This document shows, piece by piece, positions 1-64,000 of a stretch of DNA of 64,000 bases. The position numbers and the translations under genes are program-made. The stretch spans positions 1 to 64,000 of the forward strand of contig NZ_JAGETW010000006.1 of NCBI RefSeq assembly GCF_017571475.1. The letters are read 5' to 3'. The stretch is from Thiomicrorhabdus sp. 6S3-12 (lineage in GTDB: Bacteria > Pseudomonadota > Gammaproteobacteria > Thiomicrospirales > Thiomicrospiraceae). How positions within the stretch are numbered: the stretch's first letter is position 1; every line of letters begins with the position of its first letter. Below the pieces are notes generated by a model. The model was given only the letters and a program-made list of their open reading frames with translations. It was not told the DNA's origin and made no database searches.

Positions 1-255
1 CGGCTTAGGCTCCGGCTTAGGCTCCGGCTCCGGCTTAGGTTCCGGCTTAGGTTCCGGCTTAGGTTCCGGCTTAGGTTCCGGCTTAGGTTCCGGCTGCGGA
101 GCCGGGGCCGCAAACATAGCCAGGTTAATATCGACTTGTTTAAGGGTCTGCTGTTGTTTTTCCACCGGTTTCATCCATAACCAGATACCGACGGCGATAA
201 TCAGCAGATAGATGAAACTGCTTAATAGGGTGGCTAAAAGAGAACAACGGCGCAT
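1..255 (-). CDS. tonB: TonB-like energy transducer (partial, N-terminal part)
   Basis: Transmits proton-motive force from ExbB/ExbD in the inner membrane to outer-membrane receptors. Only the first 85 codons are in the window and the gene continues past the left edge. The start ATG (complement of 253-255) gives a short basic N-terminus, one membrane segment at about residues 6-27, a periplasmic linker, then a Pro-Glu-Pro-Lys repeat rigid spacer, which is the classic TonB layout. It lies 9 bases after exbD, so exbB-exbD-tonB is one minus-strand operon. The C-terminal receptor-contacting domain is not visible, so a TonB paralogue or another proline-rich periplasmic protein cannot be excluded. 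Confidence 0.85.
   Translation of the reverse strand, partial: MRRCSLLATLLSSFIYLLIIAVGIWLWMKPVEKQQQTLKQVDINLAMFAAPAPQPEPKPEPKPEPKPEPKPEPKPEPEPKPEPKP
2..103. repeat. 12-bp tandem repeat coding for the PEPK spacer of TonB
   Basis: Five identical 12-base units (GGCTTAGGTTCC on the plus strand) fill 32-91. They are flanked by two GGCTTAGGCTCC variants at 2-25, a half unit at 26-31 and a diverged unit at 92-103. Every unit is a multiple of three, so changes in copy number would lengthen or shorten the spacer without a frameshift. The array continues off the left edge. Confidence 0.9.
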
Positions 256-264
256 GGGATGAAA

Positions 265-648
265 TTATTTTTTTTCTGTCAGAATTGTCAGGTTGTTTAG
301 GTTCTGGCCTTTAAGCAGGTCGACGACTTCAACGAAAGTGCCGAAATTTGCTTGCTGGTCGACGCGTAGCGTAATCGCCTGTTCTTTTGGCAGAGCGGCA
401 AAAACAGAAGCCAGTTGCTCCGTGCTATGGATTTCTTCTTTAACCAGGATCTGGTTGTTCTGATCGATTGCCAATGACAGCGGGTCTAATTCCGTATTTG
501 GTTGATAAGACTCGGTGTTTTCCGTCTTTGGCAACTCGATATTGAGTTTATCCTGCACAATGAAGCTGGCGGTCGTCAGTACAATGGCCAGCAAAACCAG
601 CATGACATCAATCAGCGGAATGACATTGATATTGTCAAAGCGTTTCAT
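265..648 (-). CDS. exbD: ExbD/TolR-family biopolymer transport protein
   Basis: Proton-channel subunit of the ExbB-ExbD motor that powers TonB. The 127-residue protein has the family form: a short cytoplasmic N-terminus, a single membrane helix at about residues 9-31 with the channel aspartate at position 14 (IPLIDVMLVLL), and a periplasmic domain. A GAGGGAA ribosome site precedes the start. It lies 18 bases after exbB and 9 before tonB. The neighbouring tonB favours ExbD over TolR. Confidence 0.93.
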   Translation of the reverse strand: MKRFDNINVIPLIDVMLVLLAIVLTTASFIVQDKLNIELPKTENTESYQPNTELDPLSLAIDQNNQILVKEEIHSTEQLASVFAALPKEQAITLRVDQQANFGTFVEVVDLLKGQNLNNLTILTEKK

Positions 649-666
649 TGGGATTCCCTCGGCGTC

Positions 667-1101
667 TTACTGGTTGGCGTCGGTTTTCGTTGCACGGAAC
701 TGTGCATTGATGACGTCCACTTTTCGAACCAGGCCGTTATAGGCCATGATGCTCGGGATGGCGATGGCAATCCCGGCCGCAGTCGCTTTCAGCGCGAGAG
801 CCAGGCCAAGCATAATGGCGCCGGTATCAAGGTTCTGGCCTTTTCCTAGATCGTAAAAAGTGATCAAAATCCCCAGTACGGTTCCCAGAAGACCGACATA
901 AGGCGCATTGGCGCCAACGATCGACAGGGTCGTCAGATGTTTGGTCAATGCAATATTAAGGTGTTCGGCGTGTTGGAAATCTTGCCATTTAACGGAGCGG
1001 TAGTAGAAGATTCTCTGCAAAGTGACCCATAGGGCAATAAATCCCATGAGACCTAAAATTCCGAAAACGGCGTAATCCAGATAGGCTTTTAATAGTTCCA
1101 T
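667..1101 (-). CDS. exbB: ExbB/TolQ/MotA-family proton channel protein
   Basis: Membrane scaffold and channel of the TonB energising complex. The 144-residue protein belongs to the short ExbB type, with an N-terminal membrane helix (about 8-30) and the conserved channel pair around residues 65-120, including GLLGTVLGI and an AxxAG(I)AIAIP stretch. It is the first gene of the exbB-exbD-tonB operon and has a Fur-box-like site upstream, so iron repression is likely. TolQ is possible by family resemblance alone but the adjacent tonB argues for ExbB. Confidence 0.92.
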   Translation of the reverse strand: MELLKAYLDYAVFGILGLMGFIALWVTLQRIFYYRSVKWQDFQHAEHLNIALTKHLTTLSIVGANAPYVGLLGTVLGILITFYDLGKGQNLDTGAIMLGLALALKATAAGIAIAIPSIMAYNGLVRKVDVINAQFRATKTDANQ

Positions 1102-1124
1102 TGTTGTTTTTTATACTGTTATTT

Positions 1125-1143
1125 AGAAATGAGAATGATTATA
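1125..1143. promoter_or_regulatory. Fur-box-like operator upstream of exbB
   Basis: The stretch matches 13 of 19 positions of the classical Fur consensus, and 13 of 15 across the core AATGAGAATGATTAT (1128-1142). It lies 24 bases before the exbB start, where it could cover the promoter of the iron-uptake operon. Assignment rests on sequence similarity and gene context only. Confidence 0.6.
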
Positions 1144-1359
1144 AATTAAACTTTGCACGCTGTGTTGAAAAAAATATGGATGAGGTGTCATTCTTCCTCC
1201 ACCTTTTATTAAGATTCTTTTTTCGCTTTTATTCCGCTTAATTCGCTTTTCTGCAGCTTATAGAGAATGGTGATAAAATCGTCGGGTTATCTCGGTCAAC
1301 GGCGCTTTTAATCAAGTGATTACCGTGGCCAGTTACGAATTTTCGATTAGGAGAGTTTA

Positions 1360-2361
1360 ATGAAACGTCGTGATTTTTTTAAGTCCGCTTTTGCAATGGG
1401 TGCCGGTCTGGTTGGTGCATCGGCATTGCGTCCACTGTATGCTTCTCAGGATCTCGAAGAGTTCCGTGGGCCAAAGGTTCCTGATATTGATGCGGTCAAA
1501 GTCACCGAGCACTGTTATATGATTCCGGCTATGGGGCCACACCCGACTCCGGATAACTTCGGGATGTTCTCTAACCCTGGGTTTGTCGTAACGGACGCCG
1601 GAGTGGTTGTGGTTGATACCGGTAGTTCGGTGCAGATCGGGGAAATGGTGCTTCGTCAAATCAAGAAAGTGACGGATAAACCGGTTGTTAAGGTGATTAA
1701 CACGCACTTTCACGGCGACCACTGGCTAGGGAATCACGCTTTCGTCGCGGCAAACCCTGATGTTGAAATCTATGCACATCAGCTATGTATCGATAACTTG
1801 AAATCCGGTCAGGATAAGTTCTGGTTTGACTTTATGCAGTCCAATACCAATAACAAGATCACCGGTACTGTGATTACTCTGCCGAATAAAACCTTTGCAG
1901 GCGGGGAAGAGTTTGAAGTTGGCGGCGTGAAATTCCGCATTCATCACTTCGGTCAGATGCATACCGTTTCCGACCTTGCGGTTGAAGTGGTTACCGACAA
2001 ACTTGTCTATACCGGCGATATGGTAATGCGTCGTGTTGCCAATATGGAAGACGGTTCTTACCGCGGCACAATCGACGGTCTGAGCAAAATGGCCGAGATG
2101 GATATCAAGCATTTCGTTCCGATGCACGGCAAAGCGGATAATGTAACGCTTATCAATGAAGGTATCGAGTTTATGGAGACCATCTATACCTCGGTAGAAG
2201 AGCTTTACGATGAAGGTCTATCGGACTTTGAAATGAAGCCGATCATTATGGATAAGCCTTTTATGAAGGATGTTGCCAGCAAGTGGCCTGGTTATGACTC
2301 TGCGTTAGGTAAGTTCATCGTTGTTGCGATTAAGGAAGTTGAGAAGGCAATGTTCTCCTGA
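1360..2361 (+). CDS. Tat-exported metallo-beta-lactamase-fold hydrolase, SoxH-like
   Basis: A zinc metallohydrolase of the MBL fold (333 residues), predicted to be periplasmic. The N-terminus has a twin-arginine signal (KRRDFFK at 2-8 followed by a hydrophobic stretch). The metal motif THFHGD, with H116, H118, D120 and H121, is intact, and further candidate ligands are H197 and H237-type histidines downstream. The spacing resembles the SoxH/quinoprotein-relay metallohydrolases found near sulfur-oxidation genes, but no sox operon is adjacent, so the substrate is unknown. It stands alone between the divergent exbB operon and a bidirectional terminator. Confidence 0.8.
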   Translation: MKRRDFFKSAFAMGAGLVGASALRPLYASQDLEEFRGPKVPDIDAVKVTEHCYMIPAMGPHPTPDNFGMFSNPGFVVTDAGVVVVDTGSSVQIGEMVLRQIKKVTDKPVVKVINTHFHGDHWLGNHAFVAANPDVEIYAHQLCIDNLKSGQDKFWFDFMQSNTNNKITGTVITLPNKTFAGGEEFEVGGVKFRIHHFGQMHTVSDLAVEVVTDKLVYTGDMVMRRVANMEDGSYRGTIDGLSKMAEMDIKHFVPMHGKADNVTLINEGIEFMETIYTSVEELYDEGLSDFEMKPIIMDKPFMKDVASKWPGYDSALGKFIVVAIKEVEKAMFS

Positions 2362-2402
2362 TTTATCGCTAACAATCGGGCCTCAGGGAAGAGGCTTTCG
2401 TT

Positions 2403-2442
2403 AAAAAAAACCGCGCTTTGGGATTCCAGAGCGCGGTTTTTT
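2403..2442. terminator. Bidirectional intrinsic terminator
   Basis: CCGCGC (2411-2416) pairs with GCGCGG (2431-2436), flanked by an A-run on the left and a T-run on the right. It separates the convergent metallohydrolase gene and serB. Confidence 0.9.
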
Positions 2443-2470
2443 ATTTGGTCTGAACAAGCTATCGTTTACA

Positions 2471-3295
2471 TTAGCTCAGGAAGTCGAGAATAGCATCAAG
2501 ACCGCGCTGGTTCAAAGAAGTCGTAGCTTGTTTCTGTACCGCCGGTTTAGCGTGGTAGGCAACACTGAGTCCCGCTTCTTGCATCATCAGCAAATCATTG
2601 GCGCCGTCGCCAACTGCAATCACCTGGTTTGGAGAAATATTCAACTCTGCACACAGCTCATTCAGGAAATCCGCTTTCGCCTGAGCACCGATAATACCGC
2701 CGACGACCGTCCCGTCGAGTTTACCGTCGCTTTCCGCCAGAACGTTGGCGCGAGCGTAATCCAGCCCCAGTTTAGTTTTCAGGCGGTCGGTAAAGTAGGT
2801 AAAGCCTCCGGAGACCAGAGCAAATTTAATCGTTTTGTCTTTCAATCCGCTGATTAACTCTCCTGCGCCCGGGTTCAGAGTCAGGCGTTCCTGATAGACA
2901 TGTTCCAGAGCGCTGTAGTCAAGGCCTTTAAGCAGCCCGACGCGTTGAGTCAGAGAACCTTCAAAGTCCAATTCTCCGCGCATGGCGGCTTCGGTAATGG
3001 CAGACACCTTGTCTTTGATGTTCATAAAATCGGCGATTTCATCTACGCATTCGATTGAGATCAGAGTGGAATCCATATCGCTGATTAGCAGTTTTACCTG
3101 CGAGCCATCAAAACTTTCCGGTAAAAGATTGATGTCGAGTTCCGACTCTTGACGCAACTCAAACAGTTTTTCGGCATCGATGTCGTTGCATGTAATGCGA
3201 TAGTGATTGTTGCAGGCTTGCAAATCACCGACGGATTTCAGTAGGGTATGTTGCGCATCGTTGAGCGTCGGGCTATGAATAATTAGGGTTGGCAT
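2471..3295 (-). CDS. serB: Phosphoserine phosphatase
   Basis: Last step of serine synthesis, hydrolysing phosphoserine. This HAD-family enzyme of 274 residues has the DMDST nucleophile motif at 73-77, the motif II serine at 162 (LVSGGF), lysine near 207 and GDGANDL at 229-235. The N-terminal 65 residues resemble the ACT-like region seen in gammaproteobacterial SerB. An AGGA ribosome site lies 6 bases before the start. It follows the RDD gene by 17 bases, so the two are probably cotranscribed. Confidence 0.95.
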   Translation of the reverse strand: MPTLIIHSPTLNDAQHTLLKSVGDLQACNNHYRITCNDIDAEKLFELRQESELDINLLPESFDGSQVKLLISDMDSTLISIECVDEIADFMNIKDKVSAITEAAMRGELDFEGSLTQRVGLLKGLDYSALEHVYQERLTLNPGAGELISGLKDKTIKFALVSGGFTYFTDRLKTKLGLDYARANVLAESDGKLDGTVVGGIIGAQAKADFLNELCAELNISPNQVIAVGDGANDLLMMQEAGLSVAYHAKPAVQKQATTSLNQRGLDAILDFLS

Positions 3296-3312
3296 TGCTT
3301 ATCCTGAATTGC

Positions 3313-3717
3313 TTAATCTGAAATGGGCACTATTTTAGTCTTTGCCAGTTGGTCGTGCAAAAGTTGTTTTTTCGGGGTGATAAAACCGATCAGGGTAAGG
3401 CCGAAAAAGAGTGTCAGTGGAACCGCAAGCAAAAAACGCAGATTGGCATTATGCCGTGTCAGAAGGTAGCCGTCTTCGCGCTGCAGTTGCAGCTTCCAGG
3501 TTCGTAAACCGGGTGTTTGACCGGACTGTGTCCAGAAATAGGTCAGGTACAGATAGGTGATGGCGATCAGGTAAAGTTGGAAGGCCAGATTGATTTTATC
3601 GTCGGTGGCAAATTCTCCGCTTCCCTGCCAAAGTACAAAAGGAATGCTGGCTGCAAACCAGATGGCGCAAAGTAAGATAAAATCGTATAGCATCGCAAAA
3701 ATAATTTTGAATGGCAT
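3313..3717 (-). CDS. RDD-family integral membrane protein
   Basis: A 134-residue protein with three or four membrane segments (about 7-28, 43-62, 96-116). The motif GQTPGLRTWKLQL in the middle is diagnostic of RDD proteins. The family's transport role is poorly defined; some members affect sodium/proton tolerance. It starts a two-gene unit with serB (17-base gap), an arrangement that gives no clear functional hint. Confidence 0.85.
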   Translation of the reverse strand: MPFKIIFAMLYDFILLCAIWFAASIPFVLWQGSGEFATDDKINLAFQLYLIAITYLYLTYFWTQSGQTPGLRTWKLQLQREDGYLLTRHNANLRFLLAVPLTLFFGLTLIGFITPKKQLLHDQLAKTKIVPISD

Positions 3718-3840
3718 GGCTCGGTTGTACTCAATTTCGTGTTTTCATTGAGAGCTTATTGTACCTAAGCGCGTGCTCTTTGTTTAAAAACCGTAATCGC
3801 AACGCTGTCATGTGACAAAGCTTGATTTAGGAGTCTGCAA

Positions 3841-4509
3841 ATGAATCTATATTCCGATCAGTTAAGTCTCAGTCTGCTGGTTTTCGGCTGGCTGAGTCTG
3901 TTGGCGATGTTGATCTGGTCCTTAAAGACGGCTCCGTGGTTTAAAGTTAAGGATGATCGCGGTGCCCAGAATATCTGGTTGTTCGTTTCGCTGGCGGTTT
4001 TTTTAATCTGGCAGCTCGGAGCCAGTTTAGGCGAGGGGATTACTTTTCATTTTCTGTTGATGACCCTGATGACGCTGATGTTCGGCGTTCAGTTCGCCTT
4101 TATGGGAATGCTGCTGGCATTGCTCGGCGTCACTTTTTATTCCGATTTGGGCTGGTGGAGTCTGGGGGTGAATGCCATTCTGATGGGCATGCTGCCGATT
4201 GCAATTACCCAGGGGATGTTGCGTTTGAGTCAACGTTATCTGGAGCAGAATTTCTTTGTGTATGTCTTTTTTAACGCCTTTTTAGCTGCCGGTATCGGTG
4301 TCGTAGTCGCGCTGCTCTTGGGTGGTCTGATCATGGGGTTGAACGAGGTGCACAGCTTTGACTATCTGGCACAACAGTATTTTCCGTTTATTCCGATGAT
4401 GGCTACGCCGGAAGGGTTTGTGAATGGAATGTTGATTGCGGCCATAGTGGCGTTAAAGCCGGAGTGGTTATGCAGCTTTAGCGACGATACCCATTTAAAG
4501 GGCAAATAG
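3841..4509 (+). CDS. CbiM-like energy-coupling-factor permease family membrane protein
   Basis: A 222-residue, very hydrophobic protein with about six membrane helices. The helix pattern and phrases such as LGVNAILMGMLPI and the late TPEGFVNGM recall the CbiM/COG3235 family of ECF transporter substrate components. No ECF ATPase or T-component gene is adjacent, so if it transports a metal or vitamin it must share a distant module or act alone. A TAGGAG ribosome site precedes the start, and it is a single-gene unit closed by a terminator. Family membership is from recall of the pattern. Confidence 0.65.
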   Translation: MNLYSDQLSLSLLVFGWLSLLAMLIWSLKTAPWFKVKDDRGAQNIWLFVSLAVFLIWQLGASLGEGITFHFLLMTLMTLMFGVQFAFMGMLLALLGVTFYSDLGWWSLGVNAILMGMLPIAITQGMLRLSQRYLEQNFFVYVFFNAFLAAGIGVVVALLLGGLIMGLNEVHSFDYLAQQYFPFIPMMATPEGFVNGMLIAAIVALKPEWLCSFSDDTHLKGK

Positions 4510-4546
4510 GCTGCGAATCGGCGGAGTAGCAGTTATATGCAGGCAA

Positions 4547-4575
4547 TAAAAAACCCGGAACAGGCCGGGTTTTTT
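4547..4575. terminator. Intrinsic terminator
   Basis: AACCCGG and CCGGGTT arms around a short loop, with A-run and T-run flanks. It can serve both the upstream plus-strand membrane protein and the minus-strand exported protein. Confidence 0.88.
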
Positions 4576-4609
4576 ACAGTCGACATCAGTGATGTCTGTC
4601 AGGATGGGA

Positions 4610-4927
4610 TTATTTTTCCCAACCCGCTTTAACATCTGCAGTCATCTGACGAACTTCGCCTTCTGCAGTTTTAAGTGCGAATTCAGCAGCAGTTTGCGCT
4701 TTTTTCATATCGCCTTTTTTCTTAGCTTCTTCGTACTGAGCGGCATAAGTATCGAAGTAAGGCTGTTTCATTTTTTTCTGTTTCCAGACAAAACCGCCGT
4801 CTTTCGCTTGGCTGTGTAGCTGTGCCGCTTTATCCATCATTGCATCGGTATCAGTGCTCGCATAAGCAGCTGAGTTGAAAGCAGATACTGCAAGCGTTAG
4901 AGCTACACCAGTTAGTAATTTTTTCAT
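4610..4927 (-). CDS. Small exported helical protein, SoxK/SoxAX-binding-protein-like
   Basis: A 105-residue protein with a clear Sec signal peptide (residues 1-23, cleavage after AYA). The mature part is a lysine-rich helical hairpin without cysteines. The arrangement of a GGFVWKQ segment, then EAKKKGDMKKAQTAAEFA and a final Glu/Lys-rich helix, resembles small SoxAX-binding proteins (SoxK/SAXB) of sulfur oxidisers. That is a weak pattern match made without a search. GGAGGACGACG upstream gives a strong ribosome site. It is monocistronic, with its own terminator. Confidence 0.5.
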   Translation of the reverse strand: MKKLLTGVALTLAVSAFNSAAYASTDTDAMMDKAAQLHSQAKDGGFVWKQKKMKQPYFDTYAAQYEEAKKKGDMKKAQTAAEFALKTAEGEVRQMTADVKAGWEK

Positions 4928-5309
4928 TCGTCGTCCTCCAAAATGTTATTTTGAGTTTAGTTCTTGCTTCTGTTGTTTTTGAAACCGCCAAACTCAGTTA
5001 ACTTGAGCTGTTTGATTTTTTTAGCTACTCGTTATGTCTGTATGTATTAAGCGGTGAAGAATGGCTGTTTCAAAGCAATTTTTCACTGTTTTTTACATAG
5101 ATGCATACGTTATTAAGTTTACCCCGTCCGTGTCAATCTTTATAATAGCCGTTAACTTAAAATATTGGGGTTGTTTTTCTTATAGTAAACCAAGAAAAAT
5201 TAATCTAAGTGATTGATTTTTATAGGTCTGTTTGTTTTTGCTGCGGATTTTAGCCGGTTTTAGAAAAATAACTAATTAGCCTATAAGCTTTTGTATAAGG
5301 TAGAAAGAA
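4928..5309. other. Divergent intergenic region upstream of guaB
   Basis: This 382-base AT-rich spacer separates two divergent genes. Besides the guaB promoter at 5118-5146 I see no ORF, no RNA gene and no strong hairpin. Confidence 0.6.
5118..5146 (+). promoter_or_regulatory. Probable sigma-70 promoter of guaB
   Basis: TTTACC, then 17 bases, then a perfect TATAAT (5141-5146). This leaves an untranslated leader of about 155 bases before guaB. Confidence 0.6.
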
Positions 5310-6770
5310 ATGAGAATATTGCAAGAAGCCCTCACTTTTGATGACGTTCTTTTGGTTCCTGCGCACTCGACTGTGTTGCCTAAAGATGTGTCATTGAAAA
5401 CTCAACTGACTCGAAACATTACGTTAAATATTCCATTCGTTTCTGCCGCTATGGATACGGTTACCGAAGCTCGTCTGGCCATTTCAATGGCGCAGGAAGG
5501 CGGTATCGGTATCATCCATAAAAATATGACCATCGAACAGCAGGCGCGTACCGTCAGCAAAGTGAAAAAATTCGAGCACGGTGTAATTTCCGATCCGGTT
5601 ACGGTTCAGAAAAACATGACTGTTGAAGAAGTGATTATCAAAACCAAAGACAACCGCGTTTCTTCTGCTCCGGTTATGGACGGCGATGATCTGGTAGGTA
5701 TTGTTACCAGTCGTGATATCCGCTTTGTTACCGACATGTCTCTGCCGGTTTCTGAAATCATGACACCGAAAGAGAAGCTGGTAACGGTTAAAGAAGGCAC
5801 CAGTCGCGAGGACGTTCTGGAGTTGTTGCACCAGCACCGTATTGAGCGTGTTCTGATCGTCAACGATAATTTCAAATTGCGCGGGATGATTACCGTTTCC
5901 GATATGATGAAATCTTCGGATCACCCGCATGCGAGCAAAGATGCCGAAGGTCGTCTTCGCGTCGGTGCTGCGGTCGGTACCGGTAAAGAAACCGAAGATC
6001 GTGTTAAAGCGCTGGTCGAAGCCGGTGTTGATGTCATTATCGTCGATACTGCCCACGGACATTCGCAAGGCGTATTGGATCGTGTTGCCTGGGTTAAACA
6101 GAATTATCCGCAAATCGATGTTATCGGCGGGAATATCGCAACCGGAGAAGCGGCTCTTGATCTGGTCAAAGCAGGTGCGGACGGTGTTAAGGTCGGTATC
6201 GGTCCAGGTTCGATCTGTACTACTCGTATTGTTGCCGGTGTTGGTGTACCACAGGTTTCGGCGATCTCGAATGTCGCTAAAGCACTGGAAGGCACCGGTG
6301 TCCCTTTGATTGCGGATGGCGGTATGCGCTTCTCCGGTGATGTTGCCAAGGCGATCGTCGCCGGTGCTTCGGCTTGTATGTTCGGTTCAATGTTTGCCGG
6401 TACCGAAGAATCTCCTGGTGAAATCGAATATCTGAAAGGCCGTGCCTATAAGTCATACCGCGGTATGGGATCTATGGGCGCTATGGCTCAGCCTACCGGT
6501 TCTTCGGATCGTTACTTCCAGTCGTCGAATGCGGAAGATAAATTGGTTCCTGAAGGGATTGAAGGTCGCGTTGCCTATAAGGGCCCGCTTTCTCCGATTA
6601 TTCACCAGCTGGCAGGTGGTCTGCGCTCGGCAATGGGATATACCGGTTGTAAAGATATCCAGACCATGAATAAGAAACCATCTTTTGTTCGTGTTACTTC
6701 TGCCGGTATGTCGGAAAGCCATGTACACGATGTTACGATTGTTAAAGAGGCACCGAACTATCGCATCTAG
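5310..6770 (+). CDS. guaB: Inosine-5'-monophosphate dehydrogenase
   Basis: Oxidises IMP to XMP with NAD, the committed step to guanine nucleotides. At 486 residues it has the usual bacterial length. A TIM barrel is interrupted at about 90-205 by two CBS domains. The catalytic loop [18 protein letters not shown] carries the active cysteine, and the flap region ([12 protein letters not shown]) is intact. The gene is followed by guaA as in most gammaproteobacteria, with a strong hairpin in the 94-base gap that may set the ratio of the two proteins. Confidence 0.98.
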
Positions 6771-6797
6771 TCGATTGGTGAACTCTTAAGCTTATGC

Positions 6798-6836
6798 AAG
6801 GCTTTTGCAGGATCACTGCAAAAGCCTTGTCTGTTT
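6798..6836 (+). terminator. Hairpin between guaB and guaA
   Basis: A perfect 12-bp stem (6798-6809 with 6817-6828) and a 7-base loop, followed by only a broken T-tract. It looks like a leaky terminator or an mRNA-stabilising hairpin inside the guaBA unit. Confidence 0.65.
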
Positions 6837-6864
6837 TATAACAAAGCGATTTTGGAATAAAAAT

Positions 6865-8445
6865 ATGTCACAACAAAATATTCATGAGCACCGCATCCTG
6901 ATTCTCGATTTCGGTTCTCAATATACGCAACTGATAGCCCGCCGAATCCGTGAAATCGGTGTTTATTGTGAAGTTGAACCTTGGGATATCGATGCGGCCG
7001 ACGTGGAAAAATTCGGAGCGCGTGGGATTATCCTCTCCGGAGGTCCGGAAACCGTTACCGGTGATGATGCGCCGGTTGCGCCGCAAGTGGTGTTCGAGCT
7101 GGGTGTTCCGGTTCTGGGGATCTGTTACGGTATGCAGACGATGGCTCAGCAGCTGGGCGGACAGGTGATCAATGCGCTGGAACATGAGTATGGTTATGCT
7201 CAGGTTCGCGCCCACGGTCACACCAAGTTCCTGGTTGATATTGAAGACGAAGTGACGTCGGAAGGTTTCGGCATGTTGGATGTCTGGATGTCACACGGTG
7301 ACCGCGTTGATTCGATGCCGGAAGGTTTCAAACTGATGGCGTCTACGCCGAACTGCCCGATTGCCGGTATGGCGAACGAAGAGAAAAACTTCTACGGTAT
7401 TCAGTTCCATCCGGAAGTGACGCATACCAAGCAAGGGAAACGCATGATCGAGCGTTTCGTTGTCGAACTGTGCGGTTGCGAAAAGCTTTGGACGACTGAA
7501 AACATTATCGATGACAGTATTAAGCGTATTCGTGAACAGGTCGGTACCGATCAGGTTATGTTGGGTCTTTCCGGCGGTGTCGACTCTTCTGTGGTTGCCG
7601 CGCTGTTGCATAAAGCGATCGGCGATCAGCTGACGTGTGTTTTTGTTGATCACGGACTGCTTCGTCATCATGAAGGCGATCAGGTTATGGCGATGTTTGC
7701 GGAGAATATGGGGATCCGTGTGATTCGTGCCGATGTTGAAGAACGTTTTATGAGTGCGCTTGCCGGTAAAACCGATCCGGAAGAGAAGCGTAAGATTATC
7801 GGACGTGAGTTCATTGAAGTCTTTGATGAAGAGTCTGCCAAGCTGGAAGGAATCAACTGGCTGGCGCAGGGAACCATCTACCCGGATGTAATCGAATCGG
7901 CCGGCTCAAAAACCGGTAAGGCAAAAGTGATTAAGTCACATCACAATGTTGGTGGTCTGCCTGAAGATATGAAGATGTCTTTGATTGAACCGCTTCGCGA
8001 GCTGTTTAAGGACGAAGTCCGTAAACTGGGTGTCGCTTTAGGTCTGCCATATAATATGGTGTATCGTCATCCGTTCCCGGGACCTGGGCTGGGTGTACGT
8101 ATTCTTGGTGAAGTGAAAAAAGAGTATGCGGACATTTTGCGTCTGGCGGATCATATCTTTATCGAAGAGCTGCACAAGTGGGATCTTTACGATAAAACTT
8201 CGCAGGCATTTGCCGTCTTCCTGCCGGTTAAATCGGTCGGTGTGGTCGGTGATGCACGTCGTTACGATTATGTTGTGGCGCTGCGCGCGGTGGAAACGAT
8301 CGACTTTATGACCGCTCGTTGGGCGCACCTGCCGTATGAGTTCCTGGAGCATGTTTCTGGACGTATCATTAACGAAATTCCGCGTATTACGCGCGTAACC
8401 TATGATATCTCGTCGAAACCGCCGGCAACCATCGAGTGGGAATAA
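6865..8445 (+). CDS. guaA: GMP synthase (glutamine-hydrolysing)
   Basis: Converts XMP to GMP using glutamine and ATP. The protein has 526 residues, close to the 525 of E. coli. It has an N-terminal class I glutamine amidotransferase with GICYGMQ (nucleophilic Cys), a central PP-loop ATP pyrophosphatase with LSGGVDSSV, and the C-terminal dimerisation domain ending KPPATIEWE. The start ATG at 6865 is chosen because the family begins shortly before [15 protein letters not shown]; an in-frame start at 6805 would lie inside the hairpin and add 20 unrelated residues. Confidence 0.98.
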
Positions 8446-8470
8446 AATTACGGCCTGAAATTTTCAACCT

Positions 8471-8523
8471 CTTTGTTGTGCTTCGCTCGTTTATTTTTAA
8501 TAAACGTCGCTAAGCACGCCTTG
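8471..8523. repeat. REP-like imperfect palindrome, copy 1
   Basis: GTGCTT and GTTTATT arms pair with AATAAAC and AAGCAC across a T-rich loop, with one bulge and a few mismatches. The lead-in CTTTGTTGT and the arms recur in copy 2 about 100 bases later, which marks this as a dispersed-palindrome type element, not a chance hairpin. Confidence 0.6.
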
Positions 8524-8572
8524 ATTTTGAATGATTTCAGTTTGTAATTCGTATTCAGTTAAAAGGCTAATT

Positions 8573-8625
8573 TCTTTGTTGTAGCTTGCTTGTTTATTCA
8601 CGATAAACTTTGCGCGCTACGCCTC
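8573..8625. repeat. REP-like imperfect palindrome, copy 2
   Basis: CTTTGTTGTAGCTTGCTTG leads into GTTTAT, a 5-base loop and ATAAAC, closing with GCTAC against GTAGC. The left half is nearly identical to copy 1 at 8471, and both are followed by an ACGCC-type tail. Same orientation as copy 1. Confidence 0.6.
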
Positions 8626-8666
8626 GAACTAAATCCGTTTTAGTTAGAAATTATCGGCAGAATAAT

Positions 8667-8701
8667 AGGCTTTCTATAAATTTTTGTAGAAGGCCTTTTT
8701 T
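8667..8701 (+). terminator. Intrinsic terminator downstream of guaA
   Basis: AGGCTTTCTA (8667-8676) pairs with TAGAAGGCCT (8687-8696) with one G-U pair, followed by a T-run. It closes the guaBA unit just before tadA. Confidence 0.8.
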
Positions 8702-8723
8702 GTATCTAAATAAAGTTTAGTTT

Positions 8724-9278
8724 ATGCAAGTACATGAAGATTTATCTCAAGAGCAGCAAGATGAATTCTGGATGCAGTATGCGCTTGAGTTGGCGGATAA
8801 AGCGGAGCAGCTCGGTGAGGTGCCGGTCGGGGCGGTTATTGTTGCCGAAGGCGTGCTGATAGCGGAAGGTTGGAACCGGGTGATTACCGATTCCGATCCG
8901 ACGGCACACGCCGAAGTGGTTGCGATGCGTAATGCCGGCAGTGCCATGCACAATTATCGTTTGGTGGATACGACACTGTATGTGACGCTGGAGCCTTGTC
9001 CTATGTGCGCCGGTGCTTTGGTGCATGCACGCGTAGGGCGAGTCGTTTTTGCTGCTGTGGATCCGCGAACCGGGGCGGCAGGGTCGGTTTTTCAATTGTT
9101 GCAGGCGCCGCAACTTAATCACCAGTGTCAGATCTCTGCCGGTGTTTTGCAGGAGCCGTGCGCCGAGAAAATCCGGCACTTTTTTAAACGTCGTCGACGT
9201 GAGCAGAAACAGGCAAAAGTTGATTCATCACAATCAACCCAAAATTCCGCTGTATCCGGTGACGCTAAGCCTTGCTAG
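8724..9278 (+). CDS. tadA: tRNA-specific adenosine-34 deaminase
   Basis: Deaminates A34 of tRNA-Arg(ACG) to inosine. The 184-residue enzyme has the zinc and catalytic motifs of the cytidine-deaminase fold: HAE at 62-64 and PCPMC with C92 and C95. The C-terminal tail of about 25 residues beyond the FFKRRR motif is polar and extra relative to the core fold. Its main substrate tRNA is encoded in this window at 42180. No operon partner is evident. Confidence 0.95.
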   Translation: MQVHEDLSQEQQDEFWMQYALELADKAEQLGEVPVGAVIVAEGVLIAEGWNRVITDSDPTAHAEVVAMRNAGSAMHNYRLVDTTLYVTLEPCPMCAGALVHARVGRVVFAAVDPRTGAAGSVFQLLQAPQLNHQCQISAGVLQEPCAEKIRHFFKRRRREQKQAKVDSSQSTQNSAVSGDAKPC

Positions 9279-9421
9279 TTGTCGGCTTTAATGCGAATAT
9301 AAACCCCATATTTTTTATGTTATTTGAGGCGAAATCGGCGTTTGGCTGCTTGTTGTCGGTTTCGGTTCGGCAGATTGGTTTAAGCGAAGGGAGTTCGCTG
9401 CAGGTGTCGATTTGAAGAATT

Positions 9422-9997
9422 ATGCAGATTAGTATTGATCCGGCCGAAGGGATTACGTCCGTAAAAATTTTACCGGGTGAGTTCTACGTCACCCAAGATA
9501 ATGAAAGGATTGAAACGGTTCTTGGATCCTGCATTGCCGCCTGCGTCCGTGATCCTATCGCCGGTGTCGGGGGCATGAATCATTTTATGCTCCCGGTGGA
9601 AAAAAATACCGCTTCCGTATCCGAACTTTCCGATGCCAACCGTTACGGAAACTATGCGATGGAGAATCTGGTTAACTCGATTCTGACCAAGGGCGGTCGA
9701 CGTGAGCGTTTGGAATTCAAGCTGTTCGGTGGTGGACGGATTATGAGTTCGATGACTAATATCGGTTGGTACAACATCGGCTTTGCCTTTGACTATGTCT
9801 ATACCGAAGGCTTTCAGCTGGTGGCCCAGGACATCGGAGATATTTTCCCGCGCAAAGTGATCTATTACCCGAACAGCGGACGCGCACGGGTCCGCCGACT
9901 GAACCCTATGCATAATCAAAGTCTTGCCGCACAGGAAAATCAATATATTCACAACATCGAATCGAAACCTGTTGAAGGCGATGTAGAACTATTCTGA
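9422..9997 (+). CDS. cheD: Chemoreceptor glutamine deamidase CheD
   Basis: Deamidates glutamines on methyl-accepting chemotaxis proteins and interacts with CheC-type phosphatases in some bacteria. The 191-residue protein has the catalytic triad residues T32, C37 (GSCIAAC) and H54 (GMNHFM) and the KLFGG motif. The C-terminal tail ends in DVELF, similar to the ends of the CheZ-like protein and the chemoreceptor of this window. Its stop is 10 bases before cheA and the cheA ribosome site overlaps this gap, so both are cotranscribed. Confidence 0.95.
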   Translation: MQISIDPAEGITSVKILPGEFYVTQDNERIETVLGSCIAACVRDPIAGVGGMNHFMLPVEKNTASVSELSDANRYGNYAMENLVNSILTKGGRRERLEFKLFGGGRIMSSMTNIGWYNIGFAFDYVYTEGFQLVAQDIGDIFPRKVIYYPNSGRARVRRLNPMHNQSLAAQENQYIHNIESKPVEGDVELF

Positions 9998-10007
9998 GGA
10001 AATAACT

Positions 10008-12092
10008 ATGGACATGATGGAAACCTTCCGCCAAACCTATCTGGAAGAGAGTTTTGAAGGACTCGATGTGATGGAGAACGGATTGCTCAATCTTCCGCCG
10101 GGTATCCCGGATAACGAGAAGATTAACGAGATCTTCCGCGCGGCGCACTCTATCAAAGGGGGGAGCGGAACTTTCGGCTTTACCGAAATTGCCGGTTTTA
10201 CTCATGTTCTGGAAACCTTGTTGGATGAAATGCGTGACGGCCGCCGCGAGGTCACTCAGGACTCGATCGATGCCATGCTGGCTGCAGTGGACGTGTTGCG
10301 CGATATGCTGGAACGTCTGCAGGAGCATCAACCCATAGACGAGCAGCGAGCGGGCGAGGTTCAGGCCTGGATGGAGAATATTCTCGGCGCTTCTTCCGAG
10401 GCGGCCGGGCAGGACGCATCTGCCGAACCCGAAGCGGTTGGCGGAACTTGGAAAATAGACATGATTCCCGAGGCGGAACTGCTGCAGACGGGTAATGAGC
10501 CGATTCGAATTTTCCGCGAACTGGAAACGCTAGGTGATCTGAAAGTAACCGCCAATACCGAAAAACTCCCGGAAATTCATGCTTTCAATCCGGAACATGT
10601 TTACCTTTCCTGGACCCTGGAACTGGAAGGCGAGGAGGTTAACGAAGAAGCGATTCGCGAAGTTTTCGAATGGATCGATGGCGATGGTGCCGAGATTCAT
10701 ATCCATCCGCCGCAGAAGTCCGAAACGCCTGTAGCTGAAGCAGCGCCTGCACAACCGTCTGCCGATGTGAGCGAAACTGCGCCGGCGGTTGCGGAACAGC
10801 CGAAGCAGGAGACTGCGGCTGCGCCGGCTCAGAAAACGTCGGCCAAAGCCAAGGCGGTTGCCGATAAAGGGCATAAGGCTGAAGGTTCTATTCGTGTCGA
10901 TTTGAGCAAAATCGATCAGCTGGTTAATCTGGTTGGTGAATTGGTTATTACTCAGTCAATGCTGAGTCAGTTCGGCGAGCAGGCGGAGGATGGCGAAAGC
11001 AATACCAATACGGATTGGGTTGATAAGCTCAAGGAAGGTTTGACGCACTTGGAACGCCACACCCGCGAGCTGCAGGAAAGCGTGATGAATATCCGTATGC
11101 TGCCGGTCAGTTTCGCCTTTAACCGTATGCCGCGTATCGTGCATGATGTCAGCCAGAAACTGGGCAAGAAAATAGATCTGGTCATGGAAGGGGAAGGAAC
11201 GGAGCTGGATAAAACCATGCTTGAACAGTTGACCGACCCGTTGGTGCACATTGTGCGTAACTCAATTGATCACGGTGTGGAAATGCCTGCAATACGTGCG
11301 GAAAAAGGCAAGCCTGAAACCGGTACGGTCAAGATGGCCGCTTTCCATCAGGGCGGGAATATTCTGATTCAGATTACCGACGACGGTGCAGGGATCGATC
11401 ATGAACGCATTGAACAGAAAGCGATCGAAAAAGGCGTTATCGATGCGGAACATCACCTGACGCGTGACGAAATTATCGATTTGATTTTCCATCCGGGCTT
11501 TTCGACCGCAGAACAGATCAGCGATATTTCCGGACGCGGTGTCGGTATGGATGTGGTTCGCCGAAATATCAAAGGGCTTGGCGGCTCGGTTGACGTTAAA
11601 ACTGAAAAAGGCGTCGGCAGTGTCTTTACCATTCGTTTGCCGCTGACGCTGGCGATTTTGGACGGACAGCTATGTACAGTCGGGTCACAGACGTATGTCT
11701 TCCCTCTGGTATCGATTATCGAGTCGATTCAGGTAGACAAATCCCTGGTCAAAGGGATTGCCGGCGAGACCGAACTGTATAAGTTGCGAGACGCCTATAT
11801 TCCGGTCATTCGACTGCATAAAAAGCTTGGCGTCCATGATGCTCAGGAAGATTTGGAAAAAGGTTTGTTGGTCGTGGTTGAAGACGGCGGACAACGGGCC
11901 GGGATTTTTGTCGATGATCTGCTCGGACAGCAGCAGGTCGTCATTAAGAGTCTGGAAAGCAACTTTATGAAGATCGATGGTATTGCCGGTGCGACCATTC
12001 TTGGAGACGGAACGGTTTCGCTTATTCTCGACGTTACAGAAACCCTGTCGAATCATAATAAGGGAAGCGGTGCGCAACTGAGTGCCGCCTGA
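10008..12092 (+). CDS. cheA: Chemotaxis histidine kinase CheA
   Basis: Central kinase that phosphorylates CheY and CheB. Domains in 694 residues: P1 Hpt with phosphorylated H47 (AAHSIKGGSGTFGF); a P2-like domain at about 145-235; an Ala/Pro/Gln-rich linker (240-285); P3 dimerisation (290-365); P4 ATPase with the N-box HIVRNSIDHGVE and G-boxes DDGAGID and GRGVGMD; and a CheW-like P5 domain (about 550-690). A GAGGAAA ribosome site precedes the start. It sits between cheD and a CheZ-like gene; cheY, cheW and cheB/R are not in the window. Confidence 0.97.
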   Translation: MDMMETFRQTYLEESFEGLDVMENGLLNLPPGIPDNEKINEIFRAAHSIKGGSGTFGFTEIAGFTHVLETLLDEMRDGRREVTQDSIDAMLAAVDVLRDMLERLQEHQPIDEQRAGEVQAWMENILGASSEAAGQDASAEPEAVGGTWKIDMIPEAELLQTGNEPIRIFRELETLGDLKVTANTEKLPEIHAFNPEHVYLSWTLELEGEEVNEEAIREVFEWIDGDGAEIHIHPPQKSETPVAEAAPAQPSADVSETAPAVAEQPKQETAAAPAQKTSAKAKAVADKGHKAEGSIRVDLSKIDQLVNLVGELVITQSMLSQFGEQAEDGESNTNTDWVDKLKEGLTHLERHTRELQESVMNIRMLPVSFAFNRMPRIVHDVSQKLGKKIDLVMEGEGTELDKTMLEQLTDPLVHIVRNSIDHGVEMPAIRAEKGKPETGTVKMAAFHQGGNILIQITDDGAGIDHERIEQKAIEKGVIDAEHHLTRDEIIDLIFHPGFSTAEQISDISGRGVGMDVVRRNIKGLGGSVDVKTEKGVGSVFTIRLPLTLAILDGQLCTVGSQTYVFPLVSIIESIQVDKSLVKGIAGETELYKLRDAYIPVIRLHKKLGVHDAQEDLEKGLLVVVEDGGQRAGIFVDDLLGQQQVVIKSLESNFMKIDGIAGATILGDGTVSLILDVTETLSNHNKGSGAQLSAA

Positions 12093-12145
12093 AAATAAGA
12101 GCTATAAATGCCACACGCTTTCGGGCGTGCAGTTTAGGAAACAAT

Positions 12146-12724
12146 ATGAATAATTTTGATTACTCTTTGGGCGCAAAAGAGGTACAGCAGACGATACTGA
12201 TTTTGAATTTATCGATTGCTCAAATTGACTTGTCGATTACCGAAGGGGATAACTCGGTCAATGCACTGATCGATTCTTTCACCTATATGTCTCAGCATAT
12301 CGAACAGATTCAGGCAGCAAGTCGGAATCTGCTTGAGCAGGCCGAAGAGGCGGGCAGCTCGATGCAGTCGCACAGCAGTCTTCTGTTGAGCGAAGCCGGT
12401 GAGCTTTCCGCAAAAATGCAGCAGGCGATTATCGCCTTCCAGTTTTACGATAAATTGAGTCAGCGTTTGTCGCATGTTTCTCACGGTCTTTCCGGTTTGG
12501 CGGAAATCGTTTCGCATGAAATGCGCGTTAAGAGTCCGCAGGAGTGGGAAGACTTTAAGGCCAGTGTGCGTAAAGGAACGACTATGCGTGAAGAAGAGGA
12601 GTTATTTGAATTGATTTTCGATCAGCATGTGCCGGCCGAAGAGGCGATTGAAGTAATGAAAGATCGTATGCGTTCGCGTATGCATGAAGAAGAACAGGCT
12701 GAGGACGAGGTAGAGTTCTTCTAG
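12146..12724 (+). CDS. CheZ-like chemotaxis phosphatase candidate
   Basis: A 192-residue, mostly helical, soluble protein directly downstream of cheA (53-base gap containing a small CACGC/GCGTG hairpin). It lacks strong overall likeness to E. coli CheZ that I can see. However, the helix IIAFQFYDKLSQRLSHV has an Asp-x3-Gln pair (D102, Q106), the same spacing as the catalytic pair of CheZ (QDLTGQ). As in CheZ, an acidic flexible C-terminus ends in a hydrophobic tip (EDEVEFF). I infer a CheY-P phosphatase of diverged type; a structural coiled-coil protein is the alternative. Confidence 0.6.
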   Translation: MNNFDYSLGAKEVQQTILILNLSIAQIDLSITEGDNSVNALIDSFTYMSQHIEQIQAASRNLLEQAEEAGSSMQSHSSLLLSEAGELSAKMQQAIIAFQFYDKLSQRLSHVSHGLSGLAEIVSHEMRVKSPQEWEDFKASVRKGTTMREEEELFELIFDQHVPAEEAIEVMKDRMRSRMHEEEQAEDEVEFF

Positions 12725-12798
12725 TTTCGTCGTTACGACTCCGAATAAGGGAATGCTAATTTAAAATTAATTAATATCCTTATATATCAGGACAAATG

Positions 12799-12837
12799 AA
12801 AAGCCCGCATTTTATGAGTTAAATGCGGGCTTTTTTT
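12799..12837. terminator. Intrinsic terminator after the cheD-cheA unit
   Basis: AAAGCCCGCATTT and AAATGCGGGCTTT form a 13-bp stem over a 7-base loop, followed by seven T. Confidence 0.92.
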
Positions 12838-12995
12838 ATATTGTTCGCTTTAAATTGCATTTTTTGCGCGATGGAAAACATTTTTTTCAGCTCCTTTATA
12901 AACCAATAAATTTTTTTATCTTTTAAGGGTAAATATTTTTTATAAGAATGATCCGGCAAACTTAACTTGATTACAAAAATAATGAGGAGTGAAGA

Positions 12996-13934
12996 ATGAG
13001 AATGAACAAGCAAAGTTCCGGAAACGGACTGATTGGTAAACTTTTTGTCGGTGCGGCTTTAATGGGCGCGCCTATCAGCGCTATGGCGGCAGCGATGATG
13101 CCATTTATCCTGGGGAACGCTCCAAGCGGCGATCTGAACACGGCTACAGCATCCACTGAACAGGCGTTGAAACAGGCCGGTTTCGAAGTTGTCGGTAAAT
13201 ATTCTCCGGATCAAGGTGCCAATATTATCGTGGTTACGAATGACGCTTTGAAATCGATGGCAGGGAATTCGGAAAATGGCGGCTTCGGTGCAATGGAGCG
13301 TGTTGCAGTAACCAATAAGGGTGGAAAAGTCGAAGTCAGCTACACCAACCCGAGTTATCACTTTAACGCTTACCGTATGGACGGAGATATCAGCGGCGTT
13401 CAGGCTGCGATCGAAAAAGCACTGGGTAAACAGCAGGAGTTCGGTGCTGAAAAAGGGCTGACTGCGGAAGAGTTGCGCGGTTATCACTATATGTTCGCGA
13501 TGCCTTACTTCGATGATGAAGATGAGCTGGCGGAATACGGTTCTTATGAAGAAGCGGTAAAAGCGGTTGAAGATGGCTTAAAAGCGAAGCGCGGTGGAGC
13601 TGAAAAAGTGTATCGTATCGATATTCCTGGTAAGAAAATGAGCGTGTTCGGTGTGGCCCTTAACTACAAATCCGGTGCTGACGGTAATATCAACAGCCAG
13701 ATCAACAGTGCAACCAAGCACTCGCATGCGGCACACTTCCCATATGAGATTCTGGTAAGTGGTGACGAAGTACTGGCGCTGAACGGTAAATTCCGTATTG
13801 CAATCAACTGGCCGAGTCTATCAATGGCCGGCGAAGGTAGCTTTATGAGCATTATGTCGGCACCGGATCACATTACGGCCTCTCTGACTGCAGTTGCAAA
13901 AAATTCAGATGTTGCCAGCAACAACGATTTCTAA
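12996..13934 (+). CDS. Exported protein of unknown function
   Basis: A 312-residue protein with a Sec signal peptide (about residues 12-32, Gly/Ala-rich, ending AMAAA). GAGGAG lies 8 bases before the start. I do not recognise the family. The mature part looks like two related alpha/beta lobes. The first (about 45-140: EQALKQAGFEVVGKY, then IIVVTN and VEVSYTNPSYHFNAY) and the second (about 210-300: KMSVFGVALNYKSG, FPYEILVSGDEVLALNG) vaguely recall DUF302-type folds. There are no cysteines or membrane segments after the signal. It is monocistronic, flanked by terminators, with codon use like its neighbours. Confidence 0.6.
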   Translation: MRMNKQSSGNGLIGKLFVGAALMGAPISAMAAAMMPFILGNAPSGDLNTATASTEQALKQAGFEVVGKYSPDQGANIIVVTNDALKSMAGNSENGGFGAMERVAVTNKGGKVEVSYTNPSYHFNAYRMDGDISGVQAAIEKALGKQQEFGAEKGLTAEELRGYHYMFAMPYFDDEDELAEYGSYEEAVKAVEDGLKAKRGGAEKVYRIDIPGKKMSVFGVALNYKSGADGNINSQINSATKHSHAAHFPYEILVSGDEVLALNGKFRIAINWPSLSMAGEGSFMSIMSAPDHITASLTAVAKNSDVASNNDF

Positions 13935-14030
13935 ACTCTCTGCGCGCTCTAATATGAGCGCGTTCTGAAGGCAAATATTTCCAAGTTCTACAACAAACAG
14001 CGTGTGATAGTTGGTACAGGCACGCCTTTG

Positions 14031-14058
14031 GCACAGAAGAAATTCTGTGCTTTTTTTA
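14031..14058 (+). terminator. Intrinsic terminator
   Basis: GCACAGAA and TTCTGTGC enclose a GAAA tetraloop, followed by seven T. It closes the exported-protein gene. Confidence 0.88.
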
Positions 14059-14067
14059 TTTTACGCC

Positions 14068-14096
14068 CTTGAAAAAAACGTCCATCACCTCCATAT
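14068..14096 (+). promoter_or_regulatory. Heat-shock (sigma-32) promoter of htpG
   Basis: CTTGAAA (14068-14074), a 14-base spacer and CTCCATAT (14089-14096) match the RpoH consensus CTTGAAA / CCCCATNT at 14 of 15 defined positions. It lies about 80 bases before htpG, a known heat-shock gene. A GGGGC/GCCCC hairpin (14125-14139) follows in the leader. Confidence 0.8.
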
Positions 14097-14175
14097 CTAG
14101 CATCAGTTTGTTAAATCATTAAAAGGGGCGTCAGGCCCCGTTTTACTTACTCAAAAATAAGTGGAGACAAAAATA

Positions 14176-16068
14176 ATGAGCAATACCGAAACTCATGCGT
14201 TTCAGACGGAAGTGAATCAACTGCTGAAGCTGATGATTCACGCGCTTTATTCCAATAAGGAGATCTTTTTACGCGAACTGGTATCCAACGCATCCGACGC
14301 TTTGGACAAATTGCGTTTTGAGGCCGTATCGAATGATGCGTTGCATGAGGGGCAGGATGAACTGGCGATCGAAGTACGCTTTGATAAAGAAGCGCGTACG
14401 GTCACGATTTCTGATAACGGTATCGGTATGACCCGTGATGAAGTTATTGCCAATATCGGAACGATCGCCAACTCGGGAACCAAAAAATTTCTTGAGAGCC
14501 TGAGCGGCGATCAGGCGAAAGATTCCAACCTGATCGGACAGTTCGGGGTTGGATTCTATTCCTCGTTTATTGTTGCCGACGAAGTGGTCCTGGAAACCCG
14601 TAAAGCGGGGGATGACCTGGCACAGGGAACCCGCTGGACCTCGAAAGGTGAAGGCGAATTCACTTTGGAGAACATTGAAAAAGCGTCTAAAGGAACCACG
14701 ATTACGCTGCATCTGAAAGAGGATATGGATGAATTTCTGGATCAGTTCCGCCTGAAAAATATTATCTCGACCTATTCCGATCACATTAACTTCCCGATCA
14801 AAATGGTCAAGACCGAATGGGACGAAGAAGCCAAGGAAGAAAAGTCGACGGACGAACTGGAGCAGGTTAACAAGGCAACCGCGCTTTGGACGCAGCCGAA
14901 GTCCGAATTGAGCGAAGAAGATTACACCAACTTCTATCAGACGATTTCGCATGATTTCAACGAGCCATTGGCACACATCCACAATAAGGTGGAAGGGACC
15001 TTGGAATACACTTCGTTGCTGTATATTCCGAAGCAGGCACCGTTTGACCTTTACGACCGCGAGCGTCGTTACGGCCTGAAACTGTATGTTAAACGTGTCT
15101 TTATCATGGATGACGCCGAACATCTGATGCCGGCTTATCTGCGTTTTGTCCGCGGTGTGATTGATTCCGCCGACCTGCCGTTGAATGTCTCGCGTGAAAT
15201 TCTACAGAGTAATAAGGTTGTCGATAAGATTCGTTCCGCGTCGGTTAAACGTGTTTTGGATCAGCTGGCAAAACTGGCGAAAGACGATGATAAGGCGCCT
15301 TATCAAGGTTTCTGGTCGCAGTTCGGTAATGTCCTGAAAGAAGGTGTGGTCGAAGATTTCGCCAATAAAGACAAGATTGCCAAGCTGTTGCGTTTCGCTT
15401 CGACTCACGAGGGTAGCCAGGAACAGAATGTTTCTCTTGAGCAGTATGTCGACCGTATGCAGGAAGGTCAGGAAGCGATCTATTACATTATTGCCGATAC
15501 GCATGCAGCGGCCAAAGGCAGCCCGCATCTGGAAATGTTCCGCAAGAAAGGAATCGAAGTCCTGCTGATGTCGGATCGCATCGACGAGTGGCTGGTTTCG
15601 CATCTGAACGAATTTGACGGTAAACAGTTGAAATCAATCACTTCAGCAGATCTGAAAGAGTTCGAAGACGATGCTGAAAAAGACTTGTCCGAAGAGGATA
15701 AAAAGGCGCGTGAAGCTTTGACCGAAAAGGTTAAGAAAGCGATTGAAGAGTCGGTATCGGATGTACGCATTACGCACCGTCTAACCGATTCTCCAGCTTG
15801 TGTGGTGACTGCTGAAGGCGGAATTTCATCGCATATGGCGCGAATGATGGAGCAGATGGGGCAGGCTGTACCGACACAGAAGCCGGTATTGGAACTGAAC
15901 CCGGAGCATACGCTGGTGCAGAAGCTGGATAAGCTTGAAGATGATGAAAAGGTCAAAGAGTGGTCACTATTCCTTCTGGAACAGGCGCAATTGGCCGAAG
16001 GCGATCAGCTGGCGGAACCGGGCGAATTCATTAAGCGAATGAACCGTCTGTTGTCCGAAGTGATGTGA
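14176..16068 (+). CDS. htpG: Molecular chaperone HtpG (Hsp90)
   Basis: Bacterial Hsp90, an ATP-dependent dimeric chaperone. The 630-residue protein begins with the GHKL ATPase domain ([29 protein letters not shown] region, [15 protein letters not shown]), followed by the middle domain ([21 protein letters not shown]) and a C-terminal dimerisation domain. I chose the ATG at 14176, with GGAG 10 bases upstream, over an in-frame GTG at 14161 that lies in this ribosome site. A heat-shock promoter lies upstream. Confidence 0.98.
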
Positions 16069-16102
16069 TCGAGATGTAAAGAACGCTTAGTTCTTTTCCG
16101 TT

Positions 16103-16140
16103 AAAAAGCCGCCGGGTTGGAATGAGCCCGGCGGCTTTTT
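16103..16140. terminator. Bidirectional terminator between htpG and the H-NOX gene
   Basis: AAAAAGCCGCCGGG pairs with CCCGGCGGCTTTTT around a 9- to 10-base loop. A strong GC stem with A-run and T-run ends. Confidence 0.93.
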
Positions 16141-16188
16141 GCTTTTTTGGGCGCGGTGAGTCTTGAATTTGTCGCAGGTTAAAAGGAC

Positions 16189-16734
16189 TTATCCGCGTTT
16201 TTTCAGGGTAAAGACCACAAAGCTGTTGCCGTCGTCAGACTGATCGTTCATTTGAATGTTGATGGTTTCCCCGAAATAGCTGGCACTTCCGCTGATCAGT
16301 CCGTAGGCCAGTGCTGAAAACGGGCGGCTGGATTGATAGATCAGCTGCATAGTGTCGTCATCTACCATCATGTTGTCGAAAGAGGGCAGTTCCGCTTCCG
16401 GATAGAGTTGTTGAACCTCCTGGTGCACCTTGGTATCAATGGTTTTCAGCAAATCGAAACAGTTGCCGACATCGGCAAAAAATTGCGGATAAAGTTCTGC
16501 GAAGCGTTTGAGAAGATGTTCGCCGAATGTTCTGCTTAACTCGGCAGTGTCTATTCCGCTATGGGCACTGAGTTTATCAAGCAAGACGAGGAGTTCTTTG
16601 TGGTCATAGGTACCAATTTGCGTGTAAGCGCCTTGCGATGGCAGATCGGATTCTTCGATAATGGTATCCAGAATCTCAAGACCGAACTTTTCTTCGACCA
16701 GTTCAATAAACTCAGAAAACACTATGCCTTTCAC
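16189..16734 (-). CDS. Stand-alone H-NOX (heme nitric oxide/oxygen binding) sensor
   Basis: A cytosolic heme protein of 181 residues that senses NO (or O2). The family hallmarks are visible: N-terminal MKGIVFSEFIELVEEKFG, the proximal heme ligand H104 in KVHQEVQQLYPEAELPSF, and the YxSxR heme-propionate clamp at Y133, S135 and R137. There is no fused methyl-accepting or kinase domain. In most bacteria the partner kinase or cyclic-di-GMP enzyme is the adjacent gene; here neither neighbour qualifies, so the partner must be elsewhere, possibly the GGDEF/EAL protein at 33-35 kb. Confidence 0.92.
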   Translation of the reverse strand: MKGIVFSEFIELVEEKFGLEILDTIIEESDLPSQGAYTQIGTYDHKELLVLLDKLSAHSGIDTAELSRTFGEHLLKRFAELYPQFFADVGNCFDLLKTIDTKVHQEVQQLYPEAELPSFDNMMVDDDTMQLIYQSSRPFSALAYGLISGSASYFGETINIQMNDQSDDGNSFVVFTLKKRG

Positions 16735-16928
16735 CGCACCCTCCTTAAGGATTTTTTCAAAAGCTTAGCATAGCGGAGATTTGTCGGTGCAGACGATCAG
16801 GATCCCGCGCCTTGAAAATTCATCAAGAATTGTGGCGAAACAACTTTTATTGAGTCGTTCGCTCTTGGCAGGATGCACTTTAAACGCTAAGGTAAGAGGG
16901 CTTTACTGAACCGGTAGGAGTGAAAGAA

Positions 16929-17402
16929 ATGAAGCGAATGTATTTAATTTTAACGACACTGTTACTCAGTTTTCAGGTTGCGGCGGCCGAACTGGTTCCG
17001 GCGAGCAATTTTCTTGAAGACGGAAAAAAAGCGGCGCAATTGAATCAGCCGATTGCCATCCTGCTGGTACATAAAGGCGTACGTTCCGGGATTATGTTGA
17101 AAGAGGAGGCGCTGCTGCCGAATCTTCTTAGCGGAGTCTTCGACGACAAGGTAATGTTCCGTGAAATCGAGGTGAATGTGGACGGAACGGTGATCGATTT
17201 TTACGGCGAACCGATGCAGCGCAAAGAGTTTCAAACGCTGTTCAATATCACCAGTCTGCCGGCAATGGTGTTTGTTGATTCCGAGGGGGACCAGCTGACT
17301 TCGCCGCTGTTTTCGGGAGCGTACGAATTCTATGGCTTCTATCTGAAACGCAAGTTGAACGAGTCGATGCAGGCACTCGGCAATCCGATCCGCTTCGAAT
17401 AA
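16929..17402 (+). CDS. Exported thioredoxin-fold protein without cysteines
   Basis: A 157-residue protein with a Sec signal peptide (1-20) and a thioredoxin-like core resembling DsbD-gamma/SoxW-type proteins: a strand-helix opening, an acidic centre (FREIEVNVDGTVIDFYGEPM) and the cis-proline segment SLPAMVFVD. The CxxC motif is absent and the whole protein has no cysteine, so it cannot act as a disulfide reductase in the usual way. AGGAG lies 8 bases before the chosen ATG; an upstream GTG at 16920 overlaps the ribosome site. Role unknown, perhaps a binding or chaperone protein in the periplasm. Confidence 0.7.
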   Translation: MKRMYLILTTLLLSFQVAAAELVPASNFLEDGKKAAQLNQPIAILLVHKGVRSGIMLKEEALLPNLLSGVFDDKVMFREIEVNVDGTVIDFYGEPMQRKEFQTLFNITSLPAMVFVDSEGDQLTSPLFSGAYEFYGFYLKRKLNESMQALGNPIRFE

Positions 17403-17510
17403 TTTCCCGGCTTGGGGGATAAGTTATCTATTTATGATTTAAGGTGCCATTTTCGACGCCGCTTATGGCAAAATAACGCGCTTTGATTATCAGTTATTTG
17501 GGATGCCGTC

Positions 17511-19112
17511 GTGTTATCAACCGCTAATATCACCATGCAATTTGGTGAAAAACCTCTTTTTGAAGATATTTCCGTTAAGTTTGGTGAGGGTAACCGTTAC
17601 GGTTTGATCGGTGCCAACGGTTGCGGTAAATCCACCCTGATGAAAATTCTCGGGGGCGATCTGGAGCCGACCGGCGGTACCGTCAGTCTGGATCCGGACG
17701 AGCGTCTTGGTAAATTGAAGCAGGATCAGTTCGCCTATGAAGCGTTTAGTGTTGTCGATACCGTTATTATGGGCGACGCCGAGCTGTGGGAAGTGAAAAA
17801 AGAGCGTGACCGCATTTACTCGCTTGCTGAAATGTCCGAAGAAGAGGGGATGCTGGTTGCCGAGCTGGAAGTGAAATTTGCCGAAATGGACGGCTACACC
17901 GCCGAGTCGCGTGCCGGTGAATTGCTTTTAGGCGTCGGTATCCCGGTCGAACAGCATTTCGGGCCTATGAGCGAAGTGGCTCCGGGCTGGAAACTGCGTG
18001 TTCTTCTGGCACAGGCACTGTTTGCCGATCCGGATATTCTGCTTCTCGACGAACCGACTAACAACTTGGATATCGATACCATACGCTGGCTGGAAGGGGT
18101 TTTGAATGATCGTAAGAGCACTATGATCATTATTTCCCACGACCGTCACTTCCTTAACTCGGTCTGTACCCATATGGCGGATCTTGATTATGGCGAATTG
18201 CGTGTTTATCCGGGTAACTATGACGAGTATATGGTCGCTTCGACACAGGCGCGCGAGCGTCTATTGTCCGATAACGCCAAGAAACAGGCGCAGATCAACG
18301 AGTTGAAGACTTTCGTCAGCCGCTTCTCGGCGAATGCCTCTAAAGCGAAGCAGGCGACTTCTCGTGCCAAACTGATCGACAAGATTCAACTGGAAGAGGT
18401 GAAGCCGTCGAGCCGCGTTAACCCGTTTATCCGCTTCGAACAGGATAAGAAACTGTTCCGTCTGGCGCTGGAAATCGAGAACTTGAGTAAAACCTATCAC
18501 GACGAAGACGGCGATAACGAAGTCATTAAAGACTTCAGCATGATGCTGGAAGTTGAAGAACGTCTGGCGGTCATCGGGGGCAACGGGATCGGTAAAACCA
18601 CTTTTCTTAAGTGTCTGGTCGGCGATACCGAGTTGACTGCCGGTGAGGTGAAATGGTCGGAAAATGTCACTATCGGTTACTACGCTCAGGATCATGCTGC
18701 CGACTTTGAAGAAGATTTGAGTCTGTTGGATTGGATGAGCCAGTGGAAGCAGGAGGGCGACGACGAACAGGCGATTCGCGGTATTCTTGGACGCCTGTTG
18801 TTCTCGCAAAAAGAGATCGGCAAGTCGGTTAAGGTGCTTTCCGGTGGTGAGCAGGGGCGAATGCTGTTCGGTAAGTTGATGCTGCAGAAACCGAATGTAC
18901 TGATTATGGATGAGCCGACCAACCACTTGGATATGGAATCGATCGAATCTTTGAATATCGCACTGGAAAACTATCCGGGAACGGTTATCTTTGTTTCGCA
19001 CGACCGTGAATTCGTCTCTTCGATTGCGACGCGATTAATGGTGATGAGCGAAAACGGTATCGAAGACTACCGTGGCGACTACGAGTCTTATCTACAGACG
19101 CTTGAACAGTAA
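17511..19112 (+). CDS. ybiT: ABC-F family ATPase YbiT
   Basis: A soluble ribosome-associated ABC-F protein of 533 residues with two ABC domains and no membrane segments. Walker A motifs are GANGCGKST (about 36-44) and GGNGIGKTT (about 355-363). The second signature LSGGEQGR is canonical and the first is the degenerate APGWKLR of YbiT. The arm and linker regions ([22 protein letters not shown]) match YbiT closely, separating it from EttA and Uup. The start is GTG. Single gene with its own terminator. Confidence 0.95.
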
Positions 19113-19151
19113 GTTGCACAGGTAGAACTCGGCCACACAACGGCTAACGTG

Positions 19152-19188
19152 AGCCGCTTGCAGAATGTTATTCTGTAAGCGGTTTTTT
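19152..19188 (+). terminator. Intrinsic terminator after ybiT
   Basis: GCCGCTTGCAGAAT pairs with ATTCTGTAAGCGGT around a 3-base loop, followed by six T. Confidence 0.9.
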
Positions 19189-19231
19189 GTTTTTGGTTTT
19201 GCGTTGATGATGTTTGTTGAAGGAGGTGTTT

Positions 19232-20059
19232 GTGCCCAATACCGAGTTACGCTTCTGTATTGCCCAGTTTGCCCCGCAATGGCACGATATTCACGCCAGT
19301 TTGTGCGATTTGCAGGTGCTCCTGAATGAGCGAATCGCTGATGAATCTGTCGGGGACGAAAACGTCTGTCAGCTGCTACTTCTCCCGGAAATGTTCGCCA
19401 GCGGTTTTTCCATGCATCCGGAAAAGTTTGCGGAAAGTCCGCAGGGAGAGATTTCACAGGCAGTGTCGGTACTTGCCTTGGAGCATCGTCTGAATATACT
19501 GGCCGGGGTCGCACAAAGTGTTGAGCAGACCGAAGGCCGGCGCGAATTTTACAATCGAGCTTTGTATTGGGCGCAAACCGGGACGCTGAAACACAGTTAC
19601 TCCAAGCAACGCTTGTTTGCTTATGCCGGCGAAAACCGGATCTATAATGCGGGAGAGCAAAACCGTTCTTTTCAGATAGAGTGTGCCGGACAGAGTCTGA
19701 GGGCTGCGGTATTTATCTGTTACGACCTGCGCTTTCCCGAACTTTTCCGTCAGCTTGCACGAGAGGTTGAGATCGTTTTTGTGCTCGCAAACTGGCCGAG
19801 TTCCCGTCAGACGCACTGGAGGACCCTTCTAAAGGCGCGTGCGATTGAAAATCAGTGTTTTGTCGTTGGCGTGAATCGGGTCGGCGAAGATAAGAACGGT
19901 CTGCACTATGCTGGCGGTTCAGTCGTCTTTAACGCTAATGGCGACTGTCTTCTGGATTGTCAGCAGGAGCCGTGGAGCGAGTTTTCGATATCCGTGGCAG
20001 AACTGCAACGGCAGGTTGCGCAACAGCGTCAGGAATTTCCGTTTCTGGAGGATTTGTAG
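19232..20059 (+). CDS. Carbon-nitrogen hydrolase, omega-amidase (YafV/Nit2) type
   Basis: A nitrilase-superfamily amidase of 275 residues; YafV/Nit2 members hydrolyse alpha-ketoglutaramate and related ketoacid amides. The catalytic triad E53 (LLPEMFASGFSM), K125 (YSKQRLF) and C163 (FICYDLRFPE) is intact. I chose the GTG at 19232 because a strong AAGGAGG ribosome site sits at 19220-19226; an in-frame TTG at 19214 would lie upstream of it. Single gene, convergent with the DUF1415 gene. Confidence 0.9.
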   Translation: MPNTELRFCIAQFAPQWHDIHASLCDLQVLLNERIADESVGDENVCQLLLLPEMFASGFSMHPEKFAESPQGEISQAVSVLALEHRLNILAGVAQSVEQTEGRREFYNRALYWAQTGTLKHSYSKQRLFAYAGENRIYNAGEQNRSFQIECAGQSLRAAVFICYDLRFPELFRQLAREVEIVFVLANWPSSRQTHWRTLLKARAIENQCFVVGVNRVGEDKNGLHYAGGSVVFNANGDCLLDCQQEPWSEFSISVAELQRQVAQQRQEFPFLEDL

Positions 20060-20093
20060 CCGATTCTCCAGTCCGGTCTGGTAAGAAACCGGT

Positions 20094-20654
20094 TTAGCTG
20101 AACAGGTACGGAAAGAGTTCGCGCTTGCGCTCTTCGCTCAGCTCGTGCATGCAGCGGATATTGTTCTCAAAAATGCTTTCCGGGTCGTGCGGATAGCGTG
20201 CTAGGGCCTTTTCCAGACTCTCTTCTCGCAAGATATGCAGCAGCGGAAAAGGGGCTCGATTGGTCAGGTTCTCGGTATCATCCGGCAATGTTCCGGCAAA
20301 CTGGTAATCCGGATGAAAGCTGGCAAGTTGAATGACCCCTTGCCAGTTCTGCTGTTCAATCAGCGCGTCGGCCCAGTCGAGAAATTGATTGTAATCGTCG
20401 AATTGCTGCAGATGCTGGGCCACGATCAAAACGGTCGTTTCGCGTTTTTCAATCGGTTGCGCCAGCAATGCTTCGATTTCCAGCGCCAGATCCTCAAGCA
20501 GAGATTCGTTACTGTCGGCCCGGGTGACTTGCAGATGTACCTGACGGTTTGTCCAGGGGCGTTTGGCAAAAGGGCACAGGTTTAATCCGATTACGACTTC
20601 CTCAAGCCAGGTTTGCACCGGCTTGAGAAATTGTTCATCTGTTTTTTGTGGCAT
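20094..20654 (-). CDS. DUF1415 family protein
   Basis: A soluble 186-residue protein of a proteobacterial conserved family. The signature near the N-terminus, LNLCPFAKRPW, is present. Function unknown. It is the last gene of a minus-strand unit mutS-cnoX-DUF5718-DUF1415, 18 bases after DUF5718. Confidence 0.85.
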   Translation of the reverse strand: MPQKTDEQFLKPVQTWLEEVVIGLNLCPFAKRPWTNRQVHLQVTRADSNESLLEDLALEIEALLAQPIEKRETTVLIVAQHLQQFDDYNQFLDWADALIEQQNWQGVIQLASFHPDYQFAGTLPDDTENLTNRAPFPLLHILREESLEKALARYPHDPESIFENNIRCMHELSEERKRELFPYLFS

Positions 20655-20672
20655 GAGAAGAGAGGACTCGCT

Positions 20673-21515
20673 TTAACGGATCTGCTGCTGCAGAACGGAG
20701 GCTTTGCGGATTTCTACAGTCTGGCCCGAAGCGTGCGCAGCGATCTCTTCCGGTGAATTCTGCTTGCCATCATAGACGTAGATTTTTATTTTATCGCCCG
20801 GTTGCAGGAAGACATTTTCACCGAATTCGCTGTAGGTGGTCGCACCGAGGCTGATCATCAACTGTTTCGGAAAACCGGCCTGATGGACGATCTGGTTCAG
20901 GTTTTCCAGTGGCCCGAAGTCCGCCTGATGGTTCAGGGTTTCAATCATCCACTCCTGTAGCTTTCCGTAAAAATAAGAGTAGCTGTTGACGGCACTGTCG
21001 TTACCGTAGGTATGAATTTCCCCGTCGCGAATCAGAAAAGAAGCGATGCGGAAGGATTCCAGTTCTCCGCCTTCCTGTAAAGTGCTCACCGGGAGAAAAT
21101 CAGCGGAAATCCCTTTGGTTTCCGGTCCCCAGTTTTTCTTTTCACTGATTTTTTTGGCTCCGGGTTTGCGTATCGAGCAATCGTTGAAGGCGGCGAATGC
21201 GACTGGCTGAAGTGCGACGATTTTGCCGTATTCGTATTTGCTTTGGAACAGAACACAAACTTCGGGTTCGGCTTGCAGATGGGCGTTTTCAGCCAGGTCT
21301 TGCGGGTATCTGATGGTATTGTCGGACAGCGGGAATTCGCCGACTTGTTTTTCCGAGCCCGGGACAAAATACGGGAAGATGCCTTTTGGCGCCTTGGCCT
21401 CTTTGGTTTTGACATTTACGAAATCGGGGGTTTCTCCGGCTTGTTCGAGGTGGCCGGCAAAGTTACCGGCGATGCCTAAACAAAGAGTGTTTTTCAAGTC
21501 GTCTAGAGTTGGCAT
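20673..21515 (-). CDS. DUF5718 family protein
   Basis: A soluble 280-residue protein of unknown function. By recall it matches the DUF5718 family, which has a fumarylacetoacetase-like fold feel (AEPEVCVLFQSKYEYG near residues 90-105 and SYSYFYGKLQEWMIETLNHQ). AAGGA lies before the start, and it is inside the mutS-cnoX minus-strand unit (57 bases after cnoX). Confidence 0.7.
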   Translation of the reverse strand: MPTLDDLKNTLCLGIAGNFAGHLEQAGETPDFVNVKTKEAKAPKGIFPYFVPGSEKQVGEFPLSDNTIRYPQDLAENAHLQAEPEVCVLFQSKYEYGKIVALQPVAFAAFNDCSIRKPGAKKISEKKNWGPETKGISADFLPVSTLQEGGELESFRIASFLIRDGEIHTYGNDSAVNSYSYFYGKLQEWMIETLNHQADFGPLENLNQIVHQAGFPKQLMISLGATTYSEFGENVFLQPGDKIKIYVYDGKQNSPEEIAAHASGQTVEIRKASVLQQQIR

Positions 21516-21572
21516 ATCAATCCTTATTGCTAGTGTCCTGGTCGCATTGGCGTAACCGGGAAGTTCACTCGG

Positions 21573-22442
21573 TTAACTGAGTATGTTTTGCATTTGACGG
21601 CGGTAGCTTTTAACCAATTCCGGCTTAAAAGGCGCGAGCATATTAAACGCTTGCAGTAGCGCTTCCTGAGCCTGTTTGTCGATTTCGGCTCCGCTTGCAA
21701 TCTGTAAACGTTTTAAAAGTGCCTGTAATCCTTGTTCGATACGGCCGTTGAGCATCAGAATACAGGCCAGGGCGTAAAGGGCTTGTGGGTCATCCGGGTT
21801 TTGCGCCAGGGTGTTTTGTACCTCGTTAATGTCCGGTCCCTGATTGGCTTTGTCGGCAAAATAGAAAATCCCGCCGAAATATTTTCCGCGCGGCGAGTTC
21901 TGTATCGATTCCGGAAGCTGTTGGAAAAGTGTTTCCGCTGCGTGGTTTTTCCCTTGTTTAAGAAAAATATCCAGCAGGTCAAGATGCAGTTCCGGGTGAT
22001 TGTTGTTTAACTCGATTGCTTCAAGCATCAGGCGCTCGGCTTGGGCAAAATCGCCGTGGCGGATGGCGTTGATCGCCTGTTCCCGTTTGGCTTCGCTTGG
22101 ATCCTGCGGCAGAACCTCATGTAACAGTGCTTCGCAGGCCGCTTTGTCAGTCCACTGATTCTGCTCGCCAACAAATGCTTCGTCCTTGACCATTTTACAC
22201 AGTGGGAGCTGTTCAAACCCCAGTTTTTTTGCCAACTCGTTTTCTCGGTCGATATTGAGTTTGGCAAGGATTATCTTTCCGGCAAACTGCTGCGCCAAGG
22301 ATTCCCACGCTGCTTTCATCTCTAGGCTGTCAGTGTTTTTTTCGTTCCAGAAAACCAAGGCAACCGGACGGCGTTTTGAGGCAAAAGCGACCAGCTCCGA
22401 GAAGTTTTCCTGGTTGATGTCCGCGATCATCGCTTGTGTCAT
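21573..22442 (-). CDS. cnoX: Co-chaperone CnoX/YbbN-like (thioredoxin plus TPR)
   Basis: A 289-residue protein with an N-terminal thioredoxin-like domain (about 8-105) and a C-terminal tetratricopeptide domain (about 118-285), the layout of CnoX (YbbN), which protects substrates from oxidative aggregation and hands them to GroEL/DnaK. The redox CxxC position is occupied by NTDS (WNEKNTDSLEM), so it should be redox-inactive, as in many YbbN proteins. It lies 31 bases after mutS. Confidence 0.85.
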   Translation of the reverse strand: MTQAMIADINQENFSELVAFASKRRPVALVFWNEKNTDSLEMKAAWESLAQQFAGKIILAKLNIDRENELAKKLGFEQLPLCKMVKDEAFVGEQNQWTDKAACEALLHEVLPQDPSEAKREQAINAIRHGDFAQAERLMLEAIELNNNHPELHLDLLDIFLKQGKNHAAETLFQQLPESIQNSPRGKYFGGIFYFADKANQGPDINEVQNTLAQNPDDPQALYALACILMLNGRIEQGLQALLKRLQIASGAEIDKQAQEALLQAFNMLAPFKPELVKSYRRQMQNILS

Positions 22443-22473
22443 GGTAAATTTCTCTTGTCTCTGTTTTCGGGGG

Positions 22474-25071
22474 TTACAAGCCCTTGAGTTGGGCCTTCAA
22501 CTGATATAGGTAGTCCAGCGCTTCTCTGGGGGTCATGTTATCCAATTCGAGCTGTTGCAGTTCCTGATCAAGCTTTTCCATCGCCTCACACTTCGGATCC
22601 GGCATGGCGCTGAACATATCAAACTGTTGAATGCTGTCATCGGCGGAGGTTTTATGCGCCGAATTAGCTACGCTCTGGTTCTCCAGGTCGTGCAGATGTT
22701 CTTTGGCTCTTTGGATGACGTCGTTTGGCACTCCGGCCAGAGCGGCAACCTGAAGACCGTAGCTCTGAGATGCCGGGCCTTCCTGAACCTGATGCAGAAA
22801 GACGATTTTATCCTGATGTTCGATCGCGTCCAGATGGATGTTGACGGTGTTGCCGTATTCATTCGCCAGAGCGGTCAATTCAAAATAGTGGGTCGCAAAC
22901 AGGCACATGCCCTTAATCTGTTTAGCCATCTGCTCGGCGATCGCCCAGGCCAGAGCCAGACCGTCAAAAGTCGATGTCCCTCGGCCGACCTCATCCATCA
23001 GTATCAATGAATTTTCGCTGGCGTGATGCAGAATATTGGCGGTTTCGGTCATTTCGACCATAAAGGTCGAACGGCCTGAGGTCAGGTCGTCGGATGCACC
23101 GATGCGCGTGAAAATGCGGTCAACCGGTCCGATTGTCGCTGAACGAGCCGGGACGAAACTGCCGATATAGGCCATTAACACGATCAGCGCCGTTTGCCGC
23201 ATAAAAGTCGATTTACCACCCATATTGGGTCCGGTAATAATCTGTAAACGACGTTTTCCGTTGAATGTGCAGTCATTAGCGATAAACGGATCGCCGCACA
23301 GGGCTTCAACGGTGAGGTGGCGTCCCTGTTCGATTTCGATGCCGGGTTTTGTACTCAAGTGCGGACGCGATAAATCAAGCTGAACCGCCTGATGGGCAAG
23401 GTTGATTAAAAGATCCAGTTCCGCCAGTCCTTGAGCACAGTGCTGAAGGGGGTGCAAATCTTCATTCAAGCCGTCGATCAGCTGCTGATAGAGCCATTTT
23501 TCACGTGCCAGTGCCTTTTCGTTGGCACTGAGGATTTTGTCCTCAAAGGTTTTCAGTTCCGGTGTGATGTAGCGCTCTTGAGCTTTGAGCGTCTGGCGTC
23601 GTACATATTCCGGCGGAACCTGTTCGCTTTGCAGTTTGCTTACTTCAATGTAATAGCCATGAATACGGTTGTAGCCTACTTTGAGGGTGCTGATACCGGT
23701 ACGCTCTTTTTCGCGCTCTTCCAACTGCAGCAGATATTGTCCGGCATTCTCTTTGAGGTTGCGCAGTTCGTCCAGCTCTTCATCGAAGCCGTCGGCGATC
23801 ACTCCGCCGTCACGGATCAGTACCGGAGGGTTGTCGATAATTGCCCGATCCAGTCGGTCGGCAATTTCCGGGAATGTTTGAATTTTTTCCGCCAGCTGTC
23901 GCAGGCGCTTGGCATTGTATTGCGCCAGATAATCTTGCAGCGCAGGCAGGGCGTTGACGCTGCGGCCGAGTTGCAGCAGGTCGCGCGGGCGCGCCGAACC
24001 TAAAGCAATGCGTCCGAGAATACGTTCCAGATCGCCGATCTGTTTGAGTTCCTGATGGAAGGTATCGATCTGCGCTTGGTTAACCAGTTCTTCAATCGCA
24101 TCCTGGCGGGCAATCAGAACCTTGTGATCGCTCAGGGGCTGGTTAAGCCAGCGTTTAAGCAAACGACTGCCCATTGCCGTTACCGTATTGTCCAGCAGTG
24201 AAGCTAACGTATTGGCATGGCCTCCGTTGAGATTGGTATCGATTTCCAGATTGCGGCGACTGATGGCATCCAATACCAGTGAGTCGCTGATCTGATAGGT
24301 CTGCAGACTGTGAATGTGGCTGATGTCGTTTTGCAGCATGGCTTGCGCGTAATGCAGTATCGCGCTGCTGGCGGCAATCGAGGCTGGCGCTCTTTCGCAA
24401 CCGAAAGCGACCAGATCCTGAGTGCCGAAGTGGCGGCACAGATTTTGCCGTCCGCTTTGCTCGTCGAAGTGCCAGGCGGGATAGAATTGTAATGGACTGT
24501 TTGCCGGAAGTTTGTCCTGCATGCTCTGTGCGAAATCGGTTCCTTGCGGCAAGATGATTTCCGCCGGTTTTAAGCGCTCCAGTTCGGCAAACAGTTGCTC
24601 TTCGTTTTCGATCTGTGTGGTTTCAAAGCGTCCGCTGGCGACATCCAGATAGCTCAGGCCAAGGTGTTTTCCGCTTTCGCACAGGGCACACAGCAGATTC
24701 TCGCTTTTCTCTTCCAGCAGGGCGTCTTCGACCAGCGTTCCCGGCGTGATGATGCGTACGACCTTGCGTTCCACCGGGCCTTTGGAATTGTTCGGGTCTC
24801 CGACCTGTTCGCAGATCGCCACCGACTTGCCGAGTTTCACCAGCTTGGCCAGATAACCTTCGGCGGAATGGTGTGGAATCCCGGCCATCGGGATCGGCGC
24901 GCCGGCGGATTTACCGCGTGCGGTCAGCGTTATGTCGAGCAGTTTAGAGGCTTCTTGCGCATCCTCATAAAACAATTCGTAAAAGTCACCCATGCGATAA
25001 AAAAGCAGATGCTCGGGATGCTCCGCTTTAATTGCCAAGTATTGTTGCATCATCGGCGTGTGGTTACTCAT
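22474..25071 (-). CDS. mutS: DNA mismatch repair ATPase MutS
   Basis: Recognises mismatches and short loops. At 865 residues it matches the family length (E. coli 853). The mismatch-binding domain has the Phe-x-Glu motif in the [15 protein letters not shown] region; the Walker A is [10 protein letters not shown], followed by the Walker B-like [15 protein letters not shown], an HxTH-type switch (ATHYFEL) and the C-terminal dimer/MutL region. I chose the start at 25071 ([19 protein letters not shown]) because the family begins there; a start at 25170 would add 33 unrelated residues. Divergent from pncC. Confidence 0.97.
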
Positions 25072-25262
25072 AGGCTTTTGAATTGTCCTTATTTTCTTTT
25101 TTTGCGCAGGAGGTTTTGCAAGGTATTGAAAAAGGGGTATGCTAGGCGATAATTTTTCCAATGGCAACAATGATCAACGCAAGCGCAGCAATTTCCGGAT
25201 GGCCGGATAGAATTGCAGAAAGTGAATGCAGTCGGCTGTCGTGAATAAATTTGGAGTGAAGG

Positions 25263-25742
25263 ATGGATTTTACCGATCAAATGTCTGCTTTGGGGCAGAA
25301 ACTGGTGGAAAAAAATGAAACTGTGGTCACCGCCGAGTCTTGTACCGGCGGGATGATTGCCGAAGCACTCACGTCAATCGGCGGAAGTACCGCCTGGTTC
25401 GACCGCGCTTATATCACTTACAGTTACGAATCCAAACGTGAAATGCTTGGTGTTAAAGAGCTGACCATACAGAAGCAGGGGGCGGTTAGCCAGGCTTGCG
25501 TCGAGGAGATGGTGCTTGGCGCTTTGCAGCAATCGCACGCAACCGTTGCCGTTGCCTGTAGCGGTATTGCAGGTCCCGGCGGAGGTTCTCCACAGAAGCC
25601 GGTTGGCACCGTTTGGCTGGCATGGGCCAAACAGGGGCATGATAAAGTCGAAAGCCAGTGTTTTGTCTTTGACGGAGATCGTCAGGCGGTACGTGAACAG
25701 GCGACCCGTGCAGCTTTGCAGGGGATTTCCGACCTGATTTAA
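25263..25742 (+). CDS. pncC: Nicotinamide-nucleotide amidase (CinA C-terminal domain)
   Basis: Deamidates NMN to nicotinic acid mononucleotide in NAD recycling. This is the stand-alone CinA-C type of 159 residues. Family motifs: TAESCTGGMIAEAL at about 22-35, YSYESKREMLGV, GAVSQACVEEM, and the glycine-rich SGIAGPGGGSPQKPVGTV. As in many gammaproteobacteria it precedes recA, here with a terminator and the recA regulatory region between them. Confidence 0.95.
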   Translation: MDFTDQMSALGQKLVEKNETVVTAESCTGGMIAEALTSIGGSTAWFDRAYITYSYESKREMLGVKELTIQKQGAVSQACVEEMVLGALQQSHATVAVACSGIAGPGGGSPQKPVGTVWLAWAKQGHDKVESQCFVFDGDRQAVREQATRAALQGISDLI

Positions 25743-25767
25743 ATCGCCAGAGTTTAGTGGCTGCAGT

Positions 25768-25802
25768 AAGCGTTTGTCGAACTGTTCGGCAGGCGCTTTT
25801 TT
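25768..25802 (+). terminator. Intrinsic terminator after pncC
   Basis: AAGCGTTTGTCGA pairs with TCGGCAGGCGCTT, using three G-U pairs, followed by a T-run. Confidence 0.75.
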
Positions 25803-25949
25803 ATTGTCTGGTGAAAAGAGAGGTGCTTTGTATCCGGTCAGCGGATAGAAAAATCTCCGGGCATGGCGTTTAATTTTTGTATCAGTAATCAAGTTTGTGG
25901 TTTACTATTGTCATTTCCGGGCAAGAGTTCAGTAAATGATGAATTCTTA

Positions 25950-25977
25950 TTGACACCATCTCTAGGATTTATGGTGT
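25950..25977 (+). promoter_or_regulatory. Candidate recA operator overlapping a -35 hexamer
   Basis: ACACCAT (25953-25959) and ATGGTGT (25971-25977) form 7-bp inverted arms 11 bases apart. The left arm overlaps TTGACA at 25950-25955. No CTGT-N8-ACAG LexA site is visible upstream of recA. This palindrome is therefore the best candidate for a regulatory site, though which protein binds it is unknown. Confidence 0.4.
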
Positions 25978-26113
25978 GATTATGGGATAATTTCAGGCCA
26001 ATTTTTCGGGAGTCGTGTTCTCGTAAAGAATTGGCGAATCTCTTGCACGATTGCTTGCAAACTCAAAGCCGCATCAAAGTGGCTTTATGACAATAAATGA
26101 GGATTCAAAACCC

Positions 26114-27172
26114 ATGGATGACAATAAAAAGAAAGCTCTGAGTGCCGCCCTAGGCCAGATTGAAAAACAATTTGGTAAAGGCTCGATAATGCGTATGGGC
26201 GATAACTCTGCGCCGCGCGATATCGAGGCGGTATCAACCGGCTCTCTAGGCTTGGATATTGCACTTGGTATCGGCGGCCTGCCTCGCGGGCGAATTGTTG
26301 AAATCTATGGTCCGGAATCCTCCGGTAAAACGACCTTGACGTTGCATGCGATTGCGGAAATGCAGAAAACCGGCGGTACGGCGGCCTTTATTGATGCCGA
26401 GCACGCTCTGGATCCGATCTACGCCGAAAAATTGGGTGTGGACATCGATAATCTTCTGGTTTCTCAGCCAGATACGGGTGAACAGGCGTTGGAAATTGCC
26501 GATGCGCTGGTACGTTCGGGCGCGGTTGATATCGTGGTTATCGACTCGGTAGCGGCTTTGACGCCGAAAGCGGAAATCGAAGGCGATATGGGAGATTCGC
26601 ATGTCGGTCTTCAGGCTCGTCTGATGTCGCAGGCTCTGCGTAAACTAACCGCGAATATCAAGCGCACCAATACTCTGGTGATCTTTATCAACCAGATTCG
26701 TATGAAGATCGGTGTCATGTTCGGAAGCCCGGAAACGACAACGGGTGGTAATGCCTTGAAGTTCTATTCGTCGGTTCGTTTGGATATCCGTCGTATCGGT
26801 GCGATCAAGAAGGGCGACGAGGTTCTGGGGAACGAGACGCGCGTCAAGGTAGTGAAAAACAAAGTTTCGCCTCCGTTCAAACAAGTTGAATTCGATATCC
26901 TTTATGGTCAGGGAATTTCTCGTGAAGGCGAGATTCTGGATTTTGGTGTCAAAGAGAAGCTGATTGAAAAATCCGGCTCCTGGTACAGTTATAATGGTGC
27001 CAAAATCGGTCAGGGGAAAGATAATGCCCGCCAGTTCCTGATTGATAATCCCGATGTAGCAGGGGATCTGATGACCCAGATCAAAACCAATCTGATGCCG
27101 ACTAAAAAAGCGCCGGTGGAAGAGAGTGCCGAGATTGAAGAGGCTCCAGAGTCGCTTTTTGACGGTAGCTAG
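26114..27172 (+). CDS. recA: Recombinase RecA
   Basis: DNA strand-exchange protein and SOS co-protease. The 352-residue protein matches E. coli length (353). Walker [10 protein letters not shown] near 65-73, the loop regions [21 protein letters not shown] and [19 protein letters not shown], and an acidic C-terminus are present. I chose the ATG at 26114 ([13 protein letters not shown]), with GAGG about 11 bases upstream; in-frame starts at 26051 and 26087 would add unconserved residues. Followed 22 bases later by recX. Confidence 0.97.
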
Positions 27173-27194
27173 AGAAAAATAGCGGATTCCGATT

Positions 27195-27833
27195 TTGAAA
27201 AAAGCAGAAGACTTTCTGGCGCAACTTGGCGTTGATACGGAAAGGCTGGATGCAACTGAAAAATCCTCATCGCAAAAGGACTCGATTCTCGAGGCCAGTT
27301 GGGATGAGGATTTTTTGCAGCCGTTTGACGGAAAACAGGCGCAGCTCGCTCAGTTGCAACAGGATCTTCAGAACCGCGCTTTACGACTGTTAAGTCAGCG
27401 CGAACACGGTGATCTTGAACTACTCGCCAAATTGCGCAAGAAAATGGCTGCCAGTGAAGAGCAGTTGCAGAAGTATGCGGTCAGTGATGAAGAGTTTCGC
27501 GAGCAGTTGCAGGCGTGCCTGATTTTTTGTCAGGAGAATAACTGGCAAAGTGACGAACGCTATCTGGAACAGTTGGTGAACAGCCTGTTGGCCAAGGGCA
27601 ACGGGCCGATGAAAATTCGCCAGAAAGCCCGTATGAACAGTTCGCGCAGCGATCTTCTGGACGCGTTTCTCGATCTGGATTCCAGTGACTGGCTGGCATT
27701 GATTAAAGAGATTCTGGTAAAGAAATACGGCGACAGTGATGGACGTCTGGCGCCTAAAGAGCAGGCGAAACGGATGCGTTTCCTGCAGAGTCGCGGCTTT
27801 AGCCCGGATTTGATTTGGCGGGTGTTTCGCTAA
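27195..27833 (+). CDS. recX: RecA regulator RecX
   Basis: Inhibits RecA filament extension. The 212-residue protein shows the RecX pattern of helical repeats with LLSQREHGDLELLAKL (about 59-74), SDERYLEQLVNSLLAKGNGPMKIRQK and RMRFLQSRGFSPDLIWRVF at the end. It is longer at the N-terminus than E. coli RecX (166). The only start before conserved sequence is TTG at 27195 with a weak ribosome site, consistent with low translation relative to recA. Cotranscribed with recA. Confidence 0.92.
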   Translation: MKKAEDFLAQLGVDTERLDATEKSSSQKDSILEASWDEDFLQPFDGKQAQLAQLQQDLQNRALRLLSQREHGDLELLAKLRKKMAASEEQLQKYAVSDEEFREQLQACLIFCQENNWQSDERYLEQLVNSLLAKGNGPMKIRQKARMNSSRSDLLDAFLDLDSSDWLALIKEILVKKYGDSDGRLAPKEQAKRMRFLQSRGFSPDLIWRVFR

Positions 27834-27945
27834 TTTTGACGCCTCTTGTATGCAATGCAGGGTGCATTTAATGGAATTTCATTCTTCTTGATGGCGTGTC
27901 CGTCAGGAAAACAAATTTTTACTATTTTTTAAGGTTTAACGACTT

Positions 27946-30537
27946 ATGACCAGTGCAGAACTCAGAAAAGCTTTTATCGACTTTTTTGTGAAAAACCAGC
28001 ATACCTCAGTGCACTCAAGCCCTGTGGTGCCGATGAACGATCCGACACTGCTTTTCACCAATGCCGGGATGGTGCAGTTTAAAGACACTTTCCTTGGTCA
28101 AGAGCAGCGTGACTATACGCGAGCGACTTCGGTTCAGCGTTGTATTCGTGCCGGCGGTAAGCATAACGACCTGGAAAACGTCGGTTATACCGCTCGTCAC
28201 CATACTTTCTTCGAGATGCTGGGTAACTTCAGCTTCGGTGACTATTTCAAGCGTGAAGCGATTCAGTTTGCCTGGAAATTCTTGACCGAAGAACTGAAGC
28301 TTCCGGAAGAGAAACTGTGGGTGACGGTTTTTGAAGAAGATCAGGAAGCGGAAGATATCTGGTTGAAAGAGATGGGTGTTTCAGCGGAACGTTTTTCTCG
28401 CTGCGGTGCCAAAGACAATTTCTGGTCGATGGGTGATACAGGCCCTTGCGGTCCGTGTTCGGAAATTTTCTACGATCACGGTGCAGACGTTGCCGGCGGG
28501 CCTCCAGGGTCACCGGATGAAGACGGCGATCGCTATATCGAAATCTGGAACCTGGTATTCATGCAGTTCGACCGTTCCGCGGACGGCACCCTGACGCCAT
28601 TGCCGAAGCCATCGGTCGATACTGGTATGGGTCTTGAGCGTCTGGCGGCGGTCATGCAAGGCGTACACAACAACTACGACATCGATCTGTTCCAGGCATT
28701 GGTGAAAAAAGCCTCTGAATTGACCGGTGAAAAAGACCTGTCCAACAGTTCTCTGCGCGTTATTTCCGACCATATCCGTTCTTGCGCTTTTACCATTACC
28801 GACGGAGTTTTGCCGTCGAATGAAGGTCGCGGATATGTCTTGCGTCGTATTATCCGTCGTGCGATTCGTCACGGTTACAAATTGGGCCAAAGCCAACCGT
28901 TTTTCCATAAACTGGTTCAGACTCTGGTCGAACAGATGGGAGAAGCTTATCCTGAGCTGGCGAAAGAGCAGGGCAATGTGGAACGCGTTCTGAAAATGGA
29001 AGAAGAGCGTTTTGCCGAGACTCTGGAAAACGGTATGAAATTGCTGGAAGACTATATTGCAGAGATGAACGGTACCGTCATTGACGGCGATATGGCCTTT
29101 AAACTTTATGATACTTACGGTTTCCCGATCGACCTGACTGCCGATGTGGCGCGTGAACGTAATCTGACTGTAGACGAAGCCGGTTTCGGTGAAGCCATGG
29201 AAGCGCAGCGTGAACGTGCGCGTTCGGCATCGAACTTTGGTGCGGCAGGTAATGCGCGTATCGAATTTGACGGTAGCACACAATTCATCGGTTATCAGCA
29301 GGATGAGGCGGATGCCAGCATTATTGCGATCTTTGTCGATGGTCAATCGGTTCAGTCGATCAATGAAGGTCAAGAGGCGGTCGTTCTTTTGGATCAGACG
29401 CCATTCTATGCTGAATCCGGTGGTCAGACCGGTGACTGCGGTAGTTTGACCGAAGGCATGCACAGCTTCCATGTCGATGATACGCAAAAGCAGGGCTCTC
29501 TGTTCCTGCATTACGGTAAGGCGACTGCAGGTACGGTTGCGGTTGGACAAAAAGTTCATGCCAAGATTGATATTACCAAACGCCGCGACTGCGAACGTAA
29601 CCACTCTGCGACGCACCTGTTGCATTCGGCATTGAGAACAGTGTTGGGCTCGCATGTTAATCAGAAGGGATCCCTGGTTCGATATGATCGACTGCGTTTT
29701 GACTTCGCCCACTTTGAACCGATTACGTCGGAACAGTTGCGCGAAGTTGAGCGTCTGGTCAATCAGGAAATTATGAATAATACACCGGTTACCATTTCGG
29801 AAATGGCGATCGAAGATGCTAAGGCGCGTGGTGCTATGGCGCTGTTCGGTGAGAAATACGGCGATGTCGTTCGTGTTGTCGATATGGGCGATTTCTCAGT
29901 CGAACTGTGTGGTGGTACACATGTTAATTCGGTTGGGGATATCGGTCCTTTCCGTATCCTTTCCGAAAGCGGTATCGCTTCCGGTGTCCGCCGTATCGAA
30001 GCGATTACCGGTGAGGCTGCCTGGAAAGTCATCTATGAAGAAGAAGACGCTCTGCTAAACATCGCTGACGTGGTGAAGAGCGATAAGGCTCAGGTAGAAA
30101 ATAAAGTTAATCAGCTGATGGCCGACTACAAGTCTCTTGAGAAAGAGCTTAAGGCGCTACAGGCCAAGCTTGCCTCTTCGCAAGGGGACGATCTGGCGAA
30201 TTCGGCGATTAAAGTCGGTGATGTTAATGTGCTGGCGGCCAAGATGGAAGGCGCCGATCGGAATATGCTGCGTGAAACCGTTGATAAGCTGAAAGACAAG
30301 CTTGAGCCTGCTGTACTGGTTTTGGCTGCGGTCGACGGTGATAATATCGCGCTGGTTGCCGGTGTCAGTAAGGCGGTAACCGGTACTTATAAAGCCGGTG
30401 AACTGGTTAACCATGTTGCCCAGCAGGTTGGTGGAAAAGGTGGCGGTCGTCCGGATATGGCGCAAGCCGGCGGTAATGATCCAAGCAAGCTTGAAGATGC
30501 TCTGGCCTCTGTTAAAGCATGGGTCGAAGCCAAGTAA
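27946..30537 (+). CDS. alaS: Alanyl-tRNA synthetase
   Basis: Class II synthetase of 863 residues. N-terminal aminoacylation core ([18 protein letters not shown]), the editing domain with HSATHLLH and the zinc-binding CGGTHV, and the C-terminal DHHA1 domain ending [21 protein letters not shown] are all intact. It follows recX by 112 bases and precedes csrA, the same gene order as in enterobacteria. Confidence 0.98.
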
Positions 30538-30562
30538 CCGCGTTCTCGATTCAGTCAGTAAA

Positions 30563-30597
30563 TAAACCCGTTAAGGATAATCCTTAGCGGGTTTTTT
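30563..30597 (+). terminator. Intrinsic terminator after alaS
   Basis: AAACCCG-TAAGGA pairs with TCCTTA-CGGGTTT with one internal mismatch, followed by six T. Confidence 0.9.
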
Positions 30598-30821
30598 ATT
30601 TTCGGCCACTCCTTATCGACCTGCCGAGTCGTCCTGATAAGCCCGGATTTGGAGGGCATTTCTTGGGCAAAAGTTCGTTTGAAGTAATTTAACTTACTGA
30701 ATATACGAGAATTATCTTCAGTCAATTATCGGTAATTCTCTTCGGGCATTTCCAGCCGCCGCGTTTTTTTCTCAACGGCAAAACCTTATACTTGAGTTTA
30801 TGTTCTAGTGGAGGGGGCAAT

Positions 30822-31088
30822 ATGCTGGTCTTAACAAGACGGGAAGGAGAGGCGCTGGTTATTGACGGTAATATCAAAGTCACCGTGCTTTCTGTAAAAG
30901 GAAGCCAGGTCAGAGTCGGCATAGAAGCGCCACAGAATATCCCCATTCATCGGGAAGAACTGTTGGAAAGCAACGCGAAAGTAAATGCTGAAAGCGCTCA
31001 TGCAGACAAGAAGCAGGACGCTGATGAGGATGATGTTCAGTCCGCGGACGTTGCGGATAAAGCGCTGCAAGGTGACGCAAATTCATAA
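30822..31088 (+). CDS. csrA: Carbon storage regulator CsrA with extended C-terminus
   Basis: A post-transcriptional regulator that binds GGA motifs in mRNA leaders. The first 58 residues are typical CsrA (MLVLTRREGEALVIDGNIKV, IPIHREEL). The protein then continues with about 30 mostly acidic, Ala/Asp-rich residues, giving 88 in total against 61 in E. coli. GAGGGG lies 6 bases before the ATG; an in-frame start at 30792 would add 10 non-family residues. Placed between alaS and tRNA-Ser as in E. coli. Confidence 0.95.
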   Translation: MLVLTRREGEALVIDGNIKVTVLSVKGSQVRVGIEAPQNIPIHREELLESNAKVNAESAHADKKQDADEDDVQSADVADKALQGDANS

Positions 31089-31176
31089 CATTTCCCGCCG
31101 ATTTTCTCTTGCTCTGTTGTGAATTTAAGATTCTCTATTTTCCCTCGAAAGTTTCTGAAAAATTTCTCTCAAATAG

Positions 31177-31205
31177 TTTACAAGACCATTGATAACTTGT
31201 ATCAT
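31177..31205 (+). promoter_or_regulatory. Promoter of tRNA-Ser
   Basis: TTTACA, 17 bases, TATCAT, ending 15 bases before the mature tRNA. Good sigma-70 match. Confidence 0.65.
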
Positions 31206-31220
31206 ACGCCCACAATTTTA

Positions 31221-31313
31221 GGAGACGTGGCCGAGAGGCTGAAGGCGCTCCCCTGCTAAGGGAGTATAGGGTTTGTAGCTCTATCGAGGGTTCGAATCCC
31301 TCCGTCTCCGCCA
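31221..31313 (+). tRNA. tRNA-Ser (anticodon GCU)
   Basis: A 93-base class II tRNA with a 7-bp acceptor stem (GGAGACG/CGTCTCC), long variable arm, T-loop GTTCGAATCC and encoded CCA. The anticodon loop CTGCTAA puts GCT at 31255-31257, reading AGC/AGU codons. Its position after csrA matches serV in E. coli. Confidence 0.97.
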
Positions 31314-31321
31314 TTACATCG

Positions 31322-31350
31322 AAAGCCAGACAGAAATGTCTGGCTTTTTT
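31322..31350. terminator. Intrinsic terminator after tRNA-Ser
   Basis: AAAGCCAGACA and TGTCTGGCTTT enclose a GAAA loop, followed by T residues. Confidence 0.92.
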
Positions 31351-31821
31351 CGTTTCCAGGCCCTGTGTTTACTGGCTTGCAAGAGTTATTAAGAATAACT
31401 CTAAATCTGTTCAGATAAATCCTGCTGTATCGAATAAAGGATTTGAGTAGATAAACTATCCCGGAATGGGTTCGCACGTCACGCCAAGCAAAATAAATCG
31501 TTTCAAAATCCCTGCAAAACCACAAAGTCTCCTTGATGTTGCTAGCTGATAACTTGAACACCTATTTCAGGTGATTAATAGGAAGAAATCCGTTTGAATT
31601 GATGCTATCTAAACTATTACGCGTATCAAGGTCGTAATTTTAATAGTGCTATGTATATTGATTTTTTCTAATAAATACGTAATTAAAAATTATTAACGCA
31701 TTTTATAAAATCTATTTGGGTAGACCGAAAAATTTTAAAAAGGTTTTGTGTTTAACTCTGGTAAACTTTTTTTCATTAATGTTGATTTTTTCTTGTAAAT
31801 CAAATGGTTGGAGATTTAGAT
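31351..31821. other. AT-rich noncoding segment after tRNA-Ser
   Basis: 471 bases, markedly AT-rich from about 31600 on. I see a small CACCT/AGGTG hairpin near 31560 but no plausible gene, no integrase fragment and no duplicated tRNA 3' end. The base composition suggests imported DNA or a relaxed intergenic region. Confidence 0.5.
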
Positions 31822-33051
31822 ATGAAATTAAAGTTACTAGTTGGAGCAGTTTGCTTAGCAGTGTCGAGTACGTCTATTGCTGCAAATGGAAAACCCTTTC
31901 AAGAGCTTCAAGCTCAGATTGATGCAGCCAATGCGGAAATCCGTGCCTTGAAAGATCAAGTGTCATTGAATTCAACAAGTATTTTGGAAATAAGAGAGCT
32001 TATTAAAACGCAAAATGCAAATATCAGTGCTATCAACGCAGAATTGCAGAATCAAATGGCTCTTGTAGAAGGCGCTTTAAGCGCTGCTGAACAAGCTACG
32101 GCTATGTCTGAGTCTGCAATTCAGGAGCTGGAATCAACCAAATTGTATTTTTCAGAAGCGATTGAATCAATTAACGGATCTATACAAGTTCTAGAGAGTG
32201 AGTTATCGACCATTACTGCTTCTTTAAAGTCGAGCAATGAAGAATTTCAGCTCTCCATTGATTCGTTGAAAAGCGCTATTGAGGTAGGTGATGGTTCTGC
32301 AACGATTGGTGAGTTGGTGGCGGAATTAGTCATCACGACTGCTGAGTTGGCTGTAAACAACACTGCAATCAACGATCTTTTTTCGCAAATTGATTCACTG
32401 CGAGCTACTGTCGAATCTAATCAAGCCCTGCTAGCAAAAGTTGATCAAAAGATTGCCGAGGGCATTGCCGAAGCTGTTCAGAATGTCGGGGCAAAGGTTA
32501 ATCAAATAAGCTTCAATGAAACAGGTCGCTCGATAGATGATGTGACGGCTTTAGAGTTTTATACAAAGATTGAATCATTAACTGCAAATGCTGGCGATCA
32601 TATTTTTCTTGGCGCATACAACAATGGGCAGTTAGTCTCAGGAGCCTGTTTGGAAGATGCCGTTGATTTCCTTGGTATGCTTCATTCGGCTAAATACGCT
32701 CTGCATTATTCTAACTCTAATTATTGGCCTTTATATCAGTCCAAGTATGTCAGGAACAGTTATCGTCTTGATAACATAGGGGAGTGGCAATACAGAGCAA
32801 CTGACAGCTTCAATATCTATATGGGAGGGGCATCTCGTTATGATGGCGCATACTATTCGGCAAGGGGTTTCTTGCAAATGCACTTTCCAACTGGAGATAT
32901 GTTAATTGATATTAATTCTCAAAGAGAGGGTTACAACCAATCGGAAGTTATGGCTCGTAATTCGGGGGTGTATGGCATCTCTTACTATGAAGATAACAAC
33001 GCTCAAGTTGTAATTAAAACGGGCCCTAGATTGCAGAGTTGTGGTTTCTAG
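31822..33051 (+). CDS. Exported coiled-coil protein with C-terminal globular domain, unknown
   Basis: A 409-residue protein with a Sec signal peptide (1-20, ending SIAAN). Residues about 25-225 form a long heptad-type coiled coil rich in Ala/Glu/Ile/Ser (for example ELQAQIDAANAEIRALKDQV). The last 170 residues form a Tyr/Asn/Ser-rich globular domain with two cysteines (GACLED and the terminal SCGF) that could pair. The stalk-plus-head shape resembles trimeric surface or fibre proteins, but there is no outer-membrane anchor. TTGGAG lies 8 bases before the chosen ATG. AT-rich codon use differs from neighbours. Function unknown. Confidence 0.7.
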   Translation: MKLKLLVGAVCLAVSSTSIAANGKPFQELQAQIDAANAEIRALKDQVSLNSTSILEIRELIKTQNANISAINAELQNQMALVEGALSAAEQATAMSESAIQELESTKLYFSEAIESINGSIQVLESELSTITASLKSSNEEFQLSIDSLKSAIEVGDGSATIGELVAELVITTAELAVNNTAINDLFSQIDSLRATVESNQALLAKVDQKIAEGIAEAVQNVGAKVNQISFNETGRSIDDVTALEFYTKIESLTANAGDHIFLGAYNNGQLVSGACLEDAVDFLGMLHSAKYALHYSNSNYWPLYQSKYVRNSYRLDNIGEWQYRATDSFNIYMGGASRYDGAYYSARGFLQMHFPTGDMLIDINSQREGYNQSEVMARNSGVYGISYYEDNNAQVVIKTGPRLQSCGF

Positions 33052-33084
33052 CGCTATCGAGAGTTAGTGTCATATTGATAAATA

Positions 33085-33106
33085 ACCGCGCTTGGCGCGG
33101 TTTTTT
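33085..33106 (+). terminator. Intrinsic terminator
   Basis: ACCGCGC and GCGCGGT with a 3-base loop, followed by six T, just after the exported coiled-coil gene. Confidence 0.9.
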
Positions 33107-33211
33107 ATGCCTGAAATCTACAGCTTGTCGAAGCTTGGCAAATCTTAAGATTTAATTGCATCTATACCCGATCATGCAGCAGGGATTGTATGCAAGAAAT
33201 TGTTAGAGATT

Positions 33212-35572
33212 CTAACGCTGTAAAATTTCAATTAAGGGCTGAGCTTTTCCAATTCCATAGCCTTGTGCATAGTTCACGCCAATCTGCTTAAGCTTTTCAA
33301 GTACGCTGTCATTTTCAACGAATTCAGCGACAGTCTTGAGCCCCATTACCGTACCGACTTCATGAATCGACTTAACCATAGCATGATCAATCTGATCTTT
33401 AGCAATGTCTTTCACAAACATTCCGTCAATTTTTAACTTGTCTACCTTCAAGGTTTTTAAGTACCCGAAAGAGGATAATCCGCTGCCAAAATCATCCAGT
33501 GCAAAGGTCACCCCTTTTTCTCTCAAAGTAGAGATAAAGTGCTGAGCATTCTCCAGGTTTGCGATTGCCGTAGTTTCAGTGACTTCAATACAGAATTTTT
33601 GCGCCAGGCTGCCCATTTCGGAAAACTTGCCTGTTAAAAATGCTAAAAATTCGTGTGAGGTCAGGGATTGAGCGGAAATATTAATGGCGCAATAACCGAT
33701 TGAAGGTAAAAAGCCGGGATGTTCCCTGAATAAAGCAAACGCTTTCGAAAATACCCAGTAATCGATATCGATCGCTTTGTCATATCGTTCTGCGGCGGGG
33801 AGGAAGGCGCCGGGAAGGGCAATACCATTCTCGGAATTCATCCGTAACAGCAGTTCATAGTTCATTCTGTCTTTATCGGAATCCTTGTCACTGTTAATGG
33901 TCATGATCGGTTGGGCATACAGCTCAAACAAGTCTTCCTGCAGGGCGGACTCGATACGCGAAATCCAGCCCATTTCTTCGGCTCTGAGCTGCAACTTCTC
34001 ATCGTTGGATACATAAAAATGGAAAGTGTTTCTGCCTTTGTCTTTCGCGGCATAACAGGCGGAATCGATCCACTTCATAATCATATCCGGCTTTGTCATG
34101 GAATCATCAATTTCAACTATTCCAATACTGACACCGATACGGAATACCTTTCCTTCCCAGGCGAATTGATAATCGCGAATCGCGTTGATAATCTCGTTGG
34201 CAATGGATTTGGCATTATCCTGATTCGAGTTTTCGAGAATAATACCGAACTCGTCGCCTCCGAGGCGGGCCAGGACATCAGATTGACGAATATAGGGCTG
34301 AATCAAACGCGGGATTTGACGTAGTAATGCGTCCCCGGCACTGTGACCGCAGGTGTCATTAACAATTTTAAACTGATCCAGATCCAGGTAAAAAACATAG
34401 TGTAACTGGTGATCTTCCGCTCTTTGCAGCAGCAGGGACAAGCGGTGCTCAAACTCGTATCGGTTAATCAAATCGGTCAAGGCATCGTGCGAAGCCTGGT
34501 AAGAAATTTTCTTTTCAACCATTTTTCGTTCGGTAATATCTTGCCCTTCGGCAACCAGGTAGGTAATTTCCTGTTCGGAATTACGGATCGGGGTCAAAAT
34601 AAAGTGAATGATCATTTTTTGCCCATCCGCAGCTCGAATGCTTACTTCTTTATTGATCTGATGCCCCGAAGCACACATTTGAATATCGGACTTAATTTGC
34701 GAGCGCAGCGAATTATCTCCCCACCAGGAACACTCGAAAAAATATCGCCCAACCCAATTGTCTTGATTGCTCCCCATGGACGTCGCGGCAGAGTTGTTAA
34801 CCAGTTCAATCATCCCGTCTGTGGTTAACATCACGGTAAAGGTCGAGAGTGCATCGGTATACTGACTTAATTTGTTTTTCGAGGTTTGCAGTTGTTCGGA
34901 AATCTCTTTCTGCATTTTCAAGTTGGAAGCCAGTAAACGTTGTTCCTTACGGGAGCTTCTAAAGGCGTAGAAAAATAAAAATAAAACCAGTGCAACAAAA
35001 ATCAGGAAAATCAGGCCAAATCGCAGTTTGGAGCCGATAAGCTTCTGGTTGACGTTATCCACCAAAAGTGTCGACTCGATACTTCCTAGCTCAATCACGC
35101 CCGCTAATTTATTTAGAATTTCGGTTTGGACGGGGATTGCTTTATTGAGCAGGATCGTCGTCGCTTCTTCTTTGGCGCCGTCAAGAAATAATTGCGAAAT
35201 CTTATCTTGAAGAGGGGCGTTGATTTTAGTCAGAGCCGTTTGTTCGGAGAGTAATGATTTTTCTCTATCGCTCAGCTTCAGGGTGTAGAGCTCTTGGCGG
35301 GCGTTGATAAAGCGGTTGGCCAGCAAGCTCAAGCGCAGAGAATATTCATCAAGAATAAACTCGTCGGTTTCAGCCATCATCTGCAAGAGAATTAAAGAGC
35401 GTTCTCGAGCGGCATTGTGCATAGTCGTCAGAAGGTTGCGCTTTGTTTGTTGTGATTCAACCTGGCTGGAAATATTTCGATACGTATTGGTGACATTACT
35501 GTAAACATCATAAATAAACACCAGAGAAATAAACAAAATAACGGTAATAACAGCGACAAACTGTTTATTCAT
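33212..35572 (-). CDS. Membrane GGDEF/EAL cyclic-di-GMP enzyme with periplasmic sensor and PAS
   Basis: Makes and/or degrades cyclic-di-GMP at the inner membrane. In 786 residues: membrane helices at about 5-22 and 185-204 enclosing a helical periplasmic sensor; a PAS domain (235-348); GGDEF domain with intact GGDEF at 438-442 and the inhibitory-site RQSD at 429-432, five residues upstream as required; EAL domain from about 535 with ELL (573-575) in place of EAL but with the DDFGSGLSSF, KIDGMFVKD and QGYGIGK motifs retained. Both activities look possible. Stand-alone, minus strand. Confidence 0.93.
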   Translation of the reverse strand: MNKQFVAVITVILFISLVFIYDVYSNVTNTYRNISSQVESQQTKRNLLTTMHNAARERSLILLQMMAETDEFILDEYSLRLSLLANRFINARQELYTLKLSDREKSLLSEQTALTKINAPLQDKISQLFLDGAKEEATTILLNKAIPVQTEILNKLAGVIELGSIESTLLVDNVNQKLIGSKLRFGLIFLIFVALVLFLFFYAFRSSRKEQRLLASNLKMQKEISEQLQTSKNKLSQYTDALSTFTVMLTTDGMIELVNNSAATSMGSNQDNWVGRYFFECSWWGDNSLRSQIKSDIQMCASGHQINKEVSIRAADGQKMIIHFILTPIRNSEQEITYLVAEGQDITERKMVEKKISYQASHDALTDLINRYEFEHRLSLLLQRAEDHQLHYVFYLDLDQFKIVNDTCGHSAGDALLRQIPRLIQPYIRQSDVLARLGGDEFGIILENSNQDNAKSIANEIINAIRDYQFAWEGKVFRIGVSIGIVEIDDSMTKPDMIMKWIDSACYAAKDKGRNTFHFYVSNDEKLQLRAEEMGWISRIESALQEDLFELYAQPIMTINSDKDSDKDRMNYELLLRMNSENGIALPGAFLPAAERYDKAIDIDYWVFSKAFALFREHPGFLPSIGYCAINISAQSLTSHEFLAFLTGKFSEMGSLAQKFCIEVTETTAIANLENAQHFISTLREKGVTFALDDFGSGLSSFGYLKTLKVDKLKIDGMFVKDIAKDQIDHAMVKSIHEVGTVMGLKTVAEFVENDSVLEKLKQIGVNYAQGYGIGKAQPLIEILQR

Positions 35573-35798
35573 GAAGCAATTCCCATTTCGCTATCGTCGA
35601 CTATAAACATTAAACCGCTCCTATCATATATAAGAGTGGAATTTATGATGATTCAATCATTTGATGGATTTATAGATAACGCAATTTTATATTTCTTAAT
35701 AACGCTTTTACGTCTTGTTAGCCTCTTCTGGCAGGTGTTGTGTACAACAGGCTCTCAATCGAAGCCGGGCGCGGAATTTCCTTATTGGCTGCTTTGCT

Positions 35799-38700
35799 TT
35801 ATTCATCGGTTGAATTAATCGTTTCCAGCGCCTTGTCGAAATCAAAGTTGTTGATTGCATGTAAAAGCGTGTTGAAACGTTTTTTATCCAGCAGCTTCTC
35901 AAAGAGCGTTTGATTGTTTTCAAAGTAAACGGTGGCTTCGCCGTCGAAACTTTCCAGCATTGCCTTGAGTTGATTCAGTTTATCTTGATGTTCCGTGGCG
36001 TCAACTGGTGAAGACGTATCGGGGTGAGATTTCGTCTCTTCATCGTTCAATGTTTGTAAATAAACGGACAGTTCCTCGAAAGCGGCTTGGCGAGTGTTTT
36101 CCAGCTTGGTTAGGCGTTCTTCAAGCTCGTTCTGATTTGTTGTCCAGTCTTGTTCATGCTCTTTCAGAAAATTTTCCAACTCAGCGCTATGTGCGGAAAG
36201 TTTCTGTGCGCCAACCGTTGCGCTGATGCCTTTAAAGGAGTGAATCAGGCGTAACATTTCCGGGTAGTTGTTATCTTCCTGAAACTGAAGAAAATGCTCC
36301 GGTAGATTTTGGTACTTATCTACATACTGTTCAAGGATCGAGTGGTACAGCTTTTCTGAACCTCCAGCCATACGCAGTCCTTCTTCAAGATTGACCCATT
36401 TGAAGGCCTGACCTTTTTTCGAATAAATGCTCTCTTTGTCGTTAGAGCTCATGTTTGAGTCGGAAAAAGCAGAAGCGTCTCCGTGGTAATACTTGCCCAG
36501 AATGCGGTAAAGTTCTTGCGGGTCAACCGGTTTGTTTAGATGGTCGTTCATGCCGCTGGCAAAAGATTGCTGACGCTCTTCTTCAAGCGCATGCGCCGTC
36601 ATGGCGATAATCGGTAATTTGCTGAACTGGGGATCCTTGCGTATGGTTTTGGTCGCGGTATGGCCGTCCATTTCGGGCATTTGCACATCCATGAATACCA
36701 TCTCGTAGAAGTCGGGGCCTTTGGCCTGCAACTCCTTGACGGCTTCCAGTCCGTTATTGACCACGGTTACCTGAGCGCCTTTGGATTCCATCAACTCAAC
36801 GGCAATCTGCTGGTTTAAAAGATTATCTTCCGCCAGGAGTATTTTCATTCCAGAGACGTTCAGATCCATATTTTGATCGATTTCGCCGTTCGTTGTCTCC
36901 AGTTTTAAAGTGCTTCGCAGGTGAGGGAAGTGCTGCGCTAGTAGTTGTTCGATATGTTTCGGCAATACCGGTTTGCTCAGAACGTCCGGAATCTCGTACC
37001 GGTTACCCAGTTCGGCCATCGACTCCTGATCGTAGGCGGAGACAAGGATACATTTAGGCAGTTGAGCAGGGCAGTGCTGCTTGATGAATTTGATAAACTC
37101 TTCACCGTCTTTTTCAGGCATGACCATATCGATGAAAATCAGGTCGAACTCTTCGGTACAGACAACTTTCTGGGCTTCATCGACATTTGAACAACTGGTG
37201 ATCTGCAGGCCGTAGATTTTAAGCAGATTACCGAGAATCTCCTGAGCAATTTTTACATCGTCGACAATCAGCGCTTTGAGGTTCTCTTTGATTTGAGTTG
37301 GATCACGACGCTGAGGCGCGACCGGCAGATCCAGATCAAAATAAAATGTCGACCCTTTGTCTTTTTCGCTTTTGACACGGATGGTGCCGTCAAGAAGGTT
37401 GATGATTTTCTGTGAAATCGCCAGTCCCAATCCTGTCCCGCCGTATTTGCGGGTTGTCGAACCATCCGCCTGGCTGAATTGCTGGAACAGGTTGGCGACC
37501 TGGTCTTGAGTCATTCCGATACCGGTATCTTCAACCTCGATATGTACCTGGATGGTTTTTCCGGTGAACTTACCGTCGATACTGAGTTTGACATAGCCTT
37601 CTTCGGTAAACTTCAATGCATTGGACAGCAGGTTGTTAATGACTTGTTCAAGACGCAGCGGATCACACAACACCCAGCCGGCGTTGCCGAGAACGTCTTT
37701 GGATTTGATCTCCACTAAAAGTTCCAGAGGTCGCTGCTGAATGGTTTCCGCCAGCAGGCTGGCCGAGTTGCCGAGCACTTCTTCCAGTTTCATCGGGATG
37801 GATTCGATTTCCATCTTGCCGGCTTCGACTTTCGAAAAATCCAAAATGTCGTTAATGATTTTCAAAAGCGATTCGCCGGCCGAATGGATTCGTTCGACAT
37901 AATATTTTTGCCGCGGATCAAGCTTGGTTCTCAAGGCAAGATAAGCCATACCGATAATTGCATTCATTGGCGTACGGATTTCGTGGCTCATATTGGCCAA
38001 AAACATTGCTTTGGTTTCGGCTGCGGCCTCGGCTTCTTCCTTGGCACTAATGGCTTCCTGTGTTGCGGTATGCAACTCTTCCATCAGCTGTTTGCGGATT
38101 TCAGCTTCGTGCATGCCGGTGAACATGACCAGGCAGGTGCTGTGGAATGGTTCAAGCAGCTCGACTACTTTCTCGTTGTACGGGGTTCTGGAGTTAGCCA
38201 AAGCGTAAATGCCAATGAGCTGGTTACCTTTTTTGATCGGGATGCAGATAAAGCGTTTGAGTTTGGGGTGGCCGTTAGGGGTCTTCTGCGAACGCGGATC
38301 ACTTTCCATATGATTGTTGATGATCATGTGCTCTTTGTAGAGTACTTGACCGATCAGCGTGTCCGGTGAGCAGAACGATTCCTGAGATTGTTTGAACTGA
38401 TCGTACATATACTGGGACTCTTTATCCCAGGCAAGATTGCTCATGGCATGCATTTTAAGGCAGCGTTGGTGGCTGTCGTCTTTGTAGACGACTTCGGCAA
38501 TAAATCCGGATTCGCTTCCGGTAATGCCGAGAATGACCTTAAGCAGCTTGTCCCAGACTTTATTCTCTCCGTCTTGTGTCGCCACAGAGGCTTCCGTAGC
38601 GGTTTTTAAGGCGTCCAGTAGTTTGTTTCTTAATTGGGCCGCGTCTCGGGCTTCGTTGCGTTCGGTGAGGTCGGTCAAAATGCCGATAAATTCCGAATCG

Positions 38701-40007
38701 TTTTGCAGTTTAATCTCCGATACGGCCAGCGCAAGCGGAAAAGTAGTGCCGTTTTTGCGCAGCCCTTCAACCTCGCGCTCGCCCTGATTGATAATATGGC
38801 CGTGACCGTTTTGAAGGTAACGGTTAATGTATTCCTGATGGTGATTGGCATACGAAGGGGGCATGATGATTTCGATATTATTGCCGATCATCTCTTGACC
38901 GGAATAGCCAAACATCTCCTCGGCTGAGCGGTTGACACGGGTAACAACGCCTTGGGCATTGATCTGGATAATCCCGGCGGCGGCATTTTCAAGAATGGCC
39001 TCATTCTGACGTAGCGGTTCGAGCGCTGAAATTTTCACCAGACGAATCAGCACGATCAGTGCGATAAAGCCGAACAGCATTAGCAGGGACTTGAACAGAA
39101 TATTGTTGAAGCGGGTGTGATAAAGCTTGTTCACCTCTTGCATAATGGTTTCATATACCAAACTCTGCATGGCATTGGAGTGTTCGACAATCGTATTGTG
39201 ATTGCCTTCCGGAAGGTGTTCGAGTTTGACGAGTTCATTCCCCGACTGGTGCAGGGGGCGAAGATAATCGATTGTGATTTGCTGGTAGTCTTTAGCGATA
39301 GTTCCAAGCTTTTCGAAAATCAGCGGATAGGTTTGGAAGAGGTTTTGATCAGCGTCCAGTTGCAGCCCGTTTTTTTCCATAATCAGGCTGATATCCAGTA
39401 TGTGCTTGCGTAGCTGCGGGCTTGGCTTTTCAGCATAAATTTCCAGCATGCTCAACAGTCTGCGGTAGCGGCTGTTCCAGATCTTAAACTGCCAGGCAAA
39501 CTCACTTAAGGCACTGATGTTGTTATTGAAGTAATGGCTGTTGAAAAGCTTTTTCTTGGCGTTGATTAGAATGTTCTGGAGCTCAAGAGGCGGGATCTCT
39601 TCGCCTTCGTAGGGGGAGTAATAGCAGCTTTTTCCGCTGGCGCAGTTCTCGATTACCTGTCGTTTATCTTTAAAGTTTGTCCAGGCTATTTCGAGTCCGG
39701 GAATCTCGAAGAGCGGCGTGCTTCCAAGAAAGTTTGCCATTAAGGCATCGGTTTTCTGTTGCGAGGCCTGCCAGAAAGTAAAGTAATGGCTTTCGCCGTT
39801 AATCAGTCGGTAACCGAGGTTGTCCTCTTCGCTTAACTGATTGGTCGTTTCTATGATCTTGATGGCGTCTTTAGAGCTTTCGATCCATTTGATCTCTTCG
39901 GACAGCGTTGAGAGATTTTCTCCCAATATCCAGACAAATAAGGCAAAAATCAATACCGAAACGGCTTGTAAACTCAGAGTTGCGGTATGGATCTTTTGTG
40001 CCTTCAT
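35799..40007 (-). CDS. Hybrid sensor histidine kinase (PAS-GAF-HK-REC-REC-Hpt)
   Basis: A 1402-residue phosphorelay kinase. Membrane helices at about 10-28 and 303-324 bound a periplasmic sensor of about 270 residues that includes two cysteines (122, 128). Then a PAS domain (335-450), GAF (about 465-635), HisKA with H675 ([12 protein letters not shown]), the ATPase domain (780-895; [15 protein letters not shown]), a first receiver with D961, a second receiver with D1108 and a C-terminal Hpt domain with H1257 (HSFKG). No output regulator is adjacent. It follows the outer-membrane barrel gene by 23 bases, making it the last gene of a three-gene operon. Confidence 0.93.
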
Positions 40008-40030
40008 AGGGGGTCAGGTCCTTGATGGGG

Positions 40031-41239
40031 TTAGAACTTTTTATGATAGTTTAACTGACCCGACAGCACTGACCAGTGTTTATCCATTTCGTTGTCGTCA
40101 TATTCCGGGAATATCGGTATATTCGCGTGCCCCTGACGATGATCGTATTGCGCCGTGAAGTTCAGCTCCGGAAGAATGTGCCAGCGTAATGCCAGGGTTG
40201 AGACCTTGCTGTAACCACGCAGATTGTCTTCATCTCTTTTGTCGTTGTTACCCAGATAGTAGGAATAACGAAGCCACGTTTCCAGGCTCGGCAAAGGGAG
40301 CCATTGCCATTGGAAATAGTAAGCATGGCCTTTGGTGTCGATATTGTCAGAGGGTTGGAAAGTGTATTCGATATCGGTATGGGTCTGGATATCCATATAT
40401 TCCGAACTGAAAATATGGTTTTTGTATTGATACTGGGCTGAAAGCATATGTAGGCCTACAGCGTATCGGGCATCGCTGATAAGGCCCGTGATTGCAGGGT
40501 CCAGATCGATCAAGGGTTCGGCATTCATATAGCTGTAATTGAAGCGCATACTTGGGAGTGCATTCGGTTCAAAATACAGGTTGAGCCCGTATTTTCTCAT
40601 GCGGTTGATGTCACCGCGGTTATCGATCCCTTTCAGAAGATAGAGTTCAAGCGAATCGTCGGAACTCGATTTTTCACCGTAATAGGCGTCAACTTCCAGG
40701 GTTCCGCCGGAAAGGAAATGGGTTGAATAGAGGTTGACGCCGTCGGTGGAAACCATAAAGTCGCGCAGCCCTTCGAAATAGATAGCGCTTGGTAAAAAGA
40801 TTCCAGGCCGCGAAGAAGGGTAGTCACGCGAATCATTGTATAGACCGTAAGGGGTTTTGACGCGCCCGGCACGAATGCCCGCTCTGTTGAGTCCATTGTC
40901 GAAAAGCAGATAATCCGCCAGAAGGTAATCGATCTTGGGCTCACCTTCATAGATGTCACCGAAAGTCTGTGAGAGAAGCTGGCCGCTGAAACGCCAGTCG
41001 GAGTTGTAAATCCAGTTCAGGTTCAAACCAATTTCATTCAGTTTGAAAGATCCTTCTTCCGAGTCCTTGGTTAAAAACGGACTGTCATACGACTTAATGA
41101 ATCCCTGTGAGATAAAAGCGTTGGCTTGGACTTCTGCACTTGCTGGAGATGCCGCCATTGCTGAGGCTAGAATCATGGCGCAGGAAAGTCTGCAGGCGGA
41201 TTTGCCGAAACGGTTTCGGAGATGCATGGCCGGGAACAT
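40031..41239 (-). CDS. Outer-membrane beta-barrel, porin-like
   Basis: A 402-residue protein with an N-terminal signal (about 12-35, cleavage after ASA) and a mature part of alternating amphipathic strands rich in Tyr/Asp/Asn, ending LNYHKKF with a terminal aromatic, the signal for barrel insertion. No OmpA or TonB-receptor plug is seen. GGAGAG lies 6 bases before the ATG at 41239, and this ATG overlaps the stop of the upstream PstS-like gene (TAATG). The coupling suggests it delivers or monitors a ligand with its neighbours. Confidence 0.8.
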   Translation of the reverse strand: MFPAMHLRNRFGKSACRLSCAMILASAMAASPASAEVQANAFISQGFIKSYDSPFLTKDSEEGSFKLNEIGLNLNWIYNSDWRFSGQLLSQTFGDIYEGEPKIDYLLADYLLFDNGLNRAGIRAGRVKTPYGLYNDSRDYPSSRPGIFLPSAIYFEGLRDFMVSTDGVNLYSTHFLSGGTLEVDAYYGEKSSSDDSLELYLLKGIDNRGDINRMRKYGLNLYFEPNALPSMRFNYSYMNAEPLIDLDPAITGLISDARYAVGLHMLSAQYQYKNHIFSSEYMDIQTHTDIEYTFQPSDNIDTKGHAYYFQWQWLPLPSLETWLRYSYYLGNNDKRDEDNLRGYSKVSTLALRWHILPELNFTAQYDHRQGHANIPIFPEYDDNEMDKHWSVLSGQLNYHKKF

Positions 41240-41751
41240 TATTTGCTCTCCTTTAGAATAGATGTTTGTGAGAGTCTATAAAGGTTTCGTGTTGAAATGT
41301 AGCCAACTGCACCGGGTGTTTTATAAACGTTTTGGATCATCTCTTCTTCATTCAGGAGTTCTATCGGAGCGATACCGCGACCGCTGAAAATCAGTCTGTT
41401 CCAGATTCGTTGAATCTGGTAAACGTTGGTATTCAGGTATTTATGAACGAACTCTCTGTGAACGGGGTTGTTTACCGGAAGGATAAAGGCCTGTATCGGC
41501 AGACCGTTTGGCCAGCTTCGTAACTTAGAGGTGAATATTTTATCGATCATTTCCGGGCTGTAGGCGTTTTGCTTCTGATATTCGACGACATGGCCATTAG
41601 GGTAGTGGACGATAACGGAGACGGTGGCATCCGCCGCGGCTAGGATTTGGACATTCAAGAGTAGACTCAACGAAAGAATGCCAACGAAAGTAGAGAATAA
41701 TTTCCGCCGATTAAGGTCCGTCTTTAGGTGGTAAGAAGAAAATATCGCCAC
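41239..41751 (-). CDS. Small PstS-like periplasmic binding-domain protein
   Basis: A 170-residue exported protein of the PBP-like (phosphate-type) superfamily. The visible motif is the second-lobe pattern FTSKLRSWPNGLPIQAFILP, then HREFVHKYL and IQRIWNRLIFSGRG, and TPGAVGYIS. This resembles the latter half of PstS-type proteins, so it is about half the usual size. I chose a GTG at 41751, with AAGGA 7 bases upstream, which gives a clean signal peptide (about 15-41); an ATG at 41844 would give an atypical long N-terminus. Its stop overlaps the barrel start. No pst transporter genes are near. Confidence 0.72.
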   Translation of the reverse strand: MAIFSSYHLKTDLNRRKLFSTFVGILSLSLLLNVQILAAADATVSVIVHYPNGHVVEYQKQNAYSPEMIDKIFTSKLRSWPNGLPIQAFILPVNNPVHREFVHKYLNTNVYQIQRIWNRLIFSGRGIAPIELLNEEEMIQNVYKTPGAVGYISTRNLYRLSQTSILKESK

Positions 41752-41844
41752 TGCATGATCCTTAAAATGATGAAGACAGCTTAGGAGTAATGCCGAGTAA
41801 ATGCTGCTTACGACTATGATTTCATAAGCCTTGGATACTGTCAA

Positions 41845-42036
41845 TTTCGTATTGCCTGCTTAAAATCAACTATTTAGGTGAAATCTAAAACAAATTTTCT
41901 TAAAAGCCTGAGCAGAAGAGACGCTTTTAAGTTTTTATTCAAGCAGGTTACGGCATTTTGGCAGAGGTGGGAATTCGTGCATTTTCGCGCATTGATTTGC
42001 TGTTGGTGAAAGTTTTTAAAAATCGCTGCAAAAGAG
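41845..42036. other. Intergenic region between the PstS-like gene and the tRNA-Arg promoters
   Basis: Divergent spacer of about 190 bases (longer from the chosen GTG start). I see no gene; it should hold the minus-strand promoter of the PstS-like operon, which I could not pin down. Confidence 0.4.
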
Positions 42037-42064
42037 TTGACAGGCGATTTTTAGTCCCTATAAT
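42037..42064 (+). promoter_or_regulatory. Consensus sigma-70 promoter P1 upstream of tRNA-Arg
   Basis: Perfect TTGACA (42037-42042), 16-base spacer, perfect TATAAT (42059-42064), followed by ACGCGC. It lies about 115 bases before the tRNA and duplicates the layout of P2. Confidence 0.8.
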
Positions 42065-42134
42065 ACGCGCTCAACAGGCAAGCGATGAACCTCTTGGAAC
42101 AAGCAAGCCTAGCGCAAAAAAGTTTAAATTTTAT

Positions 42135-42163
42135 TTGACATAGATAAAGTTGATAACTATAAT
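42135..42163 (+). promoter_or_regulatory. Consensus sigma-70 promoter P2 of tRNA-Arg
   Basis: Perfect TTGACA (42135-42140), 17-base spacer, perfect TATAAT (42158-42163), followed by ACGCGC. It ends 16 bases before the mature tRNA, the expected position. Confidence 0.88.
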
Positions 42164-42179
42164 ACGCGCCACAAACAAA

Positions 42180-42256
42180 GCGCCCGTAGCTCAACTGGAT
42201 AGAGTACTCGGCTACGAACCGAGCGGTTAGGGGTTCGACTCCCTTCGGGCGCGCCA
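42180..42256 (+). tRNA. tRNA-Arg (anticodon ACG)
   Basis: A 77-base tRNA with acceptor stem GCGCCCG/CGGGCGC, D-arm GCTCAACTGGATAGAGT, anticodon loop CTACGAA with ACG at 42214-42216, T-loop GTTCGACTC, and encoded CCA. A34 is the site that TadA (also in this window) converts to inosine so that CGU, CGC and CGA can be read. Confidence 0.97.
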
Positions 42257-42263
42257 TTATTCT

Positions 42264-42297
42264 TAAACCTCGTTAGTGTAAACTGACGGGGTTTTTT
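42264..42297 (+). terminator. Intrinsic terminator after tRNA-Arg
   Basis: AACCTCGTTAGT pairs with ACTGACGGGGTT using G-U pairs, followed by a T-run. Confidence 0.8.
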
Positions 42298-42343
42298 GCT
42301 TTTAGGCTGTTGAGAAGCTTTTGATAAAATTCGGCAAAAAAAT

Positions 42344-42375
42344 AACCCAGTAGTTTTTGGCTACTGGGTTTTTTT
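42344..42375. terminator. Bidirectional intrinsic terminator
   Basis: AACCCAGTAG (42344-42353) pairs with CTACTGGGTT (42361-42370), with A-run before and T-run after. It mainly serves the minus-strand exported-protein gene. Confidence 0.88.
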
Positions 42376-42406
42376 ATGTAATGCCATAACGGGTTTGTTG
42401 TGCGGT

Positions 42407-42775
42407 TTAAATTCCCTGCTGTGGTTTAGCGCTCCAGTTACATAGGCAGTCTTCATATGCCTGATTGCTGAACTGCTGGATAACGTGCTGTTTGGCTTCA
42501 TCATCAAGTTGAACAGGCACTTTATAGGCTTTTTGTAAATATTGATAGGCGATGCTGTTGGCTTGTTTGTATTCCCAGCCTTGCTCAAGTAAGCGGTTGC
42601 CGACAGCCGTCATGACTTGACCTTCTTGTCGGGAGCTGATTACGTCCTGTGCTACGACTTTCATGAGTTCACAGCTGATTTGTTTGGTTGAAGGCGTTGT
42701 TTGAGCGCTGGCAATTGGGGCGGAGAAGATGGACGCGATTAAAGCGCCGGATGCAATTAAAGTGGTAGTTTTCAT
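42407..42775 (-). CDS. Small exported protein, unknown
   Basis: A 122-residue protein with a strong Sec signal peptide (1-24, cleavage after ASA). The mature part is helical with three cysteines (one near residue 35 in ISCELMK and a CLC near the end), so at least one disulfide is likely in the periplasm. I do not recognise a family. Single gene between terminators on both sides. Confidence 0.65.
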   Translation of the reverse strand: MKTTTLIASGALIASIFSAPIASAQTTPSTKQISCELMKVVAQDVISSRQEGQVMTAVGNRLLEQGWEYKQANSIAYQYLQKAYKVPVQLDDEAKQHVIQQFSNQAYEDCLCNWSAKPQQGI

Positions 42776-42909
42776 AATGGTACCTCTGGTTCTATTGCGG
42801 AAAATGGCTTATAACCATGTATTAAGAGTACTTATCTTTGTCGCGAAATTAAAATAAAAATAATTTCTCCTCTATTGTCTGCTTCTATATTACGCAATGC
42901 TAATGTATA

Positions 42910-42936
42910 AAAAAGCCCGCATAATGCGGGCTTTTA
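42910..42936. terminator. Bidirectional intrinsic terminator
   Basis: AAAAGCCCGCAT and ATGCGGGCTTTT arms form a near-perfect palindrome after the chemoreceptor gene. Confidence 0.9.
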
Positions 42937-42958
42937 GTTTGTTTTAACGGATTTTGGG

Positions 42959-45409
42959 TTAGAACTCTTCCCAACTTTCGTCGGTTGTATTCTTTTTGAG
43001 CGGGCTAATAATTTCCGGTTTGGACGCCGGCTGCTCTTTGGCCCCTTGGTTTTGCGGTTTGGATCTTTCGATCTTTGTCGCGCTGCTTGGATTTGTTGCG
43101 ATTGCAGCAGGTTGGGTTCCGTGCGCTTTTTGAGAATTTCTTCTGGCTTGTTCGGTGAATTCGACAGCGATTTTGAATTGCTGCATGCGTTCGACAAGTC
43201 CCGATGTTTGCTGTTCGATTGAGGCGACACTTCGGGCAGAATCTTCGACGAGAACGGCGTTCTCCTGGGTGTTGCTGTCCAGCGAAGCAATCGCCTGGTT
43301 TAATTGCTCGACGCCTTGAGCCTGTTCGTTCGATGAGGCGGCAATTTCAGCGACAATACTGGTGACCTGTTGGATTGCATCATTGATTTCGTTGAGTGAA
43401 TCGCCCGAGTTTTGCGCCAGTTGGGTACCTTGCTGAATTTTTTCAACCGAGCGATCGATCAGGCCTTTAATCTCTTTGGCGGCATCGGCGGATTTTCCTG
43501 CCAAAGCGCGTACTTCACCGGCTACAACGGCAAATCCTCGACCGTGTTCACCGGCACGTGCTGCTTCTACAGCCGCGTTGAGAGCCAGTAGGTTGGTCTG
43601 GAAGGCGATGGAGTCGATAAGGCCGATGATCTGCTCGATCTGTTCCGAAGAAGTTTTAATCTGTTGCATGGCGTCAATGGTTTGCGCCATGATTGCAGCC
43701 CCTTGCTGGGTTTTTTGCGAGGCTTTTTCGGTTAACTGATCCGCCTGTTGTGCGTTTGAGGCGTTGTTGCGGATCGTCGAGGTCATCTCTTCCATTGTTG
43801 CAGCGGTCTGTTCAATTGACGCCGCTTGTTGCTGGATTCGTCCGGAGAGGTTTTCATTGCGGATGGATGTTGCTCTCATGTCTTCGGCAATACCGTGTAC
43901 AACATGGTTTACCTCCGCCAGTGTATGCGACAGGTTGTCCAGTGAGCTGTTAATGGCATCTTTGATCTCGCCCAAGCCGCCTTCGTATTCGCCTTGTACG
44001 CGATGGGTTAAATCACTTTCAGCCAGTGCATGGATTGCATCGGCAATATTGTGGTTGGCTGTAGCGATGGCGCTGGACATATGGTTAATCTGTTCGCCCA
44101 AGTCATAGATAAAGCCGTCGAGAACGCTGACATCGATCTGCTCGCCGATATGACCTTTAGCGGCTTTCTCTACCATGGTTTTCAGATTGGTTTCGACTTT
44201 GGATTGCATTTCTGCCATCTTCGCTTCTTGAGTAACGTCTTTCCACTCGGTGACAAAGCCCTCGCGGGAACCGTCGATATTCCAAATTGGGTTAACAATA
44301 ATTTTAAGGTGGAGTTCTCCGAGCGAGAGATCGGCGATATAGGTCTCTTTCAGCTCTTTCAATAGTTTGCGCTGATGGGCCGGATTTACGTGGAAGATGT
44401 CGATGTTTTTGCCGATCAAGTCATCCGCCTTGAAATGTGGGAGCATTTTCTGGATGTCCGCTTCAACGTTTTTCAGGGTTTTTAAGATCGACTCGTTCAT
44501 ATAGGTGATATTGAGATCTTCGTCCGCGATCATAATGTTCGACGTGCTTTGGTCGACAACGTGAGTGATGATTTCCGCTTTGTTCATATTGCAGCGAATC
44601 GCGCGGATCATGCAGTTGATATATTGTCCGAGTTTATGGGTTTCCGCTGATCCGGTTTCCGGCATGACCGCATCCAGATTCATGCCTTCTTCGTTCGGGA
44701 AGGCGGTAAGAATGCTGTCGCGCAAGGCCACGATCGGCTTGACCAGACGTTGTCGAACCAGCAGTTCTATCGCCAAGAAGTTAATCAGGATAAGGATGAT
44801 GACGAAGGTGAGCAGTTCGGTTACGCGAAAAGTGGCGCTTTCCTGGTTTAGCTGTGTGATTTTGGCATCGCTGGTGGTTTCGATGTATTTAAACCAGGCT
44901 TCTTTGGCTTTAATGGCTGGCCGGTCATCAACGACGACCTGGCTGTCAATATAGTCAGCCGGCGCGCCCTGTTGTTTGAGTTCCAAGACGATCTGCGCTT
45001 TTTGCGCGAATTCGTTGACGGTGTTGCGAATGGTCTCGATTGATTCGCTTTCTATTGGCGAAAGGTCGCCTAAATTTTGGTATTTTTGCAGCGCCTGGTT
45101 GAGGTTTTTGACGTTGTCGTTAAAGGCTTCGAGATAGCTGGAGGTGCGGTAATCGCTATCGCCACGCAGGATGAAATTCTTGAAGTTGTGAATAAATTGT
45201 CCGTAACCGAGTTGGGCATCGATTTCATGGAAAGTTTTGCGCTTTTCCTGAATGTTGGCGTGTAAAGTTTCCAGTTCGGTGTTGTATTGCTTATCAACTG
45301 CAATATAGATAGAGACTCCGATGATATTGATCGCTAGAAACAGGATCGTGTAGATCGTCAGGAGAAGTTTAATGGACTTTCCGGTGTTGCCTTTTTCCAT
45401 GCTTGACAT
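42959..45409 (-). CDS. Methyl-accepting chemotaxis protein with PAS domain
   Basis: A membrane chemoreceptor of 816 residues. Helices at about 13-36 and 200-218 bound a helical periplasmic domain (about 37-195). A PAS domain (about 285-390) precedes the signalling region. The highly conserved hairpin tip ([23 protein letters not shown] followed by [15 protein letters not shown]) is intact. The tail after the signalling helices is a Pro/Ser/Lys-rich linker ending SWEEF, an xWxxF pentapeptide that docks CheR/CheB in other bacteria. Monocistronic. Confidence 0.95.
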
Positions 45410-45722
45410 CCTCTCAGCAGGCTTGTTTTGTGATATACCCCATAAATGATAGGGGAGCCTGAAGTGTAATAGAAATACGAATAAGTACTTATTGTAAGCG
45501 GTGAATCAATTCGTTGATGTGCTTTTTTGCAGGTCTGAACTGTTATCTGTAGGTAAATGGTGTATTAACAGGAATAATGGCGATGATTATACGCCCAAAA
45601 GCGGAGGATCTGAGTTCAGTGCGGTTATTGATGCTTGGAAAGTTTGAGAAAAAGTATTATTTGAATGCTTTATGAATAGATAAAAAGAGGGCGAATTGCC
45701 CTCTTTTGATATCGGGATTGTT
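45410..45722. other. Intergenic region between the chemoreceptor gene and trpS
   Basis: 313 bases. It contains the trpS terminator at 45683-45706 and the upstream region of the chemoreceptor. No ORF or RNA gene seen. Confidence 0.55.
45683..45706. terminator. Intrinsic terminator after trpS
   Basis: AAAAGAGGGC and GCCCTCTTTT with a 5-base loop. On the minus strand it ends the trpS transcript. Confidence 0.85.
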
Positions 45723-46730
45723 TTATGGAAGAACGAAACCGATTGTTTCCTGGAAGTCTTGCAACGTTTTTTGTGCTTGCGAGCGAGCGCTTTTAGCACC
45801 GTCGGCAAGAATTGCTTTAAGCTCTGCTTCGTCTCCGCGAATCTGCTTGAAGCGTTCCTGTATCGGCGACAGATAGTCGGCTACCAGTTCACCCAGTTCG
45901 ACTTTCAGGTGGCCGTACATTTTGCCTTCGAAGTGTTTGACCACTTCGTCGATCGATTTGCCGCTGATCACCGAGTAGATGGTCAGCAGGTTGGAAACGC
46001 CTGGTTTGTTTTCCACATCGTAGTAAATTTCGGAGCCGGAATCGGTAACCGCTTTTTTGAATTTTTTAAGGATTTTTTTCGGGTCATCGGCCAGGGCGAT
46101 GAAGTTGTCCTTATTTTCGTCCGATTTCGACATTTTCGAGGTCGGATCCTGCAGGCTCATAATTCGACCTCCGGAAGTAGCTGGTGGAATGAAAGGTTCC
46201 GGTACTTTAAATATTTCGCGCTCGAATTTATTGTTCAGACGAATGGCCAGATCTCGGGTTAATTCCAGATGCTGTTTCTGATCTGCTCCGACTGGAACCA
46301 TTTCGGTTTGATAGAGCAGGATATCAGCAGCCATCAGAACAGGGTAGTCGAAAAGCCCGACATTGATGTTCTGAGAATGTTTCGCGGATTTATCTTTGAA
46401 CTGCGTCATGCGGTTCAATTCACCCATATAGGTATAGCAGTTCAGGATCCAGGACAATTCAGCGTGTTCCGGGACGTGCGATTGAATAAATACCGTGCTC
46501 TTGTCCGGATCAATCCCGGAGGCCAGATACCATGCAACAAAGTCCAGGCTACGGTTTTTAAGGTCGATAGGGCTTTGCTCTACCGTAATGGCGTGCATAT
46601 TGACCAGGGAAAACAGGCAGTTATAGTCGTCCTGCATTTTGACCCAGTTTTTAATTGAGCCGATATAGTTGCCAATCATCAGGTCGCCGGAAGGCTGGAT
46701 TCCGCTAAAAAGAGTCGGTTTTGCTGTCAT
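45723..46730 (-). CDS. trpS: Tryptophanyl-tRNA synthetase
   Basis: Class I synthetase of 335 residues, close to E. coli (334). The HIGH-type motif appears as IGNYIGS near residue 20 in [19 protein letters not shown], and KMSKS is intact in [13 protein letters not shown] near 200. The short minus-strand gene follows an ICMT-like gene 111 bases upstream. Confidence 0.96.
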
Positions 46731-46841
46731 GATTCGTCTAAACTTTTGTTTGGGTTGATAGATGCCGCAGACGGCAGAAAATAATTAAATAGCGAAGTAT
46801 TTTCGCACGTTTAGAGCAGAATCTCCAGAGGGCCGGACGGC

Positions 46842-47309
46842 TCAAAAAAGATAGGGGAGCAGTCTGCGGGTTTTATCTTGATAAAGCGCATAATCTTGTA
46901 GTTTGCGTTTCAGCAGGGCTTCTTCGTAGGAGAGTTTGAGAATCAAGGTTAAAGCCAGTAACAGAAACAGTAGCCAGATCGCCGCACGGTTTTCGCTTAT
47001 CGCAACCGGCGCGAAGAAATAAAGAATACTGGCGTACATGGGATGGCGGATAAAACGGTACGGCCCCGTCGTCACAAGATCAATCTCCGGCATGGGATCG
47101 GGGATAATATTGAAGTGTCCCAGATGCATGGTCTTAAGTGCCCAGAGACCTAGCAGAATGGCCGCGCTTTGGATAATGAGTACCCAGTAGTCGAGTGACC
47201 ATGGAAAGCTTGAAAAGGTCAGCAGGGCGATCAGCGCGAACTGGAAAAAAACCAGTCCGTAAGACCAGATTGGATGCGGGATTTTTGCAGTTTTTCCGTT
47301 TGGGGTCAT
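46842..47309 (-). CDS. Isoprenylcysteine carboxyl methyltransferase family membrane protein
   Basis: A 155-residue protein with four predicted membrane helices and the ICMT/PEMT methyltransferase signature GPYRFIRHPMYASIL near residue 82, followed by a cytoplasmic Tyr-Glu-Glu motif (KLSYEEALL). In bacteria these proteins methylate small substrates such as lipids or sulfur compounds; the substrate here is unknown. The ORF extends upstream to 47420 but the first 37 residues are low-complexity and unlike the family, so I chose the ATG at 47309. Confidence 0.8.
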   Translation of the reverse strand: MTPNGKTAKIPHPIWSYGLVFFQFALIALLTFSSFPWSLDYWVLIIQSAAILLGLWALKTMHLGHFNIIPDPMPEIDLVTTGPYRFIRHPMYASILYFFAPVAISENRAAIWLLFLLLALTLILKLSYEEALLKRKLQDYALYQDKTRRLLPYLF

Positions 47310-47550
47310 TTGTGGTTTTCCAGGTCTGTTGAGGTGATCGTTGCCGTTTTTGTTTAAAGTGTGCTTGCAAAGACCGGAAAGCAGGCGGAAAATCGAGTAC
47401 TTGCGTTGCAGTCTGGGCAAAAGGCGTTAAAATGGGAAAAATTTTTTATGACTTTCTTAAAGTTTCACCACTTATAAACTGAACCTAGTTTACAGTGCAA
47501 TTAGTTTAGCGGTCAGCAGGCAGCGTTTCAGAGATATTAAATCACAATCT

Positions 47551-48996
47551 ATGCAGAGTCTTATTCGAAAAATCAGTGCCTTTTTTACCGGCTCTAACGC
47601 CTCAAGTTCAGACGATCATTCTCCTCTCGTAATAACCAGAGACGAACATGATATTTCCCGTAGAGAGATCGACAAAGCCGCATTGGATGTACTCTATTCT
47701 CTTAAGCGCGCCGGTTACGATGCCTATTTGGTCGGTGGCTGTGTGCGTGACCTTCTACTTGGTCTGGAGCCGAAAGATTTCGATGTGGTTACCAGCGCCG
47801 AACCGGAACAGATTAAAAAAGTTTTTCATAAGCGCTGCCGTTTGATCGGGCGTCGTTTCCGTCTGGCGCATGTTCGCTTCGGCCGGGTTGTGATTGAAGT
47901 CGCAACTTTCCGTGGCCAGACTGCCAGTCAACCACGCGATAATAAATTTTTCGGGCGTAAAAAGTTTGCCCAGAAGCGTGAAGTCGATGAAAGCGGCAGA
48001 TTGTTGCAGGACAATATCTACGGCACGATCGATGAAGACGCATGGCGCCGCGATTTTACCGTTAATGCGCTGTACTACAGCATTAATGATTTTTCTATTC
48101 TGGATTATACCCGTCAAGGGGTGCAGGATATCGACGACGGTGTTTTACGTCTGATCGGAGATCCGGAAACCCGTTACCGTGAAGATCCGGTTCGTTTGAT
48201 TCGCGCCGTGCGTTTTGCCGCCAAGCTCGGTTTTCAGATTGAGCCGAAAACCGAGAAGCCGATTCCCGCTCTGGCGCATCTTCTTTTGGATGTTTCCAAT
48301 GCCCGTATGTTCGAAGAAGTGCTGAAGCTGTTCCATAGCGGCGTGGCTTTGCAGGTATTCGAAAAACTGCGCCACTATCACCTGTTCGAGCACCTCTTTC
48401 CACAGACGGATGCGATTTTGAAACAGGAAGTGGAAGGTTTTCCGCGTATGCTGGTTATCGAGGCTTTAAAGAGTACGGATGCGCGAATCCGTAGTGGCAA
48501 ATCGGTCAACCCGTCCTTTCTGTTTGCCGCGATGCTGTGGGAGCCGATGATTCAGAGAAAGCAGGAGTTGCTTGACGAAGGAATGGTGCATCAGAATGCA
48601 CTGTTTGCCGCCGCGAACGAAGTTATTGAGAAGCAGATTACCAATACGGCTATTCCGAAGCGTTTTACTGCGCAGATCCGTGAGATCTGGGGATTGCAGT
48701 ACCGTTTGCCGAAACGTAGCGGGGAGCGCGCTCAGGCGCTTCTTGAGCATCCGCGTTTCCGGGCAGCATACGATTTTCTGGGGATTCGCGTCGCTGCCGG
48801 AGAAACCGATCAGGAGCATCTATTCGAATGGTGGACGGAATATCAGGAAAAAACACCAGTTGAGAGAGTTGCCTTTGTTTCCAATTTAAAGCCGCAGCGC
48901 AAGCGTCGCCCGCGTCGGCGTAACCGGAATTTTTACCGCAAACGCAGCCAGAATGCCGACAAGGTACAAGGCGGAAATGAAGATACAAGCTCCTAA
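47551..48996 (+). CDS. pcnB: Poly(A) polymerase I
   Basis: Adds 3' poly(A) tails to RNA. At 481 residues it has the nucleotidyltransferase core LVGGCVRDLLLGLEPKDFDVVT (about 55-76) with catalytic carboxylates, the R-rich RRFRLAHVRFG segment, the DAWRRDFTVNALYYS motif and the very basic C-terminus (RKRRPRRRNRNFYRKR) that binds RNA. Followed by folK 10 bases later, the common gammaproteobacterial pair. Confidence 0.96.
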   Translation: MQSLIRKISAFFTGSNASSSDDHSPLVITRDEHDISRREIDKAALDVLYSLKRAGYDAYLVGGCVRDLLLGLEPKDFDVVTSAEPEQIKKVFHKRCRLIGRRFRLAHVRFGRVVIEVATFRGQTASQPRDNKFFGRKKFAQKREVDESGRLLQDNIYGTIDEDAWRRDFTVNALYYSINDFSILDYTRQGVQDIDDGVLRLIGDPETRYREDPVRLIRAVRFAAKLGFQIEPKTEKPIPALAHLLLDVSNARMFEEVLKLFHSGVALQVFEKLRHYHLFEHLFPQTDAILKQEVEGFPRMLVIEALKSTDARIRSGKSVNPSFLFAAMLWEPMIQRKQELLDEGMVHQNALFAAANEVIEKQITNTAIPKRFTAQIREIWGLQYRLPKRSGERAQALLEHPRFRAAYDFLGIRVAAGETDQEHLFEWWTEYQEKTPVERVAFVSNLKPQRKRRPRRRNRNFYRKRSQNADKVQGGNEDTSS

Positions 48997-49006
48997 GGCG
49001 TGATTG

Positions 49007-49486
49007 ATGGATCATCGTGTTTATCTCGGTCTGGGGGCGAATCTGGACCAACCTGCCGAACAGATTCGAGCGGCGCTACGCTCGCTGGATGGTCTGCCTC
49101 AAAGCCGGCTGGTAAAAAGCTCGGCGCTTTATACCTCGAGTCCTTTGGGGCCGCAAGACCAGCCGGATTATGTCAATGCGGTGTGCTTGCTGGAAACTCA
49201 GCTGGCGCCGGACGAATTGCTGCATCAGTTGCAAAGATTGGAGATCGAGCAGGGACGGGTCAAAAAACGCCACTGGGGTGAGCGAACGATCGATTTGGAT
49301 ATTCTGCTGTATGACGATTTGCAGTTACAAAGCGAGCATTTGCAGATTCCGCATTCGCAAATGCATCTGCGCGATTTCGTTCTCGTTCCGTTGGCGGAAA
49401 TTGCGCCGGGCGTTGTTATTCCTGGGCTCGGCAAGGTAGAAGAGTTGATTTCGGACCTTCAGGACAGTTTTCTAAGAACGCTTTAG
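49007..49486 (+). CDS. folK: Hydroxymethyldihydropterin pyrophosphokinase
   Basis: Pyrophosphorylates 6-hydroxymethyl-7,8-dihydropterin in folate synthesis. It has 159 residues, with the YLGLGANL start and the active-site RHWGERTIDLDILLYDD near 91-107 (the preceding residues KKRH included). AAGG lies 8 bases before the ATG at 49007; an in-frame TTG at 49004 adds one residue. Downstream of pcnB and upstream of panB, a conserved cluster. Confidence 0.96.
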   Translation: MDHRVYLGLGANLDQPAEQIRAALRSLDGLPQSRLVKSSALYTSSPLGPQDQPDYVNAVCLLETQLAPDELLHQLQRLEIEQGRVKKRHWGERTIDLDILLYDDLQLQSEHLQIPHSQMHLRDFVLVPLAEIAPGVVIPGLGKVEELISDLQDSFLRTL

Positions 49487-49593
49487 ATTCCTGTTTTATT
49501 GCCTCGGTCAGTTTTCTTAAAGTCGCTTTTGCGGTAAATTATGCCCTCTCCATCCCCTTTTATTTTCGCTTCAAATCACCGTAGGTTAACACC

Positions 49594-50388
49594 ATGTGCA
49601 AAAGCTTATCAGATCTGCAAAAAATGTATTCTCAGGGAGAAAAGATTGCATGCCTGACGGCATACGACGCTTCTCAGGCTCATTGGGCTGCGCAGTCCGG
49701 GGTTGATGTCATTCTGGTTGGCGATTCGCTTGGAATGGTCGTTCAAGGGCATAAAACAACTTTGCCGGTCACTATCGAGCAGATGGTCTACCACACGCAA
49801 ATGGTGCAAAGAGCCAATCATTCCGCTTACTGTATTGCCGATCTTCCGTTTATGAGTGATGCCACGGTAGAGAGTGCCTTGTCCTCGGCCGCTCAGCTGA
49901 TGAAGGAGGGTGGTGCAAATATGGTTAAGCTTGAAGGTGGAGCGCGGGCGCTTCCTGCCGTCAGAGCGCTTTCCGATATTGGGGTTCCGGTTTGCGGTCA
50001 TTTAGGCCTGTTGCCTCAGTCGGTTGAAAAGTACGGTTACAAAGTCAGCGGCAAGGATGCGAAATCAGCGCAGAAACTGATGCAGGACGCCGCTGATCTG
50101 CAGAACGCCGGGGCGGATTTGCTGGTGCTGGAATGCGTGCCGGCGACTTTGGCGCAAGAGATTACCTTACAGCTTAAGATTCCGGTGATCGGTATCGGTT
50201 CCGGTGTGCATACATCGGGTCAAGTGCTGGTGTGGCATGACATTCTCGGAGTGACGCTGGGGAAGGCGCCGAAATTCAGTAAGAATTATCTGCAGCAAAA
50301 CGCTTCGATTCAAGAAGCGATCGAGAGTTATGTTTCCGAGGTTAAGTCGCAGACGTTCCCTGCGCAAGAACATTTAATAGCCCCTTGA
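49594..50388 (+). CDS. panB: Ketopantoate hydroxymethyltransferase
   Basis: First step of pantothenate synthesis. The 264-residue TIM barrel has ACLTAYDAS near the start, the metal-site motif [13 protein letters not shown], and KLEGG. The stop codon overlaps the start region of panC, so they are translationally linked. Confidence 0.97.
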
Positions 50389-50405
50389 TTCAAGAGAGAA
50401 ACATC

Positions 50406-51263
50406 GTGAGAGTTGTTGAAACTTTAAGTAAACTGCGTGCCCAGATTAAAGAGTGGAAGCGCCAGGGTTTGACGGTCGGATTTGTACCGACAATGGGGAA
50501 TCTGCACGCCGGTCATTTGAGTTTGATCGAATTGGCTAAACAGAAAGCGGATAAAGTCGTATGCAGCGTTTTTGTCAATCCTCTGCAGTTCGGGCCGGAT
50601 GAAGACTTTGAATGCTATCCGCGAACTTTTGAGGATGATCGTCAGAAACTGGCCGAAGCACAGGCGGATCTGATGTTTTTCCCGAGTGTGCAAGAGGTTT
50701 ATCCGCATGGTCAGGAGCGCCAGACGAAGGTGCTTGTTTCGCAAGCCTTAACCGGTTTATTGGAAGGAGCCAGTCGTCCCGGGCATTTTGACGGCGTTTC
50801 CACAGTGGTGCTGAAGTTGTTTAATATGGTTCAGCCGGACCTGGCTGTTTTCGGTCAAAAAGACTATCAGCAGTTAAAAGTGATTCAGGCGATGGTCGAG
50901 GATTTGGCTTTGCCGATTAAAATTGTTGCGGCGCCGATTGCGCGTAATGACGACGGACTGGCGTTAAGTTCGCGTAACCAATATCTGACCGATCATCAGC
51001 TGAAGGTCGCTCCGAAGCTTCAAGTGGCTTTGCTGGACGTCGCTCTGGCGCTGGAATCCGGTAATCGTAACTTTGCCGATCTGCGCAGTGCAGCAGAGGA
51101 GAGTATTCTGGCGGCCGGCTTTGATGCAGTCGACTATATTGAAATCCGTCATCCTGAGACGCTTCTTGAATCGAACGAACAGGATCAGGCGTTTGTTATT
51201 CTTGCCGTTGCAAGATTGGGGAGCACTCGTTTATTGGATAATATATTGCTTTCTCGTGGCTAG
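50406..51263 (+). CDS. panC: Pantothenate synthetase
   Basis: Joins pantoate and beta-alanine. At 285 residues it is the usual length; PTMGNLHAGHLSL (HIGH type, about 29-41) and FGQKDYQQL are intact. I chose the GTG at 50406 (with AAGAGAG upstream) over a TTG at 50385 that overlaps the panB stop, because the conserved sequence starts there. The beta-alanine supplier panD is encoded 1.7 kb away on the opposite strand. Confidence 0.96.
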   Translation: MRVVETLSKLRAQIKEWKRQGLTVGFVPTMGNLHAGHLSLIELAKQKADKVVCSVFVNPLQFGPDEDFECYPRTFEDDRQKLAEAQADLMFFPSVQEVYPHGQERQTKVLVSQALTGLLEGASRPGHFDGVSTVVLKLFNMVQPDLAVFGQKDYQQLKVIQAMVEDLALPIKIVAAPIARNDDGLALSSRNQYLTDHQLKVAPKLQVALLDVALALESGNRNFADLRSAAEESILAAGFDAVDYIEIRHPETLLESNEQDQAFVILAVARLGSTRLLDNILLSRG

Positions 51264-51345
51264 TATCCAAAATAATTTTCCATCCTAAATTTAAGGGCCC
51301 GGGTCGAGACTCGGGTTCCAACCATTATCGAGAGTCTTTCTTATT

Positions 51346-52128
51346 ATGAGCTACTCCACTCTGATTGGTCTACTGGCCGGAATTACCATTGTTCTTGTTG
51401 CCATGTCCATGGGGGAAGGCGTTTCGCTCGGCGTCTTTTTTAATGTTCCCGGTATGATGATTGTTGTCGGAGGTACGGCCGCTGCGACCATGATTCGTTA
51501 TTCTTTGGCCAATTCTTTCAGCGCGATCGGAATGTCTTTTGACGTTCTTAAGGTGAATAAAGAGAAAACCGATCTCAACGAGCTGGTTGATATTACCGAA
51601 GAGTTGATACGCTTGGTTCGCGCCAAAGGGACTTTGGCGATGGAAGATTACGAGGTAGGTAATCGTTTTTATCAAAACGGTGTGCGTATGCTGGTTGACG
51701 GTTATTCAGCCGAGCTGGTTGGTCAGAGTCTGCACGAACAGACCAAGTTATTGACCGATAAAGCGGAAACCAGTGCCGGTGTTTTTCGATCAATCGGTGA
51801 GGCGGCGCCGGCTTTCGGCATGATCGGTACACTGGTCGGACTGGTGCAGATGCTCTCTAATCTGGATGATCCTTCTTCGATTGGGCCGGCTATGGCGGTG
51901 GCGATGCTGACCACCTTGTATGGTGCGATGATTGCCAATCTTCTGGCGTTGCCGATTGCCGATAAGATCGAGTCCTGGGCGAAAAACGAAACCTACCGTC
52001 AGGCCATGATTATCGAGGCGGTCGGTAGTATCGCCCGCGGCCATAATCCTGCGGTCATGCGCGATCTTCTGGAGCCGTACCTTCAGGGAACGGTTAATCC
52101 TAAAGCGAAGGATGAGTCGGGTGAGTAA
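51346..52128 (+). CDS. pomA: Flagellar motor stator protein PomA/MotA
   Basis: Stator subunit of the flagellar motor. The 260-residue protein has four membrane helices; the segment VGGTAAATMIRYSL and the region GVRMLVDGYSAELV, then PAFGMIGTLVGLVQML, match PomA of polar flagella more than MotA of E. coli. The two C-terminal helices carry the conserved proline and charged residues. It overlaps pomB, so the two are translationally coupled. A CCCGGGTC/GACTCGGG hairpin lies at 51298-51315 upstream. Ion specificity is inferred, not visible. Confidence 0.92.
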   Translation: MSYSTLIGLLAGITIVLVAMSMGEGVSLGVFFNVPGMMIVVGGTAAATMIRYSLANSFSAIGMSFDVLKVNKEKTDLNELVDITEELIRLVRAKGTLAMEDYEVGNRFYQNGVRMLVDGYSAELVGQSLHEQTKLLTDKAETSAGVFRSIGEAAPAFGMIGTLVGLVQMLSNLDDPSSIGPAMAVAMLTTLYGAMIANLLALPIADKIESWAKNETYRQAMIIEAVGSIARGHNPAVMRDLLEPYLQGTVNPKAKDESGE

Positions 52129-52885
52129 TAAAAAAGGCGGCAGTCCGCAATGGATGGCGACTTTTGCCGACCTGATGTCACTGTTGATGGCGTTGTTTGT
52201 CCTTCTCTTTGCCATGTCTTCGGTGGATATTTCGAAATACGAAGCGATCGTTAAATCCTTTAATGAGACCCTCGGGCAGGGGAGTGAGTTGACACCGGAG
52301 CAGGAGACTTTTTTCCAGTCGGTGCAGAAAGAGATTGAGGCCGATCCTCTGGTCATAGAGGAACTTAAGCATAAACTGGCTTTAAACGAGATGGTCAATC
52401 GGGAAATGATGCAGCTCTATAAAGAGCTCAGTAACCGTTTTGCCGGTTCTGGCGAAGGAGCGATTTCCGTTGAGTATGATGAAGTCAGTAAGGAAGTAAA
52501 GCTGGTCTTTCCGGAGCAGATTGCTTTTGACCCCGGGAAGGCCGAGCTTAAGCCGCGCTTTATGGTTCTGTTGCGCAAGCTGCAATCTCTGCATAAATCC
52601 GATCTGATCGTGAAAGTTGTCGGGCATACCGACAGTCGTCCGGTTGTCGGCGGTCGTTTTTGTTCTAACTGGGAGCTTTCCAGCGCACGTGCATCATCGG
52701 TCATTACGCAATTGATCCGTGACGGCAGTATTGAACCGTCTCAAGGTATGGCGGTCGGGGTGGCGGATACTCAGCCTATTGATGTGCGTAATACGGAAGA
52801 GGCGTTTGCTAAAAACCGACGCGTAGAGGTCTTGGTTGCGAAAAGAAATCGCCCGACTTTACCGGTTTTGGGTGAGGACAGGTGA
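52121..52885 (+). CDS. pomB: Flagellar motor stator protein PomB/MotB
   Basis: Ion-conducting partner of PomA. 254 residues: short N-terminus, a membrane helix with the essential Asp at position 17 (FADLMSLLMALFVLLFAMSS), and an OmpA-like peptidoglycan-binding domain with VGHTDSRPV and NWELSSARASSV. I chose GTG at 52121 because AAGGA lies 8 bases upstream; an in-frame ATG at 52112 would have the ribosome site adjacent to it. Overlaps pomA by 8 bases. Its end carries an ACAGGTGA/TCACCTGT hairpin (52878-52904). Confidence 0.93.
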   Translation: MSNKKGGSPQWMATFADLMSLLMALFVLLFAMSSVDISKYEAIVKSFNETLGQGSELTPEQETFFQSVQKEIEADPLVIEELKHKLALNEMVNREMMQLYKELSNRFAGSGEGAISVEYDEVSKEVKLVFPEQIAFDPGKAELKPRFMVLLRKLQSLHKSDLIVKVVGHTDSRPVVGGRFCSNWELSSARASSVITQLIRDGSIEPSQGMAVGVADTQPIDVRNTEEAFAKNRRVEVLVAKRNRPTLPVLGEDR

Positions 52886-52916
52886 GTCCGGAGGATTCAC
52901 CTGTTTACAGAAGAAA

Positions 52917-53309
52917 TCAGCTTGCTTTTTCAGCCAATTGAACCGGAATGGCGTTCGATGTCCGTGTGACTTGATTGTTCTCGTCAAAATAAACCATCTG
53001 CGGTTTGAATTTATCGGCGTCTTTTTCGCTCATGGTCGCATAGGTTGCGATAATCAGTAGATCGCCCGGTGAAGCTTTGTGTGCGGCTGCACCGTTGACC
53101 GAAATGATACCGCTGTGTTCTTCGGCAAGAATGGCGTAGGTAGTAAAGCGCTCGCCATTGTTGACGTTGTATATCTGAATCTGTTCGTATTCACGAATGT
53201 TTGCCATCTTCATTAAATGGCCGTCAATCGCGCATGATCCCTCGTAGTCCAACTCGGAGTGTGTTGTGGTAACTCGATGCAGTTTGGATTTAAGTAAGGT
53301 AATTTGCAT
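52917..53309 (-). CDS. panD: Aspartate 1-decarboxylase precursor
   Basis: Makes beta-alanine for pantothenate. The 130-residue proenzyme has the self-cleavage site G24-S25 within YEGSCAID, which forms the pyruvoyl group, and the later NGAAAH motif. Separated from panBC by the pomAB genes and on the opposite strand; convergent with pomB. Confidence 0.96.
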
Positions 53310-53470
53310 AGTTCTCTCGTTGTTACTTGAACTGAATAGATGTTAATGGCTTTTGGCCGAGTTAAATGGCAAATATAAGGCGATTATTATACTGGGTTTT
53401 TTCGAAGTATGGGATGACAATCCTGACATAATCTTCGACTGATTGTCAGTCAGCCTGTCCCAAAAAGCAA

Positions 53471-53507
53471 AAAACGCCGGGATTAATGTTTTAATCCCGG
53501 CGTTTTT
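53471..53507. terminator. Bidirectional intrinsic terminator
   Basis: A 16-bp perfect palindrome stem AACGCCGGGATTAA with its complement around a 4-base loop, A-run before and T-run after. It ends ppc on the minus strand and insulates panD. Confidence 0.93.
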
Positions 53508-53527
53508 ATTTGCGATAGCGCTCGGTT

Positions 53528-56314
53528 TTAACCGGTGTTGCGCATACCGGCCGCAATAGCATTGATGCTATTTAGTAGCGGTGTCAGCCAGATATTGCGA
53601 TCTTCATCGCTTAACGATTCGTCTTTATAGCGACGCAAAATCTCGATCTGGATATTGTTCAGAGGCACCAGATATGGATTGCGGCGTTTCAACGAAAGTG
53701 CGATGGTCGGATTGTCCGCCATCAGGTATTCGTTTTCGCTGATCTCCAGAATACGTTTACAGGCACGTGTATGCTCTGTGGCGATCTGGTTGTAGATATT
53801 TTGCGCAATTTCCTGATCGCTGCCGAGTTTGCTGTATTCCTTACCGATCACCAGGTTGGTTTTTGACAGAGCCATCTGGATATTGCTCATTTGAGCGCGG
53901 AAGAAAGGCCACTCTTTATACATGGCTTTGAGCTCTTCTTCGCCGTGCTGGTTGATCCATTGGTCGATAGCAAACCCGGTTCCCTGCCAGGCCGGGAAGG
54001 TCAGACGGGCCTGAGCCCATCCGAAAATCCAAGGAATGGCGCGAATCGAAGATTTCGACAGATTGCCTTTTTTACGGTGTGACGGGCGGGAACCGATATT
54101 CAGAAGACCGATTTCGGTAACCGGAGTAGCCTCGTAGAAGAACGTGAAGAAACCGTCGGTATGATCGGTCAGTTCACGGTAGCAGGCTTCCCCATCTTTA
54201 GCTAGCTGCTGCATGATATCCAGATACTTGCTGTTGTCCGCAGTGACCGGTTTAACCAGGTTCTGACTGGCTTTCATCAATCCCGTTACGCCCAGCGATA
54301 GTTCGTACATAGCGGTTTCAGCATTGCTGTATTTGTACGATAGAACTTCACCTTGTTCGGTGAATTTAATCGAACCGCGTACGGTTCCTGTCGGCTGTGA
54401 CAGGATTGCGTGGTGCGTCGGGCCGCCTCCACGAGCCAGAGTTCCGCCTCGTCCGTGGAATAGACGGCAATCGATACCATTGGCGTCGGCCAGCTTCATA
54501 ATCTGCTGCTGCGCCTGGTACAGGCTCCAGGCCGAAGACAGGTTTCCGCCGTCTTTCGCCGAATCTGAGTAACCAAGCATGATTTCCTGCTGATTGCCGG
54601 ATGCTGCCAGCAGTTCTTTGTAGGTGTTGTTGTCGAACAGCGCTTTAGTGACCGGAACAATGTGCTCAAGGTCGACAATGGTTTCAAATAGCGGGCTGAT
54701 ACGGATGTCGCAATAAGCTTGGCCTGCGTTATAACCTGCCAGGCCAGCCTGGTGCGCCAGGAACAAGACTTCCATGACGTGACTTGCTTCATGTGTCATG
54801 GAGATAACATAGTTGTTGAACGCTTTCGGACTGATTTCCTGACGCATTTGGCGCATGACGTTGAAGACTTCAAGTACTTCTCTGGTCATTTCTTGCAGGT
54901 CAAGATGCTGAGTATCGATAACGGTTGCCGAAGCGACATGGTTTGCCAGAACTTCAATTCGTTCTTCTTCGTTAAGAGCGTTGTAGTCGATGTTCAGATG
55001 CTGCAGCAGATCAGAAACCGCTTCGGTATGTACCGTGGATTCCTGACGGATATCCAGACGCATCAGGTAGAAACCGAAGGTTTTAACCAGGCGAATAAGG
55101 TCAAGCAGTTCGGCTTCGGCAACGTTTTTATCGCCGTGACCGCACAATGAATCGAAGATGATTTGCAGGTCGTTCAGGAAGTCGTCTTCGGAGTCATAGG
55201 CAAACGGACTCTTATCGAAAGGTTCGCCGTTAAGCTGCGCTTCGATGTGTTCCAGGTTGTGTTTCAGTTTTCCGTGAATCAGGTATAGGAAACGACGATA
55301 AGGTTCGTCTCTGAAACGTTCCGGACGGCTGTTGAAAACCGATTTGATCAGGTCGGTGTCGACGATCGCGGCGCGGTTAACAACCTCCTGCGAGATATGG
55401 CACAGGTGTTTTGAATGCGTCAGTTTTGAGCTCAGGTCAAAAACGCGTTTTTGGTATTCGTACATCACCGCGCGGCTCTGTAGCAGCAGGGCGTGAATTG
55501 TCGTATCGTGCGTAACGAACGGGTTACCGTCGCGGTCACCACCGATCCAAGAACCGAAGGTCAGGAAATTAGGTGTTTCGATTTTGTCGTCAGGGTAATG
55601 CTTGGCCAGAGCGCGGTCCATATAACGATAAACATTTGGAACCGCATCAAACAGCGATTGACGGAAATAGTAGATACCGTTACGGATTTCGTCTTCTACA
55701 GTCGGCTTCTGGCGACGAACTTCGTCGGTCTGCCAAAGTACCTGGATTTGCGATTCAAGCTGTTGATGTAGCGTGTCAATTACGTAGCCGTTGTTGTAGT
55801 TTTCAGCTTCGTTAAGCGCGCTGATATCAAGGAAAATGCGGCGCAGATTATCCATAACGGAGCGACGCTTGGATTCTGTTGGGTGCGCAGTGAAAACCGG
55901 GATGTAGTTCAGTTTGCTAAGCAGTGTTTGTACTTGGCTGCCGCTTAATCCCTGTTCCTTGAATTCTTCAATGGTGTTCAGTACCGAACCAGGCCAAAGA
56001 GGGCCGTCAGATCTAAGCTGGCTTTGGCGTTCATGGTATTGATGCTCTTCTTCAGCCAGATTAACCAAACTGAAGTACACATTGAATGCACGAATAATAA
56101 GATTGAGCTGTTCTGAGGTTTGAGATTGGATGAATGTCGTGAGTTCTTGACGAAGATTTGGGTCGTCTTCTTTTTGAAGCTGGATGTAGCCTTTGCGTAA
56201 TTTTTCTACCGCGTTGTAAGTTTCCTTGCCTACTTGATTCTCAATGACTTTACCAAGAATATTCCCAAGAAGCTTCACTCGCGCTCGTAGCTGTTTGTCA
56301 CGATTTTCTGCCAT
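53528..56314 (-). CDS. ppc: Phosphoenolpyruvate carboxylase
   Basis: Anaplerotic carboxylation of PEP to oxaloacetate. The 928-residue enzyme has TAHPTESKRRS (catalytic His), the GYSDSAKDGG motif, FHGRGGTLARGGGP and the C-terminal NTG. I chose the ATG at 56314 with GAGAAG 6 bases upstream; a TTG at 56335 adds 7 residues. Its neighbours fbp and ppa suggest a carbon-fixation/gluconeogenesis context. Confidence 0.97.
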   Translation of the reverse strand: MAENRDKQLRARVKLLGNILGKVIENQVGKETYNAVEKLRKGYIQLQKEDDPNLRQELTTFIQSQTSEQLNLIIRAFNVYFSLVNLAEEEHQYHERQSQLRSDGPLWPGSVLNTIEEFKEQGLSGSQVQTLLSKLNYIPVFTAHPTESKRRSVMDNLRRIFLDISALNEAENYNNGYVIDTLHQQLESQIQVLWQTDEVRRQKPTVEDEIRNGIYYFRQSLFDAVPNVYRYMDRALAKHYPDDKIETPNFLTFGSWIGGDRDGNPFVTHDTTIHALLLQSRAVMYEYQKRVFDLSSKLTHSKHLCHISQEVVNRAAIVDTDLIKSVFNSRPERFRDEPYRRFLYLIHGKLKHNLEHIEAQLNGEPFDKSPFAYDSEDDFLNDLQIIFDSLCGHGDKNVAEAELLDLIRLVKTFGFYLMRLDIRQESTVHTEAVSDLLQHLNIDYNALNEEERIEVLANHVASATVIDTQHLDLQEMTREVLEVFNVMRQMRQEISPKAFNNYVISMTHEASHVMEVLFLAHQAGLAGYNAGQAYCDIRISPLFETIVDLEHIVPVTKALFDNNTYKELLAASGNQQEIMLGYSDSAKDGGNLSSAWSLYQAQQQIMKLADANGIDCRLFHGRGGTLARGGGPTHHAILSQPTGTVRGSIKFTEQGEVLSYKYSNAETAMYELSLGVTGLMKASQNLVKPVTADNSKYLDIMQQLAKDGEACYRELTDHTDGFFTFFYEATPVTEIGLLNIGSRPSHRKKGNLSKSSIRAIPWIFGWAQARLTFPAWQGTGFAIDQWINQHGEEELKAMYKEWPFFRAQMSNIQMALSKTNLVIGKEYSKLGSDQEIAQNIYNQIATEHTRACKRILEISENEYLMADNPTIALSLKRRNPYLVPLNNIQIEILRRYKDESLSDEDRNIWLTPLLNSINAIAAGMRNTG

Positions 56315-56496
56315 ATGTCTTCTCAATTTATTCAAAACAAAATTAGCGAATATTATAGCAGAATTTTTTTATGATTGCCTTGATGCACAATTAATTGCCT
56401 TGAAAATCAGTTTATTAACTGAGAAGGGATGCAGTCGTTGTCGGGCGGGGGTAAAAATAGACGAAGTCTGTGGGAGGGAGAGGTTGGTTTTCAATC

Positions 56497-56523
56497 AAAA
56501 ATGCCGGAATATTTCCGGCATTT
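56497..56523. terminator. Intrinsic terminator after ppa
   Basis: AAATGCCGGAA and TTTCCGGCATTT arms form a near-perfect palindrome just 3' of ppa on the minus strand. Confidence 0.82.
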
Positions 56524-56545
56524 CTTGCAGCCTAAAACGGGAAAC

Positions 56546-57079
56546 TTACGCTTTTTTCGCGTTGTAAGTTTCTACTCCGTTCAGGATTTCCTGGCGGGCA
56601 GCATCAACGTCGCCCCAGCCTTCAACCTTGACCCATTTTCCTGGTTCCAGGGCTTTATAGTGGCTGAAGAAGTGTTCGATCTGTTCCTTCAGTAGCGGAA
56701 TGTCTTCAACTTTTTCGATATTAGAGTAGATCGGAGAAAGTTTGTCGACCGGTACGGCGACAACTTTGGCATCTTCACCGCCGTCATCGGTCATTTTGAA
56801 AATGCCGATTGGACGACAGCGGATAACCGAACCGATCATAAGCGGGTGCGGAGTGACAACCAGAACGTCAACCGGATCACCGTCATCGGAAAGGGTGTCG
56901 TTGATGTAACCGTAGTTTGCCGGGTAAGAAAGGGTGGAGCCTTGAAGACGGTCAACCCAGACTAGATCGGTATCTTTGTCCACTTCGTATTTGATCGGTG
57001 GAGCGAAAGCAGGGATTTCAATGATTACGTTAACGTCGTTAGGGACGTCTTTACCGGCAGGAACTGCTGCATAACCCAT
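56546..57079 (-). CDS. ppa: Inorganic pyrophosphatase
   Basis: Hydrolyses pyrophosphate, pulling biosynthetic reactions forward. The soluble family I enzyme has 177 residues with the metal-binding signature DGDPVDVLV (about 65-73) and the [15 protein letters not shown] core. On the minus strand it follows fbp by 81 bases; the gap contains a CACCCGC/GCGGGTG hairpin. Confidence 0.96.
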
Positions 57080-57114
57080 AGTGTAACTTCCTTAAATTAA
57101 GTGTTTTAACGTAA

Positions 57115-57137
57115 AACACCCGCATTGAGCGGGTGTT
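57115..57137 (-). terminator. Hairpin between fbp and ppa
   Basis: AACACCCGC and GCGGGTGTT form a 9-bp stem with a 5-base loop. Without a full U-tract it may act as an attenuator or processing signal between the two genes. Confidence 0.55.
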
Positions 57138-57160
57138 AGTCGAATCATACGAAAATTCGA

Positions 57161-58132
57161 TTATTTCTTGTGGTAACCAACAACCTTAGCTACTTCGTTC
57201 TTAGAACCAAGAACAACAGGAACGCGGTCGTGAATACCTTCAGGCTGAACATCCATGATGTCCATACGACCTGTTGAAGATGCACCACCGGCCTGTTCAA
57301 CGATCATAGACATAGGGTTTCCTTCGTACATTAGACGAAGTTTACCTGCTTTAGACGGATCACGGTTATCCCAAGGGTACATGAAGATACCGCCACGCAT
57401 AAGGATACGGTGTACTTCGGCAACCATAGATGCAACCCAACGCATGTTGTAGCGCTTGCCTAGAGGACCTTCTTCACCTTTAAGGCAGTCATCGATGTAC
57501 TGCTTCATTTCTGGTTCCCAGAAACGCTGGTTAGACATGTTGATTGCGAATTCCGCAGTATCTTCAGGGATCTGGATGCCTGACTTGGTAAGAACGAACT
57601 CACCAACAGTCGTGTCTAGAGTGAAGATGTTAACGCCGTTACCGGTTGTCATAACAAGTAGTGCAGAAGGTCCGTATAGAACGTAACCGGCAGCAACTTG
57701 TTTGCGACCGTTCTGTAGGAAAACTTCTTGCTGGTCGCCGGAACGATCGTCTTGTGCTTCAAGAATAGAGAAGATGGTACCAACAGAAAGGTTTACGTCG
57801 ATGTTTGAAGAACCGTCTAGCGGATCGAAAGTTACCAGGTATTTACCTTGTGCAGAACCTGCAACAGTGTAGTCTTCTTCTTCAGAACCGATTCCGCGAA
57901 CGAAAGGGTTGGAAACAAGCATATCTTTAAGCAGGTCGTTAGAGATAACGTCTAGTTTCTTTTGAGTTTCACCTTGAACGTTTTCATCTTCGGTTGCGCC
58001 CAGAATACCAGCCAGTTCACCTTGACGTAGCTTGTATGCGATATCTTTACACGCAACAATTACATCATTGATAACCAGTTCTAATTCCGCTGGAACTTTG
58101 TCCGCAGCCAATACTTGATCAAGTCTTTTCAT
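57161..58132 (-). CDS. fbp: Fructose-1,6-bisphosphatase class I
   Basis: Dephosphorylates fructose-1,6-bisphosphate in gluconeogenesis and the Calvin cycle. The 323-residue protein has the metal-site motif DPLDGSSNIDVN (about 101-112) and the substrate region YPWDNRDPSKAGKLRLMYE. Codon choice looks highly biased compared with neighbours, which would fit high expression. It precedes ppa on the same strand. Confidence 0.95.
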   Translation of the reverse strand: MKRLDQVLAADKVPAELELVINDVIVACKDIAYKLRQGELAGILGATEDENVQGETQKKLDVISNDLLKDMLVSNPFVRGIGSEEEDYTVAGSAQGKYLVTFDPLDGSSNIDVNLSVGTIFSILEAQDDRSGDQQEVFLQNGRKQVAAGYVLYGPSALLVMTTGNGVNIFTLDTTVGEFVLTKSGIQIPEDTAEFAINMSNQRFWEPEMKQYIDDCLKGEEGPLGKRYNMRWVASMVAEVHRILMRGGIFMYPWDNRDPSKAGKLRLMYEGNPMSMIVEQAGGASSTGRMDIMDVQPEGIHDRVPVVLGSKNEVAKVVGYHKK

Positions 58133-58449
58133 CGAGTTTCTCGCTGTTTAAATTGAAATTACAAATTCCGCTAATCATACCATGCCGGCCGAAAAATTCG
58201 CAAACCTTTTACCTGTTGTTACTGTGCTTACGTATTTGCAACCCTTGTTGTAACAGGGTTGTGAACGCCTTCTCAGACGCGGCGCACAGGATAGGGTAAA
58301 ATAGCGAAATTGTTTTAATTTGGCGGTTCTTAGTCCTTTGTTTATAAAGATCTGTCGTCGGGTTTGAGAGATCCTTCGATAAGAGTCGATATGTTCTTGT
58401 GACGCCTGATTGTGTCGCCTTTTCAAAAAAGTAGTATTGAGTTAATTTG
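58133..58449. other. Divergent fbp-thiI intergenic region
   Basis: 317 bases holding two divergent promoters that I cannot place exactly. A CAACCC/GGGTTG hairpin (58239-58261) is visible. No further gene is supported. Confidence 0.5.
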
Positions 58450-59883
58450 ATGAAATTTATTGTTAAGTTTTTCCCGGAAATTATGGTCAAGGGCGCGCCG
58501 GTTAAAAAGCGTATGATTATGATGTTGACCGATAATTTAAAGCGTTTGCTGGGACGCATTGAAGGCGAAAGTCGGGTACGCCGTTTTCACGATAAGATCG
58601 AGGTGTATTGCGATAGTGAAATGCACCTGGCGGTACGCAGTCTGTTGCAACGTACACCGGGAGTTCAGCAGTTTTGGGAAGTTGAGGCTTTTGAAACCGG
58701 CGACGACCTGGATTTAATCGCCGATAAGGCGGTTGAGTTTTTTGCCGATAAAATTCGCGGTAAGCGTTTTGTGGTTCGCGTAAAGCGTGCCGGTAATCAT
58801 GCGGTTAACTCGAATGAGATCGAGCGTTATGTAGGTAGTCGTCTGTTTCAGCTTGGCGAGAGTGCCGGTGTCGATCTGAAAAATGCCGATGTGACGGTGA
58901 AGCTCGATCTGCACGATAAAATTCTAAATGTGGTAACCGGTCGTTTTGACGGACTTGGCGGTTTCCCAATGGGGGGGCAGGGTGAAGTTCTTTCACTGAT
59001 GTCCGGCGGTTTTGATTCAACCGTTGCCAGCTACTTAACCATGAAGCGAGGTCTTAAGACGCACTTTATCTTCTTTAATCTTGGCGGTGCTGCGCACGAG
59101 ATCGGTGTAAAGCAAGTGGCGCTTTATCTGTGGAATAAATTTGGCGCATCGCATCGTGTGAAATTTGTTTCAGTGCCTTTTGACGGTGTCGTGGACGAGA
59201 TTTTCCGTGCTTCGCATGAAAGTTATATGGGCGTGATGCTCAAGCGTCTGATGATCAAGGCTGCTGAACAGGTAGCGCACAATATGGGGATCGATGCGTT
59301 GGTCACCGGAGAAAGCGTCGCTCAAGTCAGTAGTCAGACGCTACGAAACTTGGCAATTATCGATGAAGCGAGCAATAAGCTGGTATTGCGCCCTCTTGCG
59401 GTGATGGATAAACCGGAAATTATGGCTATTGCCGATAAGATCGGAACCCGTGAATTTGCCGAGTCGATGCCGGAGTATTGTGGAGTGATTTCTCGCAACC
59501 CGGTCACCAGCGGTTCATTCGAACGCGCCAAGCGCGAAGAGAGTCATTTCGATTTGGCGGTTTTGGATAAAGCGGTTGAGGATGCTCAGTATTTGAATGT
59601 CGATCAGATTATTGAAGATGTCAATCAGACGCAGGCAGTAGAAGTGTTGAATGAGGTCGGCGATGCAGTGCTGATTGATATTCGCCGTGACGAAGAGCGT
59701 AAGGCACGACCGCTTGGGCTTGAGCATATTACGATGCCGTTTAATGTGCTGGGGCGTGAGTTCAAGAGTCTGGATCAGGATAAGCAGTATCTGTTGTATT
59801 GCGATAAAGGGGTGATGAGCCAGCTGCATGCCCAATATCTGCGGGACGAAGGTTTTGAAAATGTACGTGTCTACCGCCCGTAG
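58450..59883 (+). CDS. thiI: tRNA 4-thiouridine synthase / thiamine sulfurtransferase ThiI
   Basis: Inserts sulfur into uridine-8 of tRNA and supplies sulfur for thiamine. Domains in 477 residues: a ferredoxin-like/THUMP part (about 1-165), the PP-loop domain with MSGGFDST at 184-191 and C344 in MPEYCGV, and a C-terminal rhodanese domain with active C451 (YLLYCDKGVMS). Both cysteines of the ThiI relay are present, so the rhodanese-containing type is complete. An in-frame TTG at 58447 precedes the ATG by one codon. Confidence 0.97.
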   Translation: MKFIVKFFPEIMVKGAPVKKRMIMMLTDNLKRLLGRIEGESRVRRFHDKIEVYCDSEMHLAVRSLLQRTPGVQQFWEVEAFETGDDLDLIADKAVEFFADKIRGKRFVVRVKRAGNHAVNSNEIERYVGSRLFQLGESAGVDLKNADVTVKLDLHDKILNVVTGRFDGLGGFPMGGQGEVLSLMSGGFDSTVASYLTMKRGLKTHFIFFNLGGAAHEIGVKQVALYLWNKFGASHRVKFVSVPFDGVVDEIFRASHESYMGVMLKRLMIKAAEQVAHNMGIDALVTGESVAQVSSQTLRNLAIIDEASNKLVLRPLAVMDKPEIMAIADKIGTREFAESMPEYCGVISRNPVTSGSFERAKREESHFDLAVLDKAVEDAQYLNVDQIIEDVNQTQAVEVLNEVGDAVLIDIRRDEERKARPLGLEHITMPFNVLGREFKSLDQDKQYLLYCDKGVMSQLHAQYLRDEGFENVRVYRP

Positions 59884-59918
59884 CGTTAATGATCCGGTGA
59901 AACCTCAAGCGTGCGCGG

Positions 59919-61649
59919 TTAATTTTTAGGTCCTATGGCCGGCGCAGGCTGCTTTGATGTCGCGGGCGTGATATCTTCATTGTCCTCATTCAGCTCCTGC
60001 TCATCACCGGTTTCGTCGAATGGTGAATAATCCAGTCGCAAATCATCATCAACCGGGCCCGGGAAATTACTGTTTTCCGGGTTTAATTCATTCAGGTGTT
60101 GCTGTTTTAACAACCGCTTCTCTTTTTCCAGCTGGGTCGCCAGTTTGAGTGCCTCTTTCGTTTTTTGAATAAAAGTGACGTAGTTGACGGTTTCCAGTCC
60201 GATTTCATTTCGCGCGATAGTTTCAACATTGTAGAACCATTTGTAAGGGTCAAGCCCTTTTCTTTTGGCAATCCGTTGCAGCTGGCGAACTCGTCCTGGG
60301 CCGGCGTTATAAGCGGCAAGCGAGAAGTTGATGACGTCCTCGGGAGCGTATTCCGGTTTGTCGAAGTAATAGTCGCGTAAGGATGCCAGATAGCGAATCC
60401 CCGCATGGATGTTGTTCTCCATGTCGGTTTTAATGTTGGCTATGCGTACGTGTTTGGAGTTGGCGGTACTGGGTTTTATCTGCATAACACCGTAAGCACC
60501 GCGCCGGCTGACCAGATTCTGATCGAATTTGGACTCTTTATACGCCTGGGCGGCGATCAGGTACCAGTCGAAGTCGTAAAATTGAGCGTATTTTTCAAAG
60601 TAATACTGTAAACAAGGGGTTTTATCCAGTGCGGTAAAATCCAACGGGTGTTGAATCCAGGCCGTGTTTTCGAAGTATCGACGGTACAGGACGTTGCCCA
60701 GATAACGGCCTTGGCGAGCATAATTCTCAATGAAATCGTTCAGCGAGGCTTTGAATTTAGGCAGGCCTTTATTGATTGCCCAAGCGATTTCTCCGCCGTT
60801 ACGGAGGATGAAATCGTCATGCACGATAATGTTTTTATAAGCCGAACTGTAAATGTTGGCAATGTGGCTGTCGACAATCGTGTAGTGGAATAGACCGGCG
60901 TTGACCATTTCCAGAATGTCTTCGGCTTCGAGCAGTTCGTTGGCTTGAATAATCTCCATACTTTCCAGCCCGAGTCCGCCCAAAGCCAGATTGATCTGTT
61001 GCAGTTGCACGATGTAGCTGCTGTTGGCAACGACGATAATCTGTTCGCCGGCCAGCTCTTCAATGCGGGTTATCGGCTTGGCACCCTTGAAGGAAACCAG
61101 AATTTCGTTGACGTTTTTGATATAGGGGGCTGTGAAGTCGACCAGCTGTTTCCGTTCCGGCGTAATGGTTAGGCCGGATGCGACAATGTCGCCTTCGCCG
61201 AGTGTCAGGGCATTAATCAATTGGTTGAAAGGCCGGGTCAGGAAAACCAGGTGGGTTTTGAAGCGTTCTTTTCGCGGTCCGCGGTTAAGGTATTTTTCAT
61301 ACGCGGTCATCAATTCATATTCGATTCCGCGCGGGCCTTTGTCGGTATGGAAAAAGTTGGTTCGATTGTAACTGACCAGGACACGTAATATCCGGCGTTT
61401 GCGAATCTCTTCAAGGTCGCCGATAAACTGGCTGTTGATGCGTTGGTTGATTGAATCGCCGGTACGAGTTTTATCCGACAGAATCGCTTCCTGCGAGGCT
61501 GCCGACGGGCTGAGGGCGATGCCGCAGGCACTGGAACAGAGTACACTGAAGACAAGCAATGCTCTGTGCAGAGGCCTTTTGGTCGGTAAGCGGATTCCTG
61601 CCATATACCTGAATACAATCCTTGTGAGTCCAGCCCCTATTTTAGTCAT
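59919..61649 (-). CDS. mltF: Membrane-bound lytic transglycosylase F-like
   Basis: Cleaves peptidoglycan glycan strands. The 576-residue protein has an N-terminal signal (about 20-50) followed by a solute-binding-like domain (about 85-320) and a C-terminal SLT lysozyme-like domain with catalytic E372 (AYKESKFD) and GAYGVMQIKPSTA, then NFSLAAYNAGPGRV. The order matches MltF. A lipobox-like SSAC lies near residue 41 but is not canonical. The start is uncertain: 61649 or the ATG at 61604 with AAGGA 14 bases upstream. The acidic tail is longer than in E. coli (518). Confidence 0.9.
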   Translation of the reverse strand: MTKIGAGLTRIVFRYMAGIRLPTKRPLHRALLVFSVLCSSACGIALSPSAASQEAILSDKTRTGDSINQRINSQFIGDLEEIRKRRILRVLVSYNRTNFFHTDKGPRGIEYELMTAYEKYLNRGPRKERFKTHLVFLTRPFNQLINALTLGEGDIVASGLTITPERKQLVDFTAPYIKNVNEILVSFKGAKPITRIEELAGEQIIVVANSSYIVQLQQINLALGGLGLESMEIIQANELLEAEDILEMVNAGLFHYTIVDSHIANIYSSAYKNIIVHDDFILRNGGEIAWAINKGLPKFKASLNDFIENYARQGRYLGNVLYRRYFENTAWIQHPLDFTALDKTPCLQYYFEKYAQFYDFDWYLIAAQAYKESKFDQNLVSRRGAYGVMQIKPSTANSKHVRIANIKTDMENNIHAGIRYLASLRDYYFDKPEYAPEDVINFSLAAYNAGPGRVRQLQRIAKRKGLDPYKWFYNVETIARNEIGLETVNYVTFIQKTKEALKLATQLEKEKRLLKQQHLNELNPENSNFPGPVDDDLRLDYSPFDETGDEQELNEDNEDITPATSKQPAPAIGPKN

Positions 61650-61770
61650 TCAAAATCGCTTTGCGCTGTTTTTTTGATTTCAGATGAATACTTGTGCTGC
61701 TTCAACTTTTCAATATGAATTTTAACTAATATAAGAGAGTACTGTTTGCTTGTGTGTATTGGAGAAAATT

Positions 61771-63189
61771 ATGCGAAAGGTGAAATACGCGATTATCGGC
61801 GCGGGAACTTCCGGTTTGACGGCACTCTCTTATTTAAAGAAACGCAACGAAGATTTTGTCATGATTCAAGGCGGTCCTTACGGAACAACCTGCGCCCGCG
61901 TTGGTTGTATGCCTTCGAAAGCTCTGATTCATACGGCGAATCATTATCACCAGCGTCATCATATGGCGGAAATCGGCATTGAGAATGCTGAACAGCAGGA
62001 AGTCGATCTGGTTAAGGTCATGCAAAGAGTACGTGCTTTGCGTGATCGTTTTACCGGCGGTGTGAAATCCGGCTCGACGGATATGCTTGCCCCGGAGCAG
62101 TTGATTGAGGGTTACGCAGAATTTGTGGCGCCGAATCAGCTTAAAGTGAATGGCGAAGTGATTGAAGCGGAGCGCATTATTATCGCTAACGGTTCTCGTC
62201 CGGTTGTGCCGGCGCCGTGGAAAGAACTGGGCGATAAGCTTATGACCAGTGATGAGATTTTTGAGCTCGAAACGCTTCCAAAACGGATTGCGGTGATTGG
62301 TCTTGGTGTTATCGGGTTGGAGTTGGGGCAGGCGCTGGCTCGTCTCGGTATCGAGGTGGTCGGTGTCGAGATGCTCAATACTTTGGGCGGATTGAGTGTG
62401 CCTGAGGTAGTGGAAGAAGCGGTTGCCGAGTTTTCCAAAGAGTTTCCGGTTCATTTGGGTGTTGCCGCGAACTTGCGTTTAAACCCGGATAATCCGGAGG
62501 AAGTCGAAGTACAGATCGGCGAGGAAAAAGTGTATGTCGATGCGGTTTTCGCGTCGCTTGGCCGCCGTCCGAATATCGATAATTTGAATCTGGCGGCAGC
62601 GGGTGTCGAGCTGGATGAACGTGGCATGCCGAATTTCGATCTGCATACTTCGCAGATCGAAGACAAGCCGATTTTTATTGCCGGAGATGTCAACGGTTAT
62701 CGTCAAATTTTGCATGAAGCCGGAGATGAAGGACGTATGGCAGTGCTGAATGCCGTTTCATATCCGCAGATTTCGGCCTATGCGCGTAAAACCAGTTTAG
62801 GGGTGGCTTTTACCGATCCACAAATCGGACTGGTTGGTCAGCGTTATTCGGAACTCGATGCGGATAAAATCGAGACGGTAACCTTTAAATTGAACTGTGC
62901 TAACGGCCGAGCGATTGTCATTGGGCAAGATAAGGGGGCGATTTCGCTGTTTGCGGATAAGGAAAGCAAGCAGTTGTTGGGTGCAGAGTTATTTTTGTTT
63001 GAAGGTGAGCACATGGCGCACCTTCTGGCGTGGATGATTGAGCAGAAGTTGACTGTTTTGGATCTGTTGAGAATGCCTTTCTATCACCCGGTTTTGGAAG
63101 AGGCTCTTCAGTCGGCATTAAGACAGTTGGCGCATAAACTTTATCCGCAAGACACTGATTGGATGGAGGCCGAGTTGTCAGCGTTATAG
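61771..63189 (+). CDS. Dihydrolipoamide dehydrogenase-like pyridine nucleotide-disulfide oxidoreductase
   Basis: A flavoprotein with FAD-binding GAGTSG (10-15), the redox-active disulfide C41-C46 (CARVGC), an NAD-binding GLGVIGLELGQALARLG and the C-terminal catalytic pair H439-E444 (HPVLEE). Length 472 fits the family. It is stand-alone, without pyruvate or oxoglutarate dehydrogenase genes nearby. I chose ATG 61771 with GGAG 6 bases upstream over an upstream start at 61750. The substrate may be lipoamide or another disulfide. Confidence 0.9.
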   Translation: MRKVKYAIIGAGTSGLTALSYLKKRNEDFVMIQGGPYGTTCARVGCMPSKALIHTANHYHQRHHMAEIGIENAEQQEVDLVKVMQRVRALRDRFTGGVKSGSTDMLAPEQLIEGYAEFVAPNQLKVNGEVIEAERIIIANGSRPVVPAPWKELGDKLMTSDEIFELETLPKRIAVIGLGVIGLELGQALARLGIEVVGVEMLNTLGGLSVPEVVEEAVAEFSKEFPVHLGVAANLRLNPDNPEEVEVQIGEEKVYVDAVFASLGRRPNIDNLNLAAAGVELDERGMPNFDLHTSQIEDKPIFIAGDVNGYRQILHEAGDEGRMAVLNAVSYPQISAYARKTSLGVAFTDPQIGLVGQRYSELDADKIETVTFKLNCANGRAIVIGQDKGAISLFADKESKQLLGAELFLFEGEHMAHLLAWMIEQKLTVLDLLRMPFYHPVLEEALQSALRQLAHKLYPQDTDWMEAELSAL

Positions 63190-63232
63190 GGTTAAACGTT
63201 TCTTGTTCAAGAAAAATGATGCATATTTTGAG

Positions 63233-63267
63233 AGGGCGGCTGTGCGTAAACGCAGCGGCCTTTTTTT
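63233..63267 (+). terminator. Probable intrinsic terminator
   Basis: GGCGGCTGTGCG and CGCAGCGGCC pair with two bulges around TAAA, followed by seven T. Confidence 0.7.
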
Positions 63268-63398
63268 ATCGTCTCTGTAAAGCTTCTGGGTGACGTTTTT
63301 TCAATTGCGATGAAAGCGGTCGGATGAGGCAGAGAATCGCTTTTCAATTTGACTTTTTTATCTGAGTTACGTCTTTAACGGAACCGGTCAATTTCTTT

Positions 63399-63407
63399 TG
63401 TTATAAT
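63399..63407 (+). promoter_or_regulatory. Extended -10 promoter of rnr
   Basis: TGTTATAAT gives TG, one base and a perfect TATAAT. No good -35 hexamer is seen. It lies 104 bases before the rnr start. Confidence 0.5.
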
Positions 63408-63510
63408 GGCCCAAATTTTGCAGACGATTCCGCTGCTAAAAGCCTCGGGAGCCTTGTTTGAATAGGGGTTCTGCAGATCGTGGAATCCAAATTAGATTAG
63501 ATGGTAAACA

Positions 63511-64000
63511 GTGACTACTGAAAAACAAACAGACCTTAACGATCCTCATGCAACGCGTGAGGCAGAAAAGTACGACAATCCAATCCCTAGCCGTGAATTT
63601 ATTTTGCAGACGCTGGAAGAGTTACAGAAGCCTTTGCGTCTGTTTGAAGTAGCCAAAGCGGTTGATGTCGATGAGGATGATGAAGAGCGCTATGAAGCCT
63701 TGTCTCGCCGCCTGAAAGCGATGGTGCGTGACGGGCAGCTGATTCGCAACCGCCGCGGCGCTTTCGGTCTGCTTAAGAAGATGGATCTGATTAAAGGCCG
63801 CGTTCTTGGACACCCGGACGGATTCGGTTTTGTTGTTCCTGACGAAGGCGGTAAGGATCTGTTCCTGTCCGAAAAAGAGATGCATAAAATCCTGCATGGC
63901 GACCGCGTTATCGCATCGGTTGTCGGTGAGGATCGTCGCGGCCGTCAGGAAGGGATTATCGTCGAGGTAACCGAACACTGTACTGCTCAGCTTCTGGGAC
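63511..64000 (+). CDS. rnr: Ribonuclease R (partial, N-terminal part)
   Basis: A 3'-5' exoribonuclease that degrades structured RNA. The start is GTG at 63511; upstream in frame a stop occurs. The visible 163 residues contain the N-terminal helix-turn-helix-like domain (REFILQTLEELQKPLRLFE, RLKAMVRDGQLI) and the start of the cold-shock domain (GHPDGFGFVVP). The gene continues past the right edge, so the catalytic RNB domain is not visible. Confidence 0.9.
   Translation, partial: MTTEKQTDLNDPHATREAEKYDNPIPSREFILQTLEELQKPLRLFEVAKAVDVDEDDEERYEALSRRLKAMVRDGQLIRNRRGAFGLLKKMDLIKGRVLGHPDGFGFVVPDEGGKDLFLSEKEMHKILHGDRVIASVVGEDRRGRQEGIIVEVTEHCTAQLLG

Follow-up and report, generated by a model that had tools for sequence, protein, structure and literature searches.

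Chemotaxis genes and their C-terminal ends

The window analysed here, a stretch of 64,000 nucleotides from Thiomicrorhabdus sp. 6S3-12, holds genes for CheD, CheA and a CheZ-like protein and, on the opposite strand, an Aer2-like chemoreceptor (Table 1). An initial annotation had assigned a common C-terminal tag, x-[VW]-E-x-F, to three of the encoded proteins, and all three ends (DVELF on CheD, EVEFF on the CheZ-like protein and SWEEF on the receptor) were confirmed at their open reading frames. CheD matches NF010013 up to the end of the model (232.8 bits, cut-off 223) and PF03975 (84.8 bits), and its predicted fold resembles that of T. maritima CheD (2f9z_C, E 4.8e-14), so that domain and fold agree. 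It shares this fold with the CheD of the CheC-CheD pair of Thermotoga/Bacillus and differs by a C-terminal extension that carries the tail, the aligned T. maritima chain comprising 154 residues. The receptor exceeds the MCPsignal cut-off, with weaker PAS/HAMP matches; its best NCBIfam model is NF041847 (Aer2), at 424.9 bits and under that model's cut-off of 1200.

Table 1. Features of the window, and one McpA-like receptor of this genome.
Feature	Position	Strand	Description and basis
CheD, chemoreceptor glutamine deamidase, 191 aa	9422..9997	+	end ...EGDVELF; NF010013, PF03975, fold
CheD tail DVELF	9980..9994, stop 9995-9997	+	
CheA kinase, same cluster	10008..12092	+	Hpt, H-kinase_dim, HATPase and CheW domains
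CheZ-like protein, 192 aa	12146..12724	+	end ...AEDEVEFF; predicted long helical hairpin, then shorter helices, then tail
QFxDxxxQ motif (FQFYDKLSQR), putative CheY-P phosphatase site	12437..12466	+	CheZ-like alignment, 49 sequences
CheZ-like tail EVEFF	12707..12721, stop 12722-12724	+	
Aer2-like chemoreceptor, 816 aa	42959..45409	-	end ...TDESWEEF; MCPsignal 170.3 bits
Receptor pentapeptide SWEEF, classical CheR/CheB tag type	42962..42976	-	fits xZxxZ (excerpts of PMC7390727)
McpA-like receptor, end EIELF	L019:13315-14619		after cheR-cheB in this genome; MCPsignal, position, conserved C-terminus with V/I

In the predicted models, the tails of CheD (residues 185-191) and of the CheZ-like protein (residues 186-192) have pLDDT values below 50, and the last helix of the CheZ-like model, drawn up to residue 189, is of low confidence. 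That each tail docks back onto the protein that carries it was rejected because both models place it below 50; such low values are compatible with docking within a complex.

Conservation and distribution of the tail

The initial annotation had set its proposal against orthologues whose ends diverge while the rest of the protein is kept. Alignment of the orthologue C-termini gave the opposite picture, that of conserved tails. All 81 CheZ-like proteins end in F, with E/D at position 3 and L/F/I at position 4, past a linker of variable sequence; position 2 is I/V in 77, F in two, D in two and W in none. Entropy in this set is 0.74 bits in the tail versus 2.15 in the 25 positions before it, gaps are present in the linker and absent from the tail, and F192 is among the 18 invariant columns of an alignment of 49 sequences. 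For CheD, the tail is the exact C-terminus in 36 of 37 proteins and the 37th has one extra residue; an aromatic residue (F/W/Y) thus occupies the extreme C-terminus of 81/81 CheZ-like proteins and 36/37 CheDs. Position 2 of the CheD tail is I/V in 34 of 37 and V/I/A in 36 (the 37th being shifted by one residue), never W, and entropy is 0.32 in the tail versus 1.06 in the positions before. In a biased sample of CheDs from the phylum, [VIFA][DE][LFMI]F forms the exact end of 25/70 and lies within the last 12 residues in 35. Eight of these 35 continue for one or two residues past the motif, so that a free carboxylate is not a strict requirement, and three CheDs belonging to further classes of this phylum, L292, L297 and L309, have the ends VTLF, ITLF and VQLF, in which the acidic residue is missing.

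The pattern [DE][VIM]E[LF]F-stop (GANRTNGARYTNTTYTRR) has exactly three matches in the 2.55-Mb genome, against one for a backwards-pattern control, and each falls on a chemotaxis gene. Two of these genes encode CheD and the CheZ-like protein, and the third, which follows cheR-cheB, a receptor-like protein ending in EIELF. The motif is short, and these ends could in principle be convergent, acidic F-ending C-termini being on this reading common and without function. The looser [VI][DE][LF]F-stop matches 20 times in this genome against 14 for the control, the 20 comprising the three chemotaxis genes, five ends on TGG without a stop, 11 closures of frames of 8-63 residues, and a 230-residue frame opposite a 601-residue frame; in one sampled genome PIDLF closes two long frames, which we take by reading to be a penicillin-binding protein and PriA. 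However, across 60 genomes of the order the looser pattern finds 168 matches against 42 for the control, the strict matches here all fall on chemotaxis genes, and the final F of the CheZ-like proteins is kept past a variable linker. Convergence by chance is already contradicted by these conservation counts and appears highly improbable.

Relatives also have the tail on receiver proteins, on diguanylate cyclases and on orphan CheZ-like genes that lie away from che clusters. It is carried by 11 of 11 McpA-like proteins, identified by best BLAST match at loci fetched regardless of tail (one has an ambiguous codon, several are close relatives and two lie within one genome). The gene of this genome that ends in EIELF is likewise McpA-like and adjoins cheR-cheB; V. 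cholerae Mlp44 would be placed with them as well. In P. aeruginosa McpA (PA0180), position 2 is V and the C-terminus is conserved, and Ortega et al. regard the role of this conserved C-terminus as important yet unclear (excerpts of PMC7184735); the same excerpts make no mention of the tail on CheD, CheZ-like proteins or cyclases.

Its presence on cyclases and on orphan CheZ-like genes outside che clusters would also suit a polar-localisation or degradation tag serving purposes beyond chemotaxis and read by a FimV/HubP-type hub or a protease adaptor. Against this, the FimV C-terminal model is missing from this genome and six relatives (0/7), as opposed to 32/36 in other genomes examined; FimV/HubP therefore cannot be the general partner and, judged by these matches, is an unlikely partner of the tail. 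Moreover, six of the seven genomes of the order that have no pattern match also have no CheZ-like gene, some of the six being incomplete; a CheR above cut-off is missing from four of them (G016, G017, G020 and G053), and that of G018 and G019 is short-loop. We regard a localisation or degradation tag as improbable. A β-clamp-type motif, QLxLF, was dropped because the tail has no Q.

The CheZ-like protein and the QFxDxxxQ motif

DxxxQ is the catalytic motif of CheZ and marks that protein. In the CheZ-like family, D102 and Q106 are invariant in 49 sequences and place a DxxxQ within the long predicted hairpin, formed in the model by helices 10-66 and 71-125 (mean pLDDT 69.6). The extended motif QFxDxxxQ is invariant also in 17 McpA-like receptors, and an alignment of the two families by hhalign spans 65 columns (E 1.3e-4, probability 54%).

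The sequence itself could not be joined to CheZ. Searches up to E 1 returned no NCBIfam match and a single, chance-level Pfam match (E 0.89) for the window protein, with none to CheZ PF04344, which is likewise missing among the best 25 of 131 families for 49 CheZ-like relatives; the NCBIfam CheZ model NF041271 weakly matches five of these 49 (best E 0.0054). Homology to the genome's own CheZ was rejected at an hhalign probability of 0.1%. Among PDB sequences, a profile of the family matched a coiled coil of artificial design along with further proteins, most of them helical, and Foldseek found nothing at E <= 0.001 for the predicted model, with chemoreceptor signalling domains prominent among the top matches. 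Superposition on CheZ (1kmi_Z) gave Z 9.9 and rmsd 4.0 over 119 aligned residues, a score tied with those of unrelated helical chains.

The canonical CheZ (PF04344) is encoded elsewhere in this genome and ends in SQDDVDDLLSDLGI. The CheZ-like protein resembles CheZ, whose C-terminus binds CheY, in its predicted long helical hairpin, in DxxxQ and in a C-terminal peptide past a variable linker; it has no significant sequence match to the CheZ of this genome and closes with a different terminal peptide. F7 clusters are described as being without a cheZ of their own (excerpts of PMC7184735). The CheZ-like protein, which belongs to no Pfam family and has QFxDxxxQ as an invariant motif, is a candidate for the phosphatase that these clusters reportedly lack.

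Candidate partners of the tail

The initial annotation saw in these ends an echo of the receptor pentapeptide. All three do fit a single pattern, but that pattern merges two different motifs. The tagged receptors of this genome have W at position 2 and E at position 4; in the tail, position 2 is mostly I/V and position 4 is hydrophobic. Four of its 15 receptors are tagged (SWEEF, EWSEF, EWEEF and EWSEF), each with E at position 4; the EWSEF ends show that receptor tags do not always have E at position 3. Like the pentapeptides NWETF of Tar/Tsr and GWEEF of McpB/Aer2, the tail consists of five C-terminal residues, acidic and F-ending, after a flexible linker. Unlike them, it is aliphatic at position 2, hydrophobic rather than polar at position 4 and borne by non-receptors, neither CheD nor the CheZ-like protein matching MCPsignal up to E 1. 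An aromatic residue is required at both position 2 and position 5 of known CheR tags (xZxxZ; excerpts of PMC7390727), and the one at position 2 is present in SWEEF and absent from DVELF and EVEFF.

The tail could nevertheless be a variant of the pentapeptide, through which CheD and the CheZ-like protein would dock, next to the receptors, on either the β-subdomain of CheR or the linker of CheB. Location, hydrophobic-x-x-F spacing and acidic character are the same, and the McpA-like gene adjoins cheR-cheB. The only CheR above the family cut-off in this genome is of the pentapeptide type, its long β-loop having a 16-residue segment with KGTGAREG that keeps Salmonella G188, G190 and G194 and has K in positions 187 and 197 (loop residues as named in excerpts of PMC2577667). 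In V. cholerae, CheR3 has been suggested to bind E-W/V-E-X-F, a proposal that rests on its authors' unpublished methylation data (excerpts of PMC11940527).

Loop segments of 15-16 residues occur in 39 of 43 CheR rows near tailed CheDs: 32 are long-loop and seven fail the glycine rule, the remaining four being short (three of these come from cut windows, and two or more clusters enter the count twice). These rows speak in favour of CheR as partner. Rows whose CheD was scored as having no tail divide into eight long-loop and one other; CheRs near CheD are thus nearly all long-loop, tailed or not, and a comparison of loop with tail has little power. This comparison also holds artefacts, namely cut windows (L283, L288, L290), duplicate clusters (L221/L234, L124/L240) and, at L210, an overlapping wrong CheD frame where the real CheD ends in NNVELF; single cases were used. 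In Colwellia G078 and the metagenome-assembled G072 the one CheR match is short-loop, yet each keeps a tailed CheZ-like protein, and the CheRs near the tailed CheDs of L257, L269, L279 and L281 lack the loop glycine pattern. P. aeruginosa McpA, with valine at position 2, is reported to bind none of four CheRs (excerpts of PMC7184735, citing its reference 31). Together with the hydrophobic position 4 and the consistent lack of W at position 2, these cases leave the CheR pocket or the CheB linker a doubtful partner.

A CheY-type receiver is our leading guess, and a receiver domain, of CheY or of CheB, is a tentative but real possibility. The tail would then be a CheY-docking peptide, counterpart of the CheZ C-terminus and the FliM N-terminus, through which CheY-P would act on CheD, McpA-like proteins, cyclases and the CheZ-like phosphatase, either recruiting or regulating them. 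In favour of such docking, two tailed families share the invariant QFxDxxxQ, which contains the CheZ DxxxQ, and align with each other as described above. The acidic-aliphatic-acidic core of the tail, [DE][IVF][DE], is resembled by the canonical CheZ end and by three DDEFEALL repeats in the second CheA of this genome, and also by the FliM motif. CheY docking would also fit genomes in which a single CheR was found, such as that of Colwellia G078. Likeness over three residues is weak, however; the final hydrophobic residues are spaced differently, the FliM/CheZ-type core exceeds the tail by one residue, and the CheD ends of L292, L297 and L309 lack the acidic residue. The probability left after receiver domains and the CheR pocket or CheB linker falls to CheA, CheW or another component.

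The idea of a common partner gains support from the conserved tail of CheD and the CheZ-like protein; the part of the original proposal that equated this tail with the receptor pentapeptide is unsupported. We infer that the tail is a binding site, that the proteins carrying it have one partner in common and that this partner is not, in general, the CheR pocket. On balance we favour a second C-terminal docking motif, [DE]-[VI]-E-[LF]-F, distinct from the W-x-x-F tag that recruits CheR and CheB. Placed on a C-terminal segment that is of low confidence in the CheD and CheZ-like models, such a motif would tether CheD, CheZ-like, McpA-like, cyclase and receiver proteins to one chemosensory component and thereby raise their local concentration at the array. 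A broader proposal is more speculative: [DE][VI]E[LF]F might constitute a second proteobacterial tethering code beside the CheR pentapeptide, bringing CheD, a hitherto unrecognised family of putative CheY-P phosphatases with QFxDxxxQ (CheZ-like and McpA-like) and diguanylate cyclases to one site, with the CheZ-like protein as the missing phosphatase of F7 clusters. If true, this code would link adaptation, signal termination and c-di-GMP output, and it would offer F7 clusters a candidate phosphatase.

No CheD tail of this kind is described in excerpts of PMC12654446, PMC2577667, PMC11940527, PMC7184735, PMC3062574 and PMC6391922, which, for mostly open literature, is weak evidence of novelty, and a search of that literature returned no match for VELF/IELF C-terminal tails in chemotaxis. 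A C-terminal Φ-E-x-F should not automatically be taken for a CheR site. With the same tail on CheD, CheZ-like proteins and cyclases, the role of the McpA C-terminus becomes a testable question. Shewanella McpA carrying a C-terminal GFP still clusters at the poles (excerpts of PMC9855816), so that polar clustering does not depend on a free tail.

Carriers of the C-terminal tail

The three proteins of the window and their C-terminal ends, DVELF for CheD, EVEFF for the CheZ-like protein and SWEEF for the receptor, are confirmed exactly as the initial annotation gave them, and no Pfam or NCBIfam family was found for the CheZ-like protein. Its nearest relatives that carry a name indicate that the genome probably belongs to Thiomicrorhabdus.

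Positions of the three window proteins and their matches to family models
Protein	Position	Family model
CheD	9422-9997	NCBIfam model above cut-off, aligned through CheD's final residue
CheZ-like protein	12146-12724	
Aer2-like receptor	42959-45409	Score under cut-off of NCBIfam Aer2 model

Across the whole genome, [DE][VIM]E[LF]F followed by a stop codon is matched three times versus once for the reversed control. Two of these matches are CheD and the CheZ-like protein. The third, absent from the first set, is a 435-residue receptor-like frame that ends NTESMDEGEIELF and directly follows the genome's one cheR above cut-off and its one cheB. A looser pattern gives 20 matches versus 14 in the control, namely the same three genes, five TGG-ending sites, 11 ends of frames of 8-63 residues and a 230-residue frame opposite a 601-residue frame. 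Genes of the pathway fall into two groups on one contig: the first, at 9422-12724 of the window, comprises cheD, cheA and the gene for the CheZ-like protein, and the second, ~133 kb away at 145054-148621 of contig C16 of this genome (G000), comprises cheR, cheB and the McpA-like gene.

In 60 genomes of the order, 168 pattern matches compare with 42 in the control, and 7 of the 60 have none. In four of these seven (G016, G017, G020, G053) no CheR scores above the family cut-off, and the CheR of G018 and G019 is short-loop; the seventh, G035, does have tails, but they escape the pattern, its CheZ-like protein ending EDELF. McpA-like receptors are tailed in 11 of 11 cases whose loci had been retrieved on other grounds, where several of the receptors are closely related and one contains an ambiguous codon, and in 13 genomes of the order including this one, which is not a fair count, the other 12 having been fetched for matching the pattern. 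Twelve tailed frames with diguanylate cyclase features come from 11 genomes of the order chosen by pattern; GGEEF is seen in 11 and the twelfth (L141) is assigned by its end only, and Pfam confirmed GGDEF in the sole frame run and in two cyclases from other genomes. Among wider relatives, the tail occurs on three other receptors (L228, L244, L248) and on receiver proteins without other Pfam domains (L238:121-1515, L246:1504-2715), both with a long C-terminal region without a Pfam family.

Conservation of the tail in CheZ-like proteins and CheD

The 81 CheZ-like proteins analyzed, the window protein and 80 relatives fetched by whole-protein similarity, all end in F. Position 4 is L in 61, F in 19 and I in one; position 3 is E in 74 and D in 7; position 2 is I in 53, V in 24, D in 2 and F in 2; position 1 is D in 53, E in 24, P in 2, Q in one and N in one. 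The tail has a mean entropy of 0.74 bits and no gaps versus 2.15 bits and 13% gaps for the 25 preceding positions, and 27 of the 48 aligned relatives share only 34-39% identity with the window protein. The exact tail is likewise found in 36 of 37 CheDs, the remaining one having a single extra residue. Loss of the ends with retention of the rest of the proteins, which would have spoken against the proposed shared tag, is therefore not what we observe. A second, diverged CheZ-like copy (G021:C1:2275193-2275783, L177; 48% identity) also keeps its tail (TEVEFF).

A wider sample comprised 70 CheD loci out of 199 genomes of the phylum, 30 best-scoring and 40 hand-chosen among the other matches; its tailed fraction is biased because most short-type CheDs were omitted. 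In this biased sample, [VIFA][DE][LFMI]F forms the exact C-terminus of 25 of the 70, and 35 carry [VILFA][DE][LFMI]F within the last 12 residues; of these 35, 8 have 1-2 residues beyond the motif and 2 have L at position 2. CheDs of the short type (~160 residues) are without the tail. At L057 and L061 (about 3270-6567), position 2 departs in both tails, DAELF in CheD and EDELF in the CheZ-like protein, and the two changes are possibly linked.

Phosphatase-like features of the CheZ-like protein

CheZ uses DxxxQ. The motif AFQFYDKL-QR is invariant in 49 aligned CheZ-like sequences and, in a predicted model of only fair quality (mean pLDDT 69.6), sits in the second of a pair of long helices (10-66, then 71-125); the tail falls below pLDDT 50. 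All of 17 McpA-like receptors share SLQFxDxxxQ, and the QFxDxxxQ region is where the two families align (E 1.3e-4, probability 54%). When the CheZ-like protein is aligned with the genome's own CheZ, its motif and that of CheZ fall at matching positions, but the alignment lacks significance. Seven loci (L090, L099, L101, L103, L110, L120, L124) have the CheZ-like gene within a group of che genes, adjoining cheR and cheD in six; the gene order there resembles that of F7 systems as described in PMC7184735, where F7 clusters are said to be without cheZ. At other loci the CheZ-like gene is frequently an orphan, for example downstream of pilSR-like genes.

The receptor pentapeptide and candidate partners

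That the tail echoes the receptor pentapeptide, as initially suggested, is not borne out. The genome's tags (EWSEF, SWEEF, EWEEF and EWSEF, on 4 of 15 receptors) have an aromatic residue at position 2 and E at position 4, whereas the tail is mostly aliphatic at position 2 and hydrophobic at position 4. The pentapeptide criterion in PMC7390727 is aromatic residues at positions 2 and 5. In P. aeruginosa McpA, valine at position 2 is reported to prevent interaction with all four CheRs, and Ortega et al. describe the role of its conserved C-terminus as unclear (passages of PMC7184735). The opposite view appears in a section of a V. cholerae review, where System III receptors ending E-W/V-E-X-F are proposed to bind CheR3 on the basis of unpublished methylation data (PMC11940527). 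The second chemotaxis clusters of L212 and L210, with receptors ending DFERF or DFEKF and a GVRSxxG CheR loop, are of a different pentapeptide flavour.

A flexible C-terminal motif probably tethers several chemosensory-pathway proteins to a single partner. Our leading candidate is a receiver domain, given that the motif is similar to known CheY ligands and that two of the tailed families have the look of CheY-P phosphatases. CheR/CheB would come second. CheR is above cut-off in all 36 genomes reached via tailed CheZ-like loci, so some chemotaxis partner is plausible. A longer beta-loop, associated with pentapeptide receptors in PMC3062574 and with contact residues named in PMC2577667, is present in this genome's CheR. 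Beside tailed CheDs, 32 of 43 CheR entries are classed as long-loop, and the number rises to 39 when those with loops of 15-16 residues that fail the glycine rule are included, which argues against a tail separate from the CheR site. In the other direction, the glycine pattern is missing in four such CheRs (L257, L269, L279, L281), and Colwellia G078 and the metagenome-assembled, possibly incomplete G072 each combine a tailed CheZ-like protein with a single, short-loop CheR match.

The second CheA of the genome (G000:C16:139473-141611; L019:5474-7612) carries, before its kinase core, three near-identical repeats PEGVDPDG[ED]ITDDEFEALLNQRD, which we take to recall FliM-type CheY-binding motifs.

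Follow-up and report, generated by a model that had tools for sequence, protein, structure and literature searches.

A gene pair for a half-PstS protein and an outer-membrane barrel is conserved beside exchangeable signal transducers

A small periplasmic protein resembling one half of the phosphate-binding protein PstS (BP) and an outer-membrane beta-barrel (OMP) are encoded as the constant unit of a gene set in which the signal transducer is exchangeable. Our best reading of this arrangement is that the pair acts as a portable input module across the cell envelope, with motility and c-di-GMP as its main outputs.

In the window, the whole 64,000-nt stretch of DNA analysed from a 2.55-Mb genome, the open reading frames (ORFs) of BP, OMP, and a hybrid histidine kinase (HK) are consecutive and all on the minus strand. 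The BP stop codon TAA and the OMP start codon ATG share one base (TAATG), and 23 bases (40008-40030) lie between the OMP stop and the HK ATG; these ORF positions bear out an earlier note on this DNA, which had described three minus-strand genes joined by such an overlap and gap. The features of the locus are the following:

41816..41844, minus strand: candidate operon promoter, TTGACA-17-AATCAT with an extended -10 (consensus match only, 10/12)
41239..41751, minus strand: BP, small PstS-like periplasmic protein, predicted lobe II only, with a GTG start and a signal peptide (PDB profile search, AlphaFold model)
40031..41239, minus strand: OMP, predicted outer-membrane beta-barrel and distant Porin_O_P relative, with a signal peptide (family alignment A1)
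35799..40007, minus strand: HK, hybrid histidine kinase of 1402 aa (TM - helical periplasmic sensor - TM - PAS - GAF - HisKA - HATPase - REC - REC - Hpt)
39102..39920, minus strand: predicted all-helical periplasmic sensor region of HK, about residues 30-302 (flanking hydrophobic segments, structure model)
36504..36842, minus strand: second receiver domain of HK, residues 1056-1168 (domain match, Asp motif present)
36096..36305, minus strand: Hpt domain of HK, residues 1235-1304 (domain match, His in IHSFKG)
33212..35572, minus strand: PAS-GGDEF-EAL protein, next gene downstream of HK (domain matches, operon membership uncertain)

An alternative in-frame start of BP is the TTG at 41844. We preferred the GTG at 41751, the start implied by the earlier note, because a signal peptide follows it and because the promoter-like site has its -35 box, TTGACA, at 41844. 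Downstream, HK is separated by a 226-base gap from the PAS-GGDEF-EAL gene, and no strong minus-strand terminator was found in this gap; the same neighbour follows the kinase in genome G020 and is absent in T. marina. The PAS-GGDEF-EAL protein is a possible co-transcribed output of the operon. A defence system was also considered as the identity of the locus and was dropped, as a search with PADLOC gave no meaningful match. On the other side of the operon, two tandem matches to the sigma-70 consensus promoter (12/12 each; window 42037-42163 and 42180-42256, plus strand) precede tRNA-Arg(acg). Beyond the tRNA and 1.2 kb upstream of the operon lies a gene (42959-45409, minus strand) for a chemoreceptor-like protein with weak CHASE3, PAS, and HAMP matches, and this gene adjoins the operon in G020 as well (locus L031).

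BP scored 17.5 bits against PBP_like_2, below the cut-off of 27 and with partial coverage of the profile. When the profile of the BP family was compared to the PDB, PstS chains were matched (4q8r residues 78-186 of 252, E 1.6e-9). An AlphaFold model built with 85 sequences (pLDDT 88) matched PstS structures over about half their length, and the mature protein, of about 135 residues, aligns to approximately half of PstS in both sequence and model. Judged from the profile search and the model, BP is a single lobe (lobe II) of PstS with lobe I missing, in agreement with its earlier description as a half-size PstS-like protein. The phosphate-binding segment DGSGT of PstS is replaced by VNNPV in the window BP, the SGT motif is kept in 0/85 aligned family members, and the position of PstS Arg135 is mostly Gln or Leu; despite these lost phosphate contacts, the half-PstS domain falls in the PstS/PBP_like_2 family. 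G124 and P129 are invariant in the family motif W..L.F.G.G.PP, and GY at 150-151 is near-invariant. We read the motif and the GY pair as a putative protein-contact surface.

The barrel matched Porin_O_P in its C-terminal part only (24.2 bits versus a cut-off of 20.9; 2.5e-5), and the match of its family profile to the OprP chain 2o4v reached only E 0.09. The family alignment A1 contains the motif GRxKxPxGxYNxxRDxxxxRPG. The basic residues R123, R126, and K128 of the barrel are mostly conserved, and they suggest an anion as the solute. Barrels beyond the reach of the profile were recognised by their length and a C-terminal Phe.

The earlier note had recognised a hybrid kinase with two receivers and an Hpt of its own, and domain matches agreed: HK contains PAS, GAF, HisKA, HATPase_c, two receiver, and Hpt domains, with the motifs of the phospho-acceptor His, both receiver Asp, and the Hpt His intact. 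The HisKA, HATPase, REC, and Hpt elements of the BarA/ArcB-like hybrid kinase core are all present. HK was rejected as an equivalog of BarA, TorS, or LuxQ, with bit scores far under the NCBIfam cut-offs (458 versus 890, 389 versus 676.5, and 329 versus 1200, respectively). A periplasmic region of approximately 270 residues, modelled as all helix (pLDDT 81), is bounded by hydrophobic stretches near residues 8-30 and 300-330. Compared to the PDB with Foldseek, this sensor model had the nitrate regulator NasR as its best match, a weak likeness (E 0.011, TM 0.48) that we did not take as evidence for nitrate; a weak likeness to PilJ was also seen, and TorS was not among the matches listed.

BP was present in 24 of 58 relatives and in 128 of 370 sampled genomes of the class, with up to nine copies in each, and the small protein only was sought and found in 11 genomes of other classes of the same phylum. 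Neighbourhoods were counted around 98 copies, with ORFs called mechanically and loci taken largely from the best BP matches. A barrel gene was directly adjacent on the same strand in 80 copies, 47 of which also had a transducer within two genes (22 GGDEF/EAL proteins, 18 chemoreceptors, and 7 kinases); 33/98 had a barrel but no recognised transducer nearby, and 18/98 had no adjacent barrel. Expressed as gene slots, the barrel was at -1 of BP in 47/95 and at +1 in 40/97, which gives 87/192 slots at ±1 versus 12/510 for the slots from ±3 to ±6, far beyond chance (Fisher p about 2e-43). Signalling genes filled 57/372 slots within two genes of BP, compared to 11/510 further out (Fisher p 3e-13). 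As an independent approach, we scanned named genomes from the barrel, employing a five-sequence barrel alignment as the query (alignment A1 was too diverse for patterns, and a single barrel sequence gave no match in the contig scan). BP was directly upstream in 11/12 loci, and the twelfth begins at a contig end. BP and OMP distances were correlated (Mantel r 0.70, permuted maximum 0.08), although shared descent alone could give much of this r. The co-occurrence search that had been proposed found the pair usually kept together; regular separation of the genes, named beforehand as the contrary outcome, was not found.

Three arrangements were seen in the genus: BP-OMP-HK (G020, G013, G015, G031, and G014, with a second G013 locus ordered OMP-BP-HK), BP-OMP-GGDEF/EAL (G008, G009, G022, G016, G002, and G018), and BP-OMP alone. 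The 3.0-Mb genome G046 carries nine BP copies, several with their own barrel (L048, L049, L052, L053, L055, and L059). In G025 (L032:6132-10766), a BP-OMP pair survives without the kinase, and genes resembling insertion-sequence (IS66-type) genes lie directly upstream.

Among the barrel-anchored loci, the partner was an HK in T. marina and T. heinhorstiae, a GGDEF-EAL protein in Marinobacterium jannaschii, Amphritea balenae, Methylobacter luteus, and M. marinus, and a chemoreceptor in four loci from Desulfobacterium/Desulfoluna/Desulfobacteraceae; the short L166 contig showed no transducer. Desulfonema magnum (L165:5308-14115) has a tandem array of BP-OMP pairs that ends in a HAMP-SpoIIE (PP2C-type) phosphatase, and the transducer of L196 is a dCache_3-HD-GYP protein. 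Transducer class changes at least 6 times on the barrel tree, a quick tree with some open forks on which the class labels are still clustered and the HK group of the window is nested among GGDEF-EAL groups. The kinase named in the earlier note as the third partner does belong to a conserved gene set, but it is only one of at least 5 alternative transducers. The range is also wider than the marine bacteria mentioned there, with Methylobacter and Desulfobacterota included.

The sensors of these partners differ. GGDEF-EAL partners carry dCache_3 or dCache_1-like sensors, chemoreceptor partners have an N-terminal sensor without domain assignment followed by HAMP, and the kinase in L149 has a dCache_3 sensor. 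In profile comparison, the sensors of the HK, MCP, and GGDEF-EAL classes were unrelated (probability at most 2%), and a sensor domain shared across these transducers was rejected. With such unrelated sensors, one common contact surface between BP and the sensor is less likely; any contact may be loose, or the BP-OMP pair may exert its effect before the sensor, with no direct contact. In L034 a REC-HD-GYP gene (12480-13577, plus strand) comes directly after the kinase, REC-type genes of similar length do so in L035 (12339-13421, plus strand) and L036 (1-970, minus strand), and the window has its GGDEF-EAL gene, so that c-di-GMP looks like the usual end point and taxis the second. Since the same pair stands beside GGDEF-EAL, chemoreceptor, HD-GYP, and SpoIIE-type phosphatase genes, we propose that its common use is in steering motility, attachment, and c-di-GMP.

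In four genomes BP forms the C-terminal 130-140 residues of a protein of 563-674 aa, whose gene is followed by the barrel gene. These proteins have an N-terminal DnaJ domain, which exceeds the Pfam cut-off in three of them and is a weak match in the fourth, followed by a single hydrophobic segment and a long linker of low complexity (about 200 residues):

L182:4367-6097, minus strand: J-domain / TM / linker / half-PstS fusion, barrel gene next to it
L183:3231-4937, plus strand: the same
L184:4483-6174, minus strand: the same
L185:4241-6265, minus strand: the same

If BP is periplasmic in the fusions too, the linker could reach from one side of the periplasm to the other, and this would suggest that BP belongs with the barrel.

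We lean towards the view that BP and the barrel together form a sensory input module with one part in the outer membrane and one in the periplasm, which signals to the adjacent inner-membrane transducer. The barrel would admit or detect a solute from outside the cell, probably an anion. BP would reside in the periplasm and most likely dock on the barrel, and its state (whether it has bound a ligand, or has bound or released the barrel) would be passed to the inner-membrane transducer encoded beside it. In the window this would be HK, which would relay phosphate via its receivers and its Hpt domain to a response regulator; in other loci the module would drive a partner of the GGDEF-EAL, chemoreceptor, HD-GYP, or SpoIIE-type phosphatase class. 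The contacts of BP with the barrel and with the sensor, the direction of the signal, and the anionic ligand are all points that we infer. A broader and more tentative proposal is that Gammaproteobacteria, certain further classes of their phylum, and Desulfobacterota share a general input cassette across the envelope, in which a single-lobe relic of PstS would have been repurposed as a relay. This relay would dock on the barrel and could be combined with a kinase, a chemoreceptor, a c-di-GMP enzyme, a phosphatase, or a J-domain tether. If this were true, outer-membrane events, besides periplasmic ligands, would control inner-membrane signalling.

Homology to PstS lobe II could mean that BP binds phosphate and reports its level to the kinase. 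We consider this very improbable and rejected phosphate sensing by BP, given the missing lobe I and the loss of the SGT and Arg contacts across the family. The same genome has in one region of another contig, C11, a PstC (769 aa), PstA (545 aa), PstB (272 aa), PhoU (243 aa), PhoB (234 aa), PhoR (430 aa), and a 320-aa PstS; PstS and the permeases are backed by family searches, and the names PstB, PhoU, PhoB, and PhoR were given only on the basis of how the sequences start and of the order of the genes. With this complete Pst-Pho set on C11 and the lost contacts, phosphate uptake neither requires BP nor is a task for which BP is equipped, and BP lacks the means to bind phosphate in the PstS manner; membership of BP in the genome's Pst system was likewise rejected. 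No Pst permease or ATPase was found near the BP-OMP-HK operon, and no BP copy was seen inside a Pst operon among the copies surveyed. The earlier note had pointed to the missing Pst genes and argued that the binding protein serves a signal and not a Pst transporter, which these results and the conserved gene set support; the phosphate signal that it implied did not stand.

The resemblance of the barrel to Porin_O_P also fits uptake, with the barrel as a solute-specific porin, BP as a periplasmic carrier or buffer, and the solute itself sensed by the transducer through its dCache, helical, or four-helix sensor. The genes would then be neighbours only because the nutrient taken up is also the one that matters for taxis or attachment. 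The differing sensors of the transducer classes are consistent with this, as is the ability of dCache_3 sensors to bind ligands directly. However, a one-lobe BP has no clamp for a solute, and in the gene maps, where neighbours were not systematically annotated, no inner-membrane transporter was noticed as a regular neighbour and transducers recur instead; on balance we regard uptake as unlikely. Less probable still is that BP tethers the barrel from the periplasm or is its partner in assembly, with the transducer monitoring the presence or stress of the barrel, as in RcsF-OmpA-IgaA of enteric bacteria. The four J-domain fusions resemble an inner-to-outer membrane tether and the conserved W..L.F.G.G.PP suits protein-protein contact, but chemoreceptor outputs fit a chemical cue better than envelope stress.

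Compared to known systems, BP shares homology with the central portion of PstS (PF12849 / COG0226) and has a similar predicted fold, but it lacks the Pst permease and ATPase and has a barrel as its partner. The window barrel, a weak profile match to the OprP/OprO family Porin_O_P (PF07396), differs in belonging to its own conserved family tied to BP genes, with phosphate selectivity not indicated. In TorT-TorS and LuxP-LuxQ, too, the gene of a periplasmic protein of the binding type lies next to that of a hybrid kinase. In those systems the protein is complete, with two lobes, it docks a single type of sensor, and the set includes no barrel, whereas the window set combines half a protein, a barrel, and exchangeable transducers. 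RpfC-RpfG is a hybrid kinase with a REC-HD-GYP protein, similar to the related kinase of L034 and the REC-type genes in L035 and L036, but the window locus has a GGDEF-EAL protein without receiver instead. RcsF-OmpA-IgaA unites a barrel, a periplasmic partner, and inner-membrane signalling in one path with one fixed output, in contrast to the varied outputs here, and we know of no sequence relation to the BP-barrel module. A full-text search of open-licence papers found no description of the module; the porins mentioned in PMC2996986 and PMC545781 are unrelated to it. The parts belong to known families, and their combination and exchangeable outputs appear undescribed. A trans-envelope input module would account for a large group of chemoreceptors and GGDEF-EAL proteins that lack a known cue and would provide a simple genetic handle on the passage of signals across the outer membrane.

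A second, different binding-protein/sensor pair was observed on contig C11 of the same genome (L176:2126-5001, plus strand), where the gene of a 278-aa PBP_like_2 lipoprotein overlaps the beginning of the gene for a long membrane protein, the first part of which resembles a sensor.
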